From Segatella copri (GTDB taxonomy: Bacteria; Bacteroidota; Bacteroidia; Bacteroidales; Bacteroidaceae), in the NCBI RefSeq assembly GCF_015074785.1, contig NZ_CP042464.1, forward strand, positions 3,225,001 through 3,289,000: a stretch of DNA of 64,000 nucleotides, written 5' to 3'. A model generated the notes under the pieces. That model worked only from the letters and a program-made list of their open reading frames with translations, was not told the DNA's origin and made no database searches. Made by a program: the position numbers and the translations under genes. Each line of letters starts with the position of its first letter. Position 1 is the first letter of the stretch. Shown here piece by piece: positions 1 through 64,000 of this stretch.

Positions 1-2640
1 GAAGCGGTAGAGCGATACGATGCCATGCAGGAAATCCTTGAGCGGAGTCTCCTGGCAATGGAGATGCATCTGGTTCTTGTCTATCTTTCGCTCATCAAGT
101 ATCTGGTTTACCAGAAGCAGGAGGCGCTGGGCATTGCGGTCGATGGTATCGATATCCTGTTTGCTTTCGGCATCTGTTAATCTTGTTTTCAGCTTGTTGA
201 GCGGCCCCATGATTAATGTCAGCGGCGAGCGGATATCGTGGGTAGCATTGATGAGGAACTGCATCTTGGTCTCTTCCAGGTCTGCCTTGCGGCGGCGCTC
301 GTATGTGTAGATGACATACAGGATGACGCTTACTATGATCAGGATATAGAGGAGATATGCCTCGGGTGATGCATACCAAGGGTCGCATACCTTGATGTTG
401 ATGATGGTAGGATTCTTGGAATATCTGCCATTGCTGGTAGCTCTCACCTCCAGCGTATAGTCGCCCGGTTTCAACTTGTTGAATGCTACGGCATTGGCTC
501 CCTCATTGGTGCTGTTCCATTTGCCGTCGTTGATGCGGTATTGGAAACTGATATTGTCGGTGTTCCTGTAGTTGAGCAGCGAGAACTCCAGAGTGAATGA
601 ATTCTGGGAGTAAGGAATGCTGAAGTCTTTGACCATACAGTTGATTGGCTTTCCGTCGATGATGAAGTTGGTGAGATGTACATCTCCCAGTTCCATCTTC
701 TTGGCTCTGACAACGTCAGGATAGAAGGTTGTGATACCATCACTGGTTCCGAAGGCGATAAGGTCGCTGGCGGTATGCATGGAAGAGCCCAGCACGTACT
801 CACGGGTAGTAAGTCCGTTGCCGTTGATGTGCCCGATAAACTGTCTGTCCTTCTGTTCATACTGCCAGATGCCCATGGTTGTACTTACCCACAAGTCACC
901 CTTCCTGTCTTTGATGATGCTGCAGACCTGCTTGCCTTTCAACGCTTCTGCATGAGGGAAGTTCTTCGTCTTGTTGCTCTTTCTGTCAAACAGATAGAGT
1001 CCTTCTTCCGTACCGATGATAATATCGCCGTTCTTTCCTTCGCAGATACCATTTGCCTGTCTGTCTTTCAGAATATTGTGCCATCCGAAATCCTTGAAAC
1101 TGAGTGTTCGGGTATTGAGACAGGAAACTCCATTAGAGGTTCCTATCCATAAATGGCCTGTATGGTCGAGCGCCATGCTTCGCACCCAGTCGTTGCAGAG
1201 AAATCCTTTATCGCCTCTTTGCTGCATATTCAGAACGGTAACCTTGCCGCTTTCCACATTATATATATATAGGCCTTTGCTGTATACAGAAATGTAGAGG
1301 TTGCCCTGTGCATCGTCGGTCATACAGTAGATGCCGGCGCTGGTAAAGGTGAGTTTCTGCTGGTATGTACCTGTATGAGGGTTGTAGCTGTAGAGTGCGC
1401 TGCCATTGCTGATCCAGTAATCGCCACGTCGGTCTTTATAGATGATGCAGGTACCGGCAGGTGACTGGGGATGGGCGATAATCTTGCCTGAAGCGTCAAA
1501 ACAGAACACACCACTGTTCTGTACCGTACACCATGTTTCACCATTCTCGCCTTGTGCAATAGATGAAACGCTGCTTCCGATGATGTAGTTCTGTGCCGAA
1601 AAGCTCCAGCTGTTGAAAGCCTGCTGGCGCTGGTTAATCAGATACAGACCTTTCTTGTAACAGCCTATCCAGAGATTGTTGTCCTTATCTTCGATGATAT
1701 CGTTGACGAAGGCGGTAGCCAGATTGAAACTGCTGTTGCTGTTCTCCAACTGTTCTACCCTGTTGCTTCCCTTTCTGATCATGAGAACACCATGTTCAGA
1801 GGTACTGATATAAAGGTTGCCTTCGTGGTCGAAGGTAGCATTGTTGATGGTTACATTATTCTGATAACCGCCAAAGTCGTAGCCGGCATCAGCGATGCGG
1901 CCTGTCCGGTAATCATAATAGACGATGCCATACATGCAGACGATGAGCATGGCCTGCGGACGATGCTGGATGAAAGCCACAGGTGCTCCGCATGGCGATT
2001 TGAAGTCTTTGCGCTGCACCTTGCCTTGTTTCTTGATGAAACGGGTAAAGATAGAAAGGTGGCTACTCTGCCAGAGATAATGATGCTTATCTTCATAGAT
2101 ATGAGTAAAGAATACATCAGAATCGCGCTCAGCGTATTGCCTTTCCTGTCTGATAGCGAAAAGATGATCGGTTCCTTTCCGGGTATTTCTGTCTTTTACA
2201 GAATAGAGACCATATCCTGCTGTACCCAGCAGGATATCGCCATTGTGACTTTCTACCATAGAATAGATACGTGGCTTTCTGCCATCAGGAAACTGGAGAC
2301 GGGCGAAATCGTTCGTCTCATAATTATAGCGCATCAGTCCCTTGGCACAACCTATCCACAGATTACCTTTCTTATCTACCAGCAGGTCGGAGATAATGTT
2401 GTCGGTAATGGAGGTTGTGTCTTCTTCGTTGTGCAGATAGTTGGTAAAGCGGTAGCCGTCAAACTTGCTGAGTCCGTATTCGGTTCCCACCCAGATATAT
2501 CCGTATTTATCCTGCACCATGCAGTTGATGAGCGAACTTGACAGTTTGCCCGATATGAAAAGTTCACCACTGTCTGCCCATACCATGAGCGAAATGATGA
2601 TAGCCATAAATGCCGTGAGGCAATGTTTCGTATATTTCAT
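1..2640 (-). CDS. Hybrid two-component system sensor (HTCS), partial, cut by left edge
   Basis: An open frame of 880 codons runs from ATG at 2640 off the left edge. The N-terminus looks like a signal peptide (residues about 1-22). Next come roughly 600 residues of repeated WIG/LWIG, YSM and DDxxGNLW-type motifs, typical of two-component regulator propellers, then a Y_Y_Y-like beta domain (about 680-750), one membrane segment (about 762-782) and a HisKA box reading NATHDIRSPLTLI with phospho-acceptor His801. The ATPase, receiver and AraC domains expected of an HTCS lie outside the window. Such proteins bind glycan breakdown products in the periplasm and activate polysaccharide-use genes. It is divergent from a xylan operon, so xylo-oligosaccharide sensing (XynR-like) is the likely role; that specificity is inferred from context only. 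Confidence 0.93.
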   Translation of the reverse strand, partial: MKYTKHCLTAFMAIIISLMVWADSGELFISGKLSSSLINCMVQDKYGYIWVGTEYGLSKFDGYRFTNYLHNEEDTTSITDNIISDLLVDKKGNLWIGCAKGLMRYNYETNDFARLQFPDGRKPRIYSMVESHNGDILLGTAGYGLYSVKDRNTRKGTDHLFAIRQERQYAERDSDVFFTHIYEDKHHYLWQSSHLSIFTRFIKKQGKVQRKDFKSPCGAPVAFIQHRPQAMLIVCMYGIVYYDYRTGRIADAGYDFGGYQNNVTINNATFDHEGNLYISTSEHGVLMIRKGSNRVEQLENSNSSFNLATAFVNDIIEDKDNNLWIGCYKKGLYLINQRQQAFNSWSFSAQNYIIGSSVSSIAQGENGETWCTVQNSGVFCFDASGKIIAHPQSPAGTCIIYKDRRGDYWISNGSALYSYNPHTGTYQQKLTFTSAGIYCMTDDAQGNLYISVYSKGLYIYNVESGKVTVLNMQQRGDKGFLCNDWVRSMALDHTGHLWIGTSNGVSCLNTRTLSFKDFGWHNILKDRQANGICEGKNGDIIIGTEEGLYLFDRKSNKTKNFPHAEALKGKQVCSIIKDRKGDLWVSTTMGIWQYEQKDRQFIGHINGNGLTTREYVLGSSMHTASDLIAFGTSDGITTFYPDVVRAKKMELGDVHLTNFIIDGKPINCMVKDFSIPYSQNSFTLEFSLLNYRNTDNISFQYRINDGKWNSTNEGANAVAFNKLKPGDYTLEVRATSNGRYSKNPTIINIKVCDPWYASPEAYLLYILIIVSVILYVIYTYERRRKADLEETKMQFLINATHDIRSPLTLIMGPLNKLKTRLTDAESKQDIDTIDRNAQRLLLLVNQILDERKIDKNQMHLHCQETPLKDFLHGIVSLYRF

Positions 2641-2683
2641 AAGTTTCAGTTTGTTGCTTGTTTAAAATAGGTTGTTACGGCTG

Positions 2684-2848
2684 CAAAAGTAACAAAAAAC
2701 AATGAAAGAAACAAATTCTAATGCAACAAAATGTTTCATTTCTTTTTGTTTCTTTATCTTTTTGCGCTCTTTTTGCAAGTATGAAACAAATAGAAAAGTA
2801 ATGGTAACTATTAAATGCCTGTTATTTCATTACTTATTAGTAAATTTG
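2684..2848. promoter_or_regulatory. Divergent promoter and candidate HTCS operator region
   Basis: A minus-strand -7 box (TACTTTTG, 2691-2684) faces the sensor gene and a plus-strand box (TAAATTTG, 2841-2848) faces the esterase operon. Between them GAAACAAA occurs directly at 2708-2715 and 2783-2790 and inverted (TTTGTTTC) at 2745-2752, with a related TGTTTCATT at 2732-2740. No clear -33 TTTG precedes the operon promoter, as expected if an activator is needed. That the repeats are the regulator's sites is inference. Confidence 0.55.
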
Positions 2849-2891
2849 CATCGTCAACAACAATAGAAACATTAAAAGCATCATAATAACA

Positions 2892-4094
2892 ATGAATAGA
2901 CAAGCAATCAAAATCTTATCGCTGGCGCTCGTATTGGCTACGTCAGGTTCTGTAGCTTTTGCTCAGAAGGTATGGAAAGGATCTTGGGCTACTGCAGTGG
3001 AATGGACTGGTAAAGGAGATATGCCTAAGGAAAGCTTGAGCAACCGTTCTTGCCGGCAGATAGTTCATGTATCTTTTGGCGGAGAGGAACTCAGAGTGAA
3101 GCTCAGCAACGAGCAGAGTAAGGAGCCGGTAGAAATCAAATCGGTGTATATTGCAGATACCGATAAGGACAGCAACTGGTTTGTGAATGGTAAGACGGTG
3201 AAGTATCTTAAATTCAATGGCAAGAAGAATGTAACCATCGCTCCAGGCAAGGCTATCTTCTCAGATGATTTGAAATATGCCTTGAAGAGTGGACAGCGCC
3301 TTACGATTACCATCGACTATGGCAAGCAGACTCCAGTGAATGCAACATCCCATCGTGGTTCACGTACCACATCTTATATAGTAAACGGTTTGCATCGTAC
3401 TCCTAAACCGATGGATAAGAGTTTTGATGATGGCGAGGAGGTGGACCACTGGTACAATCTTTCCGCCATTGATGTGAAGACCGATAAGGCTACCCCTGTG
3501 GTAGCTATCCTCGGAAACTCTATTACCGATGGCCGTGGAAGTACTACTAACCATCAGAACCGCTGGACCGATTTCCTCTCGGATGCTCTGAATGCAGAGA
3601 AGCCATACGGCGTATTGAATCTCGGAATCGGTGGCAACTGCGTGGTGCAAGGTGGATTGAGCGAACCAGCCATGAAACGTTTCGACCGTGATATCCTGGG
3701 ACAGGCTGGTGTAGATAAACTCATCATCTTCGAGGGAACCAACGATATCGGTTGCTGCGGCGAAAATTATGAGCATGTAACAGATACCCTGATTGCCTGC
3801 TACAAGGTGCTGATAGCGAAAGCCAAGGCAAAGGGAATCAAGGTGTATGGCGGAACCATCACCCCAACCAAGGGAAACGGCTGGTATTCTTACTGGCATG
3901 AGGCGATGCGACAGACCGTGAACGAATGGATCAGAAAAAGTGGTGCCTTCGACGAGGTCATCGATTTCGATGAGCTGACTCGCGATCCGAAAGACCCTCA
4001 GCGTCTGAAGGCTGAGTATTCTGACGACTGGCTGCATCTCAATCCGAAGGGATATGAGGCAATGGGCAAGTTTGCCGCAGAGAAATTGAAGTAA
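2892..4094 (+). CDS. Secreted SGNH/GDSL-family carbohydrate esterase (probable acetylxylan esterase)
   Basis: 400 aa with a signal peptide ending about residue 25 (SVAFAQ). Residues 30-190 form a beta-rich N-terminal domain; residues 203-400 are an SGNH hydrolase fold. Block I is GNSITDGRGS with nucleophile Ser210, block II is GIGGN (245-249), block III is GTND with Asn284, and block V is DDWLH with Asp379 and His382, so all catalytic positions are present. First gene of an operon with a sugar symporter, GH10 and GH43, so the likely reaction is removal of acetyl groups from xylan or xylo-oligosaccharides in the periplasm. Substrate is inferred from neighbours; other acyl-sugar esters are possible. 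Confidence 0.85.
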   Translation: MNRQAIKILSLALVLATSGSVAFAQKVWKGSWATAVEWTGKGDMPKESLSNRSCRQIVHVSFGGEELRVKLSNEQSKEPVEIKSVYIADTDKDSNWFVNGKTVKYLKFNGKKNVTIAPGKAIFSDDLKYALKSGQRLTITIDYGKQTPVNATSHRGSRTTSYIVNGLHRTPKPMDKSFDDGEEVDHWYNLSAIDVKTDKATPVVAILGNSITDGRGSTTNHQNRWTDFLSDALNAEKPYGVLNLGIGGNCVVQGGLSEPAMKRFDRDILGQAGVDKLIIFEGTNDIGCCGENYEHVTDTLIACYKVLIAKAKAKGIKVYGGTITPTKGNGWYSYWHEAMRQTVNEWIRKSGAFDEVIDFDELTRDPKDPQRLKAEYSDDWLHLNPKGYEAMGKFAAEKLK

Positions 4095-4159
4095 ATATAT
4101 TATATGCATCTTTTATGTTATATATATAATAAGGTGTAAATTTAATGACAGAATAAAAT

Positions 4160-5593
4160 ATGGAACAGACATCTGTAACACAGGAATCTAAGGGATTCTA
4201 CAAACTGAATTGGCTACAACGCATCGGATTCGGATCTGGCGACTTGGCGCAAAACCTCATCTACCAGACCATCTGCATGTATCTGTTGTTCTTCTACACC
4301 GACATCTATGGACTTAATCCTGGTGTTGCTGCCACCATGTTCTTGGTGGTTCGCTTGGTCGATGTACTCTGGGACCCATTGGTGGGAACTTATGTAGATA
4401 AGCATAATCCACGTTGGGGTAAGTATCGTTCATATCTCGTCCTGGCGGGTTTGCCACTCACCGTACTTGCCATCCTCTGTTTTTGGAATGGTATGGAAGG
4501 ACAGACAGAAACCATCAAACTTATCTATGCCTATGTAACATATGTAGGCTTGTCTATGCTTTATACATTGATCAATGTGCCTTACGGAGCCTTGAACTCT
4601 TCGCTGACTCGCGATACAGACGAAATAACCATTCTTACCTCTGTACGTATGTTCATGGCAAATGTGGGTGGACTCTGTGTATCGGCAGGTGTTCCAATCC
4701 TGGTAGCGATGCTCGCTGCAGCCAAGGATCTTCCTATCGAAATGGCGCTCTTCATGGGCTTGGGCTCTTTGCCATCTTTCATCTTTATGCCACTGGTTCC
4801 TGCCATCAAGAAAAAGGTGGGCAAGAAGAATATGTTCTATATCTTCCTTACTGTGGCTATCGTGGGTATGGTGATGCTTTATATCATCAGCAAGATGGGA
4901 CCTGTAAAGGATCATATCACGCTGGTTTATATCGCTCAGTTCATCAAATCAACAGGTGTAATCGTAGCTACAGGATATATGTGGGCTCTGATTCCGGAGG
5001 TTATCTCTTTTGCAGAATATACCAGCGGCAAGCGTATTGCCGGTATCGTCAATGCCCTGACCGGTATCTTCTATAAGGCAGGTATGGCTCTGGGTGGCGT
5101 TATTCCTGGTGCAGTTCTTGCATGGACCGGTTATCAGGCAGCAGCTGCTCAGGAGAGCAACTCTCTTCCTACCGACAGTAATGCTTGGTTTGTTGCCATG
5201 CTGATTTTTGCCCTGGTAGGTTTCGCCCTTCTGGTATTCTGCTTTACCCAAACCAAGGAACGTGTGGTAATGGATGAGAAGGAAACCAAGAATGTAAAGG
5301 TGAGCGACCTGTGGACAGAATTTTTCCACAACCGTCCTCTCCGTATCGTGGCACTCTTCTTCATTACAGCCTTTGCCATGATGTCGGTAGGTAATGCTGC
5401 CGGTGCTTACTTCATGAACGATTTGGAGCAGCAGACTCCTCTGGGACAGGAGGGTATCCGCTGGCTGGTATGTGTGATTCCTGCCATCTTGTTGGGCTTG
5501 GCGATGTTCATCATCTCTAAATATGAGTTGACCGATGAGGTTATCGACGACATCAACAAGAAGATTGAGGCCCGACACAAGGAAGAAAACTAG
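4160..5593 (+). CDS. GPH-family sugar:cation symporter (xylo-oligosaccharide transporter)
   Basis: 477 aa with about 12 hydrophobic segments and no signal peptide; an inner-membrane protein. The N-terminal GFGSGDLAQN and the motif LVDVLWDPLVGTYVDKH followed by RWGKYR are hallmarks of the glycoside-pentoside-hexuronide family of the major facilitator superfamily, which takes up xylosides, melibiose and similar sugars with Na+ or H+. It lies 65 nt after the esterase and 37 nt before the GH10 gene, matching the symporter of Prevotella xylan clusters. Uptake of xylo-oligosaccharides for the downstream GH43 is the likely role; transported sugar inferred from context. Confidence 0.9.
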   Translation: MEQTSVTQESKGFYKLNWLQRIGFGSGDLAQNLIYQTICMYLLFFYTDIYGLNPGVAATMFLVVRLVDVLWDPLVGTYVDKHNPRWGKYRSYLVLAGLPLTVLAILCFWNGMEGQTETIKLIYAYVTYVGLSMLYTLINVPYGALNSSLTRDTDEITILTSVRMFMANVGGLCVSAGVPILVAMLAAAKDLPIEMALFMGLGSLPSFIFMPLVPAIKKKVGKKNMFYIFLTVAIVGMVMLYIISKMGPVKDHITLVYIAQFIKSTGVIVATGYMWALIPEVISFAEYTSGKRIAGIVNALTGIFYKAGMALGGVIPGAVLAWTGYQAAAAQESNSLPTDSNAWFVAMLIFALVGFALLVFCFTQTKERVVMDEKETKNVKVSDLWTEFFHNRPLRIVALFFITAFAMMSVGNAAGAYFMNDLEQQTPLGQEGIRWLVCVIPAILLGLAMFIISKYELTDEVIDDINKKIEARHKEEN

Positions 5594-5630
5594 AGACTAT
5601 AATTATTAACGAGAAAAATAGATATAAGAT

Positions 5631-6755
5631 ATGAAAAAGATCACAACTCTGGCACTGGGGCTGATGCTTGCTTCAACAGCTTTCGCTCAAAAAGCGAACT
5701 CAGCAGCTCAAATCCCAACATTCCAGGAAACTATGGGTAAGTACTTCCTGGTAGGTGCTGCCGTTAATACCGATTTGCCTAATGGACAAGACCCTGCAGG
5801 TGAGGAAGTAGTGAAGAAACAGTTTAACCAGGTAGTTGCCGAAAACTGTATGAAGGGTGAGAAGAATCATCCGGAGGTGAATCGCTTTGATTTCACTGAT
5901 GGCGATAAACTCGCTGACTGGGCAGAGAAGAACGGCAAGACCTTGATAGGGCATTGTCTGGTTTGGCATTCTCAGCCACCTAAGTGGATGTTTACCGATG
6001 CTAAGGGTAATCTGGTAAGCCGTGAAGTGCTCATTGGCAGAATGTATAACCACATTATGAATGTGGTTACTCATTATAAAGGTAGAGTAAAGGGATGGGA
6101 CGTAGTGAACGAGGCATTCGAGGATGATGGCTCTTACCGCAAGTCTTTGTATTATAAGATTATCGGTCCGGAGTTCATCGAACTGGCTTTCCGCTTTGCT
6201 CATGAGGCTGACCCTAACGTAGAACTCTACTACAATGATTATTCTACTTCGAAGCCAGCCAAGCGAGAGGCTATCTGCAAACTGGTTCGCGATTTGAAGG
6301 CGAAAGGTCTCCGCATCGATGCAGTAGGTATGCAGAGCCACAATGGTTTTGATTATCCTGACTATGCTGAGTATGAGAAGAGCATCGAGGCTTTTGCTGG
6401 TGAAGGCGTGAAGGTGATGCTGACGGAGTTGGATATGAACATGCTTCCTAATCCGGAAGGATTCGGCGGAGCGGAAATCAGCCAGAAGTTTGAACTTCAG
6501 AAAAAGTACAATCCATACGTGAAGGGACTTGACAAGAAGGCGCAGAAACTCTTCAATCAGCGTTATCTTGACCTCTTTAAGATTGTAGAGCGCCATAAGG
6601 ATGTTATCAGTCGTGTTACCTTCTGGGGTGTCAACGATGGTCACTCTTGGTTGAATGGCTGGCCTATCCCTGGCAGAACCAACTATCCACTGCTCATCGA
6701 CCGCAACAACAATGTGAAGCCAGTGGTGAAGGAAATCGTAAAACTCTTTAAATAA
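5631..6755 (+). CDS. GH10 endo-beta-1,4-xylanase
   Basis: 374 aa with a signal peptide (residues 1-19, ending TAFAQ) and no lipobox cysteine, so probably periplasmic. A single GH10 catalytic domain fills the rest, with no carbohydrate-binding module. The acid/base glutamate is Glu161 in WDVVNEA and the nucleophile is Glu266 in LTELD; HCLVWHSQ (108-115) is the conserved substrate-binding strand. Cleaves internal beta-1,4-xylosidic bonds of xylan or longer xylo-oligosaccharides. Third gene of the operon, followed after only 9 nt by GH43, implying joint expression and sequential action. Confidence 0.96.
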   Translation: MKKITTLALGLMLASTAFAQKANSAAQIPTFQETMGKYFLVGAAVNTDLPNGQDPAGEEVVKKQFNQVVAENCMKGEKNHPEVNRFDFTDGDKLADWAEKNGKTLIGHCLVWHSQPPKWMFTDAKGNLVSREVLIGRMYNHIMNVVTHYKGRVKGWDVVNEAFEDDGSYRKSLYYKIIGPEFIELAFRFAHEADPNVELYYNDYSTSKPAKREAICKLVRDLKAKGLRIDAVGMQSHNGFDYPDYAEYEKSIEAFAGEGVKVMLTELDMNMLPNPEGFGGAEISQKFELQKKYNPYVKGLDKKAQKLFNQRYLDLFKIVERHKDVISRVTFWGVNDGHSWLNGWPIPGRTNYPLLIDRNNNVKPVVKEIVKLFK

Positions 6756-6764
6756 TAAACAACA

Positions 6765-7727
6765 ATGAAAGCAAGATATTTGTTCCCAAAGGATTATATG
6801 GCAGACCCATCTGCCAATGTGTTTAACGGTCGCCTGTATGTTTACCCATCTCATGACTGGGATAGCGGCGAAAGCTTCGACGATGATGGCGGTCACTTCC
6901 AGATGAAAGACTATCATGTTCTCTCTATGGACGATGTGATGGAAGGTGAGGTAACCGATCATGGTGTGATTCTCGATGTGAAGGATGTGCCATGGGCTGA
7001 GAAGCAGATGTGGGACAACGATGTTGTAGAGAAGGATGGCAAGTACTATCTCATCTTCTCTGCCAAGGATTATAATGGCGTGTTCCATCTCGGCGTGGCT
7101 GTGGCTGATAAGCCAGAAGGTCCTTTCATTCCGAATGCCGACCCAATCCGCAAGTCATACAGCATCGACCCTTGCGTGTTCAAGGATGATGATGGCAAGA
7201 TTTACTGCTACTTCGGTGGTATCTGGGGCGGTCAGCTTCAGTGGTACAAGGACAACAAGGCACTGAAGGATGAGCATCTTCCAGAGGACAAGGAGAATCC
7301 GTTACCATCTCGTGTAGCCATGATGACGGATGATGTGCAGCAGTTTGCTGAAATGCCAAAGCCTGTTGTCATCGTTGACGAAGAGGGTAATGTATTGCCA
7401 GCTGATGATCCACATCGCTTCTTCGAGGCCAGCTGGATGCATAAGTATAAGGGCAAGTATTACTTCAGCTACTCTACCGGTGATACTCATTATCTCTGCT
7501 ATGCTGTAGGTGATAATCCTTATGGTCCGTTCACTTACAAGGGCGTCATCCTGGAACCGGTAGTAGGTTGGACAACCCATCACAGTATCTGTGAGTACAA
7601 GGGACAGTGGTATCTCTTCCATCACGACTGCGTGCCATCTAATGATACAACCTGGCTTCGCAGCGTAAAGGTGGCTCCTCTCTTCTATGACGAGGATGAT
7701 AACATCTTGCCGGTTCAGCCAGAATAA
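6765..7727 (+). CDS. GH43 family beta-xylosidase / alpha-L-arabinofuranosidase, cytoplasmic
   Basis: 320 aa, no signal peptide, five-bladed propeller of GH43 length. The catalytic triad is visible: general base Asp14 (YMADPS), pKa-modulating Asp135 (SIDPCVF) and acid Glu221 (FFEASW). Lacking an export signal it should act in the cytoplasm on oligosaccharides brought in by the symporter two genes upstream. In Prevotella clusters the equivalent gene encodes an exo-acting xylosidase; whether this one prefers xylose or arabinose side chains cannot be read from sequence. Last gene of the operon, followed by a terminator at 7813. Confidence 0.93.
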   Translation: MKARYLFPKDYMADPSANVFNGRLYVYPSHDWDSGESFDDDGGHFQMKDYHVLSMDDVMEGEVTDHGVILDVKDVPWAEKQMWDNDVVEKDGKYYLIFSAKDYNGVFHLGVAVADKPEGPFIPNADPIRKSYSIDPCVFKDDDGKIYCYFGGIWGGQLQWYKDNKALKDEHLPEDKENPLPSRVAMMTDDVQQFAEMPKPVVIVDEEGNVLPADDPHRFFEASWMHKYKGKYYFSYSTGDTHYLCYAVGDNPYGPFTYKGVILEPVVGWTTHHSICEYKGQWYLFHHDCVPSNDTTWLRSVKVAPLFYDEDDNILPVQPE

Positions 7728-7812
7728 GAGTATTATACGTTTTAGTTGACTTTTAGGTTTATAATAGTTTTGATAAATAGTTGATATATAAGTTAATGTT
7801 AGTTTGGAAGAT

Positions 7813-7842
7813 ACGGCATCTTCGTGAGGAGATGCCGTTTTT
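7813..7842 (+). terminator. Rho-independent terminator after xylan operon
   Basis: A perfect 9-bp stem (7813-7821 ACGGCATCT with 7830-7838) with an 8-nt loop is followed by a T run. It lies 85 nt after the GH43 stop. Confidence 0.85.
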
Positions 7843-7954
7843 ACATATATGCCTTTTCTTTCTTTTCTTCTCTTTCTGTTTTCTTTTGCTTTTCATCTAA
7901 TGTTATTTTTAAGTTATTTCTATCATTTTGTAGGAGATTTCGGATATTTTTATT

Positions 7955-7962
7955 TACCTTTG
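7955..7962 (+). promoter_or_regulatory. Promoter -7 box of the ABC exporter genes
   Basis: TACCTTTG matches TAnnTTTG and is 27 nt before the permease start. A TTTG at 7927-7930 is 24 nt upstream, slightly too far for an ideal -33 element. Confidence 0.6.
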
Positions 7963-7989
7963 TGCCCGTAAATCATAAAAGAATAATTT

Positions 7990-9390
7990 ATGTTGAGATT
8001 ACTTTTAAGGCTTTGGTGGTTGCAGCAGCGCCGTAACTTCCATAAGAGAGATGCCTTCGTGGCGTGCTACATCATCTTCCTGTATGTGGTGATGGGCGTG
8101 AGCTTCTTTCTCAGCTTCACCGAGAATGGGGGAGAACTTGGGGGCGAAGACATGCCTGCCCTGTTGGGAGCCGGTATCGTTGTCGGTATGCTGATTCCAG
8201 ACATCATCATGAAGATGGTGATGAAGCGGGATATTACGGCAATGGATGATTACGTGAAGTCGCGCCCTGTGCCAGAGAAGATCTGGAACAAGTTCCTGCT
8301 CACCACCAATCTCGTGAATTTCTGGAACTATGTGCTTCCGGTGCTTACGCTTCCGGTGTTTATCTATTTCCTGTCTGTAGGTCAGGTTATTGCCAGCTTC
8401 TTTCTGTTTCTGGCGTTTTCTTATATCAACGGCATCTATATCACCTGTTACCGCAAGGCTACGGAGTGGATTCTGAAATGGCCTTTGATATTGGGATGGA
8501 TGGGAATGTTTGCCGTGCTGATAGGGTATATGTTTGTGGCTTCCTTCTTCCCGGTATGGATGGGATGGATAGGTCTCTTCTTCCTTGCCGGAGCGGTATT
8601 CGCCGGACTTACCGTCTATCTCTATCACGAAAAGATTTATAACGAGCAGAAACAGAAGGTTTCCAGGTTCCGTGGTTTCAGCCATATCAACCTCTTCAGT
8701 CTGCAATATATCGGCACATTGAGAGCAAAACGTGTCCGTACGATGGTGATTATGATTACTGCTATCTTCCTTTTCGATGCCTATCTCTTTGCCTTGCTCC
8801 CGGCAGAAGCGGGACAGGAAACGGGGGACAAGGTGGCTATGACTACCCTCTATGTGGCTGGTGCCATCCTGCTGCCATCGGTGGTGTTGTCGCAGTGGAC
8901 CTTTGGCATCGAGGCAAACTTCTTCCATGGTTTGATGACCAAGCCTGTCAAGGTTAAACAGATGCTGCAGAATTGCTTTTATTATTATATGGTGGTGAGT
9001 GCTGTCGCTTTGTTGCTCACCCTTCCGTTCCTTTTCCTGCAGGCAGGAATCGGAATCCAGGTGCTTATCAGCGGTTTCTGTCTGGCAGTATTCATCAATC
9101 TCTTCAATCTGCCTACGGCACTCTTCTCTTCCCGTCTGGAGATATTCCAGACTTCCATGTTCAGCATGCAGGGAGCGAATCTGAAGATTAATCTTTATGC
9201 CATCGCCTTTCTCTTCCCGCTGGCTGGTGTCTGTGCTGTCTATTATTTCTTCGGTGAGACGGCATGGTTTATCACCTGCGTAACGCTGGCAGTCATCAGC
9301 ATCGCCATCCACAAATGGTTCATCGCCAAGATAGCTGCCATCTTCGAGAAGAACAAGTATAAGCGTATGGAGAAGTTCATGGAAAGCTAA
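7990..9390 (+). CDS. DUF5687-type ABC transporter permease
   Basis: 466 aa with about ten or more hydrophobic segments, beginning with a basic amphipathic stretch (LLRLWWLQQRRNFHKRD) before the first membrane helix, as in Bacteroidota DUF5687 proteins. Such proteins are encoded beside a lone ABC ATPase and are presumed to be its membrane partner; the cargo is unknown. The ATPase gene follows after 36 nt. The start is placed 27 nt after the -7 box. Family call is from overall layout and neighbour, not a detailed motif. Confidence 0.75.
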   Translation: MLRLLLRLWWLQQRRNFHKRDAFVACYIIFLYVVMGVSFFLSFTENGGELGGEDMPALLGAGIVVGMLIPDIIMKMVMKRDITAMDDYVKSRPVPEKIWNKFLLTTNLVNFWNYVLPVLTLPVFIYFLSVGQVIASFFLFLAFSYINGIYITCYRKATEWILKWPLILGWMGMFAVLIGYMFVASFFPVWMGWIGLFFLAGAVFAGLTVYLYHEKIYNEQKQKVSRFRGFSHINLFSLQYIGTLRAKRVRTMVIMITAIFLFDAYLFALLPAEAGQETGDKVAMTTLYVAGAILLPSVVLSQWTFGIEANFFHGLMTKPVKVKQMLQNCFYYYMVVSAVALLLTLPFLFLQAGIGIQVLISGFCLAVFINLFNLPTALFSSRLEIFQTSMFSMQGANLKINLYAIAFLFPLAGVCAVYYFFGETAWFITCVTLAVISIAIHKWFIAKIAAIFEKNKYKRMEKFMES

Positions 9391-9426
9391 GTAAACATTA
9401 AACACTACACATTAAACATTAGAATA

Positions 9427-10137
9427 ATGGATATTAAGATTCAGAATCTCAAAAAAATATATAATGGCAATACCGTACTCGATATTGATAATCTGGGTGT
9501 TGCAAAGGGCGAGCTGATAGGACTCGTAGGTAATAATGGTGCGGGCAAGACCACCTTGCTCCGTCTGATTCTCGACCTGATTCAGGCTGATGATGGTTTC
9601 GTGGAAAGCAATGGACAGAAGGTGAACGAGAGTGAGACCTGGAAGGAATATACCGGCAGTTACATCGACGGCAGATTCCTCATCGACTTCCTCACCCCTG
9701 AGGAATATTTCGATTTCATCGCTGATGTTTATCACATTGACGATGAAACCCTGCAGGAGCGATTGGCTCAGTTTGAGGGCTTTATGCACGATGAAATCAT
9801 GGGAACCAAGAAGTATCTCCGCGATTTCTCTCAGGGCAACCGACAGAAGATTGGTATCATCGGAGCGATGATTATTAATCCGAAGGTTCTTCTCCTGGAT
9901 GAGCCGTTCAACTATCTCGACCCATCTTCTCAGATGACTATCGCCCACATGATTCAGCGCATCTGCAAGGAGCAGGGCACCACGGTCATCATCTCCAGCC
10001 ATAACCTCAACTTCGTTGCCGACATCTCCACCCGCATCCTTCTGCTGGAGAAAGGCAAGCTGGTGAAGGATCTTCCTAATGCCGATGGTGCTGCCATCGC
10101 TGAACTCAACGAGTACTTCGGTATTCAGGCGGAATAA
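9427..10137 (+). CDS. ABC transporter ATP-binding protein (partner of DUF5687 permease)
   Basis: 236 aa, a single nucleotide-binding domain. Walker A is GNNGAGKTT (35-43), the signature is FSQGNRQ (about 138-144), Walker B is VLLLDEPFNYLD, followed by a switch-histidine region ISSHN. Resembles the CcmA/NatA-type exporters with one ATPase and one separate permease. Cytoplasmic face of the inner membrane; substrate unknown. It ends the two-gene operon; the next gene has its own promoter. Confidence 0.93.
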   Translation: MDIKIQNLKKIYNGNTVLDIDNLGVAKGELIGLVGNNGAGKTTLLRLILDLIQADDGFVESNGQKVNESETWKEYTGSYIDGRFLIDFLTPEEYFDFIADVYHIDDETLQERLAQFEGFMHDEIMGTKKYLRDFSQGNRQKIGIIGAMIINPKVLLLDEPFNYLDPSSQMTIAHMIQRICKEQGTTVIISSHNLNFVADISTRILLLEKGKLVKDLPNADGAAIAELNEYFGIQAE

Positions 10138-10176
10138 ACTTTTTCCGTTAATATTATACAAATTCCATGATATGAT

Positions 10177-10207
10177 TTGTATAATTATCGTTAAATGCTT
10201 ACCTTTG
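10177..10207 (+). promoter_or_regulatory. Promoter of trmB
   Basis: TTTG at 10177-10180, a 19-nt spacer, then TACCTTTG at 10200-10207: a full -33/-7 Bacteroidota promoter. It shows that an upstream in-frame ATG at 10195 lies in the promoter and cannot be the start. Confidence 0.75.
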
Positions 10208-10233
10208 TACCCAAACGAAGAAAAAAAGAATCA

Positions 10234-11004
10234 ATGAGCAAAGGAAAATTAGCAAAGTTTGCGGATATGGAGCGTTTCGAGAACGTGTTCCAGTATCCAT
10301 ATAGTGTTGTAGATGACGTGCCTTTCGATATGAAGGGCAAGTGGCGTGAGATGTATTTCCACAATGATAACCCTATCGTGCTGGAGTTGGGATGCGGCAA
10401 GGGTGAATATACCGTGGAACTTGCCAAGCTCTATCCTGAAATGAACTTCATCGGTGTGGATATCAAGGGCGCACGTATGTGGACCGGTGCCAAGAAGGCG
10501 ATAGAGGAAGGACAGAAGAACGTGGCTTTCCTCCGTACCAACATCGAAATTATCGACCGCTTCTTTGCCGAGGATGAGGTGCAGGAAATCTGGCTCACCT
10601 TCTCTGACCCGCAGATGAAGAATCCTCGCAAGCGTCTTACATCTACATACTTCATGAACCGTTATCGCCACTTCCTCGTGGATGGTGGCATCATCCATCT
10701 GAAGACGGACTCCAACTTCCTCTTCACCTATACTACTTATATGGTGGATGGCAACCATCTGCCTGTGCTCTTCCGCACAGAGGACCTCTATCATCAGGAG
10801 GGTATCGACGAGGAAACCCGTAAGATTCTCTCTATCCAGACCTATTATGAGAGTATGTGGATAGAGCGTGGCTTGAACATCAAGTATCAGAAGTTCGCCT
10901 TGCCACGTGAGGGCGAGTTGGTGGAACCTGATATTGAGATTCCGCTGGATGATTATCGCAGTTATCGCCGTGATAAGCGAAGCTCAAAGGATACAGCGAA
11001 GTAG
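10234..11004 (+). CDS. trmB: tRNA (guanine-N7-)-methyltransferase TrmB
   Basis: 256 aa from ATG 10234. The SAM-binding motif is [14 protein letters not shown], and the family block [16 protein letters not shown] follows, as in TrmB. It forms m7G46 in the variable loop of many tRNAs using S-adenosylmethionine. The start is chosen over an in-frame ATG 39 nt upstream because a -7 box sits at 10200-10207. The C-terminus ends in a basic tail ([13 protein letters not shown]). Single-gene unit, followed by a repeat array. Confidence 0.95.
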
Positions 11005-11087
11005 ATTTCTACAATGATTTGAATAAGCTTCCGCAATGCTTTGAATGCCTTTCCTCAAGTGTTATTGGCGTTTGAAGAATGCGTCAT

Positions 11088-11250
11088 AAGTATCTGAAAG
11101 AAGTAACTGAAGTTGTTCGGAGATACAATAGAAGTTGTTGGAACAGTAAGTATCTCGAAGCGCACAACAGTTGATATGCGGTCGCACATCAGCTGTTGTG
11201 CGCTTGTCTTTCAGCTGTTGTGCATGCGTAGAACAGCTGTTGTGCGGCTT
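11088..11250. repeat. Degenerate tandem array with 22-nt period and palindromic cores
   Basis: CAGCTGTTGTGC occurs at 11190-11201, 11212-11223 and 11234-11245, exactly 22 nt apart, with a weaker copy (CAGTTGATATGC) at 11168-11179. Read as 18-nt units plus 4-nt spacers (11162-11179, 11184-11201, 11206-11223, 11228-11245), the cores are full or partial palindromes of the form GCACAACAGCTGTTGTGC. Upstream GAAGTTGTT at 11109 and 11131 keeps the same 22-nt period, and AAGTATCT at 11088 fits one period earlier. The geometry equals that of the array at 24606. The stretch 11005-11264 holds no gene. Function unknown. Confidence 0.8.
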
Positions 11251-11264
11251 TTTAATGGAAATTC

Positions 11265-12266
11265 TTATTGATTGTCTTTGTTAATCAAGTTGACGACTAC
11301 TTTTACCATTACATCTTTTTCCTCAGTTCTGCTTTCTGCAATCATCAGAGTCAGGGCAACTAGTGTGTTGTCGGCAATTCTCTTATGTCCATTTTCTGCA
11401 TACAGAATGCCATTTTTCTCCATAAACCAAAGAAAAAGCATGGCCGCAATTCTCTTGTTGCCATCGCTGAATGAATGGTTTTTTACGACAAGGTAGAGCA
11501 GCATGGCTGCTTTTTCTTCTACCGAAGCGTAGAGTTCTTCACCACCGAAGGTTTGGTAAATCTGACCTATGCTGCTCTTGAATGAATCATCCTTCTCATT
11601 GGCAAACCATTTACTGCCTCCAAACTTTTCTTTCAAAGCATTGATGGCTTCCATTGCATTTTCGTAGGTGGCATGGAACGGCTCGGCTTGAGTCGTCTTG
11701 TCTATGAGTAATGTCTGATAATCATATTTGTCGAGAGTATCCAGGGCATAAACATAGTCGCTGATGACATTGAACAGTCCGTTATATTCGCCCTCGGATA
11801 CTTGATCTTGCAATGTAATCGCACGTGACATCAAACGAACCACTTCTTTCAGTTCGTTGTAATTGTCTAGGCGTTTCTGGTTGATGGCATAACCCTTGAT
11901 AATGTATTGCTTCAAGATAGAGGTTGCCCAACGGCGGAAAGAGGTCGCATTCTTGCTATTCACTCTGTACCCTACCGAAATAATCATGTCAAGATTATAA
12001 TAAGGAATATCACGAATGATTTGTCTCTTACCCTCAAAACGAACCTGTGCATTTTTTGCACAAGTTGACTTTTCGTCTAGTTCTTGACTCTTGTAAATGT
12101 TGCGAATGTGTCGTGTAACAGATGTTCTGTCAACAGCAAACAATTCTGCCATTTGGCTTTGTGTAAGCCAAACGGTATCATTCTCTAATTTTACATTCAG
12201 CTCTATGTTGCCCTCTGGGGAACGATAGATTTCGATGGAAGAATTTCTCTGCTCCATACCTTTCAT
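11265..12266 (-). CDS. RhuM-like / Fic (Doc-type) fusion protein
   Basis: 333 aa. Residues 10-150 match the RhuM (virulence-associated) domain: a winged-helix-like stretch LTQSQMAELFAVDRTSVTRHI, then IISVGYRVNSKNATSFRRWA. Residues about 160-330 form a Fic/Doc fold with the loop HSFSDGNKRIAA (His264, Phe266, Asp268, Asn270, Lys271, Arg272). The Lys after GN makes it Doc-like (HxFxDxNKR) rather than the HPFxxGNGR of AMPylators; Doc phosphorylates EF-Tu. No adjacent small antitoxin gene is visible, so the N-terminal domain may be regulatory. ATG 12257 is an alternative start. Minus-strand -7 box TATCTTTG at 12319-12312. Confidence 0.85.
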   Translation of the reverse strand: MKGMEQRNSSIEIYRSPEGNIELNVKLENDTVWLTQSQMAELFAVDRTSVTRHIRNIYKSQELDEKSTCAKNAQVRFEGKRQIIRDIPYYNLDMIISVGYRVNSKNATSFRRWATSILKQYIIKGYAINQKRLDNYNELKEVVRLMSRAITLQDQVSEGEYNGLFNVISDYVYALDTLDKYDYQTLLIDKTTQAEPFHATYENAMEAINALKEKFGGSKWFANEKDDSFKSSIGQIYQTFGGEELYASVEEKAAMLLYLVVKNHSFSDGNKRIAAMLFLWFMEKNGILYAENGHKRIADNTLVALTLMIAESRTEEKDVMVKVVVNLINKDNQ

Positions 12267-12676
12267 TATTTAAATGTCCTTACACTAGTACCCAACTTTT
12301 GGATAATTCGGCAAAGATACGATAATTATCTGATTCCTACAAGGTTTTCGAGTATTTTTTCTTCTTTTTGATGAAATTTGCGAAAGATTGAAATGGAAGG
12401 AATGTTTTGTTTTTGATTACTTCCAGATTAAATATCAGGACTAGTCTTAGGTTAAGGATATGTATAGTATGTTATGTTCTTCCTATACCTTTTGTTAAAT
12501 CCGGGAATAATCTTGTTGAATTCAAGAAAAAAAGGTGGAAATGCTTGGCGTTTCCACCTTATTTTATTATATTTGCAGCAAGTTTTTGAAGAAATGCAGT
12601 ATTCTCAGGGACTGCATGGAACTGACGAAACGACTAAAAGAACAGAAAAGTAATAACTAACTAGATAAACGACAAA
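12267..12676. promoter_or_regulatory. Intergenic region with divergent promoters and a hairpin
   Basis: On the minus strand TATCTTTG (12319-12312), with CTTG 20 nt upstream (12343-12340), would drive the RhuM-Fic gene. On the plus strand TATATTTG (12568-12575) would drive the GH3 gene with a leader of about 95 nt. A perfect 10-bp inverted repeat, AAGGTGGAAA at 12532-12541 and its complement at 12551-12560 with a 9-nt loop, sits just upstream of the GH3 -7 box where a regulator could bind, or marks the end of a lost upstream transcript. I see no convincing gene here. Confidence 0.55.
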
Positions 12677-15034
12677 ATGATGAACTACAAGAAATTGGCT
12701 CTTACCGTTGCGGCTGGAGCGATGGCAACAACAATGATGGCGCAATCTGCACCAAAATTGAATGCCAACAACATCGACGAAGTAATCAAGGCGATGACCT
12801 TGGAAGAAAAAGCCCAGATGCTGGTGGGCGGTGGTAACGATGGATTCGTGGGCAGTGGCGCTATGCTCGGACATCAGAAGAAGTTCGTGCCGGGTGCTGC
12901 GGGTACTACTGTAGCCATCCCTCGTCTCGGCATTCCTACTACCGTTCAGTGTGATGGTCCTGCCGGTGTTCATATCGATGCTCATCGCCAAGGTGACAGC
13001 CGTAGCTACTTTGCTACCGGTTTCCCTATCGGAACCTGTCTGGCTTCTACCTGGAACACTGACCTGGTACGCAAGGTGGGTGAGGCTATCGGTAACGAAA
13101 CCCTGGAGTATGGCTGTGATGTTGTGCTCGGACCGGGTATGAACCTGCATCGCAATCCGCTCTGCGGCCGTAACTTTGAGTATTATTCTGAAGATCCAAT
13201 CGTAACGGGTCTTATCGGAACCGCCTTTGTACAGGGTGTGCAGAGTCAGGGCGTGGGTGTAAGTGCCAAGCACTTTGCCGTGAACTCTCAGGAAACTGAC
13301 CGTACCAAGGTGGATGAGCGATTGAGCCAGCGTGCTCTCCGTGAGCTGTACCTGAAGGGTTTCGAGATGATGGTTCGCAAGAGCAATCCTTGGACTATCA
13401 TGTCTGCCTATAATAAGATTAACGGTGTTTATGCCCAGGGCAACAAGGGACTCTTGACCGATATTCTCCGCAACGACTGGGGATATAAGGGAATCGTGGA
13501 GACCGACTGGATTGGTAAGCGTGCCGACCTTCCGCTGGAACAGGAAGTAGAGGCTGGCAACGACCTGATGATGCCAGGTTATCCAGCTCAGGTGCAGGAT
13601 ATTGTTGATGCAGTAAAGAATGGCAAGCTGGATATCAAGGATGTGGACCGCAATGTTCGCCGTATGCTCGAATATATCGTGAAGACTCCTCGATTCAAGG
13701 GATATAAATATAGTGGTGAGCCAGACTTGAAGGCTCATGCTGCCATCACCCGTCAGAGTTCTACCGAGGGTATGGTGCTCCTGAAGAATGATGCCGCTCT
13801 TCCTATCCAGGGCTTGAAGACCGTGGCGCTCTTCGGTGTCAACTCTTACGACTTCATGTCGGGTGGCCTTGGCAGTGGAGCAGTTAATGTAGGCTATTCT
13901 GTAGATATGGTTACCGGTTTGAAGAATATCGGCGTGGCAACTACTCCTCAGCTTACGGAAATCTATCAGAATTATGTGAAGTATGCCAAGGCTAAGTTGA
14001 AGGCAGACAAGAATCCGATGATGTGGTTCCTGGATCAGGGTCAGCCAAAGCTCGATGAAATCGAGATTACTGAGCGTTGTGTAGCTGGCGAGGAGCCAAA
14101 GGCAGACGCTGCTATCATCACCATCGGTCGTCAGGCAGGTGAGGGAATGGATCGCCAGATCAATGGTGAGTTCAACCTCAGTCAGATAGAGCAGGATATG
14201 ATTTTCCGTGTATCTGATGCTTTTCATGCCAAGGGTAAGAAGGTGATTGTCATCATCAACTCTGGTTCTGTGATGGAGACTGCCAGCTGGAGAGACCGTG
14301 TGGATGCTATTCTCGTAGCTTGGCAGCCAGGTATCGAGGGCGGCAACTCTGTAGCTGATATCCTGACTGGTAAGGTGAATCCATCGGGTAAGTTGACCAT
14401 GACCTGGCCTATCGCTGCTACCGATCATCCTTCTACAGCCAACTTTGCCAAGGATTACGATATGTATACCTACAAGAATCTGCTGGATTGGAGCAAGGGT
14501 AATATCAAGGGTTACGATTATAGCAACCACGAGGAGGATATCTACGTAGGTTATCGCTACTTTGATACCTTCAAGAAGAATGTGGCTTATCCTTTCGGTT
14601 ATGGCTTGAGCTATACTACCTTCGAGTTTGGCAAGCCATCAGTCAAGGCTAAAGGCAACAATATCGAGGTTAGCGTAACTATCAAGAATACCGGTAAGGT
14701 TGCCGGCAAGGAAGTTGCTGAGGTTTATGTTACCGCTCCTAAGGGCGCTTACGAGAAGCCAGCCAAGGAACTCAAGACCTTCGGCAAGACCAAGTTGCTG
14801 AATCCAGGTGAGAGCCAGACTTTGAAGATGACCCTCGAGAAGCGTGATCTTGCCAGCTTCGATGAGGCCAACAGTCAGTGGAAGGTAGATGCAGGTAACT
14901 ATCTCTTTAAGGTAGGTAGTGACGTAGAGAACATCAAGGGTACTGCTACATTGAAGGTGGCAGAATACACCGAGAAGACAAGCAATGCCTGCGCTCCTAA
15001 TGTTCAGTTGAACTATCTGAAGCAGAATAAATAA
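12677..15034 (+). CDS. GH3 beta-glucosidase / beta-xylosidase, periplasmic
   Basis: 785 aa with a signal peptide (about 1-22, ending MMAQ). Residues 30-350 form the GH3 TIM barrel with KHFAVNSQE (198-206) and nucleophile Asp277 in GIVETDW. Residues about 370-640 form the alpha/beta sandwich, and 650-765 a fibronectin III-like domain (VTIKNTGKVAGKEVAEVYV). Length and domain order are typical of BglX-type enzymes that remove terminal beta-glucose or beta-xylose. It stands alone with its own promoter and terminator, so a link to the xylan cassette 5 kb away is only possible. The MM start leaves ATG 12680 as an equal alternative. Confidence 0.92.
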   Translation: MMNYKKLALTVAAGAMATTMMAQSAPKLNANNIDEVIKAMTLEEKAQMLVGGGNDGFVGSGAMLGHQKKFVPGAAGTTVAIPRLGIPTTVQCDGPAGVHIDAHRQGDSRSYFATGFPIGTCLASTWNTDLVRKVGEAIGNETLEYGCDVVLGPGMNLHRNPLCGRNFEYYSEDPIVTGLIGTAFVQGVQSQGVGVSAKHFAVNSQETDRTKVDERLSQRALRELYLKGFEMMVRKSNPWTIMSAYNKINGVYAQGNKGLLTDILRNDWGYKGIVETDWIGKRADLPLEQEVEAGNDLMMPGYPAQVQDIVDAVKNGKLDIKDVDRNVRRMLEYIVKTPRFKGYKYSGEPDLKAHAAITRQSSTEGMVLLKNDAALPIQGLKTVALFGVNSYDFMSGGLGSGAVNVGYSVDMVTGLKNIGVATTPQLTEIYQNYVKYAKAKLKADKNPMMWFLDQGQPKLDEIEITERCVAGEEPKADAAIITIGRQAGEGMDRQINGEFNLSQIEQDMIFRVSDAFHAKGKKVIVIINSGSVMETASWRDRVDAILVAWQPGIEGGNSVADILTGKVNPSGKLTMTWPIAATDHPSTANFAKDYDMYTYKNLLDWSKGNIKGYDYSNHEEDIYVGYRYFDTFKKNVAYPFGYGLSYTTFEFGKPSVKAKGNNIEVSVTIKNTGKVAGKEVAEVYVTAPKGAYEKPAKELKTFGKTKLLNPGESQTLKMTLEKRDLASFDEANSQWKVDAGNYLFKVGSDVENIKGTATLKVAEYTEKTSNACAPNVQLNYLKQNK

Positions 15035-15073
15035 TTCGTGGTTTGTGCAAAATGAAATAGATTAAACAGAAAC

Positions 15074-15108
15074 GCCTCTATCTCCGAAAAAGAGATAGAG
15101 GCTTTTTT
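15074..15108 (+). terminator. Rho-independent terminator after GH3 gene
   Basis: Perfect 11-bp stem (15074-15084 GCCTCTATCTC with 15092-15102), 7-nt loop and a T run. Confidence 0.9.
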
Positions 15109-15167
15109 ATTGTAATTCCGTTGTAAGGAATTGACCACACAGCGCACGCAGATAGTTCGCTTTTATT

Positions 15168-16262
15168 CTAGCATTGTTCGCTTACCTCTTCATAGATTTT
15201 GCGGCATCTGTTTTCCTTCATTTTATTCTTTACGCCAACGGCTATCATATCCTCTACGGTCGGATGCCCAGTTCCATTTACAGATGTTGCGTGTTCACCA
15301 TTATATCCCTCGGTGCAATGGGTGAGGTCGTAGGCAGGAGCTAAATGCCAATGCCATTTGCCATCGCTCTCTTTCTGAACCAAGAAAGAGAAGTTCTTGC
15401 AGTGGTCGTCCTTGTTGTCCATTATGTAATTAAAAACCATGCGGCGGAACATCTCTTCTACATCCTCTTGGCTCTGAGTAAGATAACCAGTAAGCGCCAA
15501 AAGGTTGAGATAATCGAGAATGGGGTTGGAAAGGGAAACGTTGAGCAAGGCTCCAGCTGTGGCTACGTGAATGCGTTCGCCTGTTGGAGAAATGTCGAAG
15601 CGACGGCAGGCAAAATACTTGTTGTTTAACAGTTTGAAGTCGGGTACTTGGATACCACATTGCTTGGCTATCTTATTATAATGATACTCTTGCTTTCCCA
15701 TATCTTGTGGGTCATAGGTATGGCGAAACTTGACCAACCAATGGCCATCCTCATTTGTGAAAATGGCTTTCGGGCGACAACCGCCACTATTACCACTATT
15801 ATATAATAGCAAACCAGCGTCATTATCCTGTTGCTCCTTCAATACTTCCAAGGCTTTGGCTTGTAAAAGGTCAAAGTCCTCAATCTCGTGTCCAGTCTGG
15901 ATAGAAGTTATAGGTTCGTAGGTCAATGCGCCCATACCTCCATTGCCCACGATGCTCAGTCGGTCGAGAGCAGATAGCTCAAAGTCGTTGATGCCCTCTT
16001 TTAGCAAGGCTTTATGCAATAGGTATCTACCATATCCATCGGGAAGGCTGTCTTCGAAGATGCCAAAGTTCCCGTTGAAAGGGGTGGCTTTGGCAATGAA
16101 AAGACCAGGCTTCAGTGGCAATTCCAACGGAGATATACTAAAGCCAGATGCCAACCACTGATTGTCATACTCGAATGTGCATACTTTTCCATCGGCACTC
16201 AATGACAGTGTGCCGACTTTCTCCTGGTGATATTTCACGGCTAAAGATTCTATATGTTTCAT
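15168..16262 (-). CDS. hipA: HipA-family serine/threonine kinase toxin
   Basis: 364 aa. Residues 1-115 are the HipA N-terminal subdomain (GTLSLSADG, PLKPG, FGIFEDSLPDGYGRYLL); residues about 150-345 are the kinase domain with the Gly-rich SGNSGG loop (156-161), NKDDHCKNFSF (catalytic Asp285/286, His287, Asn290) and PAYDLTHC with the metal-binding Asp312. HipA of E. coli phosphorylates glutamyl-tRNA synthetase and causes persistence; this target may differ. Shorter than E. coli HipA (440 aa) but with the catalytic parts intact. Its ATG overlaps the stop of the upstream hipB-like gene by 4 nt, implying translational coupling. Confidence 0.92.
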   Translation of the reverse strand: MKHIESLAVKYHQEKVGTLSLSADGKVCTFEYDNQWLASGFSISPLELPLKPGLFIAKATPFNGNFGIFEDSLPDGYGRYLLHKALLKEGINDFELSALDRLSIVGNGGMGALTYEPITSIQTGHEIEDFDLLQAKALEVLKEQQDNDAGLLLYNSGNSGGCRPKAIFTNEDGHWLVKFRHTYDPQDMGKQEYHYNKIAKQCGIQVPDFKLLNNKYFACRRFDISPTGERIHVATAGALLNVSLSNPILDYLNLLALTGYLTQSQEDVEEMFRRMVFNYIMDNKDDHCKNFSFLVQKESDGKWHWHLAPAYDLTHCTEGYNGEHATSVNGTGHPTVEDMIAVGVKNKMKENRCRKIYEEVSEQC

Positions 16263-16603
16263 TGTCTGTAAGCCTTTTTCTTGTTAGCGTTTCTTTTTAT
16301 CTGTTGCAACTCCTCCATGGTGGAGTACTTGGGTTGCGAGAAGACGTTCTTGATTTCTGAGGTGTAGTCCAACGCTATGGCGATACCAATCAGATTTTTG
16401 AGGGAGATGAGGCCTTTTTGCTCGAATCTGGTGATGTTGCTGACGGCAACGCCTGACTTGTCTGCCACTTGCTCACGTGTCAGATTCTTTTCTATTCTTC
16501 GTTTTCTGAAGTCGTTTGCCATCTCCTTTGCAATCTCATCAGGATTGTCGTGGAGGTAGCTGTCTAATATTGCTAATATATTATTCGTTTCTTGCATAAT
16601 CAT
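16259..16603 (-). CDS. hipB: HipB-like antitoxin, XRE-family DNA-binding protein
   Basis: 114 aa with a Cro/C1-type helix-turn-helix at about 38-92 (LTREQVADKSGVAVSNITRFE) and a basic C-terminal tail (KRNANKKKAYRQ). Overlaps hipA by 4 nt and precedes it, the usual antitoxin-first order. Expected to bind HipA and repress the operon. MIM at the start offers ATG 16603 or 16597. The promoter at 16663-16632 is flanked by AT-rich repeats that could be the operator. Confidence 0.9.
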   Translation of the reverse strand: MIMQETNNILAILDSYLHDNPDEIAKEMANDFRKRRIEKNLTREQVADKSGVAVSNITRFEQKGLISLKNLIGIAIALDYTSEIKNVFSQPKYSTMEELQQIKRNANKKKAYRQ

Positions 16604-16631
16604 TGGGATAATAATAAGATATTATCAGTTG

Positions 16632-16663
16632 CAAAGATACAAATAATAATGTTATGTTCCAAA
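16632..16663 (-). promoter_or_regulatory. Promoter of hipBA
   Basis: On the minus strand TTTG (16663-16660), a 20-nt spacer and TATCTTTG (16639-16632): a near-perfect Bacteroidota promoter 28 nt before the hipB start. ATTATTTG/ATAAT repeats around the -7 box are candidate HipB sites. Confidence 0.75.
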
Positions 16664-16722
16664 TAAAAATCAACTAAAAAAGTTAAAATCCCTTATAACC
16701 TTGTCTCTTATCCTTAAAAGCA

Positions 16723-16758
16723 AAGAACTCCCATCTCTGAAAAGAGACGGGAGTTCTT
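16723..16758 (-). terminator. Terminator of the outer-membrane protein operon
   Basis: A 16-bp stem (16723-16738 with 16743-16758) with one non-Watson-Crick pair and a 4-nt loop, directly after the stop at 16761 in the minus direction. The T tail is short and interrupted. Confidence 0.75.
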
Positions 16759-16760
16759 GT

Positions 16761-19313
16761 TTAGAAGGAATACTGGGCGGAAATCATCAGTTCGCGAGGG
16801 CGAAGATAATAGCAGTCGGTCAATGTACTGATGCCGCTATAGATGGTTTCCATATAATTCTTCTTATTGAATAGGTTTCGAAGCTCTGCTGAAAGGCGGA
16901 GCTTTTTCATTCTCCAAACTGCAGAGGCATCGCCAAGGAGGGTGTTAAGATGGCTGCCCTCTTGCAGTTCATTGCGATAATGTACGAGCGAGAAGGAGAG
17001 GTCCACATGGCTGATGGTAGCGGTGGCAGATATGCTTTGGCGCCAATTAAATAACGATGACTTCGCCATTTTTTGACGTTTCGAGTTGTAAAAAGAGAAT
17101 TCTCCCTCATAGCTAAAGGCGCACCAGGACGGCGAGAAGTCGATGCTAGGCTTTACAGTATAGTTGTCGGCGGTGTAGCTGATGGCTTTGCCGCTGCTGT
17201 ATTGCTCACCCTTGCTGTAGTTGTAACTGCCCTCCAGGCGGGTCTTCAGATGAAGGTCGTAGAAACCCTTGGAGATATAGAGCGAACCTCCGATGTCGTT
17301 GCTCTTGCTGTCCTGCTTATATAATGAGGTATAGTATTTGCCATCCACGATGCGTAGGTCGGATGCCGTGTTCATCCAGTTTTTGCTGGCATTGACCGAT
17401 GCGCTGAAGAAGATTTCCTTGATAGGGCGCTTGTAGTCGTAACTCAACTTGCCATAAAGAGAGCGAGTTATCGGAATGATGTCGCTCGAAGTGTACCAAG
17501 AACGATAACTTTGACGATATTGCTTCATGGCGTAGTTGGTGGCATTGCCTGTTCCTGTACTGTATCCTGTGTAGATAGTCAACTCTCTACGGAAATCCAA
17601 TTTCTTATATAAGTAAAGGTAGGGTGATACGGTAAGTAGAGTCTTCTGTGGATAGGTGAAGCGTTCCCAGATGAAATCGGGAGAGAACGACATACGGAAC
17701 GTCTCGGTCTTGTATTGCCAGTAAGGGGTGAACTTCCCTGTGATGTTAAGGCTGTTTTGACCGATTTCATCGTGACTATTTTCGATGAATCCGTTGTTTT
17801 TGCCGATTTTATCGCTTCTTTCCTGATATTTCGCATAGATGTTGTTGAGGTCGATACTCATTCTATATTCCTGTGTCCAGTGGAAGCGATTCTTCATCCA
17901 CTGTAAGGCGTGGGCTGTATGCCAAAGGTTGGTGCGGATGCGATTGCGCTCGTCGTTAACGTAGAGGTCCGCCACACCATGGTGATAGTCGGCAGTGCTA
18001 CGCCAGGAGAGTTGGCTCTTCTTGAAGACGAAGAGACGGTAGATACTTGCCGAGAGGTCGAGCTTTGGGATGCGGACACGTTGGGTAAGCGTGTCGTTGA
18101 TGTTTGACAAACCGTCGCTTTGTGCTGCGCTGAGGCTGATGCTCTCGTTGCCATAATGCTCAGCCTTGTTTACCTTGTTCTCCCATTGCAGATTGAAGGC
18201 ATCGCTGATTATCGTCTTGTGGTTGTGCTCCGTGGTAACTGTGGGAGCTTCGCCGCCGAGGTCGTAGATACTCATGTTCTCTCGCTCTTGTCGGGTTACC
18301 GTACGAAGATAGTTGGCTTCTATGCGAGTCTCTGCATCGTCCTTGTTCTTCTTGATATGGTTGATGGAGTATTTTTGCGAGGTGTTGAAGCGCAGGCGTT
18401 CTTCGTCAATAGGAGCGTCAAGCGATGGTACTGATATCCATGATGGAAGGGAGGCAGGAGCCAGACGATTGCTGTAAGATGCGAGTTGGTTAAGTGCATA
18501 GCCGAGATTTTTACCTGTTCTGTCGTATTCTGCATCATACATCATCTGTTTCTTCTTGCCAATTTGCATGATATTGATGCTTCCGCCTACGCGGGACGGA
18601 TGCCCTACGAGCATGTAAGGCTTGAGGGTGGACATCAGTTTGTTGCGAGCACTGTCTTTCAGGGCGATGTTCATCGCTACATTATCCGTAAAGGTCTTGT
18701 TCTGGAGCGCCTTGATAGGCTGGTCATGCTCGATGACTTCGGCCTTTTTCACATCTTTCGCCTTGATGTTCTCCTCTAGTTGGTTATATTTGCCACCGGT
18801 CAGGTCGAGACCTTCCACAGTGAATCGGTTGATGGGCTTACCATTGTAGTTGATACGACCATTCTTCTCTATATCCACGCCTGGCAGCTTTTTCAGTACA
18901 TCTTTCAGTGAGTTATCTCGTTCGTTGGCAAAGCGGGTGAGGTCGAAAGATATGGTGTCTCGACCCGTGATGCGAGAGCCTTTCACCTGTACTTCCTTCA
19001 AGACAAAAGCTGTTGAAGCCATACTGATGATGGTTTCTTTTCCCGATGAAACCGCCTTTTTTTGCTTTTTATAGCCCATGTAGGAAACTTGCAGCATATC
19101 GCCAGTTTGCTTTTGTGCTATGGGAATCAGGAAAGTTCCGTCTTCCTTGCTGCGTGTAAACTTCAAGGGCTTTCCATTGCGCAGCAGTGTAACCGATACG
19201 TTGGTCAGACGGTTGTGTGTAAGTGAATCTTCCACATAACCGCTAATCTTCTCTTGGGCAAACGCATGGCACGCCACGAACAGAATAGTGAAAAGAACTA
19301 TTATTTTCTTCAT
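16761..19313 (-). CDS. TonB-dependent-receptor-like outer-membrane beta-barrel protein
   Basis: 850 aa with a signal peptide (about 1-19, ending CHAFAQ). Residues 20-105 form a carboxypeptidase-regulatory-like beta domain (ISGYVEDSLTHNRLTNVSVTL); residues 110-250 resemble a plug domain (LKDVLKKLPGVDIEKNGRINYNG); the rest is a beta-barrel ending in aromatic AQYSF, typical of outer-membrane insertion. No SusC TonB-box or SusD neighbour. Second gene of an operon with a GLPGLI-family protein, a common Bacteroidota pairing of unknown cargo. An IS in the first gene likely reduces its expression. Confidence 0.88.
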   Translation of the reverse strand: MKKIIVLFTILFVACHAFAQEKISGYVEDSLTHNRLTNVSVTLLRNGKPLKFTRSKEDGTFLIPIAQKQTGDMLQVSYMGYKKQKKAVSSGKETIISMASTAFVLKEVQVKGSRITGRDTISFDLTRFANERDNSLKDVLKKLPGVDIEKNGRINYNGKPINRFTVEGLDLTGGKYNQLEENIKAKDVKKAEVIEHDQPIKALQNKTFTDNVAMNIALKDSARNKLMSTLKPYMLVGHPSRVGGSINIMQIGKKKQMMYDAEYDRTGKNLGYALNQLASYSNRLAPASLPSWISVPSLDAPIDEERLRFNTSQKYSINHIKKNKDDAETRIEANYLRTVTRQERENMSIYDLGGEAPTVTTEHNHKTIISDAFNLQWENKVNKAEHYGNESISLSAAQSDGLSNINDTLTQRVRIPKLDLSASIYRLFVFKKSQLSWRSTADYHHGVADLYVNDERNRIRTNLWHTAHALQWMKNRFHWTQEYRMSIDLNNIYAKYQERSDKIGKNNGFIENSHDEIGQNSLNITGKFTPYWQYKTETFRMSFSPDFIWERFTYPQKTLLTVSPYLYLYKKLDFRRELTIYTGYSTGTGNATNYAMKQYRQSYRSWYTSSDIIPITRSLYGKLSYDYKRPIKEIFFSASVNASKNWMNTASDLRIVDGKYYTSLYKQDSKSNDIGGSLYISKGFYDLHLKTRLEGSYNYSKGEQYSSGKAISYTADNYTVKPSIDFSPSWCAFSYEGEFSFYNSKRQKMAKSSLFNWRQSISATATISHVDLSFSLVHYRNELQEGSHLNTLLGDASAVWRMKKLRLSAELRNLFNKKNYMETIYSGISTLTDCYYLRPRELMISAQYSF

Positions 19314-20249
19314 CTTTTTTCTCTCTTTTCTATTTTACCTTAGACACTTATCTTGCTGATGTCTTTAAGACGCTTGTCTGGCAAAAATGTAAACTGCTAA
19401 TTATTTTTCTATCGGATTGTATGGCTCAGCACGCTTGGAATGCTTCAGGATATTTCCTTTTTCATCCTTGATCTTTACAATTGCAGCATACTTGGCATCT
19501 TGAAGCAGATAGCCGATAGGGTCGGCATAGTATTTCTTGTAAATGGAGGTCAATGATTTGCGGTCGATAGGCTCGAAAGTCTTACCTTTATAATAGATAG
19601 GTATGGAGCCTTTGCCTGTTGTGAGTCCTACAGCTGTAAATCCATAATCGTTCTCGGAGTCGTGAGCCTTGAGTATCAATCCCGGCAGTCCGCTCAGCTT
19701 CCAGGGACCATTGTCAATAGGGATGTCTTCCGTGTACCATGCAATCCATGTTCTCCCCTTAAACTTGGCAATAGCCTGGTGGCACTCGTAACCGCAGATG
19801 GAATCGATACTGTCTGTGAGTTGCCAGTCTATCGGTTCCATCGGTTCAATGCACAAATATCTGTCAGCAGCAAAGAAATCGAGATAAGCGGTCTTGCCCT
19901 GTTCTGGATAGTTCTTATATACTTTCCAATTAATCTGTCCGCCATTACCGGAGAAATTGACAGGTATTCCTTTTGCCATATTTGCGGAGATGGTAGAGTC
20001 TCTTTGGAATATCGGATAACTGTAGAATGCGGAATACTTGTTGCCAATCTGCAAGAGCATTTTCTCTTCGATGCGGCCAATGATGGTGTCGGTCTTGGTA
20101 TATTTCTTTTCGTAAATATACTCGGCATCATATACTACCTGATACTTTACCTGATCAATGGAATCTCCAATGCCAATGCTTGATTCATCGAACAGGTTTA
20201 CTGTTTGAGCTTGGAGCATGCATGCATATAATGCAAGCCATGCTATTAA

Positions 20250-21633
20250 TCAATACTCTGTTAATTCTTATGTAATCGATTGAAAATGAGAGAGTTAATT
20301 AACGTAATATAACTAATAAAATTTGGTTAAGTGGCTGATTATCAGTAACTTTATAGTTCTCTAAGCTCAAAGTTATATGACATCAGAACCACTCAACCAA
20401 TATACGGAAATATGCAGAGATGCTATCAAAAGTTCATCTGCAAAGTTAAGCAAAACTTTCGAGAGTCTACTCTTGGAAATACTTTTATTGTACATGACGA
20501 TACAAAGAAAGATAAATTTCACTCAAATGGAGCGTTACGGCACCCATTGTGAGCAGACCTACAGAACGAACTTCAACCGTGGTCGTGCTAAATGCATAGA
20601 CTGGGTGAAGTTCAACCTTGCCCTATGCCGACGTTACTTGAATATGGATGGTCTATTGGCTATAGCCATCGATCCGAGCTACATCAGCAAGTCGGGTAAG
20701 AAGACTCCGCATATCGGTACTTTCTGGTCCGGTTGTGCAAGTTCCATGAAGCATGGGCTTGAAATCATGGGGCTTGCACTTGTCGATGTCCATGCCAACA
20801 GTTGCATGATGCTGCGCGCCCATCAGACTCCATCTACTGGAGAATTGAAAATGCGTAACATGACTCTCGTGCAACATTACATAGCGGTCATCAAGCGTTA
20901 TAAGAAGGATTTGTTGAAGGTCACCGATATTGTTGTCGCTGACGCTTTCTTCTCTATCCGTCCGTTTGTGGACGGAATCAAAGAGTGCGGTTTCCATCTT
21001 GTCAGCCGCTTCAGGGATACTGCGAGCCTATATTATGTGTATACGGGACCTCGTTCCAATAAGCCTGGACGTCCCAAGACACTTGACGGAAAAATCAACT
21101 ACAAGAAACTTGACCTCACACGTATGGCAGAGTTGCATATTGAAGGACTTGAAGGCACAGCCTACACACTCATAGCCTATTCAAAGGCATTGAAGCAGAA
21201 AGTGCGCCTTGTCATTTGGGTTATGCCGAACGGAAAACACAAGCTTTTCTTCTCAACAAAGACATCCATGTCGGGTGAGGAAGTGTTGCGCACATACCGC
21301 TCAAGATTCCAAATAGAGTTTTGTTTTCGCGATGCAAAGCAATATACTGGTCTTACGCATTGCCAAGCAAGACACAAGAACCAGTTGGACTTTTCCTATA
21401 ATGCATCATTCGCATCACAGAATGTTGCGAAAGTGATGATGAAGGAAAATGAATTGCCGTATTCCATGGCTTCTTTCAAGGAGATTATGGCAAGCACATA
21501 CATCGCTAAATTAATTTTCAACAAGTGTCGGAGAATACCGAACCGAAAGTTAATTAGTCATACTATCAAAGAACTCTTTGGCTGGCAACGTAAAGCTGCT
21601 TAGCCATTATCTCAAATTTTAACGAACTATTGA
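20250..21633 (+). mobile_element. IS4-family insertion sequence, about 1384 bp
   Basis: Terminal inverted repeats begin TCAATA at 20250 and, on the other strand, TCAATA at 21633; about 12 of the first 15 positions match (TCAATA-T--GTTAA). The flanking TTAA at 20246-20249 and 21634-21637 is a plausible 4-bp target duplication, although TTAA is its own complement, so ends and duplication cannot be separated with certainty. One transposase gene fills most of the element. Insertion is within signal-peptide codons of the GLPGLI gene. Confidence 0.88.
20377..21603 (+). CDS. IS4-family DDE transposase
   Basis: 408 aa, apparently intact. Catalytic Asp99 (IAIDPSYISKSGKK) and Asp189 (VVADAFFS) precede the YREK signature Y307-(2)-R310-(3)-E314-(6)-K321 (YRSRFQIEFCFRDAK), with the spacing diagnostic of the IS4 superfamily. 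Full length and without stops or frameshifts, so the element may still be active. A weak -7-like TAACTTTA lies near 20345 inside the left end. Confidence 0.93.
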   Translation: MTSEPLNQYTEICRDAIKSSSAKLSKTFESLLLEILLLYMTIQRKINFTQMERYGTHCEQTYRTNFNRGRAKCIDWVKFNLALCRRYLNMDGLLAIAIDPSYISKSGKKTPHIGTFWSGCASSMKHGLEIMGLALVDVHANSCMMLRAHQTPSTGELKMRNMTLVQHYIAVIKRYKKDLLKVTDIVVADAFFSIRPFVDGIKECGFHLVSRFRDTASLYYVYTGPRSNKPGRPKTLDGKINYKKLDLTRMAELHIEGLEGTAYTLIAYSKALKQKVRLVIWVMPNGKHKLFFSTKTSMSGEEVLRTYRSRFQIEFCFRDAKQYTGLTHCQARHKNQLDFSYNASFASQNVAKVMMKENELPYSMASFKEIMASTYIAKLIFNKCRRIPNRKLISHTIKELFGWQRKAA

Positions 21634-21652
21634 TTAATAATACCTTTTTCAT

Positions 21653-21854
21653 AATCTTCGTCTATTATTCATTATTTTATCTGTTTCATTCGTTTTTGTG
21701 ATGCAAAGGTACTGAGATCATCCGATGAAATCGATGATTTCTGTTACTGAGTTATTATTTTTGCTTTTTTTTGTCTATTATTATTTTATTACTCTTGCCT
21801 TTGTTTACGGATTTTTCAGTAACTTTGCTGTCAAATTCAAAAGATCAGAAAAGT
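21653..21854. promoter_or_regulatory. Divergent promoter region of GLPGLI operon and membrane regulator
   Basis: The minus-strand -7 box TACCTTTG (21711-21704) is the original promoter of the GLPGLI/outer-membrane operon. The plus-strand box TAACTTTG (21820-21827) faces the regulator gene. Between them ATCATC at 21717-21722 and GATGAT at 21733-21738 form an inverted repeat with a 10-nt gap, a possible operator. The plus box excludes an upstream ATG at 21771 as the regulator start. Confidence 0.65.
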
Positions 21855-22934
21855 ATGAACAGTAACAGTAAGCTGAAAATAGTATGGATGGTATGTGGAG
21901 TAGCAATCGCATTGTTGTTCTGCACGCAGGCATATTGGCTCCATCTTCAATGTCAATATAGCTTAGACCAGCAGGTAGAGCAATTCAAGAAGGATTGTGA
22001 TGAAGTGTTAGCGCAAGATTTGAAGAATAGAAAAAAGTTGCAGGAGAATTCATCTACGAAAGGTAGAAGAGATACGGTTATGCTTAAGATAGAATCTGAA
22101 TATGATATGAAGAAGGGATGTAGCCGTACTACGCTTTCTTTTTGGAACAATCACCGCTTTCTTGTCCGTTTGAATGATCCTGATCTTACGGGTGATGATG
22201 CTTATCTCATCATCAGCAGATATCTGGCTTATATAGGTAAGCATCCCTCGTTGGCTTCTTATCAAAGATTACTGGATGATAAGGGATATGGGAAGATATC
22301 CTTTTTTCGCCATCTGGATTACAAGACTGTCTTCCTGAATGCAAAATATGATGCCGAAGGCAGATGGTCACGTGTGGTGACGGTAAAGTATCAGACGAAC
22401 CCAATGTTTCGCCAAGGTATTTCTTTTCAGGTGCCCATTCCTATTACTCGAACGTTCAAAGCCATGATGTGGCAATTGATAGGAAGCATCTTTCTCTTTT
22501 TCATATTGATAGGATGTCTGTATTATCTGGTGAAGACCATAGTCTTCCAGAAACGCATTGATGGCATTCGCCATGAGTTTCTGAAGAATATGATTTATGA
22601 GTTGAAGCAACCGAAAGAAGACGACAAAGGTGAAGAATCTGCTGTTTTTATCGGTTCCATTGCTTTCTACTATGCGCAGAATGAACTGCTATGTGGTAAT
22701 TTCAGAGTAGTCATCACATCTCGTCAAGCTGAAATTCTGAAGCTTCTTGCCGAGAACCAGAACCAGCTTGTAGAGCGGGATTTCATATTGAATGAAGTAT
22801 GGGGTGATGATTCATACTCCAATTCCCTTGCCCTGAACGTGCAGATTACCTATCTTCGCAGGGCATTGAACCTGGATGAAAAGGTAAGTATCGAAGCTGT
22901 CATCAAAAAGGGATATATCCTGCGAACCTGTTGA
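21855..22934 (+). CDS. Membrane-anchored winged-helix regulator with degenerate histidine-kinase box
   Basis: 359 aa from ATG 21855. Membrane segment 1 is at about 7-28, a periplasmic region at about 29-204, and membrane segment 2 at about 206-231. Next comes HEFLKNMIYELKQP (240-253), which resembles a kinase H-box (FxNNMTHELKTP) but has Tyr248 where the phospho-acceptor histidine should be. No ATPase domain follows; the chain goes straight into an OmpR/PhoB-type winged helix (about 265-359: LTSRQ-like VITSRQAEILKLL, NEVWGDD, VQITYLRRALN). Looks like a fused, phosphorylation-independent ToxR-like one-component regulator. Divergent from the GLPGLI operon, its probable target by inference. Confidence 0.82.
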   Translation: MNSNSKLKIVWMVCGVAIALLFCTQAYWLHLQCQYSLDQQVEQFKKDCDEVLAQDLKNRKKLQENSSTKGRRDTVMLKIESEYDMKKGCSRTTLSFWNNHRFLVRLNDPDLTGDDAYLIISRYLAYIGKHPSLASYQRLLDDKGYGKISFFRHLDYKTVFLNAKYDAEGRWSRVVTVKYQTNPMFRQGISFQVPIPITRTFKAMMWQLIGSIFLFFILIGCLYYLVKTIVFQKRIDGIRHEFLKNMIYELKQPKEDDKGEESAVFIGSIAFYYAQNELLCGNFRVVITSRQAEILKLLAENQNQLVERDFILNEVWGDDSYSNSLALNVQITYLRRALNLDEKVSIEAVIKKGYILRTC

Positions 22935-22944
22935 TCTTGTTATC

Positions 22945-22980
22945 AACTCTCATCTTTTTAGAAAGGTGGAAGTTTTTTTA
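22945..22980 (+). terminator. Probable terminator after the membrane regulator
   Basis: Imperfect 13-bp stem (22945-22957 with about 22962-22974, using G-U pairs and one mismatch) and a run of T, 10 nt after the stop. Confidence 0.65.
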
Positions 22981-22991
22981 TCTTAATTTAT

Positions 22992-23022
22992 TTTGTCCTT
23001 CACCTATTTTGTTGTAACTTTG
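22992..23022 (+). promoter_or_regulatory. Promoter of gpmI
   Basis: TTTG at 22992-22995, a 19-nt spacer and TAACTTTG at 23015-23022. It places the gpmI start at 23059 rather than at an upstream in-frame ATG. Confidence 0.75.
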
Positions 23023-23058
23023 CAGTCGAAATTCGAATTTAAATTATTTTATGTAATT

Positions 23059-24582
23059 ATGGCAAAAAAAGCTCTTTTAATGATTCTCGACGGATGGGGA
23101 ATCGGTAAGCATGATAAGGGTGATGTTATCTTCAAGACTCCAACTCCTTATCTCGATTATTTGACAGCAGTTTCAGCACATTCTACTCTCCAGACTTGTG
23201 GCGAGGACGTAGGTCTTCCTAAAGGTCAGATGGGTAACTCTGAGGTAGGTCACCTCAACATTGGTGCTGGTCGTGTGGTATATCAGGACCTCGTTAAGAT
23301 CAACAAGGCTTGCGAGAGCGGTGACATCTTGAAGAATCAGGAGATCATCAACGCTTACAGCTATGCTCAGAAGACTGGTAAGAAACTCCACTTGATGGGC
23401 TTGACTTCTACCGGTGGTGTTCACTCTTCTTTGGATCACCTCTTCAAGTTGATTGAGATTGGTAAGGAATATGGTTTGAAGGAGACATACGTTCACTGCT
23501 TCATGGATGGTCGTGATACAGACCCTAAGAGCGGTAAGGGCTTCATCGAGGAGGTGCAGGCTTGCTGCGACAAGAATGGTGCACACATCGCAAGCATCGT
23601 GGGTCGTTTCTATGCTATGGACCGTGACAAGCGCTGGAACCGTGTGAAGGAAGCATACGACTTGCTCGTTGAGGGTAAGGGTAAGCAGGCTGACGATATG
23701 GTGAAGGCAATGCAGGAGAGCTATGATGAGGACGTAACAGACGAGTTCATCAAGCCAATCAATAACTCTAAGGTTGACGGTACTATTCAGGAGGGTGATG
23801 TTGTTATCTTCATCAACTACCGTAACGACCGTGCCAAGGAGTTGACACAGGTATTGACTCAGCAGGATATGCCAGAGGAAGGCATGCACACCATCAAGGA
23901 CTTGCAGTACTACTGCATGACTCCATACGATGCAGGCTTCCAGGGCGTTCACATCCTCTTCCCTAAGGAGAACGTAATGAATACCCTCGGTGAGTACTTG
24001 AGCGCACAGGGCAAGAAGCAGCTCCACACTGCAGAGACAGAGAAGTATGCTCACGTAACATTCTTCTTCAATGGTGGTCGTGAGACTCCATACGAGGGCG
24101 AAGACCGTATCCTGGTTCCTTCTCCAAAGGTGGCTACATACGACTTGAAGCCAGAGATGAGCGCTTACGAGGTAAAGGATAAGTTGGTTGGTGCTATCAA
24201 CACTCAGGAGTACGACTTCATCGTTGTAAACTTCGCTAATGGTGATATGGTAGGTCACACAGGAATCTACAACGCTATCGCTAAGGCTGTTCACGCTGTT
24301 GACAACTGCGTAAAGGACGTTATCGAGGCTGCTAAGGCTAACGATTATGAGGCTATCATCATCGCTGACCACGGTAATGCAGACCACGCTATCAACGAGG
24401 ACGGTACCCCTAACACCGCTCACTCTTTGAACCCAGTTCCATTCATCTACGTAACTGACAACAATTCAGCTACTGTAAAGGATGGTCGTTTGGCAGACGT
24501 AGCTCCTTCTATCCTCCATATCATGGGCTTGGAGAAGCCTGCAGATATGACAGGTGAGAACTTGATTTCTGACAACAAGTAA
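23059..24582 (+). CDS. gpmI: 2,3-bisphosphoglycerate-independent phosphoglycerate mutase
   Basis: 507 aa from ATG 23059. Interconverts 3- and 2-phosphoglycerate in glycolysis through a phosphoserine intermediate and two Mn2+ ions. LDGWG (10-14) is the first metal site; Ser61 in MGNSEVGH is the phosphoserine; DGRDTDP, RNDRAKE and the C-terminal ADHGNADH and HSLNPVPF blocks are all present. Codons are strongly biased (AAG, CGT, GGT), as expected for a highly expressed gene. Own promoter; followed by a palindrome array. Confidence 0.97.
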
Positions 24583-24605
24583 AAACGATTTTATATACCT
24601 CAAAA

Positions 24606-24667
24606 AAGTATCCTAAGATACTTGGCCAAGTATCTTAGGATACTTGCGTAAGTATCTTAAGATACTT
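24606..24667. repeat. Three tandem 18-nt palindromes with 22-nt period
   Basis: AAGTATCCTAAGATACTT (24606-24623), AAGTATCTTAGGATACTT (24628-24645) and AAGTATCTTAAGATACTT (24650-24667) are separated by 4-nt spacers GGCC and GCGT. The third is a perfect palindrome; the first two each have one central mismatch and are reverse complements of each other. It lies between gpmI and ung, starting 23 nt after the gpmI stop. It could fold into serial hairpins in RNA or bind a dimeric protein; no function is assigned. The 22-nt geometry matches the array at 11088. Confidence 0.92.
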
Positions 24668-24684
24668 TTGAATTTATATTAAGC

Positions 24685-25350
24685 ATGAACGTAAAGATAG
24701 AAGAAAGTTGGAAACAGCATATAGGAGAAGAGTTCAACAAGCAGTATTTTGTTGACCTCACAAACTTCGTGAAAGAGGAATACCTGCGTACGCCCTGTTA
24801 TCCTCCTGGCCGCTTGATTTTCAATGCCTTCAATCTCTGTCCTTTTGATGATGTGAAGGTAGTGATTATCGGACAGGATCCATACCATGAGCCGGGTCAG
24901 GCGATGGGACTGAGTTTCTCTGTGCCGGACGGAATCACTTTCCCACCATCATTGATTAATATATTCAAGGAGATTCAGATGGATCTCGGTACTCCGATGC
25001 CAGCTACGGGCGATTTAACCCGCTGGGCAAAGCAGGGAGTATTGTTGCTCAACGCCACGTTGACCGTTCGTGCCCATCAGGCAGCGAGTCATCAGCGCAA
25101 GGGCTGGGAGGAATTCACAGATGCTGCTATCCAGGCGCTCAGCAAGGATAAGGAGCATCTGGTGTTTATCCTTTGGGGCGGTTATGCCCGGAGCAAGGCG
25201 AAGCTCATCGATACAAGCAAGCATCTGATATTGGAAAGCGTTCATCCTTCGCCATTATCAGCCAACCGTGTCGGATGGTTTGGCAATCATCATTTCTCCC
25301 GCTGCAATGCGTATCTGCAGCAGAACGGAATTGCGCCTATCCAATGGTAG
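24685..25350 (+). CDS. ung: Uracil-DNA glycosylase
   Basis: 221 aa, family 1 UDG. The water-activating motif is IGQDPYHEPGQAMGLSFSV, and the DNA-intercalation loop is ESVHPSPLSANR. Removes uracil from DNA as the first step of base excision repair. Normal length, cytosolic. The 18-nt gap to the upstream palindrome array leaves little room for a separate promoter, so it may be read through from gpmI or be controlled by the array. Confidence 0.97.
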   Translation: MNVKIEESWKQHIGEEFNKQYFVDLTNFVKEEYLRTPCYPPGRLIFNAFNLCPFDDVKVVIIGQDPYHEPGQAMGLSFSVPDGITFPPSLINIFKEIQMDLGTPMPATGDLTRWAKQGVLLLNATLTVRAHQAASHQRKGWEEFTDAAIQALSKDKEHLVFILWGGYARSKAKLIDTSKHLILESVHPSPLSANRVGWFGNHHFSRCNAYLQQNGIAPIQW

Positions 25351-25366
25351 GTACACCGATTAATAT

Positions 25367-25402
25367 ATAGCTATCCACTCATGGGTAGCTATCATTATTT
25401 TT
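25367..25402 (+). terminator. Probable terminator after ung
   Basis: 10-bp stem (25367-25376 with 25383-25392, one G-U pair), 6-nt loop and a T-rich tail. Confidence 0.75.
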
Positions 25403-25442
25403 TATTATACACTCAAAGAAATTTATTCATCTCAAAAACATT

Positions 25443-26078
25443 ATGAAGAAAGACGAACTGCGTATTCTGCAGGTGGGCAACGTATTGGTTTCACCTGATA
25501 TTATCACCGAAAAATTCTGTTGCGACCTTGATGCCTGCAAGGGTGAGTGCTGCATCGAAGGCGATGCGGGAGCTCCTGTTACCCTGGATGAGATTATGGA
25601 GATTGAGGATGCGCTGGATGTGGTTTGGGATGATCTCTCAGCTTCTGCCCAGGCTATCATAGATAAGCAGGGCGTGGCTTATACCGATATTGAAGGCGAT
25701 TTGGTGACGAGCATCGTGAATGGTAAGGATTGTGTGTTTACATGCTACCAGGATTTGAAAGACCTGGGCGATGGACATACGATTCCGAATTGTTGTCTCT
25801 GTGCCTTGGAGCGTGCTTATCGCGAAGGAAAGTCGAAGTTCAAGAAGCCTATCTCCTGTGCTTTGTATCCAATCCGTGCCAAGGATTTCGGCAACGAGGT
25901 GTATGGCATCAACTATAACAAATGGCGTATCTGCAAGGATGCCATCAAGAAAGGAGAGGAGTTGAATCTTCCGGTTTATAAGTTCCTGGAGGGTCCGTTG
26001 GTAGAGAAATTCAGCAAGGAATGGTATGATGAGCTTTGCGAAGTGGCAGAGCAAGTACTTGCCGAATTGGAAGACTAA
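25443..26078 (+). CDS. DUF3109 family cysteine-rich protein
   Basis: 211 aa, no signal peptide. Clusters of cysteines, FCCDLDACKGECC near residue 28, CVFTC near 98, NCCLCAL near 118, ISCALYP near 138 and RIC near 160, match DUF3109, a Bacteroidota family of unknown function that is probably metal-binding (related in Cys pattern to YkgJ zinc/iron chelators). Own start 50 nt after the ung terminator; nothing in the context reveals its substrate. Confidence 0.85.
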   Translation: MKKDELRILQVGNVLVSPDIITEKFCCDLDACKGECCIEGDAGAPVTLDEIMEIEDALDVVWDDLSASAQAIIDKQGVAYTDIEGDLVTSIVNGKDCVFTCYQDLKDLGDGHTIPNCCLCALERAYREGKSKFKKPISCALYPIRAKDFGNEVYGINYNKWRICKDAIKKGEELNLPVYKFLEGPLVEKFSKEWYDELCEVAEQVLAELED

Positions 26079-26089
26079 ATTCAGTTAGA

Positions 26090-26176
26090 GACTTTGGAAG
26101 ATAATAGTTCCGAAGTCTTTTTTGTTTTATAAAAAAAGAGATTTCGAAACGCTGTTGAGCTTATTCCGAAATCTCT
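26090..26176. terminator. Back-to-back terminators between DUF3109 and GH95 operons
   Basis: Plus strand: 11-bp stem (26090-26100 with 26109-26119), 8-nt loop and T run. Minus strand: AGAGATTTCG at 26138-26147 pairs with 26167-26176, with a T run on the minus strand; this hairpin includes the last codons of the minus-strand gene. Confidence 0.8.
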
Positions 26177-27054
26177 AATCCTTCTATATTTGTGATATTA
26201 CTTCTTCTGAAGCCTTTATCCCATGTTATCACGAAATCTTTTTGATGCTCAGCATGGAAACGGTAATAGGCTTGCTCGTCCATTTCGCCACTGCATACAT
26301 ATTGGTTTCCGTTAATATGAAGTGTTGTTCCTTTGCTGGCATTGCGTATCGTGAGCCGGATGGTTCCACGGAACGGACGTCCGAAGTCTATACGGCATCC
26401 CTGATGATCAAATTCCTCCTGGTATGGTTCTAATACCATTTGAAGTTTGTTCTGGGTGAGGTATGGCAGCTGGTCAACAAAGATATAGTTTACCGTATCT
26501 TTGAAGGCGCCTGTCGGATGAACCCATCCTGAAGATTGGTATTCAGCCGATTTCCACTCAGTAGTGTATATTCTATTGTCAAAGTGTTCCTTTTCGTTGT
26601 AACTGCCGCCTTTCAGGGGCTTGCACCACCATGTTTCGTCTGCTTTATGATAAAAAGGAACAGAGTCTGTATACCAGCCATGAAGTTCCAGCGAGAGTTG
26701 TTTGCTCTTATTTCTTATTCTTCCTGGTGCATACCAGACCGCGATGATGTTTTCGCCCTTTTTCAGATATCTGGAGATATCTATGGTTTGCATCAGAAGG
26801 ATGCTGTCTCTGGCTCCTTCGTTGAAAATGCTTGGCGTAGCATTTCTTTCGTTGATGTATAGGCGGGTATTTCCTCCACTTGCCATGTTTATCTCAGCCT
26901 TTAAAGGCTTTTGATCAAGATGATAGATTTTCCTGTATAATATCTCAGAAGAATCGTTGGGGAATGGATATGATACCCAATGGGTACCGAATTCCTGTGC
27001 ATAGGAATTCAGCACCCAGAGAGTTGTAAAGATGAGAATTGTAAAATATCTCAT
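26161..27054 (-). CDS. Secreted beta-sandwich protein resembling the N-terminal part of GH78 rhamnosidases
   Basis: 297 aa with a signal peptide (about 1-19, ending NSYAQ). Residues 45-130 (EINMASGGNTRLYINE, IDISRYLKKGENIIAVWYAPG) and 135-185 (DETWWCKPLKGG, EHFDNRIYTTEW) follow the pattern of the Bac_rhamnosid_N domains, but the (alpha/alpha)6 catalytic barrel is absent and the gene simply ends. It could be a glycan-binding accessory protein. It lies 14 nt after the GH95 gene and is probably co-transcribed. The family link is by eye and tentative. Confidence 0.6.
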   Translation of the reverse strand: MRYFTILIFTTLWVLNSYAQEFGTHWVSYPFPNDSSEILYRKIYHLDQKPLKAEINMASGGNTRLYINERNATPSIFNEGARDSILLMQTIDISRYLKKGENIIAVWYAPGRIRNKSKQLSLELHGWYTDSVPFYHKADETWWCKPLKGGSYNEKEHFDNRIYTTEWKSAEYQSSGWVHPTGAFKDTVNYIFVDQLPYLTQNKLQMVLEPYQEEFDHQGCRIDFGRPFRGTIRLTIRNASKGTTLHINGNQYVCSGEMDEQAYYRFHAEHQKDFVITWDKGFRRSNITNIEGLEISE

Positions 27055-27068
27055 AGATTATTATTTGT

Positions 27069-29444
27069 CTATTTTATGAGTTTTGTTTCGCCAGCCTTGA
27101 AATTTAATGCTTTCTGCTTACCATTATACTTGACGGTCAGGTTTCCGGCATTCTTGCTGGTGATGGAAGCTTTGCTGACCTTTCCTCCGTTCCATACGAG
27201 ATTAATCTCGTAGTTTCCACGTGCTTTGATACCCTTAATTTCGCCTGCAGGCCATTCTTTAGGTAGAGCAGGAAGAAGATGCATAGTCTCGCCATCGCAT
27301 TGCATCAGCATCTCGCATACACCTGCTGTGCCTCCGAAGTTGCCATCTATCTGGAAAGGTGGATGGGCATCAAAGAGGTTAGGGTAGGTGCCACCGCTGT
27401 GGTGTTTGCTGTCCTTGTAGACTTCAGGGCTTACGTAGGTGAGCAGCTTGCGGTATATCTGATAAGCTTTGTCGGCACGATGCAGACGAGCCCAGAGGTT
27501 GATTCTCCAGCCTGTACTCCAACCGGTGGAATTATCGCCCTTGATTTCCAGGGTCTTGGTTGCGGCAGCAGCAAGTTCCGGAGTCTTGTTTACCGAAATC
27601 TGATGGAATGGATAGAGCCCCAGCAGGTGTGACTGGTGGCGATGATGCCAATCCTGGTCTTCCCAATCGTGGTACCACTCCATCAGATTGCCCCGCTTAC
27701 CGATGTGGTAAGGGCGCAGGCGATTGAGGGCTGATTGCAACTGCTGCTGGTAATCGTTGTCGATGCCCAGGGCTTTTGCTCCCTTGATGGTATTCTTGAA
27801 GAGCTCGCGGATGATGGCGAGGTCGGCGGTTCCGCCATAGAAACTGCTGCCACGGTAGCCCTTATCGGTAATGTAATCTGCCTCTGGCGATGTGCAAGGA
27901 GCAGTAATCAGCTCGTTTGGATTGTGTGGATTCGGGATGAGCCACGCAAGCAGGAAGTCGGCAGCCCCCTTCATCAGCGGATAGGCTGTATTGCGAAGAT
28001 ATTCGGTATCGCGGGTATAGTCATAGTGATCCCAAAGGGTTTCTACAAGCCAGGCTCCACCCATAGCCCAGTTGCTCCATTGCGGACTTTCGTTTCCGGT
28101 TCCTACAGGATTGGTCATTGCCCAGGCATCAGTGTTGTGTCCAGCGCACCATCCCTTATCGATACCATAGAAGTGCTGGGCATTGTGGCGACCTGTCACA
28201 GCCATACCCTCTACCAATCCGTCTACTGGGGCTACCAGTTCTGAGAGGTTCGCAACTTCTGCCGGCCAGTAATTTTCTTCCAGATTGATGTTGATGGTAT
28301 AGTTGCCGCGCCATGGCGAACGGAGGGCTGGTGCCCAGAGTCCCTGTAGGTTGGCAGGCACTCCCTTGGTTCTACTGCTGCTGATGAGCAGGTATCTGCC
28401 ATACTGGAAATAGAGCTGTTCCAGATAAGGGTTGTTCTCGTGGTTGTCGCTGTAGGCGAGCAACTGTTTGTCGGTAGGGCGGGTGGCATCAAACTTGGCT
28501 CCTTTCAGGTTCAAACTCACTCTATCAAAGAGTTTCTTGTAGTCGGCGATGTGACGCTGTTTGAATTCTTCGTAAGTGAAGTTGGCAAGGTGCCAGGCTT
28601 CATCGGTTACGTTCTCGATGTATGGAGCTCCTTCCTTCACAGGATGCTTGTCGAATCCGTTGTAACTTGTTTCGTTTACGAGATAGATGATAGCCTCGCT
28701 CACATTCTTCAGATGGAGTACAGAATCGCTTGCCCACACTTTTCCGTCGGTGTTCTTCACCTGAAGCATGGCACAGTAATGCGTACTGTTGGTTTCATCG
28801 CCGAGAACATGTCCCGTCATGGTGAGCTGTCCTCTGGATGCTTTTACCTGATGGGGAATGAGGGAAGTGAGTGAGATGTCGCTGTTGATGGATCTCTTCT
28901 GGGAGGCACTCAGCTTGATGGCAATCATCTTGTCGGGATGAGAAGCAAAATACTCTTTGGTGTATTGGATGCCGTTGCGCCTGTAATGAACAGTAGCCAG
29001 GGAGTTGTCGAGGCTCAGTTCGCGGTAATAATCCGTAAACTCGCCCTGGTTGCAGTCTTTGATATTGATCATGCCCAGTGGCTGATAGAACTCCGAGTTA
29101 TGGCCTTGCACATAGTGTTGCAGGGAATCGGCGGTCTTGTAATCCTCCTTGAACAGCGCCTCTCTGATTTTCGGAATCCACTTGTAGGCTTCGCCACCTT
29201 CGTTGGGATTCACAGGCACGCCCGTCCAAAGGGTGATGTCGTTGAGCTGGATAGAGTCATTATTGGCTCCACCATAAACCAGCGCACCCAGTTTGCCATT
29301 GCCTAATGGCAGTGACTCTTCGAAGGCGTATGCAGGTTTGTTGTACCACAACTTGTTGGGTTGCAACTCTTTACTTACTGTTGTTGCCTGGCAGTTCCAC
29401 GTACTAGAGGCAGCTAACGCAATCGTAAAAAATATATGCTTCAT
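27069..29444 (-). CDS. GH95 family alpha-L-fucosidase / alpha-L-galactosidase
   Basis: 791 aa from ATG 29444, chosen because a signal peptide (MKHIFFTIALAASSTWNCQA) begins there; the frame is open 63 nt further upstream. The N-terminal beta-sandwich starts LWYNKPAYAFEESLPLGNGKLGA, and the helical barrel carries NYTININ-LEENYWPAEVANL, AWAMTNPVGTGNE and DGNFGGTAGVCEML, all GH95 hallmarks. Such enzymes remove terminal alpha-1,2-linked L-fucose or, in plant-glycan degraders, L-galactose from xyloglucan or pectin. Which is used here cannot be decided. First gene of a two-gene unit. Confidence 0.92.
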   Translation of the reverse strand: MKHIFFTIALAASSTWNCQATTVSKELQPNKLWYNKPAYAFEESLPLGNGKLGALVYGGANNDSIQLNDITLWTGVPVNPNEGGEAYKWIPKIREALFKEDYKTADSLQHYVQGHNSEFYQPLGMINIKDCNQGEFTDYYRELSLDNSLATVHYRRNGIQYTKEYFASHPDKMIAIKLSASQKRSINSDISLTSLIPHQVKASRGQLTMTGHVLGDETNSTHYCAMLQVKNTDGKVWASDSVLHLKNVSEAIIYLVNETSYNGFDKHPVKEGAPYIENVTDEAWHLANFTYEEFKQRHIADYKKLFDRVSLNLKGAKFDATRPTDKQLLAYSDNHENNPYLEQLYFQYGRYLLISSSRTKGVPANLQGLWAPALRSPWRGNYTININLEENYWPAEVANLSELVAPVDGLVEGMAVTGRHNAQHFYGIDKGWCAGHNTDAWAMTNPVGTGNESPQWSNWAMGGAWLVETLWDHYDYTRDTEYLRNTAYPLMKGAADFLLAWLIPNPHNPNELITAPCTSPEADYITDKGYRGSSFYGGTADLAIIRELFKNTIKGAKALGIDNDYQQQLQSALNRLRPYHIGKRGNLMEWYHDWEDQDWHHRHQSHLLGLYPFHQISVNKTPELAAAATKTLEIKGDNSTGWSTGWRINLWARLHRADKAYQIYRKLLTYVSPEVYKDSKHHSGGTYPNLFDAHPPFQIDGNFGGTAGVCEMLMQCDGETMHLLPALPKEWPAGEIKGIKARGNYEINLVWNGGKVSKASITSKNAGNLTVKYNGKQKALNFKAGETKLIK

Positions 29445-29522
29445 AAAGATGGTATTGTTGGTTTTAAAATTCGATGCCCGGAAACGAAGTCGGAAGGTGA
29501 TGCTCATTGGATGAGGCTATCC

Positions 29523-29558
29523 AAAAAAGGGGGAAGACTCTCGCTGAGTCTACCCCCA
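29523..29558 (-). terminator. Terminator of gyrB
   Basis: On the minus strand a 12-bp stem (GGGGGTAGACTC with GAGTCTTCCCCC, one mismatch) around 29529-29555 is followed by seven T. Confidence 0.85.
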
Positions 29559-29575
29559 ATATGTTCGTGTTAACT

Positions 29576-31546
29576 TTAAGCGTCGATATTGGCGTAAGTA
29601 GCATTCTGTTCGATGAACTCGCGGCGTGGTTCTACATCATCACCCATCAACATAGAGAAAATCTCATCAGCCTGGGCTGCGTTCTCGATAGTAACCTGCT
29701 TGAGCAAGCGTGTAGATGGGTCCATAGTAGTTTCCCAAAGCTGCTCTGGGTTCATCTCACCCAAACCTTTGTATCGCTGGGTGTGGATATTCTTGTCTTC
29801 TACTCCATCTCCATACTTGTCGATGAATGCCTGGCGCTGCTGCTCTGTATAGCAATACTCGCTTACCTTGCTGCGATAAGTACACTTGTAGAGTGGTGGG
29901 GTAGCGATATACAGATGGCCTTCTTCAATAACCTTTGGCATGAAACGATAGAAGAGTGTCATAATCAATGTGTCGATGTGAGAACCATCGACGTCGGCAT
30001 CGGTCATGATGATAATCTTGTCGTAACGCAACTTGTCGGTATTAGCCTCCTTGCTGTCTTCGCCATCTACACCGAAGCGGACACCGATACTTTGGATGAT
30101 ATTCATGACAGACTCAGCTTCGAATACCTTGTGCCACTGTACCTTTTCTACATTCAGAATCTTACCACGCAATGGGAGAATGGCCTGACGGAAACGGTCG
30201 CGACCCTGCTTGGCAGAACCACCGGCGGAATCACCCTCGACGAGGAAGATCTCGCATTCTTTAGGATCCTTCATTGAGCAATCGGCAAGTTTACCAGGAA
30301 GACCACCACCTGTCATGAAGTTCTTGCGCTGTACACTTTCACGTGCCTTGCGGGCAGCTATGCGGGCCGTAGCAGCCAGGACAACCTTTTCGCAGATTCG
30401 CTTTGCCTCGTCTGGATGTTCTTCCAGATAATCAGACAAAGCCTCGTTTACAGCCTGCTGAACGGCACCTTGTACCTCGCTGTTACCGAGCTTGGTCTTG
30501 GTCTGTCCCTCAAACTGAGGTTCAGCTACCTTGATGGAGATAACGGCAGTAAGACCCTCGCGGAAGTCTTCTGGTGCAATCTCTACCTTTGCCTTCTCAA
30601 TCTGTTTAGAGATGGTTGGGTCAGCTTCTGCGTAAGCCTTCAAGGTGCGGGTCAACGCCATACGGAAACCAGTCAGGTGGGTACCACCCTCAATGGTGTT
30701 GATGTTATTGACGTATGAGTGGATATTCTCAGAGTAATCTGTGTTGTACATCACAGCAATCTCGATAGGAATACCCTGCTTTTCTGTCTTCAGATAGATA
30801 ACATCATCGAAGAGATGAGTGCGGTGACGGTCTACGTAACGGACGAATTCCTTCAAACCATCCTTAGCGTGGAAAACCTGCTCCTTGGTCTTACCTTCCT
30901 CGTCAGGGCGCAAATCTTTCAAGGTAATCTTGATACCTGCATTGAGGAATGCCAACTCGCGCATACGGTTGGCAATGATGTCCCACTTATAGACAGTGTG
31001 AGTAAAGATGGTTGGATCTGGCCAGAACTGCTGGCGTGTACCGCGCTTGTTGGTTTCACCTACCACCTTAACCGGATAGAGAGGCTTACCCTTCTCATAT
31101 TCCTGCTGGTAGATTTTGCCGCCACGGAACACCTGTGACAACATGTGGGTAGAAAGTGCATTCACACAACTTACACCCACACCATGTAAACCGCCAGATA
31201 CCTTGTAAGAACCCTTGTCGAACTTACCACCTGCGTGAAGCACGGTCATAACGACTTCGAGGGCTGATTTATGTAGTTTCTCGTGCATATCCACAGGGAT
31301 ACCACGACCATTATCTTCTACGGTGATAGAGTTGTCTTCGTTGATGGTAACTTCGATGTCGGTACAGTAGCCCGCCATTGCTTCGTCAATAGAGTTGTCT
31401 ACAGTTTCGTTTACCAAGTGATGAAGACCCTTTTCGGAGATGTCACCAATATACATCGCCGGACGTTTGCGAACAGCTTCCAGGCCTTCCAGAACCTGAA
31501 TGTTACTCGCAGAGTAATTATTTGCGTTGTTTTGATTTTCTGCCAT
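29576..31546 (-). CDS. gyrB: DNA gyrase subunit B
   Basis: 656 aa. GHKL ATPase domain at the N-terminus (RKRPAMYIGD, NETVDNSIDEA, EDNGRGIPV, GGLHGVGVS), transducer, then TOPRIM with EGDSAGGSAKQGRDR and DADVDGSHI, and the C-terminal QRYKGLGEMNPEQLWETT. Partners GyrA to introduce negative supercoils using ATP; target of coumarins. Length matches Bacteroidota GyrB. Monocistronic with its own promoter (TATCTTTG, 31577-31570) and terminator. Confidence 0.97.
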   Translation of the reverse strand: MAENQNNANNYSASNIQVLEGLEAVRKRPAMYIGDISEKGLHHLVNETVDNSIDEAMAGYCTDIEVTINEDNSITVEDNGRGIPVDMHEKLHKSALEVVMTVLHAGGKFDKGSYKVSGGLHGVGVSCVNALSTHMLSQVFRGGKIYQQEYEKGKPLYPVKVVGETNKRGTRQQFWPDPTIFTHTVYKWDIIANRMRELAFLNAGIKITLKDLRPDEEGKTKEQVFHAKDGLKEFVRYVDRHRTHLFDDVIYLKTEKQGIPIEIAVMYNTDYSENIHSYVNNINTIEGGTHLTGFRMALTRTLKAYAEADPTISKQIEKAKVEIAPEDFREGLTAVISIKVAEPQFEGQTKTKLGNSEVQGAVQQAVNEALSDYLEEHPDEAKRICEKVVLAATARIAARKARESVQRKNFMTGGGLPGKLADCSMKDPKECEIFLVEGDSAGGSAKQGRDRFRQAILPLRGKILNVEKVQWHKVFEAESVMNIIQSIGVRFGVDGEDSKEANTDKLRYDKIIIMTDADVDGSHIDTLIMTLFYRFMPKVIEEGHLYIATPPLYKCTYRSKVSEYCYTEQQRQAFIDKYGDGVEDKNIHTQRYKGLGEMNPEQLWETTMDPSTRLLKQVTIENAAQADEIFSMLMGDDVEPRREFIEQNATYANIDA

Positions 31547-31853
31547 TTTAGTATTGTCTTATTTCCGTGCAAAGATACTAAAAAAAGCTGAGAAACAGGA
31601 ACTTTTGTTTGTGAAAAATCACCAAAAAGTGAAGAAAAAACGTAGAATGTGAACTTTAGCGGCAAAAGTGTCTTGAAAAAGCTGTTTAATAATCGTTTTG
31701 CGCGTTTTTATAGGGTATGTTGTAGTATAAAACCGGTTGTGATGGGAAGATTTTATGATGCAGGAAATGGATAGTCGGGTTCATAGAAAAGAATAAGGCT
31801 GCGACCCTATAAAGGATTGCAGCCTTATTTATTTCTTTGCTTTGACTTATAAG
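31547..31853. other. Intergenic region with gyrB promoter and rpsT terminator
   Basis: Contains the minus-strand -7 box of gyrB (TATCTTTG, 31577-31570) and the terminator of rpsT, a perfect 11-bp stem (31792-31802 AATAAGGCTGC with 31819-31829). The 200 nt between hold nothing I recognise. Confidence 0.75.
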
Positions 31854-32108
31854 TTAGGCCAACTTAGCGATGTGCTTTGTAAGACCAGACTTCAAGTTTG
31901 CAGCCTTGTTGTCGTGGATAACGTTGATCTTAGCCAACTTGTCTAAAAGCTTCTGAACAGTAGGATAGAGCTTTGCAGCCTCTTCCTTGTCAGACATGTT
32001 GCGCAACTTGCGGACAGCATTGCGCATAGTCTTTGCATAATACTTATTGTGCAAAGACTTCTTCTTGTCCTGACGGATTCTCTTGATTGATGATTTGTGA
32101 TTTGCCAT
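31854..32108 (-). CDS. rpsT: 30S ribosomal protein S20
   Basis: 84 aa, very basic, with [17 protein letters not shown] at the start and [15 protein letters not shown] at the end, the S20 pattern. Binds 16S rRNA in the small subunit body. Follows tRNA-Glu by 37 nt on the same strand and may share its promoter; the terminator is at 31792-31829. Confidence 0.97.
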
Positions 32109-32145
32109 CTTCTTTATGTTATTTTTTTTATTTCTTAAATGTTTG

Positions 32146-32217
32146 TAGTCCCTAGCAGAGTCGAACTGCTCTTTAGAGAATGAAAATCTCTCGTCCTAAC
32201 CGATAGACGAAGGGACC
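32146..32217 (-). tRNA. tRNA-Glu (anticodon TTC)
   Basis: On the minus strand the acceptor GGTCCCT pairs with AGGGACT, the anticodon stem AGAGA/TCTCT encloses the loop TTTTCAT with anticodon TTC, and the T arm GCAGTTCGACTCTGC is intact. CCA is not encoded. HipA-type toxins act on glutamyl-tRNA synthetase in E. coli, but nothing links this gene to hipA here. Confidence 0.95.
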
Positions 32218-32235
32218 ATTGCTTATTTGCGGGTG

Positions 32236-32314
32236 CAAAGTTACTACTTTTATTTGAATCTAGCAAATTTTTCATAGAAAATTTTCGCTAAATGCGCATT
32301 TTTTTGTATTTTTG
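32236..32314. promoter_or_regulatory. Divergent promoters for tRNA-Glu/rpsT and recO
   Basis: Minus-strand TAACTTTG at 32243-32236, 19 nt before the tRNA; plus-strand TATTTTTG at 32307-32314, 28 nt before the recO start at 32342. Confidence 0.7.
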
Positions 32315-32341
32315 CCCTGTTTTTCACTAATATTAGGCAAA

Positions 32342-33067
32342 ATGGAGATAAAAACTAGTGCTATCGTATTGCAAACCATCAAGTATGGGGACTCTCAACT
32401 TATCGTGGATTTCTTCACCGAAAAGTTGGGAAGACTCTCCTTTATGGTACGTGTGCCTAAGTCATCTAAGGGGAAGATGAAACGGCAGCTTTTCCAACCG
32501 CTCATGGTCTTGAATTTAGAATTTGATTATCGTCCCAAGTCAAATCTGCAGCGCCTTAGGGATGTTTCGATTCAGATTCCATTCTCTGATATCCCTTTTT
32601 CTCCATACAAACTTGGCATTTCCATGTTCTTGGCAGAACTGCTTTCATATGCTACCCGTCATGAGCAGGCTAATGGTGCGCTCTATCTTTTCATACAGGA
32701 CAGTATCGAATGGTTAGACCATGCTAAAGGTGCTATTGCCAATTTCCATATAGTCTTTATGATTCAGCTCTCTTTTCATTTGGGTTTTATGCCCAATATA
32801 GAGAGCGGTATGTCTGGCGATTATTTTGATTTGGTAGATGGATGTTTTGCAGCTCATGTTCCTTCGCATGTACATTATTTAAATAAGGAAGATTCTATGC
32901 GGCTTGTGTCTTTGTTCCGTTTAGACTATAAAACAATGCACCTCTACACAATGTCTCGTATGGAACGAAACAGGTGTGTAGAGGTGATACTGGAGTATTA
33001 TAAACTTCATTTGCCAGGTTTCCCGGAAATGAAGAGTTTTGCTGTTCTTCAGGAACTGTTTGCTTAG
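32342..33067 (+). CDS. recO: DNA repair protein RecO
   Basis: 241 aa from ATG 32342. N-terminal OB fold (KTSAIVLQTIKYGDSQLIVDFFTEKLGRLSFMV) followed by a helical domain, as in Bacteroidota RecO. Loads RecA onto SSB-coated gaps with RecR and anneals strands. An in-frame ATG at 32312 lies inside the -7 box and is rejected. The zinc-finger cysteines of some RecO proteins are not seen. Convergent with ftsZ. Confidence 0.92.
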   Translation: MEIKTSAIVLQTIKYGDSQLIVDFFTEKLGRLSFMVRVPKSSKGKMKRQLFQPLMVLNLEFDYRPKSNLQRLRDVSIQIPFSDIPFSPYKLGISMFLAELLSYATRHEQANGALYLFIQDSIEWLDHAKGAIANFHIVFMIQLSFHLGFMPNIESGMSGDYFDLVDGCFAAHVPSHVHYLNKEDSMRLVSLFRLDYKTMHLYTMSRMERNRCVEVILEYYKLHLPGFPEMKSFAVLQELFA

Positions 33068-33076
33068 TCTTTTCAG

Positions 33077-33108
33077 GTTTCCCCGCTTGCTTGATGTAAG
33101 CGGGAAAC
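33077..33108. terminator. Hairpin between recO and ftsZ
   Basis: GTTTCCCCGCTT (33077-33088) pairs with AAGCGGGAAAC (33098-33108) with one bulge. No good T run on either strand, so terminator function is uncertain; it may serve both convergent genes. Confidence 0.5.
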
Positions 33109-33130
33109 AGACGACGGCTATGTCCTCTGT

Positions 33131-34462
33131 TTAGGCAAAACTGATAACGCCCTGTACTGTAGCATCATCATTATTGTCTTCTTTCGGTTCTGTATTACCG
33201 GAAGCTATATTACGGATTTCTTCCAGAGTCTGTCGGGTACGCTTATAGGTAGGCGTGTTTTCTACCTGAAGGATGACATCCTCGTTATCCAAATCTTCCT
33301 GGCGGAACAGGAATATGTGTGGATGACGCTTATACTGTGTCGTATTGCCATCGCTGCCATAATAGCGCTTGCGGCGGTCTTCTCTTTCAGCACGTTTCTC
33401 CTCTTCTTCAGCGAGACGGCGAGATTCTTCCTCAGTATGTTTCTTGAGGTGGCGGTTCATTCCCTCTACATCCTCGAGTCCGAAACCTGTTGCGAGTACG
33501 GTTACCTTTACGCGGCTTCCCAATTCAGGGTCAATGGCAAGACCCCATTTCAATTCGAAGTCGTCACCGAATTTCTCCATAAAGTCGTTGACATCATTCA
33601 TCTCGTCCATGGTCAAGCCAGGATTATCTTTCTTCTCGCTTGCAAATGCGATGCTGAGCAGAATCTTCTTAGAGTTGAATACGTCATTATCGTTAAGGAG
33701 TGGTGAGTTCAATGCATCTTCTATCGCTTTCTTTACTCTTCCTTCTCCCTCACCGTAACCTGTACTCATGATAGCCACACCGCCATCTTTCAGTACGGTC
33801 TTCACATCATTGAAGTCGAGGTTGATGAGACCATGTACGGTAATGATTTCAGCGATACTCTTGGCAGCTACACTCAATGTGTCGTCAGCTTTGCCGAAGG
33901 CATCGAGAACGGCAAGGTCTGGATAAATCTGGCGAAGACGTTCATTGTTGATTACCAGTAAGGCATCTACATGCTTCGACATTTCCTCTACACCATCCAA
34001 TGCCTGGTCAATCTTCTTAGGACCTTCAAAACGGAATGGGATGGTTACGATACCAACGGTAAGAATACCTAACTCCTTACTTACTCTGGCGATGACAGGT
34101 GCTGCACCTGTACCGGTACCGCCACCCATACCCGCTGTGATGAATGCCATTTTTGTTCCATCGTTGAGCATGTTCTTGATATCTTCAAGAGTCTCTTCGG
34201 CAGCCTGGCGTGCCTTGGCAGGTTTGTTTCCTGCACCCAGACCTTCCTTACCTAGCTGCAGGTGTACAGGCACAGGTGAGTCGTTAAGTGCCTGGTTGTC
34301 TGTGTTGCAGAGTACGAATGTTACATCGTGTATACCTTCGCGGTACATGTGGTTGACGGCATTTCCACCGCCACCACCAACACCAATCACTTTGATGATG
34401 CTATTTTCTTTTTCAGGTTCCCCAAAGTCAAGAATATGAGGAGCGTTTCCATTATCTAGCAT
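33131..34462 (-). CDS. ftsZ: Cell division GTPase FtsZ
   Basis: 443 aa. Tubulin-like GTPase with GVGGGGGNAVNHM, the signature ITAGMGGGTGTGAAPVIA and the synergy loop NLDFNDVKTVLKDGG. Polymerises into the Z-ring at midcell. After residue about 325 there is a long charged linker (EEESRRLAEEEEKRAEREDRRKR) and a C-terminal segment (TYKRTRQTLEEIRNIAS) where the FtsA-binding peptide is expected. Last gene of the dcw cluster, 89 nt after ftsA. Confidence 0.98.
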   Translation of the reverse strand: MLDNGNAPHILDFGEPEKENSIIKVIGVGGGGGNAVNHMYREGIHDVTFVLCNTDNQALNDSPVPVHLQLGKEGLGAGNKPAKARQAAEETLEDIKNMLNDGTKMAFITAGMGGGTGTGAAPVIARVSKELGILTVGIVTIPFRFEGPKKIDQALDGVEEMSKHVDALLVINNERLRQIYPDLAVLDAFGKADDTLSVAAKSIAEIITVHGLINLDFNDVKTVLKDGGVAIMSTGYGEGEGRVKKAIEDALNSPLLNDNDVFNSKKILLSIAFASEKKDNPGLTMDEMNDVNDFMEKFGDDFELKWGLAIDPELGSRVKVTVLATGFGLEDVEGMNRHLKKHTEEESRRLAEEEEKRAEREDRRKRYYGSDGNTTQYKRHPHIFLFRQEDLDNEDVILQVENTPTYKRTRQTLEEIRNIASGNTEPKEDNNDDATVQGVISFA

Positions 34463-34551
34463 AGTCGTATAATCTTTATAGGGTTTATCTATCTGATTTT
34501 TTATTTAACCTGTTGTGAAATCTGTTTTCTGATAGCCTGGTCTTTGGCATC

Positions 34552-35997
34552 TTATTCTTCTTCAGAAATGGTATCTTTCACAAACTTCTTGAAACCTCTC
34601 ATCATTTTATGGATGAGACTGTTTTCTTTGCGTCTCTTTTCTTCTTCTTCGGCTTCTTTTTCTGCCAGAAGTCTTGCCTCAGCTTCTTCCAGTTCTTTTT
34701 GCTTGCGGGCAGCTTCGTCAGCAGCCGCTTTTTCTGCTGCAGTAAGAACAACGCCCTTGCCGGCAGTCTCGTTAGGGTTTCTTGGAGCCTTGTGCTGCTC
34801 GGCTGCTACTGGCTTTTCTGAAGAATTGCTGAAGAGATCAGTGCCGATTTCGTCACCTGCACAGTTCATGTCTCCCTTTGCCAGGAGTCCCAATACGGTG
34901 TTCATTGTACCATCGTGATTGGTAATCTTAGGATCCTTGGAGTTGACTGTTTGAGAAATAAACTTGGCAATGCGTACTTTGTCGATGTGGGTATGTGTCT
35001 TGAAAACCTTATCGATTTCAGGCATGTTGCTGCCGCCACCTGTAAGGATGATACCACCCAACAGCTTATCTGAGAATTCCACAGGAATCTGGAACCATGC
35101 GTTTTCTACGATTTCCTCTACGCGTGCTTCTACGATTTCGATGAACTTCTTGCTTTCAACCACTCTATCCTTGTCGATAGGGTAGTTCAGGGTCGGGTCG
35201 ATATTGTTGATATCGGTATAAGCCTTGGCATACTTGAGTTTCATATTTTCTGCATCAGGCTCTTCAATCTGAAGACAAGTTAAGTCTTTGGTCACGTTGC
35301 CGCCGCCCAATGGGATGACAGAGAGATGACGAAGTATACCTTTATAATATACAGAAACGGTTGTCGTATCGGCACCCAAGTCAACAAGCATACAGCCTGC
35401 ACGCTTTTCTGAGTCTGTCAAAACGCTGTCAGCCATAGCTAAAGGAGCCAGGTACATTTCTGCAATAGGAATGTTGGCATTTTCAAAACAGGTATTGATA
35501 TTGTTATAGAAGTTCTTGCGCCAAAGTATATTCAGGAAGATACCTTCCAGATGGTTACACTGTATTCCTACAGGGTCTATCTGGTATTGGTTGTCTATCT
35601 TGTATTCCTGAGTTGCAGCATCCAGGATTTCCTGGTCCTGATAGGTCATGTTGCGGTTGATATCCATCAGTTCATTGATCATCTCTTGTGAGATGATGGT
35701 GTTACCTGGGAGATCCTTGACAATGACGTTTTTGATACTGCGTATAGAGCGACCGCCCACGCCTACATAGACCTGGGTGATATCCTGTTTCAGTATATTC
35801 TTCAACTTCTTGATGATGTTGGTCAAGCATTGGCAGGTTTTGTCAATGTTATAGATTACACCCTTTCTGATGCAAGAAGATGAATCTTCCTCTACGGTGG
35901 CAAGTACGGTGATGCTGCCGTCCAAATTCTTCTGACCTGCTATACCTGTCATCTTAGATGAGCCAAGTTCGATAGCTACAATAAATTCCTTTGGCAT
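34552..35997 (-). CDS. ftsA: Cell division protein FtsA
   Basis: 481 aa. Actin-like ATPase (IAIELGSSKMTGIAG near residue 7, LVDLGADTTTVSVY, GGIILTGGGSNMPEID) that tethers FtsZ to the membrane. The last 100 residues are an Ala/Glu/Lys-rich predicted coiled coil ending in an amphipathic basic helix (SLIHKMMRGFKKFVKDTI), the membrane-targeting end. Longer than E. coli FtsA (420 aa) because of this linker, as is common in Bacteroidota. Between ftsQ and ftsZ in the dcw operon. Confidence 0.97.
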   Translation of the reverse strand: MPKEFIVAIELGSSKMTGIAGQKNLDGSITVLATVEEDSSSCIRKGVIYNIDKTCQCLTNIIKKLKNILKQDITQVYVGVGGRSIRSIKNVIVKDLPGNTIISQEMINELMDINRNMTYQDQEILDAATQEYKIDNQYQIDPVGIQCNHLEGIFLNILWRKNFYNNINTCFENANIPIAEMYLAPLAMADSVLTDSEKRAGCMLVDLGADTTTVSVYYKGILRHLSVIPLGGGNVTKDLTCLQIEEPDAENMKLKYAKAYTDINNIDPTLNYPIDKDRVVESKKFIEIVEARVEEIVENAWFQIPVEFSDKLLGGIILTGGGSNMPEIDKVFKTHTHIDKVRIAKFISQTVNSKDPKITNHDGTMNTVLGLLAKGDMNCAGDEIGTDLFSNSSEKPVAAEQHKAPRNPNETAGKGVVLTAAEKAAADEAARKQKELEEAEARLLAEKEAEEEEKRRKENSLIHKMMRGFKKFVKDTISEEE

Positions 35998-36036
35998 AGT
36001 TCTTATATGTTATCTTAATCTGTTTCTATTTTCTAA

Positions 36037-36831
36037 TTAGCTATTTTGATGCTTTTTACATATGATCTGGTTGTCGAATTCGATATTGATATACGAATAC
36101 TTGTTCCAGCCAGCTTGTGAGAGTCCATACTTATAGAATTTCTCTAATCGATTCATCTTCTTGTTGACGAAATCGTTGATGGCTTGCTCTCGTTTGTCGA
36201 TGAGGTTGGTCTCTGGCAGGTTACCTATATATATAATGTGGTTGCCTACTCGCGGTACCAGTTCTATTCCTCTATCAGGCAGGACATTGATCTGTTCTAT
36301 CTGGTTTCGCCAGAGTTCATTCGTCATCAGCGCTTTGCTTAGTAATGAGATGTATTTTTTAGCATACCACTTGTTGATGTAGCCCGTTGCGATGATAATG
36401 TCGCATGTATAGTTCGTGTTGGGCATGATCTGATTGTGGTCATCAATATAATAGTCCTCGTTGCTGATGCTTTTGATTCTGACGATTGGCATGCGTTGGG
36501 TGAGGTAAATGTCAACAAGACCATCCTGAGTCTTTGAACATTCTGCCGTCTTGACGAAAGGACTGGTCTTCAAGGTTTCTTCTATCATGCGGGCGTTCAC
36601 CTCTTTGAGCGGTTCCCCCAGCGGATAGAGTTTCCTGGCTTCCAGTCGTTTCTTGATTTCCTTCGCATTCAGAAAGCCATTCGTCATCTCATCTTGAATG
36701 TTGATGTTCACCTTGGTGCATACCAACTTCGTTTCATCAGGTTTGTTAAACCTGGTGAAAGCGAATACCAGATAAGTACCGAGTACTAAATCCAGTGCGA
36801 TGATGATGGTTTTCTTCCAATTGATATGCAT
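36037..36831 (-). CDS. ftsQ: Cell division protein FtsQ
   Basis: 264 aa bitopic membrane protein: short cytoplasmic N-terminus, membrane segment about 9-26 (IIIALDLVLGTYLVFAF), then a POTRA-like domain (ITN-type NIQDEMTNGFLNAKEIKKRLEAR) and the FtsQ beta domain. Links FtsB/FtsL to the rest of the divisome. The ATG follows the murC stop with no gap. Weakly conserved at sequence level; position between murC and ftsA makes the call firm. Confidence 0.92.
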   Translation of the reverse strand: MHINWKKTIIIALDLVLGTYLVFAFTRFNKPDETKLVCTKVNINIQDEMTNGFLNAKEIKKRLEARKLYPLGEPLKEVNARMIEETLKTSPFVKTAECSKTQDGLVDIYLTQRMPIVRIKSISNEDYYIDDHNQIMPNTNYTCDIIIATGYINKWYAKKYISLLSKALMTNELWRNQIEQINVLPDRGIELVPRVGNHIIYIGNLPETNLIDKREQAINDFVNKKMNRLEKFYKYGLSQAGWNKYSYINIEFDNQIICKKHQNS

Positions 36832-38208
36832 TTATTTCTTTTCAAGTATTTTGGTAATTTGTGGAACATAGTTGTCCAAATCGCCAGCTCCTAAGATAAC
36901 TAGAACATCGAAGTCTCGATTCTTTACCAGGTCAAGAACGTCTTCTTTGTGAATCATGCTCTTTTCTACACCTGGTTTCAGATTGTCATAGATAAGCTTG
37001 GAGGTTACTCCTGGAATAGGCTGCTCACGAGCTGGATAGATGTCGCAGAGGATAACCTCGTCCAAGAGACTCAAACTGTTGGCGAAATCTTTATAGAAAT
37101 CGCGGGTTCTAGTATACAAGTGAGGCTGGAAGATGGCTGTTATCTTACGGTCCTTGTATAACTCTCTGATACTCTTAGCACTCTGATATATCTCCTTTGG
37201 ATGATGAGCATAATCAGACAGGAATACCAGTTTGTTATTCTTGATCTTAAAGTCGAAACGGCGGTCAACTCCTCCGTAGGTCTTCATGCCGTTACGGAGT
37301 TCATCGGCTGTACAACCATTCAACTGTGCCATTGCCATTGCTGCCACACCATTTGTGATGTTGATAGGCACAGGCTGTCCGAGTTCTACGCCCGTTACGT
37401 TCTCGATAGGAGAGATGAAATCAAAGGTGATACCTCCATTCTCTATCTTGATGTTCTCAGCGTGGAAGTCGCCCTCGTCCTGACTGTATTCGTATATCTT
37501 GACACCGTCTTGTACGTGTTGCTTCATCTCCAGACCTTTGTGGATGATGAGTGCACCGCCCGGTTGGATCAGTTCTGTATAGTGACGGAAACTCTCCAGA
37601 TAAGCCTCCTTGGTGCCGTAGATGTCGAGATGGTCTGGGTCTGTAGCCGTGATGACGCTCATCCATGGGCGCAACCAGTGGAAACTGCGGTCAAACTCAT
37701 CTGCTTCAATGACAACATAGTCGCTCTTGTCGGAGAGGATATAGTTGGTGCCATAGTTCTTTGAGATACCACCCAGGAAGGCATTACAGTCAATATGGCT
37801 TTGGTGCATGATGTGAGCACACATGGTAGATGTTGATGTCTTTCCGTGTGTACCCGCTACGCACAGTCCCTTATGTGTACGGGTTAATGTACCCAGAACC
37901 TGAGCTCGCTTCTCGATGGTGAAGCCATTCTCATGGAAGAAAACCAGTTCCTTGTGTTCAGCAGGAATTGCCGGTGTGTAGACTACCAATGTTGTCTTGG
38001 CGTCCTTGCAGGCTTCTGGTATGAGGTCAACATTCTCCTCATAGTGGATAAGCATTCCCTCTTTCTCCAACTCGTGAGTTAGATTGGATGGAGTCTTGTC
38101 ATATCCGGCTACAACCAACTTCTTGCTGAGGAAGTATCTGGCGATGGCGCTCATTCCGATGCCGCCCGCTCCTACAAAATAAACTGCTTTAATATCTTTT
38201 ATTTCCAT
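36832..38208 (-). CDS. murC: UDP-N-acetylmuramate--L-alanine ligase
   Basis: 458 aa Mur ligase. N-terminal Rossmann motif FVGAGGIGMSAIARYF, ATP-binding CVAGTHGKTSTSTM, central ATDPDHLDIYG and the C-terminal SDYAHHPKEI. Adds L-alanine to UDP-MurNAc, the first peptide step of peptidoglycan synthesis. Its ATG overlaps the murG stop by one base (TAATG), implying coupling. Confidence 0.98.
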   Translation of the reverse strand: MEIKDIKAVYFVGAGGIGMSAIARYFLSKKLVVAGYDKTPSNLTHELEKEGMLIHYEENVDLIPEACKDAKTTLVVYTPAIPAEHKELVFFHENGFTIEKRAQVLGTLTRTHKGLCVAGTHGKTSTSTMCAHIMHQSHIDCNAFLGGISKNYGTNYILSDKSDYVVIEADEFDRSFHWLRPWMSVITATDPDHLDIYGTKEAYLESFRHYTELIQPGGALIIHKGLEMKQHVQDGVKIYEYSQDEGDFHAENIKIENGGITFDFISPIENVTGVELGQPVPINITNGVAAMAMAQLNGCTADELRNGMKTYGGVDRRFDFKIKNNKLVFLSDYAHHPKEIYQSAKSIRELYKDRKITAIFQPHLYTRTRDFYKDFANSLSLLDEVILCDIYPAREQPIPGVTSKLIYDNLKPGVEKSMIHKEDVLDLVKNRDFDVLVILGAGDLDNYVPQITKILEKK

Positions 38209-39314
38209 TACTTTGTTGCTAATTTGATTACTTCGTCGGCGATGACGTCGGCAGAGTTCTTTAATCCTAATTTCTTGATATTCTCACAGAGCGAAGCAAG
38301 CTTAGCCTCGTCTTTTACCGTGTCAACTGCTTTCTTGAGCAATACCTCTGGTGCATCGGCATCCTTTACGTAGATGGCAGCATCTTTGTTGACTAATGCC
38401 ATGGCGTTCTTGGTCTGGTGGTCTTCTGCCACATTAGGGCTTGGAACCAGGATAACCGGTTTGCCGATGAGGCAGAACTCGCTGATACTGCTGGCACCTG
38501 CGCGGCTGATAACCAGGTCGGCTGCCTTGTAAGCTGCACCCATGTCGCTGATGAAATCAGTAACCTTGAGCATTGGCAGCTCCTGACCTTTCAGTTGCTC
38601 CATGATGGCAGCATTATAGTATTTACCTGTTTGCCAGATAAACTGTACGCCGCTTTCTTTCACCAGGTCGAGGTGCTGGAGCACACTCTCGTTGATGGTT
38701 CTTGCGCCAAGGCTGCCACCTACGAGCAAGATAGTCTTCTTTTCTGGGTCGAGACCGAATTGCTTGCGTGCTTCTTCCGGGGTGATGGTAGTTTCCAATA
38801 CATTCTGGCGAACAGGATTACCGGTCATGATAATCTTGTCTGCTGGGAAGAAACGCTCCATTCCTTCGTAAGCCACACAGATTTTTTCAGCCTTCTTGGC
38901 CAAGAGCTTATTGGTTACACCAGCGTATGAATTCTGCTCCTGGATGAGGCAAGGTATTCCTTTGCTGGCACAAACATTGAGAGTCGGACCGCTAGCATAG
39001 CCACCTACGCCCACAGCTGCCATAGGCTTGAAGTTTTTGATGATGCTCTTTGCCATGTGCTGGCTCTTCCATATCTTGAAGAGTACGGCGATGTTCTTGA
39101 GCAGATGCTTTCTGTCAAAGCCGCAGATAGGCAAGCCCTTGATCTCATAACCCGCAGCAGGTACACGCTGCATTTCCATTCTGCCGAGTGCACCTACAAA
39201 CAAAATCTTAGCATCAGGGCGCTTTGCCTTGATGGCATTTGCAATGGATACGGCAGGGAAGATGTGACCACCTGTGCCGCCTCCGCTTATGATAATTCTT
39301 AATTCATTATTCAT
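38208..39314 (-). CDS. murG: UDP-GlcNAc--lipid I N-acetylglucosaminyltransferase
   Basis: 368 aa GT28 transferase. GGTGGHIFPA near residue 11, LIQEQNSYAGVTNKLLA, VGGSLGARTIN and SRAGASSISEFCLIGKP are diagnostic. Converts lipid I to lipid II at the cytoplasmic membrane face. A -7 box in the gap upstream (39342-39335) suggests that murG-murC-ftsQ-ftsA-ftsZ can be transcribed separately from the upstream dcw genes. Confidence 0.98.
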   Translation of the reverse strand: MNNELRIIISGGGTGGHIFPAVSIANAIKAKRPDAKILFVGALGRMEMQRVPAAGYEIKGLPICGFDRKHLLKNIAVLFKIWKSQHMAKSIIKNFKPMAAVGVGGYASGPTLNVCASKGIPCLIQEQNSYAGVTNKLLAKKAEKICVAYEGMERFFPADKIIMTGNPVRQNVLETTITPEEARKQFGLDPEKKTILLVGGSLGARTINESVLQHLDLVKESGVQFIWQTGKYYNAAIMEQLKGQELPMLKVTDFISDMGAAYKAADLVISRAGASSISEFCLIGKPVILVPSPNVAEDHQTKNAMALVNKDAAIYVKDADAPEVLLKKAVDTVKDEAKLASLCENIKKLGLKNSADVIADEVIKLATK

Positions 39315-39334
39315 ATCCGTTCATGTTTATAACG

Positions 39335-39342
39335 CAAAGGTA
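39335..39342 (-). promoter_or_regulatory. Candidate internal dcw promoter before murG
   Basis: Minus-strand TACCTTTG, 21 nt before the murG ATG, in the 91-nt gap after ftsW. No -33 TTTG at the right distance. Confidence 0.5.
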
Positions 39343-39405
39343 TAAAAAAATATCGATTTAACGGCATTTTCTGCCATTTTTTCACCTTAATTTATAAAAC
39401 TCTTG

Positions 39406-40683
39406 TCAGGCAGCCACCATTTTGCTGTCGTCGAGCTCATTTTGAGGTATCTCTTTCTTCTTGGCTGTTCTACTGATACTCAGGATGATGCCCAGGTACA
39501 GACAGTTGATGATGGTAGATGTACCACCTCTACTGATGAGTGGTAGTGGCTGTCCTGTAACAGGAGCCAAACCTACTGCTACTGCCATGTTGAAGAGTGC
39601 CTGGGTAACCAGCATGATGGCGAGTCCCATGCAGAGGAATGCTGGAAAATTGTTCTCGCACCGGTTGGCTATTCTGCCAGCTCTGAACAGGAGGATGATA
39701 TAGAGGAATGCAACCAGTGCGGCTCCCCATATACCCATCTCTTCGATGATGATGGCATAGATGAAGTCTGAGAACGCCTGTGAGAGGAAGTCTCTTTCTA
39801 CTGAGTTTCCAGGCCCTTTGCCTACGATGTTGGAAGAGGCGATGGCGATGTTGGCATGTGCCACTTGGGCATCTTTGTCGAGATCGACATCCTGTGGGGC
39901 TACAGGCTTTGAGTTCATAAACTTGTCAATACGGGCTTTCCAGGTGTCGGCTCTATGGAACATCTTTTCTGCCATGTTAGGCTTGTTCTGTTCCTGCTCA
40001 ACCTTCTCGGTCAGCGTATTTTCCGGTTTATTGCCCTCTTCGCCCTTGTCCTGTCCTACTATCATGATACCAGCAAAGGCTGTGACGATGACAATCATGC
40101 ACAGTCCCACCAGCTTGCCAATCTGGTTCATCGGCACTCGTCCGATGAGCATCATGGCTAAGATTGTGATACTGAGGAGCATGGCTGTGGATAAGTTTTC
40201 CAGTCCGATGAGAATTACAAATGGAGCAGTTGCTACAAGTATGAACTTGAAAGCCTTCCTGTTGGCTCCTTGAGTTGTTTGCATAGCACTAAGAATCTGA
40301 GCTACAGCCAGTACTACCGCTCCCTTTGCTATTTCTGAAGGCTGGAACTGTATGCCCATCAGAGAGAACCATCGGGAGGCTCCGTTGGTAGATTGACCGG
40401 TAGCCAAGACCAGGACGAGCAACAGTAATGAGATGCCCATCACGACGGGGGTAACAATCTTGAAGTACTTGCATTTCACCTTGAGCATGCAAATCATGGT
40501 GAACAGACCGCCTCCCAAGAGCAAGATGTGGCGGATGACAGGTGCCATGTAGTTTCCTGTCTTGTACGACAAGGAGCTGGAGGCAGAATATACCTCCACG
40601 ATGCTTATCATACAGAGAAAGAAGAAGACCATCCAGATCACCTTGTCTCCCTTGAAAATATTACCAATGCTCTTGTTATTCAT
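39406..40683 (-). CDS. ftsW: FtsW-type SEDS peptidoglycan glycosyltransferase
   Basis: 425 aa polytopic membrane protein of the SEDS family: GASRWFSLMGIQFQPSEIAKGAVVL near 100-125, then a long extracytoplasmic loop (about 210-285) and FSDFIYAIIIEEMG and PLPLISRGGTSTI near the C-terminus. Polymerises septal glycan from lipid II with its partner FtsI, encoded upstream. The 75-residue hydrophilic loop carrying KGEEGNKPENTLTEKVEQ is longer than in E. coli. Confidence 0.96.
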   Translation of the reverse strand: MNNKSIGNIFKGDKVIWMVFFFLCMISIVEVYSASSSLSYKTGNYMAPVIRHILLLGGGLFTMICMLKVKCKYFKIVTPVVMGISLLLLVLVLATGQSTNGASRWFSLMGIQFQPSEIAKGAVVLAVAQILSAMQTTQGANRKAFKFILVATAPFVILIGLENLSTAMLLSITILAMMLIGRVPMNQIGKLVGLCMIVIVTAFAGIMIVGQDKGEEGNKPENTLTEKVEQEQNKPNMAEKMFHRADTWKARIDKFMNSKPVAPQDVDLDKDAQVAHANIAIASSNIVGKGPGNSVERDFLSQAFSDFIYAIIIEEMGIWGAALVAFLYIILLFRAGRIANRCENNFPAFLCMGLAIMLVTQALFNMAVAVGLAPVTGQPLPLISRGGTSTIINCLYLGIILSISRTAKKKEIPQNELDDSKMVAA

Positions 40684-40721
40684 TTCTTTATAGTTCTATC
40701 TGTTCTATTTTTTGAAAACTG

Positions 40722-42059
40722 TTATTCTCCGATAGCTCTTGCCAGCGCCTTAAACTGCTCGCCTCTATCTTCCATGTTCTTGAAGAGGTCGAAACTTGCG
40801 CAGCATGGGCTGAGGAGTACGGTATCGCCCGGCTTTGCCAATTCCTGGCAGGCTGCCACGCAATCCTTCATGCTGTGGGTGTCGCGTACAGGGATGCCGA
40901 GTGCGTCAAAGTTGTCGTGCAACTTCTGGTTGTCGGCTCCGAGATATACGATACCAGCACATTTCTCCTTTACCAGGTCCTTGATCTGGTTATAGTCATT
41001 TCCCTTATCCTTACCGCCGATGATGAGGATGGTAGGGGTGGTCATACTCTCCAGCGCATACCAGCAGGCATCTACGTTGGTAGCCTTTGAATCGTTCACA
41101 TAGTAAACGCCCTGGTACTTGCCCACTTTCTCCAGACGGTGCTCTACACCAGGGAAGTCGCTCAAGCCTTTGTGCAGGGTCTCGTGGTCGATGCCTACGA
41201 TGTTGCATGCCAGACCTGCAGCCAGACTGTTATAGATGTTATGCTTGCCGCGTAGACTCATGTCTGCCTGTGGCATTTCGAAGTCTGAAGGGAAGTTGAG
41301 TTTGTATTTGCCGTCTTCGATAAAGCCAACGCAACCCTCCTCCTTGAACTCAGAGAATGGGCAGAGATGTGACTTGAGGTTGTACTTAGCCAGCTCCTTT
41401 GTAACGATAGGATCATCGTTCCAGAAGATGAAGCTGTCTTCCTCTGTCTGATTCTGGGTGATGCGCATCTTGGCATCGGTATAGTTCTGCATCTTAAACT
41501 CATAGCGGTCCAGATGGTCTGGAGTGATGTTGAGCAGGATGGCCACATTGGCACGGAACTTATACATATTGTCGAGTTGGAAACTGCTCAGCTCGATGAC
41601 GTAGTACTTATGAGGAGTTTCAGCCACCTGAAGGGCCAGACTCTTTCCGATGTTGCCTGCCAGACCTACATCATAGCCAGCCGACTTGATGATGTGGTAA
41701 ATCAGCGAGGTAGTGGTTGTCTTACCGTTACTTCCCGTGATACAAATCATCTTGGCATCAGTATATCTGCCCGCAAATTCTATTTCGCTGATGATAGGTG
41801 TACCCTTAGCCATCAGTTTCTGTATCATAGGTGCTTCCTTAGGAATACCCGGACTCTTGATGACTTCATCTGCATCTAAAATCTTTTCTTCTGTATGGTG
41901 ACCTTCTTCCCATTCGATGTTGTGGTCATCCATCAACTTCTTGTAGTTATCCTTGATCTTTGACATGTCTGAAACAAAGACCTCGAATCCCTCTTTCTTT
42001 GCCAGCACGGCTGCACCTGCGCCACTTTCGCCAGCTCCTAAAATTACAATTTTGCTCAT
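40722..42059 (-). CDS. murD: UDP-N-acetylmuramoylalanine--D-glutamate ligase
   Basis: 445 aa Mur ligase: N-terminal ILGAGESGAGAAVLA, ATP-binding CITGSNGKTTTTSLI, NITPDHLDRY, and C-terminal NDSKATNVDACWYAL with LLSPCCASFDLFKNMEDRG. Adds D-glutamate to UDP-MurNAc-L-Ala. Between mraY and ftsW, gaps 43 and 38 nt. Confidence 0.98.
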   Translation of the reverse strand: MSKIVILGAGESGAGAAVLAKKEGFEVFVSDMSKIKDNYKKLMDDHNIEWEEGHHTEEKILDADEVIKSPGIPKEAPMIQKLMAKGTPIISEIEFAGRYTDAKMICITGSNGKTTTTSLIYHIIKSAGYDVGLAGNIGKSLALQVAETPHKYYVIELSSFQLDNMYKFRANVAILLNITPDHLDRYEFKMQNYTDAKMRITQNQTEEDSFIFWNDDPIVTKELAKYNLKSHLCPFSEFKEEGCVGFIEDGKYKLNFPSDFEMPQADMSLRGKHNIYNSLAAGLACNIVGIDHETLHKGLSDFPGVEHRLEKVGKYQGVYYVNDSKATNVDACWYALESMTTPTILIIGGKDKGNDYNQIKDLVKEKCAGIVYLGADNQKLHDNFDALGIPVRDTHSMKDCVAACQELAKPGDTVLLSPCCASFDLFKNMEDRGEQFKALARAIGE

Positions 42060-42102
42060 TGTCTTATTCTCTATACTTGTCGGGCTGATAAGAGCCTGTA
42101 TT

Positions 42103-43371
42103 TTATCTGATCTTCAATGTGATGATGGTCAATGCTGCCAGAATGATGGTTACAATCCAGAAACGGATGGTAATCTTTGATTCATGGAAGCAGTTGCGAG
42201 GCTTCTTCCACAGATACTTGCAGTCAGGATCCAGCTGACTGTCCTGTGTGCGGAAGTTGTCGTGGATAGGTGTGCGCTTGAAGATACGCTGCTTCACACC
42301 TCTCCGCTTTCCTATCTTGTAATAGTAAACCTGCATCATCACGCTGAGGCTTTCTACGAAGAAAATACCGCAGAGGATAGGCAGCATCAGCTCCTTGTGG
42401 ATGATGATGGCACCTACTGCGATGATACCGCCGATGGTCAGCGAACCCGTATCGCCCATGAATACCTGGGCAGGGTAGGCGTTGTACCAGAGAAAACCGA
42501 TGAGGGCTCCGATGAAGGCACAGAAGAATACTACCAGTTCCTCAGAACCAGGAATATACATGATATTGAGGTAGGCGGCAAACTCGATGTGCGACGACAC
42601 ATACGCAAGTATGCCTAGCGCCACACCTATGATGGCGGAGTTTCCGGCACACATTCCGTCCATACCATCGTTGAGGTTGGCACCGTTTGATACGGCTGTT
42701 ACAACGAAGATGGTCATGATGACGAAGAGAATCCAGCCTGCTGCTACCTTGTACTTACCGCAGAAACTGGTGATGCTGGAATAATCGAGGTTGTGTCCCT
42801 TGACGAATGGGATGGTGGTCTTCAGCGATTTTCTTGCTTCCGTACGATGCTTTACCACCGTTTCCTGTCCCTGTTGCTCGATGGCGAGGTTCTCGTTCAT
42901 CTTTACATCAGGTGAAGACCAGAGTACCAGTCCCACGATCAGGCCGATGCCAATCTGTCCTATAATCTTATATTTGCCCTTCAATCCCTCCTTGTCGCGC
43001 TTGAATATTTTGATGAAGTCGTCCATTCCACCGAGAAAGCCGAGCCATACGGTGGTGATGATCATCAGGATCAGATAGATGTTGCGCAAACGTCCGAGTA
43101 ACAGTACCGGTACGAGGATAGCCAGGATGATGATGACACCACCCATAGAAGGAACGCCAATCTTCTTGACACCGAACGGGTCGATGCTGGCATCGCGCTG
43201 TGTCTCTGTAATTTGCTTGCTTTTGAGATACTTGATGAATTTCTCGCCGAACCAGGCAGAGATTACCAATGATAAAATCAGCGCAAGCAGGGCACGGAAT
43301 GAGATGTAGCCCCACATGTGAGAACCTGTGATGCCCCACTGCTCCAGAAATCTAAAGAGATAGTATAACAT
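42103..43371 (-). CDS. mraY: Phospho-MurNAc-pentapeptide transferase
   Basis: 422 aa polytopic enzyme making lipid I from UDP-MurNAc-pentapeptide and undecaprenyl phosphate. Catalytic GGMDDFIK (114-121, Asp117/118), NGANLNDGMDGMCAG (229-243) and GDTGSLTIGG (306-315) are present. A 40-residue insert near 155-200 (QQGQETVVKHRTEARKSLK), common in Bacteroidota, enlarges a loop. The loop usually reading IHHHFE is IHDNFR here (His370-Asp371-Asn372). Confidence 0.97.
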   Translation of the reverse strand: MLYYLFRFLEQWGITGSHMWGYISFRALLALILSLVISAWFGEKFIKYLKSKQITETQRDASIDPFGVKKIGVPSMGGVIIILAILVPVLLLGRLRNIYLILMIITTVWLGFLGGMDDFIKIFKRDKEGLKGKYKIIGQIGIGLIVGLVLWSSPDVKMNENLAIEQQGQETVVKHRTEARKSLKTTIPFVKGHNLDYSSITSFCGKYKVAAGWILFVIMTIFVVTAVSNGANLNDGMDGMCAGNSAIIGVALGILAYVSSHIEFAAYLNIMYIPGSEELVVFFCAFIGALIGFLWYNAYPAQVFMGDTGSLTIGGIIAVGAIIIHKELMLPILCGIFFVESLSVMMQVYYYKIGKRRGVKQRIFKRTPIHDNFRTQDSQLDPDCKYLWKKPRNCFHESKITIRFWIVTIILAALTIITLKIR

Positions 43372-43395
43372 TTTTCTTTCTTTTCTTGATTGATT

Positions 43396-44859
43396 TTACT
43401 TCTGTGAAATTCCGAAGATGTCGCGAATCACCTCCTTATCGTCAAAGTGGTGCTTTACGCCCTTGATTTCCTGGTAATCTTCGTGTCCCTTACCGGCTAC
43501 GAGAATCACGTCGCCCTTCTTTGCCAGCATGCAGGCTGTGCGGATGGCTTCCTTGCGGTCTACGATGCTGATTACCTTCTTCATCTGCTGGGCATTGAGT
43601 CCGGCAAGCATGTCGTTGATGATGTCCTGTGGCTCTTCGAAACGTGGGTTGTCGCTGGTGATGATTACCTTATCGCTCTGCTTTACAGCCTCCTGTGCCA
43701 TCAATGGACGCTTGCCCTTGTCACGGTTGCCACCGGCACCGCAAACGGTGATGACTTCTCCGTCCTTGCCTTCGAGCACTTCATGGATGGCGTTCAATAC
43801 GTTCTCCAGTGCATCTGGTGTATGGGCATAGTCAACAATGGCGGTATAACCTTCTGGCGACTGGATTGGTTCCAGTCTTCCGCTTACGCTGTGAAGGGTA
43901 CTCATCACTACGAGTACATCCTCTGGCTTCTTGCCGAGCATAATGGCTGCACCATATACGGCAAGCAGGTTGCTCACGTTGAACTTACCGATGAACTGTA
44001 CGCCCACTTCTCTGCCGTCAATCTCCAGATACATGCCGCCGAAGTGACACTCCAGGATCCTGGCTCTGAAGTCTGCCATGCTGCGGGTAGAGTAGGTTTT
44101 CACGGTAGCCTTGGTGTTCTGTACCATGATCATGCCGTTCTTGTCGTCGGCATTGGTAATGGCAAAGGCAGTCTTAGGCAGTCCGTCGAAGAAAGCCTTC
44201 TTGGCGTTACGGTAGTTCTCGAATGTCTTGTGATAATCGAGATGATCGCGGGTCAGGTTGGTGAACAAGCCTCCGGCAAACTGCAATCCTCCGATACGCT
44301 TCTGTGCGATGGCGTGAGAAGAGCACTCCATGAAGGCATACTCGCAGCCTGCCTCTACCATCTTGCCCAGGAGCATGTTCAGCTCGATAGGGTCTGGGGT
44401 GGTATGGTCGGCAGGGATAGCCTCGTCCTCAATGTAGTTGCAGACGGTAGAGAGCAAGCCGCACTTATGGCCGAACTTGCGGAACATATTATATAATAAG
44501 GTGGCAATGGTGGTCTTACCATTGGTACCTGTTACGCCTACCAGTTTGAGCTTTCTTGAAGGGTCGCCGTAGAAGAGGGTTGCTACCTTGCCGACAGCAT
44601 CCTCGGTCGAAGCGACCTGAATGTAAGTTACGCCTTCAACTTTCTCTTCAGGCATGTCTTCGCACAAAACCGACTTTGCGCCCAGTTCCAATGCCTTTGG
44701 AATAAACTTGTGACCGTCAACCTGCGTTCCTTTCATGGCAACGAAGAGATGACCTTCCTTAATCTTGCGAGAGTCGATGTTTACTCCCGTAACCTCTACA
44801 TCAGCATCGCCGATTATCTGAACCGGCTCGATGTTTTTGAGTAATTCTTGTAACTTCAT
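43396..44859 (-). CDS. murE: UDP-MurNAc-L-Ala-D-Glu--meso-diaminopimelate ligase
   Basis: 487 aa Mur ligase: [18 protein letters not shown] for [26 protein letters not shown], and the specificity loop [10 protein letters not shown] whose DNPR motif marks meso-diaminopimelate as the added residue rather than lysine. So the peptidoglycan is of the mDAP type. Between ftsI and mraY; the 82-nt gap upstream shows no clear promoter. Confidence 0.98.
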
Positions 44860-44941
44860 ATCCTGTTTCTGTTTTATATTCTATATATTTCTTTATCTAC
44901 ACCTTATTATATATAGGGTTTCAGATAACTGTTTCTGAGTT

Positions 44942-47101
44942 TTATTCGAGCACAATGCTGCATACGGCACCTTTCTTGATGACCGTTCCCGGCACCAGAC
45001 TCTGCTTTACTACCTTTCCTCTACCTATAATCTGGGTCTTGATGCCCCGGCTCTCCATATTGTAGATAGCGTCTCGGGCTCCCATTCCGGTAACGTCGGG
45101 TACGATTGTCTTGCCGTATTGCTTCTCCCTGATGAGTTTGATGCTGTGGTTACCCACGCGCTCCGCCTTACCCCAGATAGGGTTGCCGTCGGCATAGCTG
45201 CCACTCCAGTTGGCATTGGTCTTGATGCCGAGGTGGCTGAGCACATAGTTGGCAGCAAGTATATTGCCTGCCTTTACGTCAGGAACGAAGACGGATGCTG
45301 AGTCGCGGGCGTCCTTTACGTCAACTTTCAGACTCTGCGCCATGATGCCTTCTGAAATCTCATGGAACACCTTACCGCACATCGTACCGCCCGAAGCAGG
45401 CAAACCGGATTTCTGTATGCAGACGATACAGCTGTAGCGTGGCGCATCGGCAGGGAAGTAGCCTGCGAAACTGATGAGATAGCTGGTTCCGCCACTCTTA
45501 TATCCACCGGCACCTTTTGAAATCTGGGCTGTACCGGTCTTTCCTGCCACTTTGAAGTTAGGCGAACCGGCTTTCTTTCCCAGTCCCACGCTTACCACCT
45601 GTTCCAGGATGGTTTGCAGTTCCTTGATGCTCTTCTCCTTGGCTATCTGCTGGCGCATCACTTCAGGAGGAAATTCCATGATGGTTTCTCCGTTCTTCAT
45701 TACCTTGCTCACGAATCTTGGTCGCATCATCTTGCCGTTGTTGGCGATGGTGTTGTAGAAGGTGAGGGTAGAGATAGGCGGTATCTGGGTCTCATATCCG
45801 ATACTCATCCATGGCAAACTGGTCTTTGCCCAGTTGTCATATTGTCCGTTCTTGTTTCTGTGCGGCATGCGGATTCTGGCTGGCGTTGCTCCCACCAGCG
45901 GAATCTTCAGGTCGTCGTGCAGACCGGTACGGTAGATACCCTTTACGAATTTCTCCGGGTTGTTGCGGTAATGGTCGTCTATGATGCGGCTCACACCGAT
46001 GTTCGAACTGTACCACAGGGTCTGTGCGAGGGTCAGCATTCCGTATCCGCCTTTTCGCCAGTTGTGGTCTTTCATTTCTCTGCCGTACATCGGCCATATA
46101 CCGCCACCGGTTTCTACGTGATAGGTTGTGTCTACCACTCCGTCGTCCAGCGCTACGAGGATAGAGGCTGGCTTGAACACCGAACCTGGCTCCAGAAGGT
46201 CGCTCACGGCATGGTTGTGGATCTCTCTGTATTCGCCGTCGAAACATTTCTCCATGTTTACGATGGCCTTGATGTCGCCCGTAGGTACATCCATCACGAT
46301 GGCTACACCCACATTGGCGTTGATTTCCTTCAGCTCGTCGATGAGTGAGCGTTCGGCAAGGTCTTGCATGCTCACGTCGATGGTGGTCACGATATCGGCT
46401 CCGTCAATAGGAGGGGTATCGGTAATGTCGAGGAACTTGTTGCGCACCTTGCGGCGATGCACGATACCGTTGGTGCCTCGCAGGATGGAGTCGTAACTCA
46501 GCTCCAGACCGAAGCGGGCGGTATCCTTGGCGCCATACATGGCTCCGATGGTACGGCCTGCCAGCGAACCGTAAGTTCTGGTTCGGGCATTATATTCTTC
46601 CCAGTGGAAACCGCTCTGGTAGGGTTTCAGGCGGAATACAGGGATGTCCTTTATCTCGGTGAAGGTGTTATAGTCTACACGCTTCGGATAAACCGGCCAG
46701 TGGCGGCTCATCTTGGCGCGACCTTCGGTGAGGTGCTTCTTGAAATCAGACTCGCTCAGGTTCGGGAATATCTGGTGCAGGCAAAGACAGATGGAGTCTT
46801 GCTTGGCATCCCACAGCGAGTCGTTTTCTGCATCTTTCAGCGCCTTGAAGTCCATGAAAACCTTAAACTCCGGCAGCGAACTTGCCATCAGCTGTCCTGT
46901 GCAGCTCAAGATGTTGCCTCGGTTTGGCTTTACGGTCACGGAATCCTTTTTCTGCCGTTCTGCCACCTTCATCCAGTAATCATGCTTGGCGGTCATGATG
47001 TAGAGCGCTTTACCCACTACGGCTATGGCGAAAATCGTCATGATGATGGCAATGGCGCTGTAGCGGGGCATTACTTTCTTGTGATCAAATTTGCTGCTCA
47101 T
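44942..47101 (-). CDS. ftsI: Septal penicillin-binding protein FtsI/PBP3 with C-terminal PASTA domain
   Basis: 719 aa. One membrane segment (about 13-35), a dimerisation domain (RGNILSCTGQLMASS), then the transpeptidase with Ser307 in the SxxK motif (EPGSVFKPASI), SSN (WYSSNIGVSR) and KTGTAQ. The last 60 residues (TIVPDVTGMGARDAIYNME, PGTVIKKG) form a PASTA domain, as in other Bacteroidota FtsI. Cross-links septal peptidoglycan with FtsW. Starts with a 4-nt overlap with the ftsL stop. Confidence 0.97.
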   Translation of the reverse strand: MSSKFDHKKVMPRYSAIAIIMTIFAIAVVGKALYIMTAKHDYWMKVAERQKKDSVTVKPNRGNILSCTGQLMASSLPEFKVFMDFKALKDAENDSLWDAKQDSICLCLHQIFPNLSESDFKKHLTEGRAKMSRHWPVYPKRVDYNTFTEIKDIPVFRLKPYQSGFHWEEYNARTRTYGSLAGRTIGAMYGAKDTARFGLELSYDSILRGTNGIVHRRKVRNKFLDITDTPPIDGADIVTTIDVSMQDLAERSLIDELKEINANVGVAIVMDVPTGDIKAIVNMEKCFDGEYREIHNHAVSDLLEPGSVFKPASILVALDDGVVDTTYHVETGGGIWPMYGREMKDHNWRKGGYGMLTLAQTLWYSSNIGVSRIIDDHYRNNPEKFVKGIYRTGLHDDLKIPLVGATPARIRMPHRNKNGQYDNWAKTSLPWMSIGYETQIPPISTLTFYNTIANNGKMMRPRFVSKVMKNGETIMEFPPEVMRQQIAKEKSIKELQTILEQVVSVGLGKKAGSPNFKVAGKTGTAQISKGAGGYKSGGTSYLISFAGYFPADAPRYSCIVCIQKSGLPASGGTMCGKVFHEISEGIMAQSLKVDVKDARDSASVFVPDVKAGNILAANYVLSHLGIKTNANWSGSYADGNPIWGKAERVGNHSIKLIREKQYGKTIVPDVTGMGARDAIYNMESRGIKTQIIGRGKVVKQSLVPGTVIKKGAVCSIVLE

Positions 47102-47604
47102 TCTTCGGGTACGTTTATGATGTATGGAGGTTGGGTAGCGATGTGCAGCACGCTGTCTTTGTTGTTTTTCAGCATGTCGAGCACATTACTTTCACGACTC
47201 TTCTCTGTTATCTGGCTGCTTGTAGACAGCGCTTTATATTTGGTGTCTTGCAGTTCTTTCTGCAGTTTGTCCAACTCGATGATATCGTTCTGGATATTGT
47301 ATCGGTTGGATATGTAGATAATGACAAAAAACACGATGAGGATAACGAGCCATATCTGCCGGCGTATGATTTGTGCGGTAAGAATGTCTCCACCCAGAAT
47401 CTTTCGCAGCGTAAAGCTCGATGATCCTGAAGCCTCTTCCTCAATGGCTTGCTTGGCAATCACTTCCTTGAGCGAAGCCTGTAGAGCCTCCTGCTGCTGT
47501 GGCTCCTGCTGCGGAGTTTCCTGCTTCGGCGGTTCCTGTGATGCCTGTGCCTTTTCTTCGGCTATAGGCTTCTCGCTGATGTTTATGTCTTTATCGTTTA
47601 TCAT
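47098..47604 (-). CDS. ftsL: FtsL-like cell division protein
   Basis: 168 aa bitopic protein. Residues 1-75 are cytoplasmic and rich in Gln, Glu and Pro (PPKQETPQQEPQQQE), a membrane segment lies at about 84-101 (IWLVILIVFFVIIYIS), and a short coiled coil follows (IIELDKLQKELQDTKYKALS). Size, topology and position between rsmH and ftsI mark it as FtsL, which with FtsB/FtsQ activates FtsWI. Overlaps by 4 nt with genes on both sides. The long N-terminal tail is unusual against E. coli FtsL. Confidence 0.85.
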   Translation of the reverse strand: MINDKDINISEKPIAEEKAQASQEPPKQETPQQEPQQQEALQASLKEVIAKQAIEEEASGSSSFTLRKILGGDILTAQIIRRQIWLVILIVFFVIIYISNRYNIQNDIIELDKLQKELQDTKYKALSTSSQITEKSRESNVLDMLKNNKDSVLHIATQPPYIINVPEE

Positions 47605-48515
47605 TTCTTTTCTGCTATTCTTAGTTTGGCGCTTCTGCTCCTAGGGTTTCTTTCCTGCTCGTCGGCATCGGGAACGATAACCTTGTTGTTCACGAGTTTG
47701 AAAGGGGTTTCTATTCTTCCGAAGAAGTCCTGCTCTATCTTGCCTTCTGCATTGCCCGCTTTCATCATGTTCTTTACGATTCTGTCTTCCAGCGAGTGAT
47801 AGGTGATGACGCTGAGTCTGCCTCCCGGTTTCAGGAGTTCCGTGGCTGAGCGGAGCATCTCTTTCAGGGCGTCCATCTCGTGGTTCACTTCTATGCGCAG
47901 CGCCTGGAAGAGCTTTGCCATGTCTTTCTTCTCGCGTTCCCGCTTGAAGAGGGGCTCTACGGCTGCCATGAAGTCTTTGGTGGTGAGGATGGGCTTCTCG
48001 GCTCTTGCCTTGACGAGTGCCGAGGCGATGCGGCGCGAGTTCTTCAGCTCACCGTATAGGTAGAAGATGTCGGCAAGGGCACCTTCGTCATATTCGTTTA
48101 CGATGTCGGCAGCAGTCTTCCCCGCACGTTTGTTCATGCGCATGTCGAGTGGGGAGTCGAAACGGAAGGAGAAACCGCGGGTCTCGTCATCGAAGTGATG
48201 GCTCGATACGCCCAGGTCGGCTAACAGTCCGTCGAGTCCGTCTACCCCGTAGTAGCGCATCCAGTTTTTCAGGAATCTGAAGTTGGAGCATACGAAGGTG
48301 AAGTTCTCGTTTGCCACCACGTTGCGTTCTGCATCGGCATCCTGGTCGAAGCTGTACAGGTGCGCTCCCTCCGTCAGGCGCGACAGAATCTCTTTAGAGT
48401 GTCCGCCACCACCGAAGGTTACGTCTACATAGATGCCTCCTGGCTGTATGTTCAACCCGTCAACGCTCTCCTTGAGGAGCACCGGTACGTGATATGTTTC
48501 TGCTGTCTTTATCAT
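47601..48515 (-). CDS. rsmH: 16S rRNA (cytosine1402-N4)-methyltransferase RsmH
   Basis: 304 aa. YHVPVLLKESVDGL at the N-terminus, SAM motif VDVTFGGGGHSKEIL, DGLLADLGVSSHHFD, and C-terminal VITYHSLEDRIVKN, all diagnostic. Methylates C1402 in the ribosomal P site. First gene of the dcw cluster here; mraZ, which normally precedes it, is not present upstream. Minus-strand -7 box TACCTTTG at 48590-48583, about 70 nt before the start. Confidence 0.97.
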   Translation of the reverse strand: MIKTAETYHVPVLLKESVDGLNIQPGGIYVDVTFGGGGHSKEILSRLTEGAHLYSFDQDADAERNVVANENFTFVCSNFRFLKNWMRYYGVDGLDGLLADLGVSSHHFDDETRGFSFRFDSPLDMRMNKRAGKTAADIVNEYDEGALADIFYLYGELKNSRRIASALVKARAEKPILTTKDFMAAVEPLFKREREKKDMAKLFQALRIEVNHEMDALKEMLRSATELLKPGGRLSVITYHSLEDRIVKNMMKAGNAEGKIEQDFFGRIETPFKLVNNKVIVPDADEQERNPRSRSAKLRIAEKK

Positions 48516-48871
48516 ATATCTTTTTGCTGTCTTATCGCGTTATAATATTGCGTGCGTACTTATTAGTGTATAAATTTGGGTTCAAAGGTACATAAAAATC
48601 TCCATATAGCCTTACATTTTCCCACAAAATTTATAAAACTTAATGAAAAAGTTGTTTTTGGTCAACTTCACCTTCCAGTTTCGGGCATCGCCTTTTTGTT
48701 CTCATCAAGTGTGATGTTTTTGCAAAAATACGTGCAAAATGGGCTCGATTTGTCGTGATAGTTTAAAAAAACTAATAATTTTTCGCTTTTTTGCTATTTT
48801 TTTGGAAAAAATGGCACGTATTTGAAAAAGTTGAGTTACTTTTGCACTAACTTATATAAGTTTTAGCAAAC
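48516..48871. promoter_or_regulatory. Divergent promoter region between dcw cluster and glsA-like gene
   Basis: Minus-strand TACCTTTG (48590-48583) serves rsmH; plus-strand TACTTTTG (48837-48844) serves the acyltransferase, 27 nt before its ATG. AAATACGTGC at 48726-48735 is repeated inverted as GCACGTATTT at 48814-48823, just upstream of the plus -7 box. The rest is AT-rich with no open frame resembling mraZ. Confidence 0.6.
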
Positions 48872-49699
48872 ATGAGTGAATCAATAGAGAAAACGATAGA
48901 CATAGATAAGATTCTTAAGAGCAAGATGGGAAGCAAGGTGAAATTCGTACCGCGCTTCCTGGTTTCCTGGCTCAAGAAGATTATTCACGAGGACGAAGTG
49001 AACAGGTTCTTGTGGGAGAGCCGTGGCCTTTCGGGTACTGAATGGCTCACCGAATGTGTGCGCTATCTGAAGATGGATGTTGAAATCGTAGGCTTGGAAA
49101 ACCTGCCTGACAAGAACGACGGCAAACTCTATACCTTTGTTTCCAATCATCCTCTGGGCGGACAGGACGGCGTATGTCTCGGTTCCATCATCGGCAAGCA
49201 CTATGATGGCAAGTTCCGCTATCTGGTGAATGATCTTCTGCTCAACTTGCCGGGTTTGAAACCTGTAAGTATCGGCATCAACAAGACGGGTCGCCAGAGC
49301 CGCGATTTCCCACGTATGGTGGAGGCGGGCTTCAAGAGTGACAACCACATGCTGATGTTTCCGGCAGGCTTGAACAGCCGCAAGCGCAAGGATGGAACCA
49401 TCCACGACCTGCCTTGGAAGAAGACGTTTATCTCTAAGAGTGTAGAATATCAGCGCGATGTGGTGCCTATCCATTTCGGAGGGCGCAACTCTGAGCGTTT
49501 CTACCGCATCGCCCGATTTAGCGACAAGTATCTGCCGTTCAATCTCGCCATGCTGTTCCTAGTTGACGAGATGTACAGAAATGTGGGCAAGCATTTCCGC
49601 ATCTCTATCGGCAAGCCGATTCCTTGGCAGACTTTTGATAAGAGCAAGTCGGCTACAGAGTGGGCGCAGTATGTTGAAGACAGGGTTTATGAACTTTAA
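48872..49699 (+). CDS. glsA: Lysophospholipid-type O-acyltransferase, GlsA-like (glycine lipid synthesis)
   Basis: 275 aa. The acyltransferase catalytic motif is NHPLGGQDG (about 90-98, His then Asp), followed by the acceptor-binding block FPAGLNSRKRKDG. No membrane helix is obvious; it would act at the inner-membrane surface. In Bacteroides thetaiotaomicron a homologous pair, GlsB (N-acyltransferase) and GlsA (O-acyltransferase), makes glycine lipids, related to OlsB/OlsA of ornithine lipids. Adjacent here to the GNAT partner (gap 72 nt). The call rests on this pairing and motif; a phosphatidic acid role is less likely. Confidence 0.75.
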   Translation: MSESIEKTIDIDKILKSKMGSKVKFVPRFLVSWLKKIIHEDEVNRFLWESRGLSGTEWLTECVRYLKMDVEIVGLENLPDKNDGKLYTFVSNHPLGGQDGVCLGSIIGKHYDGKFRYLVNDLLLNLPGLKPVSIGINKTGRQSRDFPRMVEAGFKSDNHMLMFPAGLNSRKRKDGTIHDLPWKKTFISKSVEYQRDVVPIHFGGRNSERFYRIARFSDKYLPFNLAMLFLVDEMYRNVGKHFRISIGKPIPWQTFDKSKSATEWAQYVEDRVYEL

Positions 49700-49771
49700 T
49701 GGTTTGCAAAACCCGGAAGAATTGTTTTATATTAACGAAATCGTAGAATCATAGCATATAAGAAGAGTAAT

Positions 49772-50767
49772 ATGGAAGAAGAAATCATCCAACCGATTGA
49801 CCGTGAGCTCCTGAAGAGCGAGCTTACACCCGACAAACAACTGAGAATGACCAATAAGAGCCATAACGAGATTTACATCGTTACGGCAAAAGATTCGCCT
49901 AATGTGCTGAAAGAGATTGGTCGACTTCGTGAAATCGCATTCCGCGAAGCGGGAGGCGGAACGGGCAAATCTATGGATCTTGATGAGTTCGACTTTGGTG
50001 ACAACTGTTACAAGCAGCTGATTGTCTGGAATCCTGAAGCCGATGAGATTATCGGCGGTTACCGTTATCTCCTGGGTAAGGACTGGCTGCTCGATGAGAA
50101 GGGACAGCCTAAGCTGGCAACCAGCCACATGTTCCATTTCTCCGACAAGTTCCTCAAGGAGTATATGCCTTATACCGTAGAGTTGGGCCGTTCCTTCGTT
50201 TCGCTCGAATATCAGAATGTGCGTACCAACACCAAGAGCATCTTTGCTCTTGACAATCTCTGGGATGGTTTGGGCGCTTTGACGGTTCTCTATCCGGAAG
50301 TAAAATATTTCTTCGGCAAGATGACGATGTATCCGTCTTACATCCGTCGTGGTCGCGACATGATTCTCTATTTCCTCAAGAAGCATTTTGATGACAAGGA
50401 GAACCTCGTAATCCCGATGAAACCGCTGAAATTGGATACTCCGGAGAGTGATTTGGCTGCCATCTTTACAGAAGATGACTTCAAGGCAGACTATCGTATC
50501 CTGAACCGTGAGGTTCGCAAGTTGGGTTATAATATCCCTCCTCTTGTTAATGCCTACATGAGTCTGAGTCCTACGATGAAGCTTTTCGGTACCGCCATCA
50601 ACTATGGTTTTGGTGATGTGGAGGAGACCGGTATCCTCATTGCCATCGATGAGATTCTCGAAGAGAAGCGAGTTCGCCATATCAACAGTTTTATTAAGGA
50701 ACATCCTGAGGCTCTGAAGATTACGAGCGGAGCCAATAAAGTAATTTATAAGGAAAAAAATATCTAA
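49772..50767 (+). CDS. glsB: GNAT-type N-acyltransferase, GlsB-like (glycine lipid synthesis)
   Basis: 331 aa. N-terminal acetyltransferase-like fold with REIAFREAGGGTGKSMDLDEFD and YTVELGRSFVSLEYQ, the pattern of OlsB/hemolysin-type acyltransferases that use acyl-ACP. Residues 190-330 are a second domain with YPSYIRRGRDMILYFL and a helical tail. Expected to transfer a 3-hydroxy acyl chain to glycine, giving the lysolipid that GlsA then O-acylates. In B. thetaiotaomicron this gene matters for stress tolerance and gut colonisation. Downstream gene of the pair, closed by a terminator at 50780. Confidence 0.75.
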   Translation: MEEEIIQPIDRELLKSELTPDKQLRMTNKSHNEIYIVTAKDSPNVLKEIGRLREIAFREAGGGTGKSMDLDEFDFGDNCYKQLIVWNPEADEIIGGYRYLLGKDWLLDEKGQPKLATSHMFHFSDKFLKEYMPYTVELGRSFVSLEYQNVRTNTKSIFALDNLWDGLGALTVLYPEVKYFFGKMTMYPSYIRRGRDMILYFLKKHFDDKENLVIPMKPLKLDTPESDLAAIFTEDDFKADYRILNREVRKLGYNIPPLVNAYMSLSPTMKLFGTAINYGFGDVEETGILIAIDEILEEKRVRHINSFIKEHPEALKITSGANKVIYKEKNI

Positions 50768-50779
50768 CCTATACCGCAG

Positions 50780-50828
50780 AATCCCATGTTCTTATTGCTT
50801 ATTGGCAATAGAAACATGGGATTTTTGT
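50780..50828 (+). terminator. Terminator after glsB
   Basis: AATCCCATGTT (50780-50790) pairs with AACATGGGATT (50813-50823); a smaller inner pairing (TTGC/GCAA) fills the loop; T-rich tail. Confidence 0.8.
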
Positions 50829-50892
50829 TTTCTGTAAAAACTGCTTGCCTCGGTTAAATAGTCTTAATGAATCTCTGAAAAGGCAGCGGAAT

Positions 50893-50953
50893 TTTGGTTT
50901 TATGTGTCGAAAAGTGTATCTTTGCGCAGGTTTTATGTGTCAGAAAGTGTAAA
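50893..50953 (+). promoter_or_regulatory. Promoter of the Fic gene embedded in a 33-nt direct repeat
   Basis: TTTG (50893-50896), a 20-nt spacer and TATCTTTG (50917-50924) form a near-ideal promoter. GGTTTTATGTGTC followed by AAAGTGTA occurs twice, beginning near 50896 and 50929. The first copy fills the spacer; the second lies just after the expected transcription start. The placement suits autorepression, perhaps by the Fic protein's own N-terminal domain; that is inference. Confidence 0.65.
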
Positions 50954-50993
50954 GATATATCACCAACATGCCGTTATACGGGGTGTCTTTAAA

Positions 50994-51887
50994 ATGAATT
51001 GCAATATGGACAGAAAATTATCAATCAGATTTTATAAAGACCGGGAAGTAAGAGCGGTTTGGGACGGGGAATACAACAAGTGGTGGTTCTCTGTGCTGGA
51101 TATTATCGGCGTATTGAACGAGCAGGACGATTATAGCAAGAACCGTAATTACTGGAAGTATCTGAAAAATAAACTGAAGAAGGAAAATAATGAACTGGTT
51201 AGTGCTACTAACCAGTTGAAATTACAAGCTCCTGACGGCAAACTGCGTTTGACCGATGTCCTCGACAACGAAGGTATTATGTTGCTAGCCAGGAACTTTC
51301 CTAACAATAAAGCTGCCGACTTTCTGGATTGGTTTACCTATAGCGATAATACCATTGATGGCCAGAGCCGCAAGAAAGCATACACTCTTTTTGAGAGTGA
51401 ACTGATTAATTCCATTACTGAAGGTTCTGTCAAAGGTTTGCAGCAGATTCATGCTTTCCTCTTTGGTGGTCTATACGATTTTGCGGGACAGATCCGAACT
51501 ATGAACATTGCAAAGGGCGGTTTCCAATTTGCCATGGCGCAGTATCTTCCACAAACACTTGCTGGAATCGAACAGATGCCGGAAAGTACGCTGGATGAAA
51601 TCATCGACAAATACGTAGAAATGAACATTGCTCATCCTTTCCGTGAGGGAAATGGCAGAGCTACGCGCATTTGGCTTGACTTGATATTGAAGCGCAGGCT
51701 GAAAAAATGCGTGGATTGGAGCCTTATTGACAAGAACGATTATTTGGCTGCGATGACACAAAGTGTTGTTGATAGTAGTAGCATCAAACAGCTTATTTCC
51801 AATGCTTTAACAGATCAAATTGAAGACCGTGAGGTCTTCATGAAGGGCATAGACTATTCTTATTATTATGAGCAGGTGGATGAATAA
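50994..51887 (+). CDS. Bro-N-like / Fic domain protein (AMPylator-type motif)
   Basis: 297 aa from ATG 50994 (ATG 51006 is equally possible); earlier in-frame ATGs lie in or before the promoter. Residues about 12-120 resemble a Bro-N/KilA-type domain (REVRAVW, WWFSVLDIIGVLNE, LRLTDVLDNEGIMLLARNFP); residues 125-290 form a Fic fold with IHAFLFGGLYDFAGQIR and the canonical loop HPFREGNGRATR (His214). That loop supports AMP transfer from ATP to a protein hydroxyl. No separate antitoxin gene is seen. It stands alone between glsB and dgt, each separated by a terminator, so probably an acquired single-gene unit. Confidence 0.85.
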   Translation: MNCNMDRKLSIRFYKDREVRAVWDGEYNKWWFSVLDIIGVLNEQDDYSKNRNYWKYLKNKLKKENNELVSATNQLKLQAPDGKLRLTDVLDNEGIMLLARNFPNNKAADFLDWFTYSDNTIDGQSRKKAYTLFESELINSITEGSVKGLQQIHAFLFGGLYDFAGQIRTMNIAKGGFQFAMAQYLPQTLAGIEQMPESTLDEIIDKYVEMNIAHPFREGNGRATRIWLDLILKRRLKKCVDWSLIDKNDYLAAMTQSVVDSSSIKQLISNALTDQIEDREVFMKGIDYSYYYEQVDE

Positions 51888-51898
51888 ATAAAAAGAAA

Positions 51899-51937
51899 AA
51901 TAACACGGACAAATTCAAATTGTCCGTGTTATTTTTT
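51899..51937. terminator. Bidirectional terminator between Fic gene and dgt
   Basis: A perfect 14-bp stem (51899-51912 AATAACACGGACAA with 51920-51933), 7-nt loop, T run downstream and A-rich upstream, serving both convergent genes. Confidence 0.88.
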
Positions 51938-51971
51938 AGTTTAAGATCTGTTTTATCCCTTACATTTTCCC

Positions 51972-53309
51972 TTATACAATAGGCAGACTGATTCCGTTGA
52001 TTTTCTGATAGATGTCGAGCGCATAGATGTCGGTCATGCCGCTGATATAATCAATTACCGCCATGATGCGCTCCTCCAGATTCTCGTTCTCTATATCATA
52101 CTGGCTACTTACCCGGCGCAGGAGCTGTTTGGAGTAGAAGCGCGATGGGTTTACGGCAGCTTCGATGAAAACCTCCATCAGAGTTGCCATGATTTGATAA
52201 CCCGACAGTTCTATGTCGAGTACCGGCTTGCTTTGGTAAATCTTTGAGTAAGAGATCTTCTCACATTCCTTGTATGCCTTTTTCTGGCGCTCGGAAATGT
52301 GGTCGATGAGACAGCCCTCGAAAGTTCCGGCAAGGATTTCCTCCTCGTGCGCCAGGAAGGCTGCCACACATTCGTTCTCCAGTTTGCCGATGACGCTGGC
52401 TCTCATGTAAACCACTTTCTCGTTTTCGTCAGTCAGTTCTTCGTCGATGATGCGCTGGCGTATCTTCTGCTGGATATCTTCATCGAAGAAACTCAGCAGC
52501 AAGTGCTCGGTCTCGGCAAAGGAAAGAATCTTGAGCTTATGGGAGTCTTCGATGTCCATGATTTCGTAGCAGATATCGTCGGCAGCTTCTACCATATATA
52601 CAAGTGGATGGCGGGCGTATTTGAGAGGCTCACCCGGTGCAGATTTGCAAAAAATGCCCAATTCATCGGCAATTTTCCTATAAGATTCCGTTTCTGAAGC
52701 AAAGAAACCGAATTTTCCGTGGTTGCCGGCAAGACAGCTTGCAAACGGGTATTTCACGATGGAAGCAAGCATGGAATAGGTCATGACGAAACCACCCTGA
52801 CGGCGCCCCTTGAATCGGTGGGTCAGGATTCTGAAGGCATTTGCGTTACCTTCGAAATGCGTAATATCATCCCAAAACTCCGATGAAACCATTGATTTTA
52901 TCTTCTGACCCGGTCCTTCAGAGAAGAAAGTCTGGATGGCTTTCTCGCCGGAATGACCGAAAGGCGGATTGCCCAAATCATGTGCCAGACAGGCTGCACT
53001 TACGATGGTACCTATCTCTTCGACGAGCGTATCCTTCAGTTCAGGCCGCTTCTGGATGACACGTCGGGAAATGTCGTTACCTATCGACATGCCCACACTT
53101 GCCACCTCCAGACTGTGGGTGAGGCGGTTGTGAACGAAGATGCTGCCCGGCAAAGGGAAAACCTGCGTCTTGTTCTGCAGGCGGCGGAATGCCGATGAAA
53201 AGATAAGACGGTCGTAATCGCGCTTGAATTCAGAGCGATCATCATGGCGCTCGGCATGCTTATGCTCCTGTCCGAAACGCTTGTTGGATATCAGTTGTTT
53301 CCATTCCAT
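51972..53309 (-). CDS. dgt: Deoxyguanosinetriphosphate triphosphohydrolase (dGTPase-like)
   Basis: 445 aa HD-domain protein. FSSAFRRLQNKTQVFPL and HNRLTHSLEVASVG give the first His, HDLGNPPFGHSGE the HD pair, and AADDICYEIMDIED a later Asp. Hydrolyses dGTP (or several dNTPs) to the nucleoside and tripolyphosphate. Monocistronic, with -7 box TATTTTTG at 53344-53337; divergent from dut. Substrate preference within the family is not readable. Confidence 0.95.
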   Translation of the reverse strand: MEWKQLISNKRFGQEHKHAERHDDRSEFKRDYDRLIFSSAFRRLQNKTQVFPLPGSIFVHNRLTHSLEVASVGMSIGNDISRRVIQKRPELKDTLVEEIGTIVSAACLAHDLGNPPFGHSGEKAIQTFFSEGPGQKIKSMVSSEFWDDITHFEGNANAFRILTHRFKGRRQGGFVMTYSMLASIVKYPFASCLAGNHGKFGFFASETESYRKIADELGIFCKSAPGEPLKYARHPLVYMVEAADDICYEIMDIEDSHKLKILSFAETEHLLLSFFDEDIQQKIRQRIIDEELTDENEKVVYMRASVIGKLENECVAAFLAHEEEILAGTFEGCLIDHISERQKKAYKECEKISYSKIYQSKPVLDIELSGYQIMATLMEVFIEAAVNPSRFYSKQLLRRVSSQYDIENENLEERIMAVIDYISGMTDIYALDIYQKINGISLPIV

Positions 53310-53336
53310 ATTATTGTATTACTTGATTCTGTAGCG

Positions 53337-53437
53337 CAAAAATACACTAAAGTAAGCACAAATCAAAATAAAATATGATAAATTACATGTTTTTATCCTC
53401 AAAAATTCATTTATTCCATCAAAATTGCTTATTTTTG
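53337..53437. promoter_or_regulatory. Divergent promoters of dgt and dut
   Basis: TATTTTTG on the minus strand at 53344-53337 (dgt) and on the plus strand at 53430-53437 (dut). The two -7 boxes are identical and about 90 nt apart. No further operator seen. Confidence 0.65.
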
Positions 53438-53477
53438 CAGATTATTAAACTCAGACACAGATAAAAAAGAAGAAGTC

Positions 53478-53915
53478 ATGATAAAAGTACAGATTATCAA
53501 CAAGGGGCATCAGCCTCTACCTGCGTTTGCCACACCTCAGAGTGCCGGCATGGATTTGCGTGCAAACATCGATGAGGCAATCGTGCTTCATCCTATGGAG
53601 CGACGACTGGTGCCAACCGGTCTTTATATGGCTTTGCCTGCAGGTTATGAAGCGCAGATCCGTCCTCGCAGCGGTCTGGCTTTGAAGCATGGCATTACCG
53701 TATTGAATACGCCGGGAACCATTGATGCCGATTATCGCGGCGAAATCATGGTTCTGCTCATCAATTTCTCTACAGAGGATTTCGTTATCAACGATGGCGA
53801 ACGTATAGCCCAGATGGTGCTGGCTAAGCACGAACAATGCGATTTCATCGAGGTTAATGAACTCGATGAAACCGAACGTGGAGCCGGCGGATACGGTCAT
53901 ACGGGTGTAAAATAA
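53478..53915 (+). CDS. dut: dUTP diphosphatase
   Basis: 145 aa trimeric dUTPase. All five motifs are visible: [42 protein letters not shown] and the C-terminal arm [11 protein letters not shown]. Splits dUTP to dUMP and PPi, feeding thymidylate synthesis and keeping uracil out of DNA. First gene of a run with the TPR, DUF4292 and EnvC-like genes (gap 36 nt), so its transcript may include envelope genes. Confidence 0.98.
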
Positions 53916-53951
53916 CAGATTATTAAAGATAGAATAGAAAGGATTAGAATC

Positions 53952-55808
53952 GTGAAGATGAATCTTAGAAATATCAGTTGGGCAATGGGGCTGGTCTTGC
54001 TGGGTTCGGTAGCCATGCCGTCGCTTGCCCGTAAAAAGAAGGTGCAGCCGGTTCAGAAGCCGGCGGTTCAGGAGGACCATCTCTCTCCGAACGACCGCCA
54101 GCGCTACAACTATTTCTTCCTGGAGGGAGCGCGCCAGCAGGCTGCCGGCAATTATTCGGCAGCTTTCGACCTTTTTGAGCATGCCCGGAAGATTGACCCG
54201 AAGGCGGCTGAAACCTATTTCTATGAGTCGCTTTTCTATTCTCAGCTCAAGCAGGATTCCCTGGCACTTGCCTATATGCAGAAGGCAATAGAACTGAATC
54301 CGGAAAACCAGACCTATGCAGAGCAGTTGGGCAGATATTATATAGGTAGCCAGAAATACGATCTTGCCATCGATGCCTATGAGGATCTGTATGCCAAAAA
54401 CCACGATAATACCGATGCCCTCCGCATCCTGGTTCAGCTTTATTCCCAGAATAAGGATTATAAATCGGTACTCAAAACCATTTCGCGTCTTGAGGTGGAA
54501 GAAGGTGAAAGCGAACAGTTCACCCTCTCTAAAATGAGAGTTTATGAACTGATGAACGACAAGAAGGCTGCCTATCAGGAACTGAAGTCGCTGGTAGACC
54601 AGCATCCGCTGGATATGCAGTATAAGACAATGCTGGGCAACTGGCTCGTACAGCACAACCGCCAGAAGGAAGCCTACAAGTGCTTTACCGATGTACTGAA
54701 GGAAGAGCCTGATAACTCCTATGCCCAGATGTCGCTTTACGACTATTATAATGCCACCCATCAGGAGCAGCTTGCCGGGCAAATGCTCGATAAGATATTG
54801 ATGAGTCCGAAATCGGATCTGGAGACCAAAGTGATGATGTACCGCTCTTTCATTCAGAAGAACGAGAGCGAAGGTGGCGATTCTACCAAGGTGATTGCGC
54901 TGTTCGACAAGGCACTCAACGTAGCTCATCCGTCAGCCGAAGTGGCAGAGATGAGAGCTGCTTATATGAGTTTGAAGAAGATGCCTGCCGACTCTGTTTG
55001 CCGTGCCTTCGAAAAGGTGCTTACCATAGCTCCGGATAACGTGAATGCCAGAATGCAACTTGTACAGATGCTCTGGAACGAGAAGAAATATGACCTGGTT
55101 TCCCTGCAATGTAAGGCGGCTCAGGAGTATAATCCCGAAGAAATGGTGTTCTATTACTTCGGTGGAATGGCGTATTATCAGAAAGATAAGGAAGACGAGG
55201 CGCTCCGTGAGTTCCGTCTCGGATTGGCGCAGGTGAATGCACAGTCGCCTGCCGACCTGGTATCCGACCTCTATGCCGTAACCGGCGATATCCTTCATAA
55301 GAAAGGTGAAGAGCAGGAAGCCTTTGCGGCTTACGATTCCTGCCTGCAATGGAAAGACGACAACGTGATGGCTCTGAACAACTATGCCTACTATCTGAGC
55401 GAGAAGGGTGTTGACCTGCATAAGGCTGAGGCGATGAGCTACAAGACCATCAAGGCAGAGCCGAACAACGGTACTTATCTGGATACCTATGCTTGGATTC
55501 TCTTTATGGAAGAACGCTATGCTGATGCCAAGACTTATATAGACCAGGCACTCAAAAACCGCGATTCCACCGCAGATAACAGTACGGTTCTGGAACATGC
55601 CGGAGATATCTATTATATGAATGGTATGGCCGATGAATCCGTGGATTTCTGGAAGAAAGCCTATACCGGCGAGAACCAGACTGAGGTGCTGGCATGGAAG
55701 ATTAAGAACAGACAATATATTACCGGAGAAGAACTGAAGAAGCGTAATGCGCCAAAGCAGAAACCTGCCGCTACGAAGAAGTCAGTTAGAAAAGGTAAGA
55801 AGAAATAA
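53952..55808 (+). CDS. Secreted tetratricopeptide-repeat protein
   Basis: 618 aa (start M1 or M3) with a signal peptide ending about residue 26 (AMPSLARKKK). At least eight TPR-like units run from about 45 to 590 (ARQQAAGNYSAAFDLFEHARKIDP, ALAYMQKAIELNPENQ, DAYEDLYAKN, ALNNYAYYLSEKGVDLHKAEAM). The C-terminus is basic (KQKPAATKKSVRKGKKK). Likely a periplasmic scaffold. Located between dut and a DUF4292 lipoprotein plus an EnvC-like activator, suggesting an envelope or cell-wall role, inferred from neighbours. Confidence 0.88.
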   Translation: MKMNLRNISWAMGLVLLGSVAMPSLARKKKVQPVQKPAVQEDHLSPNDRQRYNYFFLEGARQQAAGNYSAAFDLFEHARKIDPKAAETYFYESLFYSQLKQDSLALAYMQKAIELNPENQTYAEQLGRYYIGSQKYDLAIDAYEDLYAKNHDNTDALRILVQLYSQNKDYKSVLKTISRLEVEEGESEQFTLSKMRVYELMNDKKAAYQELKSLVDQHPLDMQYKTMLGNWLVQHNRQKEAYKCFTDVLKEEPDNSYAQMSLYDYYNATHQEQLAGQMLDKILMSPKSDLETKVMMYRSFIQKNESEGGDSTKVIALFDKALNVAHPSAEVAEMRAAYMSLKKMPADSVCRAFEKVLTIAPDNVNARMQLVQMLWNEKKYDLVSLQCKAAQEYNPEEMVFYYFGGMAYYQKDKEDEALREFRLGLAQVNAQSPADLVSDLYAVTGDILHKKGEEQEAFAAYDSCLQWKDDNVMALNNYAYYLSEKGVDLHKAEAMSYKTIKAEPNNGTYLDTYAWILFMEERYADAKTYIDQALKNRDSTADNSTVLEHAGDIYYMNGMADESVDFWKKAYTGENQTEVLAWKIKNRQYITGEELKKRNAPKQKPAATKKSVRKGKKK

Positions 55809-55833
55809 ACGGAAAGTAGAAAAATCAGGAAAG

Positions 55834-56760
55834 ATGAAATATACAATGAAGAAGAATAAGATGATGCTGCTTGCCGCAGCCTGCAGCATCCTGCTCCTCG
55901 GTTCTTGCGGAACCAGCAAGAATGTACAGGGTTCTGGCTCCACATCAGCCAGTCATCAGAAAGAGAATGCCACCAAGGGTTCTGCCTCTCGTCAGAGTGA
56001 GACGCTCAAGAAGTTGGCTTTCGTACAGAAGGTTTCAGACAATCAGGTGTATACCAGGAATATTGTAGGCAACATGTCGTTTACTCTCCAGGCAGGTGAT
56101 AAGGACATTACCGTGCCGGGCAAACTGAGCATGCGTAAGGATGAAATCATCCGCATCCAGCTCTTTATTCCTATCTTAGGTACAGAGGTGGGCCGTCTGG
56201 AGTTTACTCCCGACCATGTACTTATCATCGACCGTCTTCACAAGGAATATATCAAGGCAGATTATACCCAGGTAGACTTCCTCAAGAAGCAGGGCATCTC
56301 CTTCTATTCTCTGCAGGCTCTCTTCTGGAACCAGCTGCTCCTGCCGGGCGAAAGAACTGTGAAGGAATCAGACCTCAAGAAGTTTGATGCCACCCTGGAT
56401 GTGGCAGGAGACAATGTGCCGGTAAGTTTCAAGAATGGAAACATGACCTATTCCTGGACAGCCAACCGCACTACCGGCCGTATCATAGCTGCAGATGTTG
56501 TCTATAAGAGTGCGCAGAACGGCACCTCCAATCTCCACGTCGACTACGGCAACTTCAAGAGTGTAGGCGTCAAGATGTTCCCTGCCTCCCTGAATCTGGC
56601 GATGACCACTACTGCTACCAGGAAAAAGCAGGAGGCTAAGATCAGTCTGGAATTGAATCAGGTGAAGACCGACAGCAAGTGGAGTACTCAGACAGAGATT
56701 TCCAGCAAATACAAGCAGATTTCTCCAACAGATGTGCTCAGCAAGATATTGAGTATGTAG
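55834..56760 (+). CDS. DUF4292 family lipoprotein
   Basis: 308 aa from ATG 55834. The signal peptide ends in a lipobox LLLGSC with the lipidated Cys near residue 27. The mature part is beta-rich (TLQAGDKDITVPGKLSMRKDEIIRIQLFIPILGTEVGRLEFTPD), the pattern of DUF4292, a Bacteroidota family structurally likened to LolA/LolB-type half-barrels that handle lipids or lipoproteins; that likeness is recalled, not tested. An in-frame ATG at 55747 inside the TPR gene is rejected because the signal peptide begins at 55834. Confidence 0.85.
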   Translation: MKYTMKKNKMMLLAAACSILLLGSCGTSKNVQGSGSTSASHQKENATKGSASRQSETLKKLAFVQKVSDNQVYTRNIVGNMSFTLQAGDKDITVPGKLSMRKDEIIRIQLFIPILGTEVGRLEFTPDHVLIIDRLHKEYIKADYTQVDFLKKQGISFYSLQALFWNQLLLPGERTVKESDLKKFDATLDVAGDNVPVSFKNGNMTYSWTANRTTGRIIAADVVYKSAQNGTSNLHVDYGNFKSVGVKMFPASLNLAMTTTATRKKQEAKISLELNQVKTDSKWSTQTEISSKYKQISPTDVLSKILSM

Positions 56761-56810
56761 ATGCTCATCGAGAGTTTGTAAGTATAGAATATGAGTTTTT
56801 AATATAAGAA

Positions 56811-58592
56811 ATGAAGCGAATCTTATTATTCATCATGGCAATCACCTTCTCGCTCGCACCTTTTGCGCAGAAGCATTCTGCCCAGAAGAAGCCGGTGAGA
56901 AAGACTGCCGTAACTGCGAAAAAGAAGCCTGCTACTCCTGCCAGAAAGACGAACAGCAGAAGTCATGCGGCCAGAAAGACATCCAAACCAGCTGCGCCAA
57001 CCAGAGCAGAACGCAAGGCGGCAACCTATAGCAATGCCTCTATCCGAGGTTTGCAGGGACAGCGCGCTTCTATCCGGAAGAAGATCAGAGAGCAGGAGCA
57101 GGCTTTGCAGAGAAATAAGGCGGATGTGAAGAAACGTCTTGAAGACCTGATGGCGCTGAACGGAGAAATAGACCAGAGTCAGAAGAAGATTGACGGCATC
57201 CAGAAGGATATCCATCATATTGACGGCAATATCGGCATTCTGCAGGCACAGTTGAAAACGCTTCAGCAACAGTTGCAGGACCGCAAGAACAAGTATATCC
57301 GTTCCATGCGCTATATGAGCCGTCATCATACGGTTCAGGATAAGCTGATGTTCATCTTCAGCGCCAAGAATCTGACACAGATGTATCGCCGCCTTTCCTT
57401 CATCCGCCAGTATTCTTCCTATCAGAAGGTGCAGGGCGAGGCTGTAAAGGCTAAGCAGAAGCAGGTGAACGAGAAGCACCAGCAGTTGCAGCATGTAAAG
57501 GGACATAAGAACACCTTATTATATAAGGGTAAGCAGGAGAAGACGGCATTGGAAGGTAAGCAGACCCAGCAGCAGGAGATGGTGCAGGGACTGCAGAAAC
57601 AGCAGAAGACCATTCAGGCTGTAATTGCCGACCAGCGTCAGAAAGATGCGGCAATCAACGCTCAGATTGACCGCTTGATAGCTCAGGAAGTAGCCAAGGC
57701 AAGAGCCCGTGCTGCTGCCGAGGCTAAGCGAAAGGCCGCTGCCGCTGCTGCCGCCAAGAAACGTGCCGAGGAACTGGCTCGCAAGAAAGCTGCTGCCGAG
57801 GCTGCTGCCAGAGAGAATGCCCGTCGTATAGCCGAAGCCAAGGCGCGTGAGGCTGCTGCCGAAGCTGCCCGCAGAAAGGCTGCCGAAGAAGCAAGACTGG
57901 CTGCCGAGGCTGCAAGAAAGGCTCAGGAGGAGGCTGCTGCCCAGGCAGAAGCAAAGGCGAAGGCAAAAGCGCAGGCTAGGGCGCGTGCTGCTGCCGAGGC
58001 TGCCAAGCGTGCTGCCGCAGAGCAGGCTGCCCGTGAGGCTGCTGCCGAACAGGCTGCAAGAAAGGCGGAGGCTGAAAGACAGGCTGCCGAGTTGAAGGCG
58101 AAGATGGATGCGGAACGCAGTACCCGTGAGATTGCCGCTGCCAAGAAGGAGGCACAGGAGGCTTCTACCTTGAGTTCGGTAGACCGCATGCTGAGCGGTG
58201 GATTCGAGGCTAACCGTGGTAGATTGCCGATGCCTATCAGCGGCAGTTACCGTGTGGTGAGTCATTTCGGTCAGTATAATGTAGAAGGTTTGAAGGGCGT
58301 AACGCTCGACAATAAGGGTATCAATATCCAGGGCAAGCCGGGTTGTGTGGCTCGCAGCATCTACGATGGTGAGGTGAGTGCCGTTTTCGGTTATGGTGGC
58401 ATGTGGAACGTGCTGGTCCGTCATGGTGCCTACATCTCTGTTTACTGTAATCTGAAATCGGTCAGCGTTCATAAGGGTCAGAAGGTAAGTACCCGTCAGG
58501 CTTTGGGTAGTGTTGGCTCTGAAAACATCCTCCAGTTCCAGCTTCGCAAGGAGACTGCCAAGCTCAATCCGGAGGCTTGGCTGAGCCGATAA
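56811..58592 (+). CDS. envC: EnvC-like murein hydrolase activator with degenerate LytM (M23) domain
   Basis: 593 aa. Signal peptide (about 1-19), a basic region, then coiled coils from about 75 to 280 (IRGLQGQRASIRKKIREQEQ). Residues about 285-450 are a long Ala/Arg/Lys/Glu-rich helix with AAAEAARKAA-type repeats. The LytM domain (about 470-593) keeps the fold (HFGQY, IYDGEVSAVFGYGGMWNVLVRHG, YISVYCNL), but the zinc ligands are lost: Asp/Asn (LDNKGI) where HxGI is usual, and FQLR where HxH-type FEI is usual. This is the activator, not hydrolase, pattern: EnvC activates amidases at the septum. Fourth gene of the dut operon. Confidence 0.9.
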   Translation: MKRILLFIMAITFSLAPFAQKHSAQKKPVRKTAVTAKKKPATPARKTNSRSHAARKTSKPAAPTRAERKAATYSNASIRGLQGQRASIRKKIREQEQALQRNKADVKKRLEDLMALNGEIDQSQKKIDGIQKDIHHIDGNIGILQAQLKTLQQQLQDRKNKYIRSMRYMSRHHTVQDKLMFIFSAKNLTQMYRRLSFIRQYSSYQKVQGEAVKAKQKQVNEKHQQLQHVKGHKNTLLYKGKQEKTALEGKQTQQQEMVQGLQKQQKTIQAVIADQRQKDAAINAQIDRLIAQEVAKARARAAAEAKRKAAAAAAAKKRAEELARKKAAAEAAARENARRIAEAKAREAAAEAARRKAAEEARLAAEAARKAQEEAAAQAEAKAKAKAQARARAAAEAAKRAAAEQAAREAAAEQAARKAEAERQAAELKAKMDAERSTREIAAAKKEAQEASTLSSVDRMLSGGFEANRGRLPMPISGSYRVVSHFGQYNVEGLKGVTLDNKGINIQGKPGCVARSIYDGEVSAVFGYGGMWNVLVRHGAYISVYCNLKSVSVHKGQKVSTRQALGSVGSENILQFQLRKETAKLNPEAWLSR

Positions 58593-58661
58593 TGTATGAA
58601 TAATTGCAGACGGTAGTATTTTTACTGCCTGGTTGCTGTAAATGATTCAAGTTTCGTAAGT

Positions 58662-58759
58662 TTTTGCCCCACACGCCCTGTTTTGCCCCACACGCCCTGA
58701 AAGGGCAGAAACTCCTAGCCCAGGGCGTGCTGCTTCTGGAGCTTTTGGGCCTTCAGCCC
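58662..58759. repeat. REP-like palindromic element with 19-nt tandem repeat
   Basis: TTTTGCCCCACACGCCCTG occurs twice in direct tandem (58662-58680, 58681-58699). CACGCCCT (58691-58698) pairs with AGGGCGTG (58722-58729); GCCCTGAAAGGGC near 58694-58707 and GGGCCTTCAGCCC (58747-58759) are further small hairpins. GC-rich against its AT-rich surroundings, between the envC stop and its terminator. Resembles dispersed REP elements of other genomes; no RAYT transposase is in the window. Confidence 0.7.
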
Positions 58760-58806
58760 GTACTTAAGCCATATGCGAAAGTTCAGTTGCTAAGTCAGAA
58801 AATAGA

Positions 58807-58848
58807 AGACAATCGCTTGCAAATTGTGCAAACGATTGTCTTTTTTTT
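58807..58848 (+). terminator. Terminator of the dut-envC operon
   Basis: 15-bp stem (58807-58821 with 58827-58841, one mismatch), 5-nt loop and eight T. It lies 215 nt after the envC stop, beyond the REP-like element. Confidence 0.88.
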
Positions 58849-58895
58849 ATGCTATTTATTTAACTTTTCTTCATCTGCTTTTCAAAAAGTATTCT

Positions 58896-58903
58896 TATTT
58901 TTG
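58896..58903 (+). promoter_or_regulatory. Promoter -7 box of the starch-binding protein / amylase operon
   Basis: TATTTTTG, about 41-48 nt before the candidate starts of the first gene. Confidence 0.6.
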
Positions 58904-58943
58904 CCGACGAAATCTTATAATTCAAACTTAATACATTTTGTTT

Positions 58944-59753
58944 ATGCAGAAATTTTATACGTTGATTTGTACACTGGTATTGCTGCTGAGCATGACCTTC
59001 ATGGCTCCAGTTTCAGCACTTGCGGCAGACTATACACCAGTGGTAACGGAAAATGAAATCTCCGTGTTTTTGGAAACAAGTTATGACAATGCCAAGATTT
59101 GGGCATGGAATGACAAGGTGAGTCAGTTTACTACTGCTAAGTGGCCTGGAGATGCCATGACTTTGGTGGGAACTAAAGATGGCAAGAATGTCTTTAAATG
59201 GACATATACAGTTGGTACTGAAATTCCTACTGGTGTTATCTTTACTCATGATGGTGGGCAGAAACTTGTAGACGCTAACCTGGAATTCAAGAATCATGGA
59301 TATTATGTAGAAGGTAATTTCACCAAGACCATTGAGACTGCTCCTGCAGGCAAGGTAAAGGTGTTCTTTGATAATACAATAGAGAACCTGAAGAATGTAT
59401 ATTGCTATATTTATAACGGAACTGAGGCTTCTGTAGAATGGCCTGGCGTGAAGATGCAGCTCGACGAAGAGACTGAGTATAACGGCAAGAAAGGCTATTA
59501 TTCTTTGGAGGTTCCTGCTGCTTTCCTTACAGGTTGTTTCGTCATCAATAATGGCGAAGCAGGTTCAGCTCTTCAGGGAGAAACGGTTTATGTAGACGGT
59601 AAGGTTGTTACAGCCATAGAGAATACTACCATCACAGCTGTGAAGAAGACAACCGATGATGCCTGGTATTCTATCACAGGTGTCCGTATCAGCAAGCCTG
59701 CTCAGCCAGGACTCTATATTCACAATGGTAAAAAAGTAATCATCAGAAAATAA
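58944..59753 (+). CDS. Secreted protein with two CBM26-like starch-binding modules and a C-terminal sorting-type tail
   Basis: 269 aa from ATG 58944 (58938 also possible). Signal peptide to about residue 28. Module 1 (about 37-130: ISVFLETSYDNAKIWAWND, KNVFKWTY) and module 2 (about 135-215: VFFDNTIENLKNVYCYIYNG, WPGVKM) resemble CBM26-type starch modules and match the two modules at the end of the downstream amylase. The last 27 residues (YSITGVRISKPAQPGLYIHNG, then KKVIIRK) have the form of Bacteroidota C-terminal sorting tails. No catalytic domain. Likely holds starch at the cell surface for the amylase; the tail's role is inferred. Confidence 0.8.
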   Translation: MQKFYTLICTLVLLLSMTFMAPVSALAADYTPVVTENEISVFLETSYDNAKIWAWNDKVSQFTTAKWPGDAMTLVGTKDGKNVFKWTYTVGTEIPTGVIFTHDGGQKLVDANLEFKNHGYYVEGNFTKTIETAPAGKVKVFFDNTIENLKNVYCYIYNGTEASVEWPGVKMQLDEETEYNGKKGYYSLEVPAAFLTGCFVINNGEAGSALQGETVYVDGKVVTAIENTTITAVKKTTDDAWYSITGVRISKPAQPGLYIHNGKKVIIRK

Positions 59754-59762
59754 TAGCAGAAT

Positions 59763-61964
59763 ATGAAAAAGACAATCAATTATGGTCTTCTGATGTTGGT
59801 GATGCTCTTCACCATGGCATCCAACATCTTCGCAGACAACAAATATGGTCTTAAAGACAATATTCAGGATGGTGTCATCCTTCATTGTTTCGACTGGACG
59901 TTGGCAGATATCCAGGAAGAAATTCCTAATATCGCCAAGGCAGGCTTTACTGCCGTTCAGACTTCTCCTGTTCACGAAAGAGCAGGTAAAGGATCCGTCT
60001 GGTATGATGTTTATCGTCCATACGACTTTAAGATAGGTAATGGTCTTGGTACTGAAGCTGACCTGAAGGCTCTCTGTGCTAAGGCTCATGAGTATGGGGT
60101 CAAGGTAATTGTGGATGTTGTTGCCAACCATACCGACCATCCTAACGTGGCTGCACGCTTGAAGGACGAGAGTCTTTATCATGAACGATTTGGTGTGGGT
60201 AACTGGAATGACCGCCATCAGGTTACATTTGGTATGATTGGAATGTGGGACCTCGATACCAACAATCCTACTGTGCAAGCCATCATCAAACAATACATCC
60301 AGGATTTGAAGGCCTGTGGCGTGGATGGTATCCGTTGGGATGCTATCAAGCACATCGCTTTGCCTTCTGAAGGCGATTCTTTTATGAAGAATGTGGTGGA
60401 TCAGGAGATGTACAACTATGGTGAGATCCTTGACAGTACTGGTGGTGATGATAATGTCCTTTTCCCAGAGTATCAGACCTACATGAGCATTACCGATAAT
60501 GGTTATGGTAACGGTTTTGCCAATTCTTTTGCTGGTGGTTCTATCAACGAATCTGTTGGCAATTTCAATCAGAGAAATGCAAAGACAGAAAAGTTGGTTT
60601 ATTGGGGTGAAAGCCATGATACTTATGCCAACGATGGTGGTGAGTCAAAGAATAAAAGCCAGAATGTTATCGACCGTGCTTATGCAGTTGTAGCAGGAAA
60701 CAATGGAGCTACCGCTCTTTATTTCTCTCGTCCTTTCCAGAAGGATAAGGGAGCTATCAAATTTGGTGATAAGGGAAGCGTTCACTTCAAAGATGCTGAA
60801 GTAGCTCAGGTAAACTACATGCACAACGTTTGTGCCGGCGAGCCAAACTATTATGTAAAAGGTAATGGCGTTTGTGCTCAGGTTCGTAAGAGTGGCGCTA
60901 TTATCGTATTGGGAAGTGGTTCTGACCGTGACGTGACTGTAGCCAATGGTGCTGGCGACGGCAAGTGGCTCAAGCCTGGTACTTATAAGGATATGGTAGG
61001 CGGTGGTGCTTTCACCGTCAATGCTTCTACAATCTCTGGTCATGTTGGCGAGTCAGGTATTGCTGTCATCTATAATGCTGGTTCTATTGTGCTGCCTCCT
61101 GAGGTTGTTTTCAATCCAGCTGATGGTACAGCCTTCTCTGATGAGACGCTCACTGTGACTGCTACTCCTTTGAATGCTGTTTCTGCCTGGATTCAGGTGA
61201 ATGATGGTGCTAAGCAGGATTTTACTGCTGACAAGCAGTTTACTGTAGGTGCTGATGTTGCCTATGGTAAGAATGTCACTATCACTTGGGGTGCAACTGA
61301 CAAGGAAGGCAAGACAGAAACAGGTTCGGTAACTTACAAGAAGGTGAAGGCTTACGTTCCTGAATTGGGCAAGGCTGATGAAATCTCCTGTTTCTTGGAG
61401 ACATCTAATGCGGCAGCAGCCGTATATGTATGGAATAACAAGGTTAGTCCTGTAATTAAGTATGCTGGTGATTGGAATGATGCTATCAATAAAAAGTTGC
61501 CTCCTGTAGGTAAGAGTGTTTCTGGAAAGAATGTCTTCAAGTGGACTTATGATGGCACCGAGACAAGTGCTCCTACTCAAATCATTTTCTTGGATGGTAA
61601 TGGAAATAAGATAACTGCTGACGTGGAGTTTGTCAACCACGGCTACTATGTTGACGGAGCATACAGCACTACTGTGACCAAGGTACATGAAGATGAGATC
61701 GTTGATCCAGAGTATGTTTACTTCGATAACGCTTCTAAGTGGGAGAATGTTTATTGCTACTTCTATAATGGCACAACCTCTTCTGCTGCATGGCCAGGAG
61801 TCAAGATGACTTTCGATGCATCTGCTTCTCATAATGGTAAGACTGGTTGGTATAAGGTTCAGATTCCTACGGCATATCTCAAGGCTAAGTTCTTTATCAA
61901 CGATGGTACTGCCGGTACTCCTATTAATGGCGAGAATGCCTCTACTGAACAGGTAGTGAAGTAA
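59763..61964 (+). CDS. GH13 alpha-amylase with two C-terminal CBM26-like modules
   Basis: 733 aa, signal peptide about 1-24 (NIFADN). The TIM barrel (28-340) has DVVANHT (118-124), GIRWDAIKH with nucleophile Asp193, YGEILDS with acid Glu221 and ESHDTYA with Asp286. A C-terminal beta domain follows, then an Ig-like region (about 440-530: VVFNPADGTAFSDETLTVTA) and two starch modules (about 540-640, 650-733: VYFDNASKWENVYCYFYNG). Hydrolyses internal alpha-1,4 bonds of starch. Unlike the upstream protein it has no sorting-type tail. 9 nt after that gene, so one operon. Confidence 0.95.
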   Translation: MKKTINYGLLMLVMLFTMASNIFADNKYGLKDNIQDGVILHCFDWTLADIQEEIPNIAKAGFTAVQTSPVHERAGKGSVWYDVYRPYDFKIGNGLGTEADLKALCAKAHEYGVKVIVDVVANHTDHPNVAARLKDESLYHERFGVGNWNDRHQVTFGMIGMWDLDTNNPTVQAIIKQYIQDLKACGVDGIRWDAIKHIALPSEGDSFMKNVVDQEMYNYGEILDSTGGDDNVLFPEYQTYMSITDNGYGNGFANSFAGGSINESVGNFNQRNAKTEKLVYWGESHDTYANDGGESKNKSQNVIDRAYAVVAGNNGATALYFSRPFQKDKGAIKFGDKGSVHFKDAEVAQVNYMHNVCAGEPNYYVKGNGVCAQVRKSGAIIVLGSGSDRDVTVANGAGDGKWLKPGTYKDMVGGGAFTVNASTISGHVGESGIAVIYNAGSIVLPPEVVFNPADGTAFSDETLTVTATPLNAVSAWIQVNDGAKQDFTADKQFTVGADVAYGKNVTITWGATDKEGKTETGSVTYKKVKAYVPELGKADEISCFLETSNAAAAVYVWNNKVSPVIKYAGDWNDAINKKLPPVGKSVSGKNVFKWTYDGTETSAPTQIIFLDGNGNKITADVEFVNHGYYVDGAYSTTVTKVHEDEIVDPEYVYFDNASKWENVYCYFYNGTTSSAAWPGVKMTFDASASHNGKTGWYKVQIPTAYLKAKFFINDGTAGTPINGENASTEQVVK

Positions 61965-61994
61965 TTCTGCAGGTAAACATATATATATAATATA

Positions 61995-63032
61995 ACCTGT
62001 TGGCGGAATTAAAAAACCGCCTGAAAATTAGTATATTTTTATGGAGAAAAAAGTTGTGCATCTCGTTGATTTTTAGTAACTTTGTAGTGTCCAATTATAA
62101 AGTTATATATTTCACGCTATGCACAACTTGTATGCAAATTTCGTAAAAATTCTTGAGATATGCAAGGATTTCTCCAAAAATTTAGTTAATGAGCTAGGAA
62201 ATATTCCTCGCCCAGGAGTCGTACCACGTTTTTCAGACCTCGAAGTTGTTGCTTTGAGCTTGACAGCCGAGCATCTTAGCATCGACAGTGAAAACAACTT
62301 GTTCGATAGGCTGAAGGAGTATAAGGCAGATATGCCAAATCTGATTTCTCGACGCCAGTTCAATGACAGGCGAAAGTTCACTGCGGAACTATGTGAGAAG
62401 ATTCGTAAGCGCATAGCGTCAAAGATGGATGGTGCAGAAGAATATTTCTGCATAGATTCCAAACCAATAGAGGTGTGTCGCTTGTCCAGAGGCTTGCGTT
62501 GCAAGATGAAAGGAACAGACGTAACAAACTCTCCTGCATTTGGCTATTGCGCTACTCAGAAGATATACTACTTTGGGTATAAACTCCACGCTGTCTGTGG
62601 GTTAAGTGGAGTTATCCACTCGTATGACCTGAGTCCAGCTAATGTTCATGACATTCATTTTCTTAAAGATGTAAAGTTTCAATTCCATGACTGTTGCATC
62701 CTTGGCGATCGAGCTTACCTCAGTGCGGAACTACAGCAAGACTTGTTTTCTTCTGTAGGCATCAAGTTGGAAGTTCCATATCGCTTGAACATGAAGAATT
62801 GGCGACCAACATTTAAGCCTTATGCTAAGGCGAGGAAGAGAATCGAGACAAATTTCTCTCAACTTTGTGATCACTTCATGCTCTTCCGAAACTATGCTAA
62901 GCAAACACTAGGACTGTTTACCCGAATCATCGGGAAAATCAGCGCATTTACAGTCTTGCAATATATTAATTATGTAAACAACAGACCGGTTGGCAGGGTT
63001 AAGTATGCGCTAAATTAATTCCGCCAACGGGT
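61995..63032 (+). mobile_element. IS982-family insertion sequence, 1038 bp, with 8-bp target duplication
   Basis: The ends are ACCTGTTGGCGGAATTAA (left, from 61995) and, reading inward from 63032, ACCCGTTGGCGGAATTAA: 17 of 18 match. The flanks carry the same 8 bases ATAATATA at 61987-61994 and 63033-63040, a perfect target duplication. An internal -7 box TAACTTTG (62077-62084) precedes the transposase. Intact ends, duplication and open frame suggest recent insertion. Confidence 0.95.
62119..63018 (+). CDS. IS982-family transposase
   Basis: 299 aa, full length for the family. N-terminal block RFSDLEVVALSLTAEHLSID, SRRQFNDRRK, then catalytic Asp113 (FCIDSKPIEVC), Asp197 (ILGDRAYLS) and Glu243 (RKRIETNFSQL). 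No frameshift or stop. Inserted 30 nt after the amylase stop in the same direction. Confidence 0.93.
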   Translation: MHNLYANFVKILEICKDFSKNLVNELGNIPRPGVVPRFSDLEVVALSLTAEHLSIDSENNLFDRLKEYKADMPNLISRRQFNDRRKFTAELCEKIRKRIASKMDGAEEYFCIDSKPIEVCRLSRGLRCKMKGTDVTNSPAFGYCATQKIYYFGYKLHAVCGLSGVIHSYDLSPANVHDIHFLKDVKFQFHDCCILGDRAYLSAELQQDLFSSVGIKLEVPYRLNMKNWRPTFKPYAKARKRIETNFSQLCDHFMLFRNYAKQTLGLFTRIIGKISAFTVLQYINYVNNRPVGRVKYALN

Positions 63033-63052
63033 ATAATATAGATGAATTGAGC

Positions 63053-63091
63053 AGAGCTCTTAGATGGCAGCGCCATCTAAGAGCTCTTTGT
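63053..63091. terminator. Bidirectional terminator between amylase operon and M20 peptidase
   Basis: A perfect 16-bp stem (63053-63068 with 63072-63087), 3-nt loop. It overlaps the stop codon of the minus-strand peptidase. The IS now separates it from the amylase gene by about 1.1 kb. Confidence 0.85.
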
Positions 63092-64000
63092 ATTTGGCGA
63101 TAGCATCAGCTATCTCGCTTATTTTGATGAATTCATCGGCAGAATGGGAGCGGGAAGATTCGCCAGGACCCAGTTTGAACGAAGGGAAGTGCATCAGAGC
63201 CTGGTCGCTGAGGGTAGGACTGCCGAATGGCTTCATGCCCATGGCTACACATTTCCTGATAAGAGGATGCGCCGGGTCGATGCGGGATGACTTCAGACGG
63301 AAACTGTGGGCCTTCACCTCGCTCTTCAGGTGCTGGCAGATAAACTCGTAAACCTCCTCGTTGTCGTAAAACTCGTTGGTGCGGATATCCACAAGCATCG
63401 TACACTTATCCGGAATCACATTGTGCTGGGTTCCGGCATTCACTACGGTAAGCGTCATCTTGGTAGGTCCCAGGAATTCGCTTACCTTCTCAAACTTATA
63501 GTCACGAATCCATCGCATATCATCCAATGCCTCGTAGATAGCGTTTACTCCCTCGTTTCGGGCAGCATGACCGCTCTTTCCGTGAGCAATCACATCCAGC
63601 ACCATCAGTCCCTTTTCGGCAACAGCCGGGTTCATGCCGGTAGGTTCACCCACGATGGCAAGGTCGATATGCGGAAGCAAAGGCAGGGCACGGGTAATGC
63701 CATCCTTTCCCGACACCTCTTCTTCGGCGGATGCCAGATAGATAAGATTATACTGCTGAGGCTTTGCGGTCAGCATTCTGAATATCTGGAGGAGCGAACA
63801 GAGTCCGCCGCCGCAATCGTTGCTGCCCAAACCGTAAAGTACACCCTCTTCAACATCCGGTGAAAACGGGTTGCGTGTCCATGAAGCCACAGGCTTCACG
63901 GTATCGATGTGAGCGTTGAGCAGCAGGGTAGGTCGGCTCTCATCGTAATGAGGGTCGATAATCCAGATGTTGTTCGCCTCACGCTGAGGTTCGAAACCAT
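63060..64000 (-). CDS. M20 family metallopeptidase (ArgE/DapE type), partial at right edge
   Basis: The frame is open from the right edge to the stop at 63060, giving 313 codons of the C-terminal part. NAHIDTV (zinc-ligand His, then Asp) reads at about 63910, before GLGSNDCGGGL (bridging Asp) and SAEEEVSGKDG (catalytic Glu), then GEPTGMNPAVAEKG and a lid domain (HAARNEGVNAIYEAL). Such enzymes cleave N-acyl amino acids; Bacteroidota members of this type act in arginine or lysine synthesis (N-acetyl or N-succinyl ornithine, or succinyl-DAP). The substrate cannot be fixed. A GTG at 63899 is inside the gene, not its start. Confidence 0.9.
   Translation of the reverse strand, partial: GFEPQREANNIWIIDPHYDESRPTLLLNAHIDTVKPVASWTRNPFSPDVEEGVLYGLGSNDCGGGLCSLLQIFRMLTAKPQQYNLIYLASAEEEVSGKDGITRALPLLPHIDLAIVGEPTGMNPAVAEKGLMVLDVIAHGKSGHAARNEGVNAIYEALDDMRWIRDYKFEKVSEFLGPTKMTLTVVNAGTQHNVIPDKCTMLVDIRTNEFYDNEEVYEFICQHLKSEVKAHSFRLKSSRIDPAHPLIRKCVAMGMKPFGSPTLSDQALMHFPSFKLGPGESSRSHSADEFIKISEIADAIAKYKELLDGAAI

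Follow-up and report, generated by a model that had tools for sequence, protein, structure and literature searches.

Intergenic palindrome arrays with a 22-nt pitch in Segatella copri and its genus

The known systems nearest to the one reported here are the BrickBuilt element and the REP/BIME sequences. BrickBuilt, as described in its report, is a MITE of Porphyromonas gingivalis and P. gulae that consists of a 23-nt tandem unit and carries IS5-type ends (PMC4596501); the same source refers to tandem repeats of 41, 23 and 22 nt described previously in P. gingivalis W83. The RAYT-linked REP/BIME sequences have, in the accessible part of the account, a GTAG or CGTC tag by the palindrome (PMC3733652). 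Searches of an open-access library gave no paper on arrays of the kind described below in Prevotella or Segatella and no named equivalent, and passages of two further articles (PMC5771137, PMC8040213) added nothing.

The palindrome array between gpmI and ung

The stretch of S. copri DNA that we analyzed (64,000 nucleotides; hereafter the window) contains at positions 24606-24667 three near-identical 18-nt palindromes (AAGTATCYTARGATACTT) with a pitch of exactly 22 nt. Pattern scan and sequence place unit 1 (AAGTATCCTAAGATACTT) at 24606-24623, unit 2 (AAGTATCTTAGGATACTT), the exact reverse complement of unit 1, at 24628-24645, and unit 3 (AAGTATCTTAAGATACTT) at 24650-24667; the spacers between them are GGCC (24624-24627) and GCGT (24646-24649), and neither units nor spacers are assigned a strand. 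With the self-complementary GGCC between two units that are exact reverse complements of each other, positions 24606-24645 form a perfect 40-nt palindrome. Behind the last unit follows a weak T-rich tail (TTGAATTTAT, 24668-24677, + strand), seen in the sequence and in a terminator consensus scan. The array begins 23 nt past the stop codon of gpmI (22993-24582, + strand, with the start codon given by the ORF tool), a 529-aa ORF with its stop at 24582 that encodes a cofactor-independent phosphoglycerate mutase with iPGM_N and Metalloenzyme domains. It ends 17 nt ahead of the ATG of ung (24685-25350, + strand), the gene for a uracil-DNA glycosylase with a UDG domain.

A degenerate pattern of the unit, with up to three mismatches allowed, matches three times in the whole 64 kb, each time at a unit of the array; in shuffled windows (n=100) it averages 0.20 matches with a maximum of two, and 0/100 reach three. 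The three 18-nt palindromes with a strict 22-nt period that the initial annotation had placed between the two genes are thus confirmed, coordinates included, and the annotation, though correct, understated what is there. CRISPR arrays have repeats of more than 20 nt and long unique spacers, and with units of 18 nt, which are too short, and spacers of 4 nt this candidate was ruled out. The five ORFs scanned around the array contain no replication or partition domain. A DDE transposase ORF lies upstream of gpmI at 20377-21603, and an exact 19-nt tandem duplication (TTTTGCCCCACACGCCCTG) is present at 58662-58699 of the window.

The array occupies the same site in G001, the nearest of the genomes compared, and in S. 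copri iA622 (G085). Among these three sequences, 0/54 core positions differ vs 2/8 spacer positions, G001 (GCAT for GCGT) and iA622 (GGCT for GGCC) having one change each at different positions; the earlier statement that core and period are kept but the spacer is not holds for them. The exact two-unit pattern found a single record, iA622, in a genome collection that may lack the closest neighbors of the window, and a two-unit pattern with up to three mismatches matched one of 60 relatives (G001; control 0). When some 160-170 nt upstream of ung were inspected as loci for 30 of 59 matches (56 genomes), the array appeared in G001 only, the upstream gene in several of these 30 loci being one other than gpmI. 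In the sister species G067 (Ung 97% identical), the gpmI-ung gap contains a hairpin of terminator-like form that is unrelated to the array (GAAGTCAAGGCT...AGCCTTGACTTC). The initial annotation had staked its proposal on two observations, namely related palindromic sequence in this gap in related strains and a surplus of 22-nt arrays elsewhere. The former fails in G067 and the other ung loci inspected, which have different sequence upstream of ung, and the latter stands, since 22-nt arrays far outnumber those of neighboring periods. The change in copy number that it had suggested looking for was not seen at gpmI-ung, where all three genomes carrying the array have three units; it was seen at the window's other array, for which G067 has one unit.

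G001 and iA622 each carry one more three-unit 22-nt array of this AAGTATC type, at the 3' end of pdxT (pdxT, murF and other neighbors are named by reading translations or DNA). The next ORF in G001 has 375 aa and reads as an ATPase, and in iA622 the array lies between two convergent ORFs that read as murF and pdxT. In both genomes the array leads, on the pdxT strand, into six T, two of them belonging to the unit. A single-unit pattern with at most one mismatch, counted on both strands, matched 13 times (G001), 12 times (iA622) and 0 times (G067), compared with 3, 3 and 1 for the reversed control; apart from one lone site in G001, all single-unit matches are inside the two arrays. The central Y and R of the AAGTATC arrays occur as C-A, T-G and T-A.

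The RNA of 24600-24672 is predicted to fold (MFE -34.2 kcal/mol, z -9.2) into one long hairpin in which unit 1 pairs with unit 3 and unit 2 makes up an apical hairpin; the predicted MFE values of the pdxT copies are -32.4 (G001) and -35.2 kcal/mol (iA622). A stable stem-loop is predicted after the coding sequence at both the gpmI and pdxT arrays. The T run behind the stem amounts to six T at pdxT (two in the unit) and to TTTTGAATTT at gpmI, where the scan gives about as many matches as in shuffled sequence. On the + strand the last gpmI unit leads into TTTT, two of which are its own, and then into GAATTTAT; on the - strand the array ends in a terminal run of six T, two from the unit. The terminator consensus scan lists 24628-24667 as its only + strand match in the gpmI-ung gap, and its three matches in 22800-25500 are near chance (shuffle mean 1.9). 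The initial statement that there is no T run needs correction in view of the T on both strands, and the conclusion drawn from it, that the array is not a standard terminator, is not supported, because the pdxT array enters six T and the transcripts are predicted to form one long stem. Rfam 15 yielded 0 matches at gathering in eight sources with a total of 75,305 bases, among them the G001 gpmI array, and of the 12 hits with E<=5 that window 24000-25200 gave, none attains its gathering score.

A 22-nt pitch in the window and across the genus

Regular arrays were counted in intergenic DNA sampled from the window and from 11 genomes of the genus (195 kb in all), with ORFs of at least 100 aa masked, at lags of 16 to 32 and at a level of at least 28/44 matches after a low-complexity filter. 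Lag 22 gave 53 arrays, lag 21 gave 14, lag 23 nine, lags 16 and 24 seven each, and the others 0-3; before the filter, the counts at lags 22 and 21 were 56 and 19. The survey was partly non-blind, as the window was given and two G001 stretches (L088 and L116, of 40 stretches) had been picked for their AAGTATC arrays; without these three the lag-22 count is 48. Since families repeat within a genome, the lag-22 arrays are not independent of one another. They occur in 11/12 sources, the exception being G065 with only 1.2 kb. Nine genomes belonging to other families of the order contributed a further 76 kb, two very small contigs from a tenth having been set aside; this DNA gave one array at lag 22 and at most three at any lag from 16 to 32. 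The cores are unrelated, as GTTTCAT...ATGAAAC (G027) and TTCCCAGSCTGGGAA (G008) illustrate, and the geometry of an 18-nt core and a 4-nt spacer is found in families (a) and (d). The search for intergenic arrays of similar pitch in relatives, which the initial annotation had recommended, has thus shown the 22-nt pitch to be common to arrays with unrelated cores in the genus, and this suggests a spacing rule in its intergenic gaps.

Judged against column permutation (p<=0.05), 16/53 lag-22 arrays are palindromic, with 2.7 expected (p 4e-9), and 37/53, including all 12 of G017, are not significantly so. Divergent gaps hold 5/47 of all lag-22 arrays (p 0.007) and convergent gaps 14/47 (p 0.07), 6/53 having been dropped from this count. 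One near-perfect tandem array of period 22 in G001 (AAGTACTTGCATCTATCATCGT, L085:9473) is non-palindromic by the column-permutation test. Arrays with a 23-nt period, the pitch of BrickBuilt, are present in other Bacteroidales families (L197:8231 and 9647 in G054, L200:162 in G038).

The second 22-nt-phased array of the window, found by the lag scan and by genome searches, belongs to family (a) with the core GCACAACAGCTGTTGTGC and lies at 11158-11246 (no strand assigned) with convergent ORFs on either side; its four units, the last two with eroded left halves, are followed by GCTTTTTAA. Family (a) is dispersed: a count in three genomes gives 14 loci in G001, 17 in iA622 and 13 in G067, which has one single-unit site in addition, and 44 of these were retrieved. 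Between neighboring units with up to four mismatches to the core, 86/87 spacings below 100 nt equal 22 and one equals 44, and at many loci the 22-nt phase extends through upstream leader units that are, by eye, hardly palindromic. The two-unit pattern of the family occurs in 2/299 genus genomes, at 25 places in each (control 0). At the 11158 site, the flanks in G067 are 98% identical to those of the window and enclose a single perfect terminator-like unit (AAAACCGCACAATAGCTGTTGTGCGGTTTTTTAA); positions 11004-11231, including most of the 89-nt array, correspond to about 30 nt there, and hence to one unit. Orthologous family (a) arrays could be compared in four pairs, too few for indel statistics.

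Convergent gaps hold 19/40 family (a) loci vs 20% of baseline bases (p 9e-5), and divergent gaps 4/40 vs 26.5% (p 0.01). This statistic pools the loci of three genomes, orthologues included, excludes 3/43 loci that lack two flanking ORFs, and uses an ORF cut-off of 70 aa for loci and 100 aa for the baseline. In distinct units 1-3, mismatches on one strand comprise 24 G-T, 8 A-C and 42 others, counts that are not independent. Pair 6/13 of unit 2 is Watson-Crick at 10/43 loci, with A-A at 18 and T-T at 10; no base pairing accompanies the variation at positions 6/13 and 9/10 (consensus GCAYAWCASSTGWTRTGC). In unit 4 the right half is better kept than the left, and half-units persist. Across 47 distinct units, broken pairs (95) outnumber double changes that compensate each other (16); compensatory change is weak at pair 4 (31 observed vs 25.3 +/- 2.8), and at pairs 6 and 9 none exceeds that in shuffles. 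By eye, several family (a) arrays adjoin a separate terminator-like hairpin and do not substitute for one.

Hairpins, protein sites or a ruler

Our best explanation, which taken as a whole we would trust about as readily as we would doubt it, regards the gpmI-ung array as one lineage-specific, low-copy representative of a class of extragenic 22-nt arrays that spans the genus, and the arrays of this class as strings of terminator-type hairpins at the 3' ends of transcripts, multiplied in 22-nt steps. The array stands just behind a stop codon at gpmI and pdxT, where the transcript is predicted to fold into a single long hairpin, and at gpmI it would take the place in which G067 has an ordinary-looking terminator hairpin. 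Most likely, it would supply the gpmI mRNA with its 3' end through intrinsic termination, 3'-end protection or both. The class would probably arise from a terminator-type palindrome that is multiplied in 22-nt steps and spreads to other intergenic sites. Starting from the position, geometry, recurrence and predicted fold of the arrays and from the orthologous site that has one unit in G067 and several in the window, we infer the termination, the multiplication step, its direction and the reason for an interval of 22 nt. Above all, the single-unit site of G067 argues for RNA hairpins, besides the folds, the T run at pdxT, the array's place as the only + strand terminator match in the gpmI-ung gap, the excess of G-T, the surplus of family (a) loci in convergent gaps and the depletion of divergent gaps. 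Against them stand the phased leaders that look hardly palindromic, the 37/53 arrays without significant palindromy, the unpaired positions 6/13, the better-kept right half of unit 4, the small number of compensated changes, the weak T tail at gpmI and the family (a) arrays that adjoin a separate terminator-like hairpin. Moreover, hairpins leave the strict pitch unaccounted for: a string of hairpins needs no exact pitch, yet all family (a) spacings but one are 22.

A serious rival on precisely this point, which we nevertheless consider less probable than RNA hairpins, has each palindrome serve as the site of a homodimer; because 22 bp is about two helical turns, dimers could bind cooperatively on one face of the DNA, with different proteins for each family or one protein that reads shape. 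The exact pitch common to arrays with unrelated cores across the genus would fit such duplex sites, as would the unpaired variation at 6/13 and 9/10, the half-units that remain in family (a), and the combinations of the central Y and R in AAGTATC arrays. Divergent gaps, which hold promoters, are under-represented, however, the orthologous site in G067 consists of one terminator-like unit, and an excess of G-T over A-C is unexpected for a duplex. We also put forward, tentatively, a 22-nt ruler of Prevotella and Segatella, that is, a cellular machine that would build or maintain intergenic ladders regardless of sequence. As a ruler of this type would be sequence-blind, each lineage would have its own families in one geometry. 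Possible candidates for it are a DNA-binding protein that forms filaments or dimers, or an enzyme that copies in steps of 22 nt, and the ruler length perhaps differs by lineage (22 vs 23).

It is improbable, though better founded than the two readings that follow, that the arrays are parts of MITE-like non-autonomous elements mobilized by a transposase in trans, with the array as passive cargo as in BrickBuilt. Family (a) is dispersed, with its 14 loci in G001; by eye, many of its arrays in G001 and iA622 are bounded by GAGGGTGTGTCATAAGT ... ACTTATGACACACCCTC; the 11158 site of G067 has only one unit; and four phage-filed records match the element. Yet 11 of the 14 inverted-repeat places retrieved are, by eye, lone terminator-like hairpins and the other three are pairs flanking other repeats, AAGTATC arrays show no such ends, other families and genomes have the pitch but not these ends, and the plasmid collection gave no match. 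The GAGGGTGTGTCATAAGT motif occurs 78 times with at most one mismatch in the three genomes (30, 26 and 22); no transposase with these ends was found, and reading of one 2.2-kb interval recognized none. The family (a) element matches 4/50,697 phage records, all unannotated, and 0/72,556 plasmid records; plasmid-collection searches as a whole returned nothing. The four (MT838606, MT838622, MT838858, MT837480) come from faecal samples, are 5-7 kb long and carry the name "Bacteriophage sp."; they may be host DNA entered under phage. One of the inverted-repeat places, L243, continues into another phased array. A recurrent terminator-like hairpin of S. copri and its kin, GAGGGTGTGTCATAAG...CTTATGACACACCCTC, flanks arrays and other repeats as well (L243, L245, L248, L249, L252 and the ends of several loci among L138-L165). 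Chance or a functionless slippage minisatellite is very unlikely, even if intergenic DNA often undergoes tandem duplication, lags 21 (14) and 23 (9) are represented, and 37/53 lag-22 arrays have no significant palindromy, for no shuffle reproduced the gpmI-ung array, the lag-22 peak is sharp over unrelated sequences with 16/53 palindromic vs 2.7 expected, and 76 kb outside the genus gave one lag-22 array. Least credible of all is an ung operator, in which a repressor would act on the last palindrome and this palindrome would overlap a promoter, 17 nt ahead of the ung start. That short distance to the ATG would suit it, and TACTTTTG at 24663-24670 fits the Bacteroidota -7 promoter motif, TAnnTTTG; but iA622 has the same array between convergent ORFs, and relatives retain ung without the array.

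Comparison with described repeat systems

BrickBuilt resembles the arrays in that it belongs to the Bacteroidales, is intergenic and dispersed, and combines a unit of nearly equal length and variable number with leader and tail parts, as far as the accessible text of PMC4596501 goes. It differs, by the same text, in being a single family of 23-nt units without spacers, whereas the gpmI-ung array has a pitch of 22 with an 18-nt core and a 4-nt spacer. The word stem 'palindrom' occurs 0 times in that text, while the 22-nt arrays often have palindromic cores and comprise unrelated families at one pitch. By eye, no IS5-type terminal inverted repeats of BrickBuilt (GAGACCTT...) stand beside the AAGTATC arrays, and the ends of family (a) are different.

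The arrays share with REP, BIME and REPIN sequences, in the accessible portions of the respective papers, the nature of short extragenic palindromes, regularly spaced in BIMEs, with lineage-specific sequences (PMC3733652, PMC2817692, PMC3116915). By eye, neither GTAG nor CGTC occurs on either strand of 24600-24672; the core of family (b), TRCGTCCCGACGYA, includes CGTC. Among the seven genomes searched, a Y1_Tnp match (RAYT-type or IS200) was above the cut-off in four and below it only in G085, and there was no match in G025 and G027, both of which bear arrays. REP proper was rejected on these grounds, namely AAGTATC units without a tag and two array-bearing genomes without a Y1_Tnp match.

Iterons and partition-site arrays are series of protein sites repeated about two helical turns apart; the 22-nt arrays differ from them in lying in many intergenic places with unrelated cores. 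The likeness to intrinsic terminators consists in a strong predicted stem behind a stop codon, six T at pdxT and the textbook-looking single unit of G067. The arrays nonetheless repeat their units at a fixed pitch, the T tail at gpmI is weak, and the terminator role is a predicted one. A fixed pitch among arrays of unrelated sequence across a genus of gut bacteria is predicted by neither terminator nor REP models; it suggests a geometric constraint that is directly testable and that would give one explanation for many intergenic repeats of these genomes.
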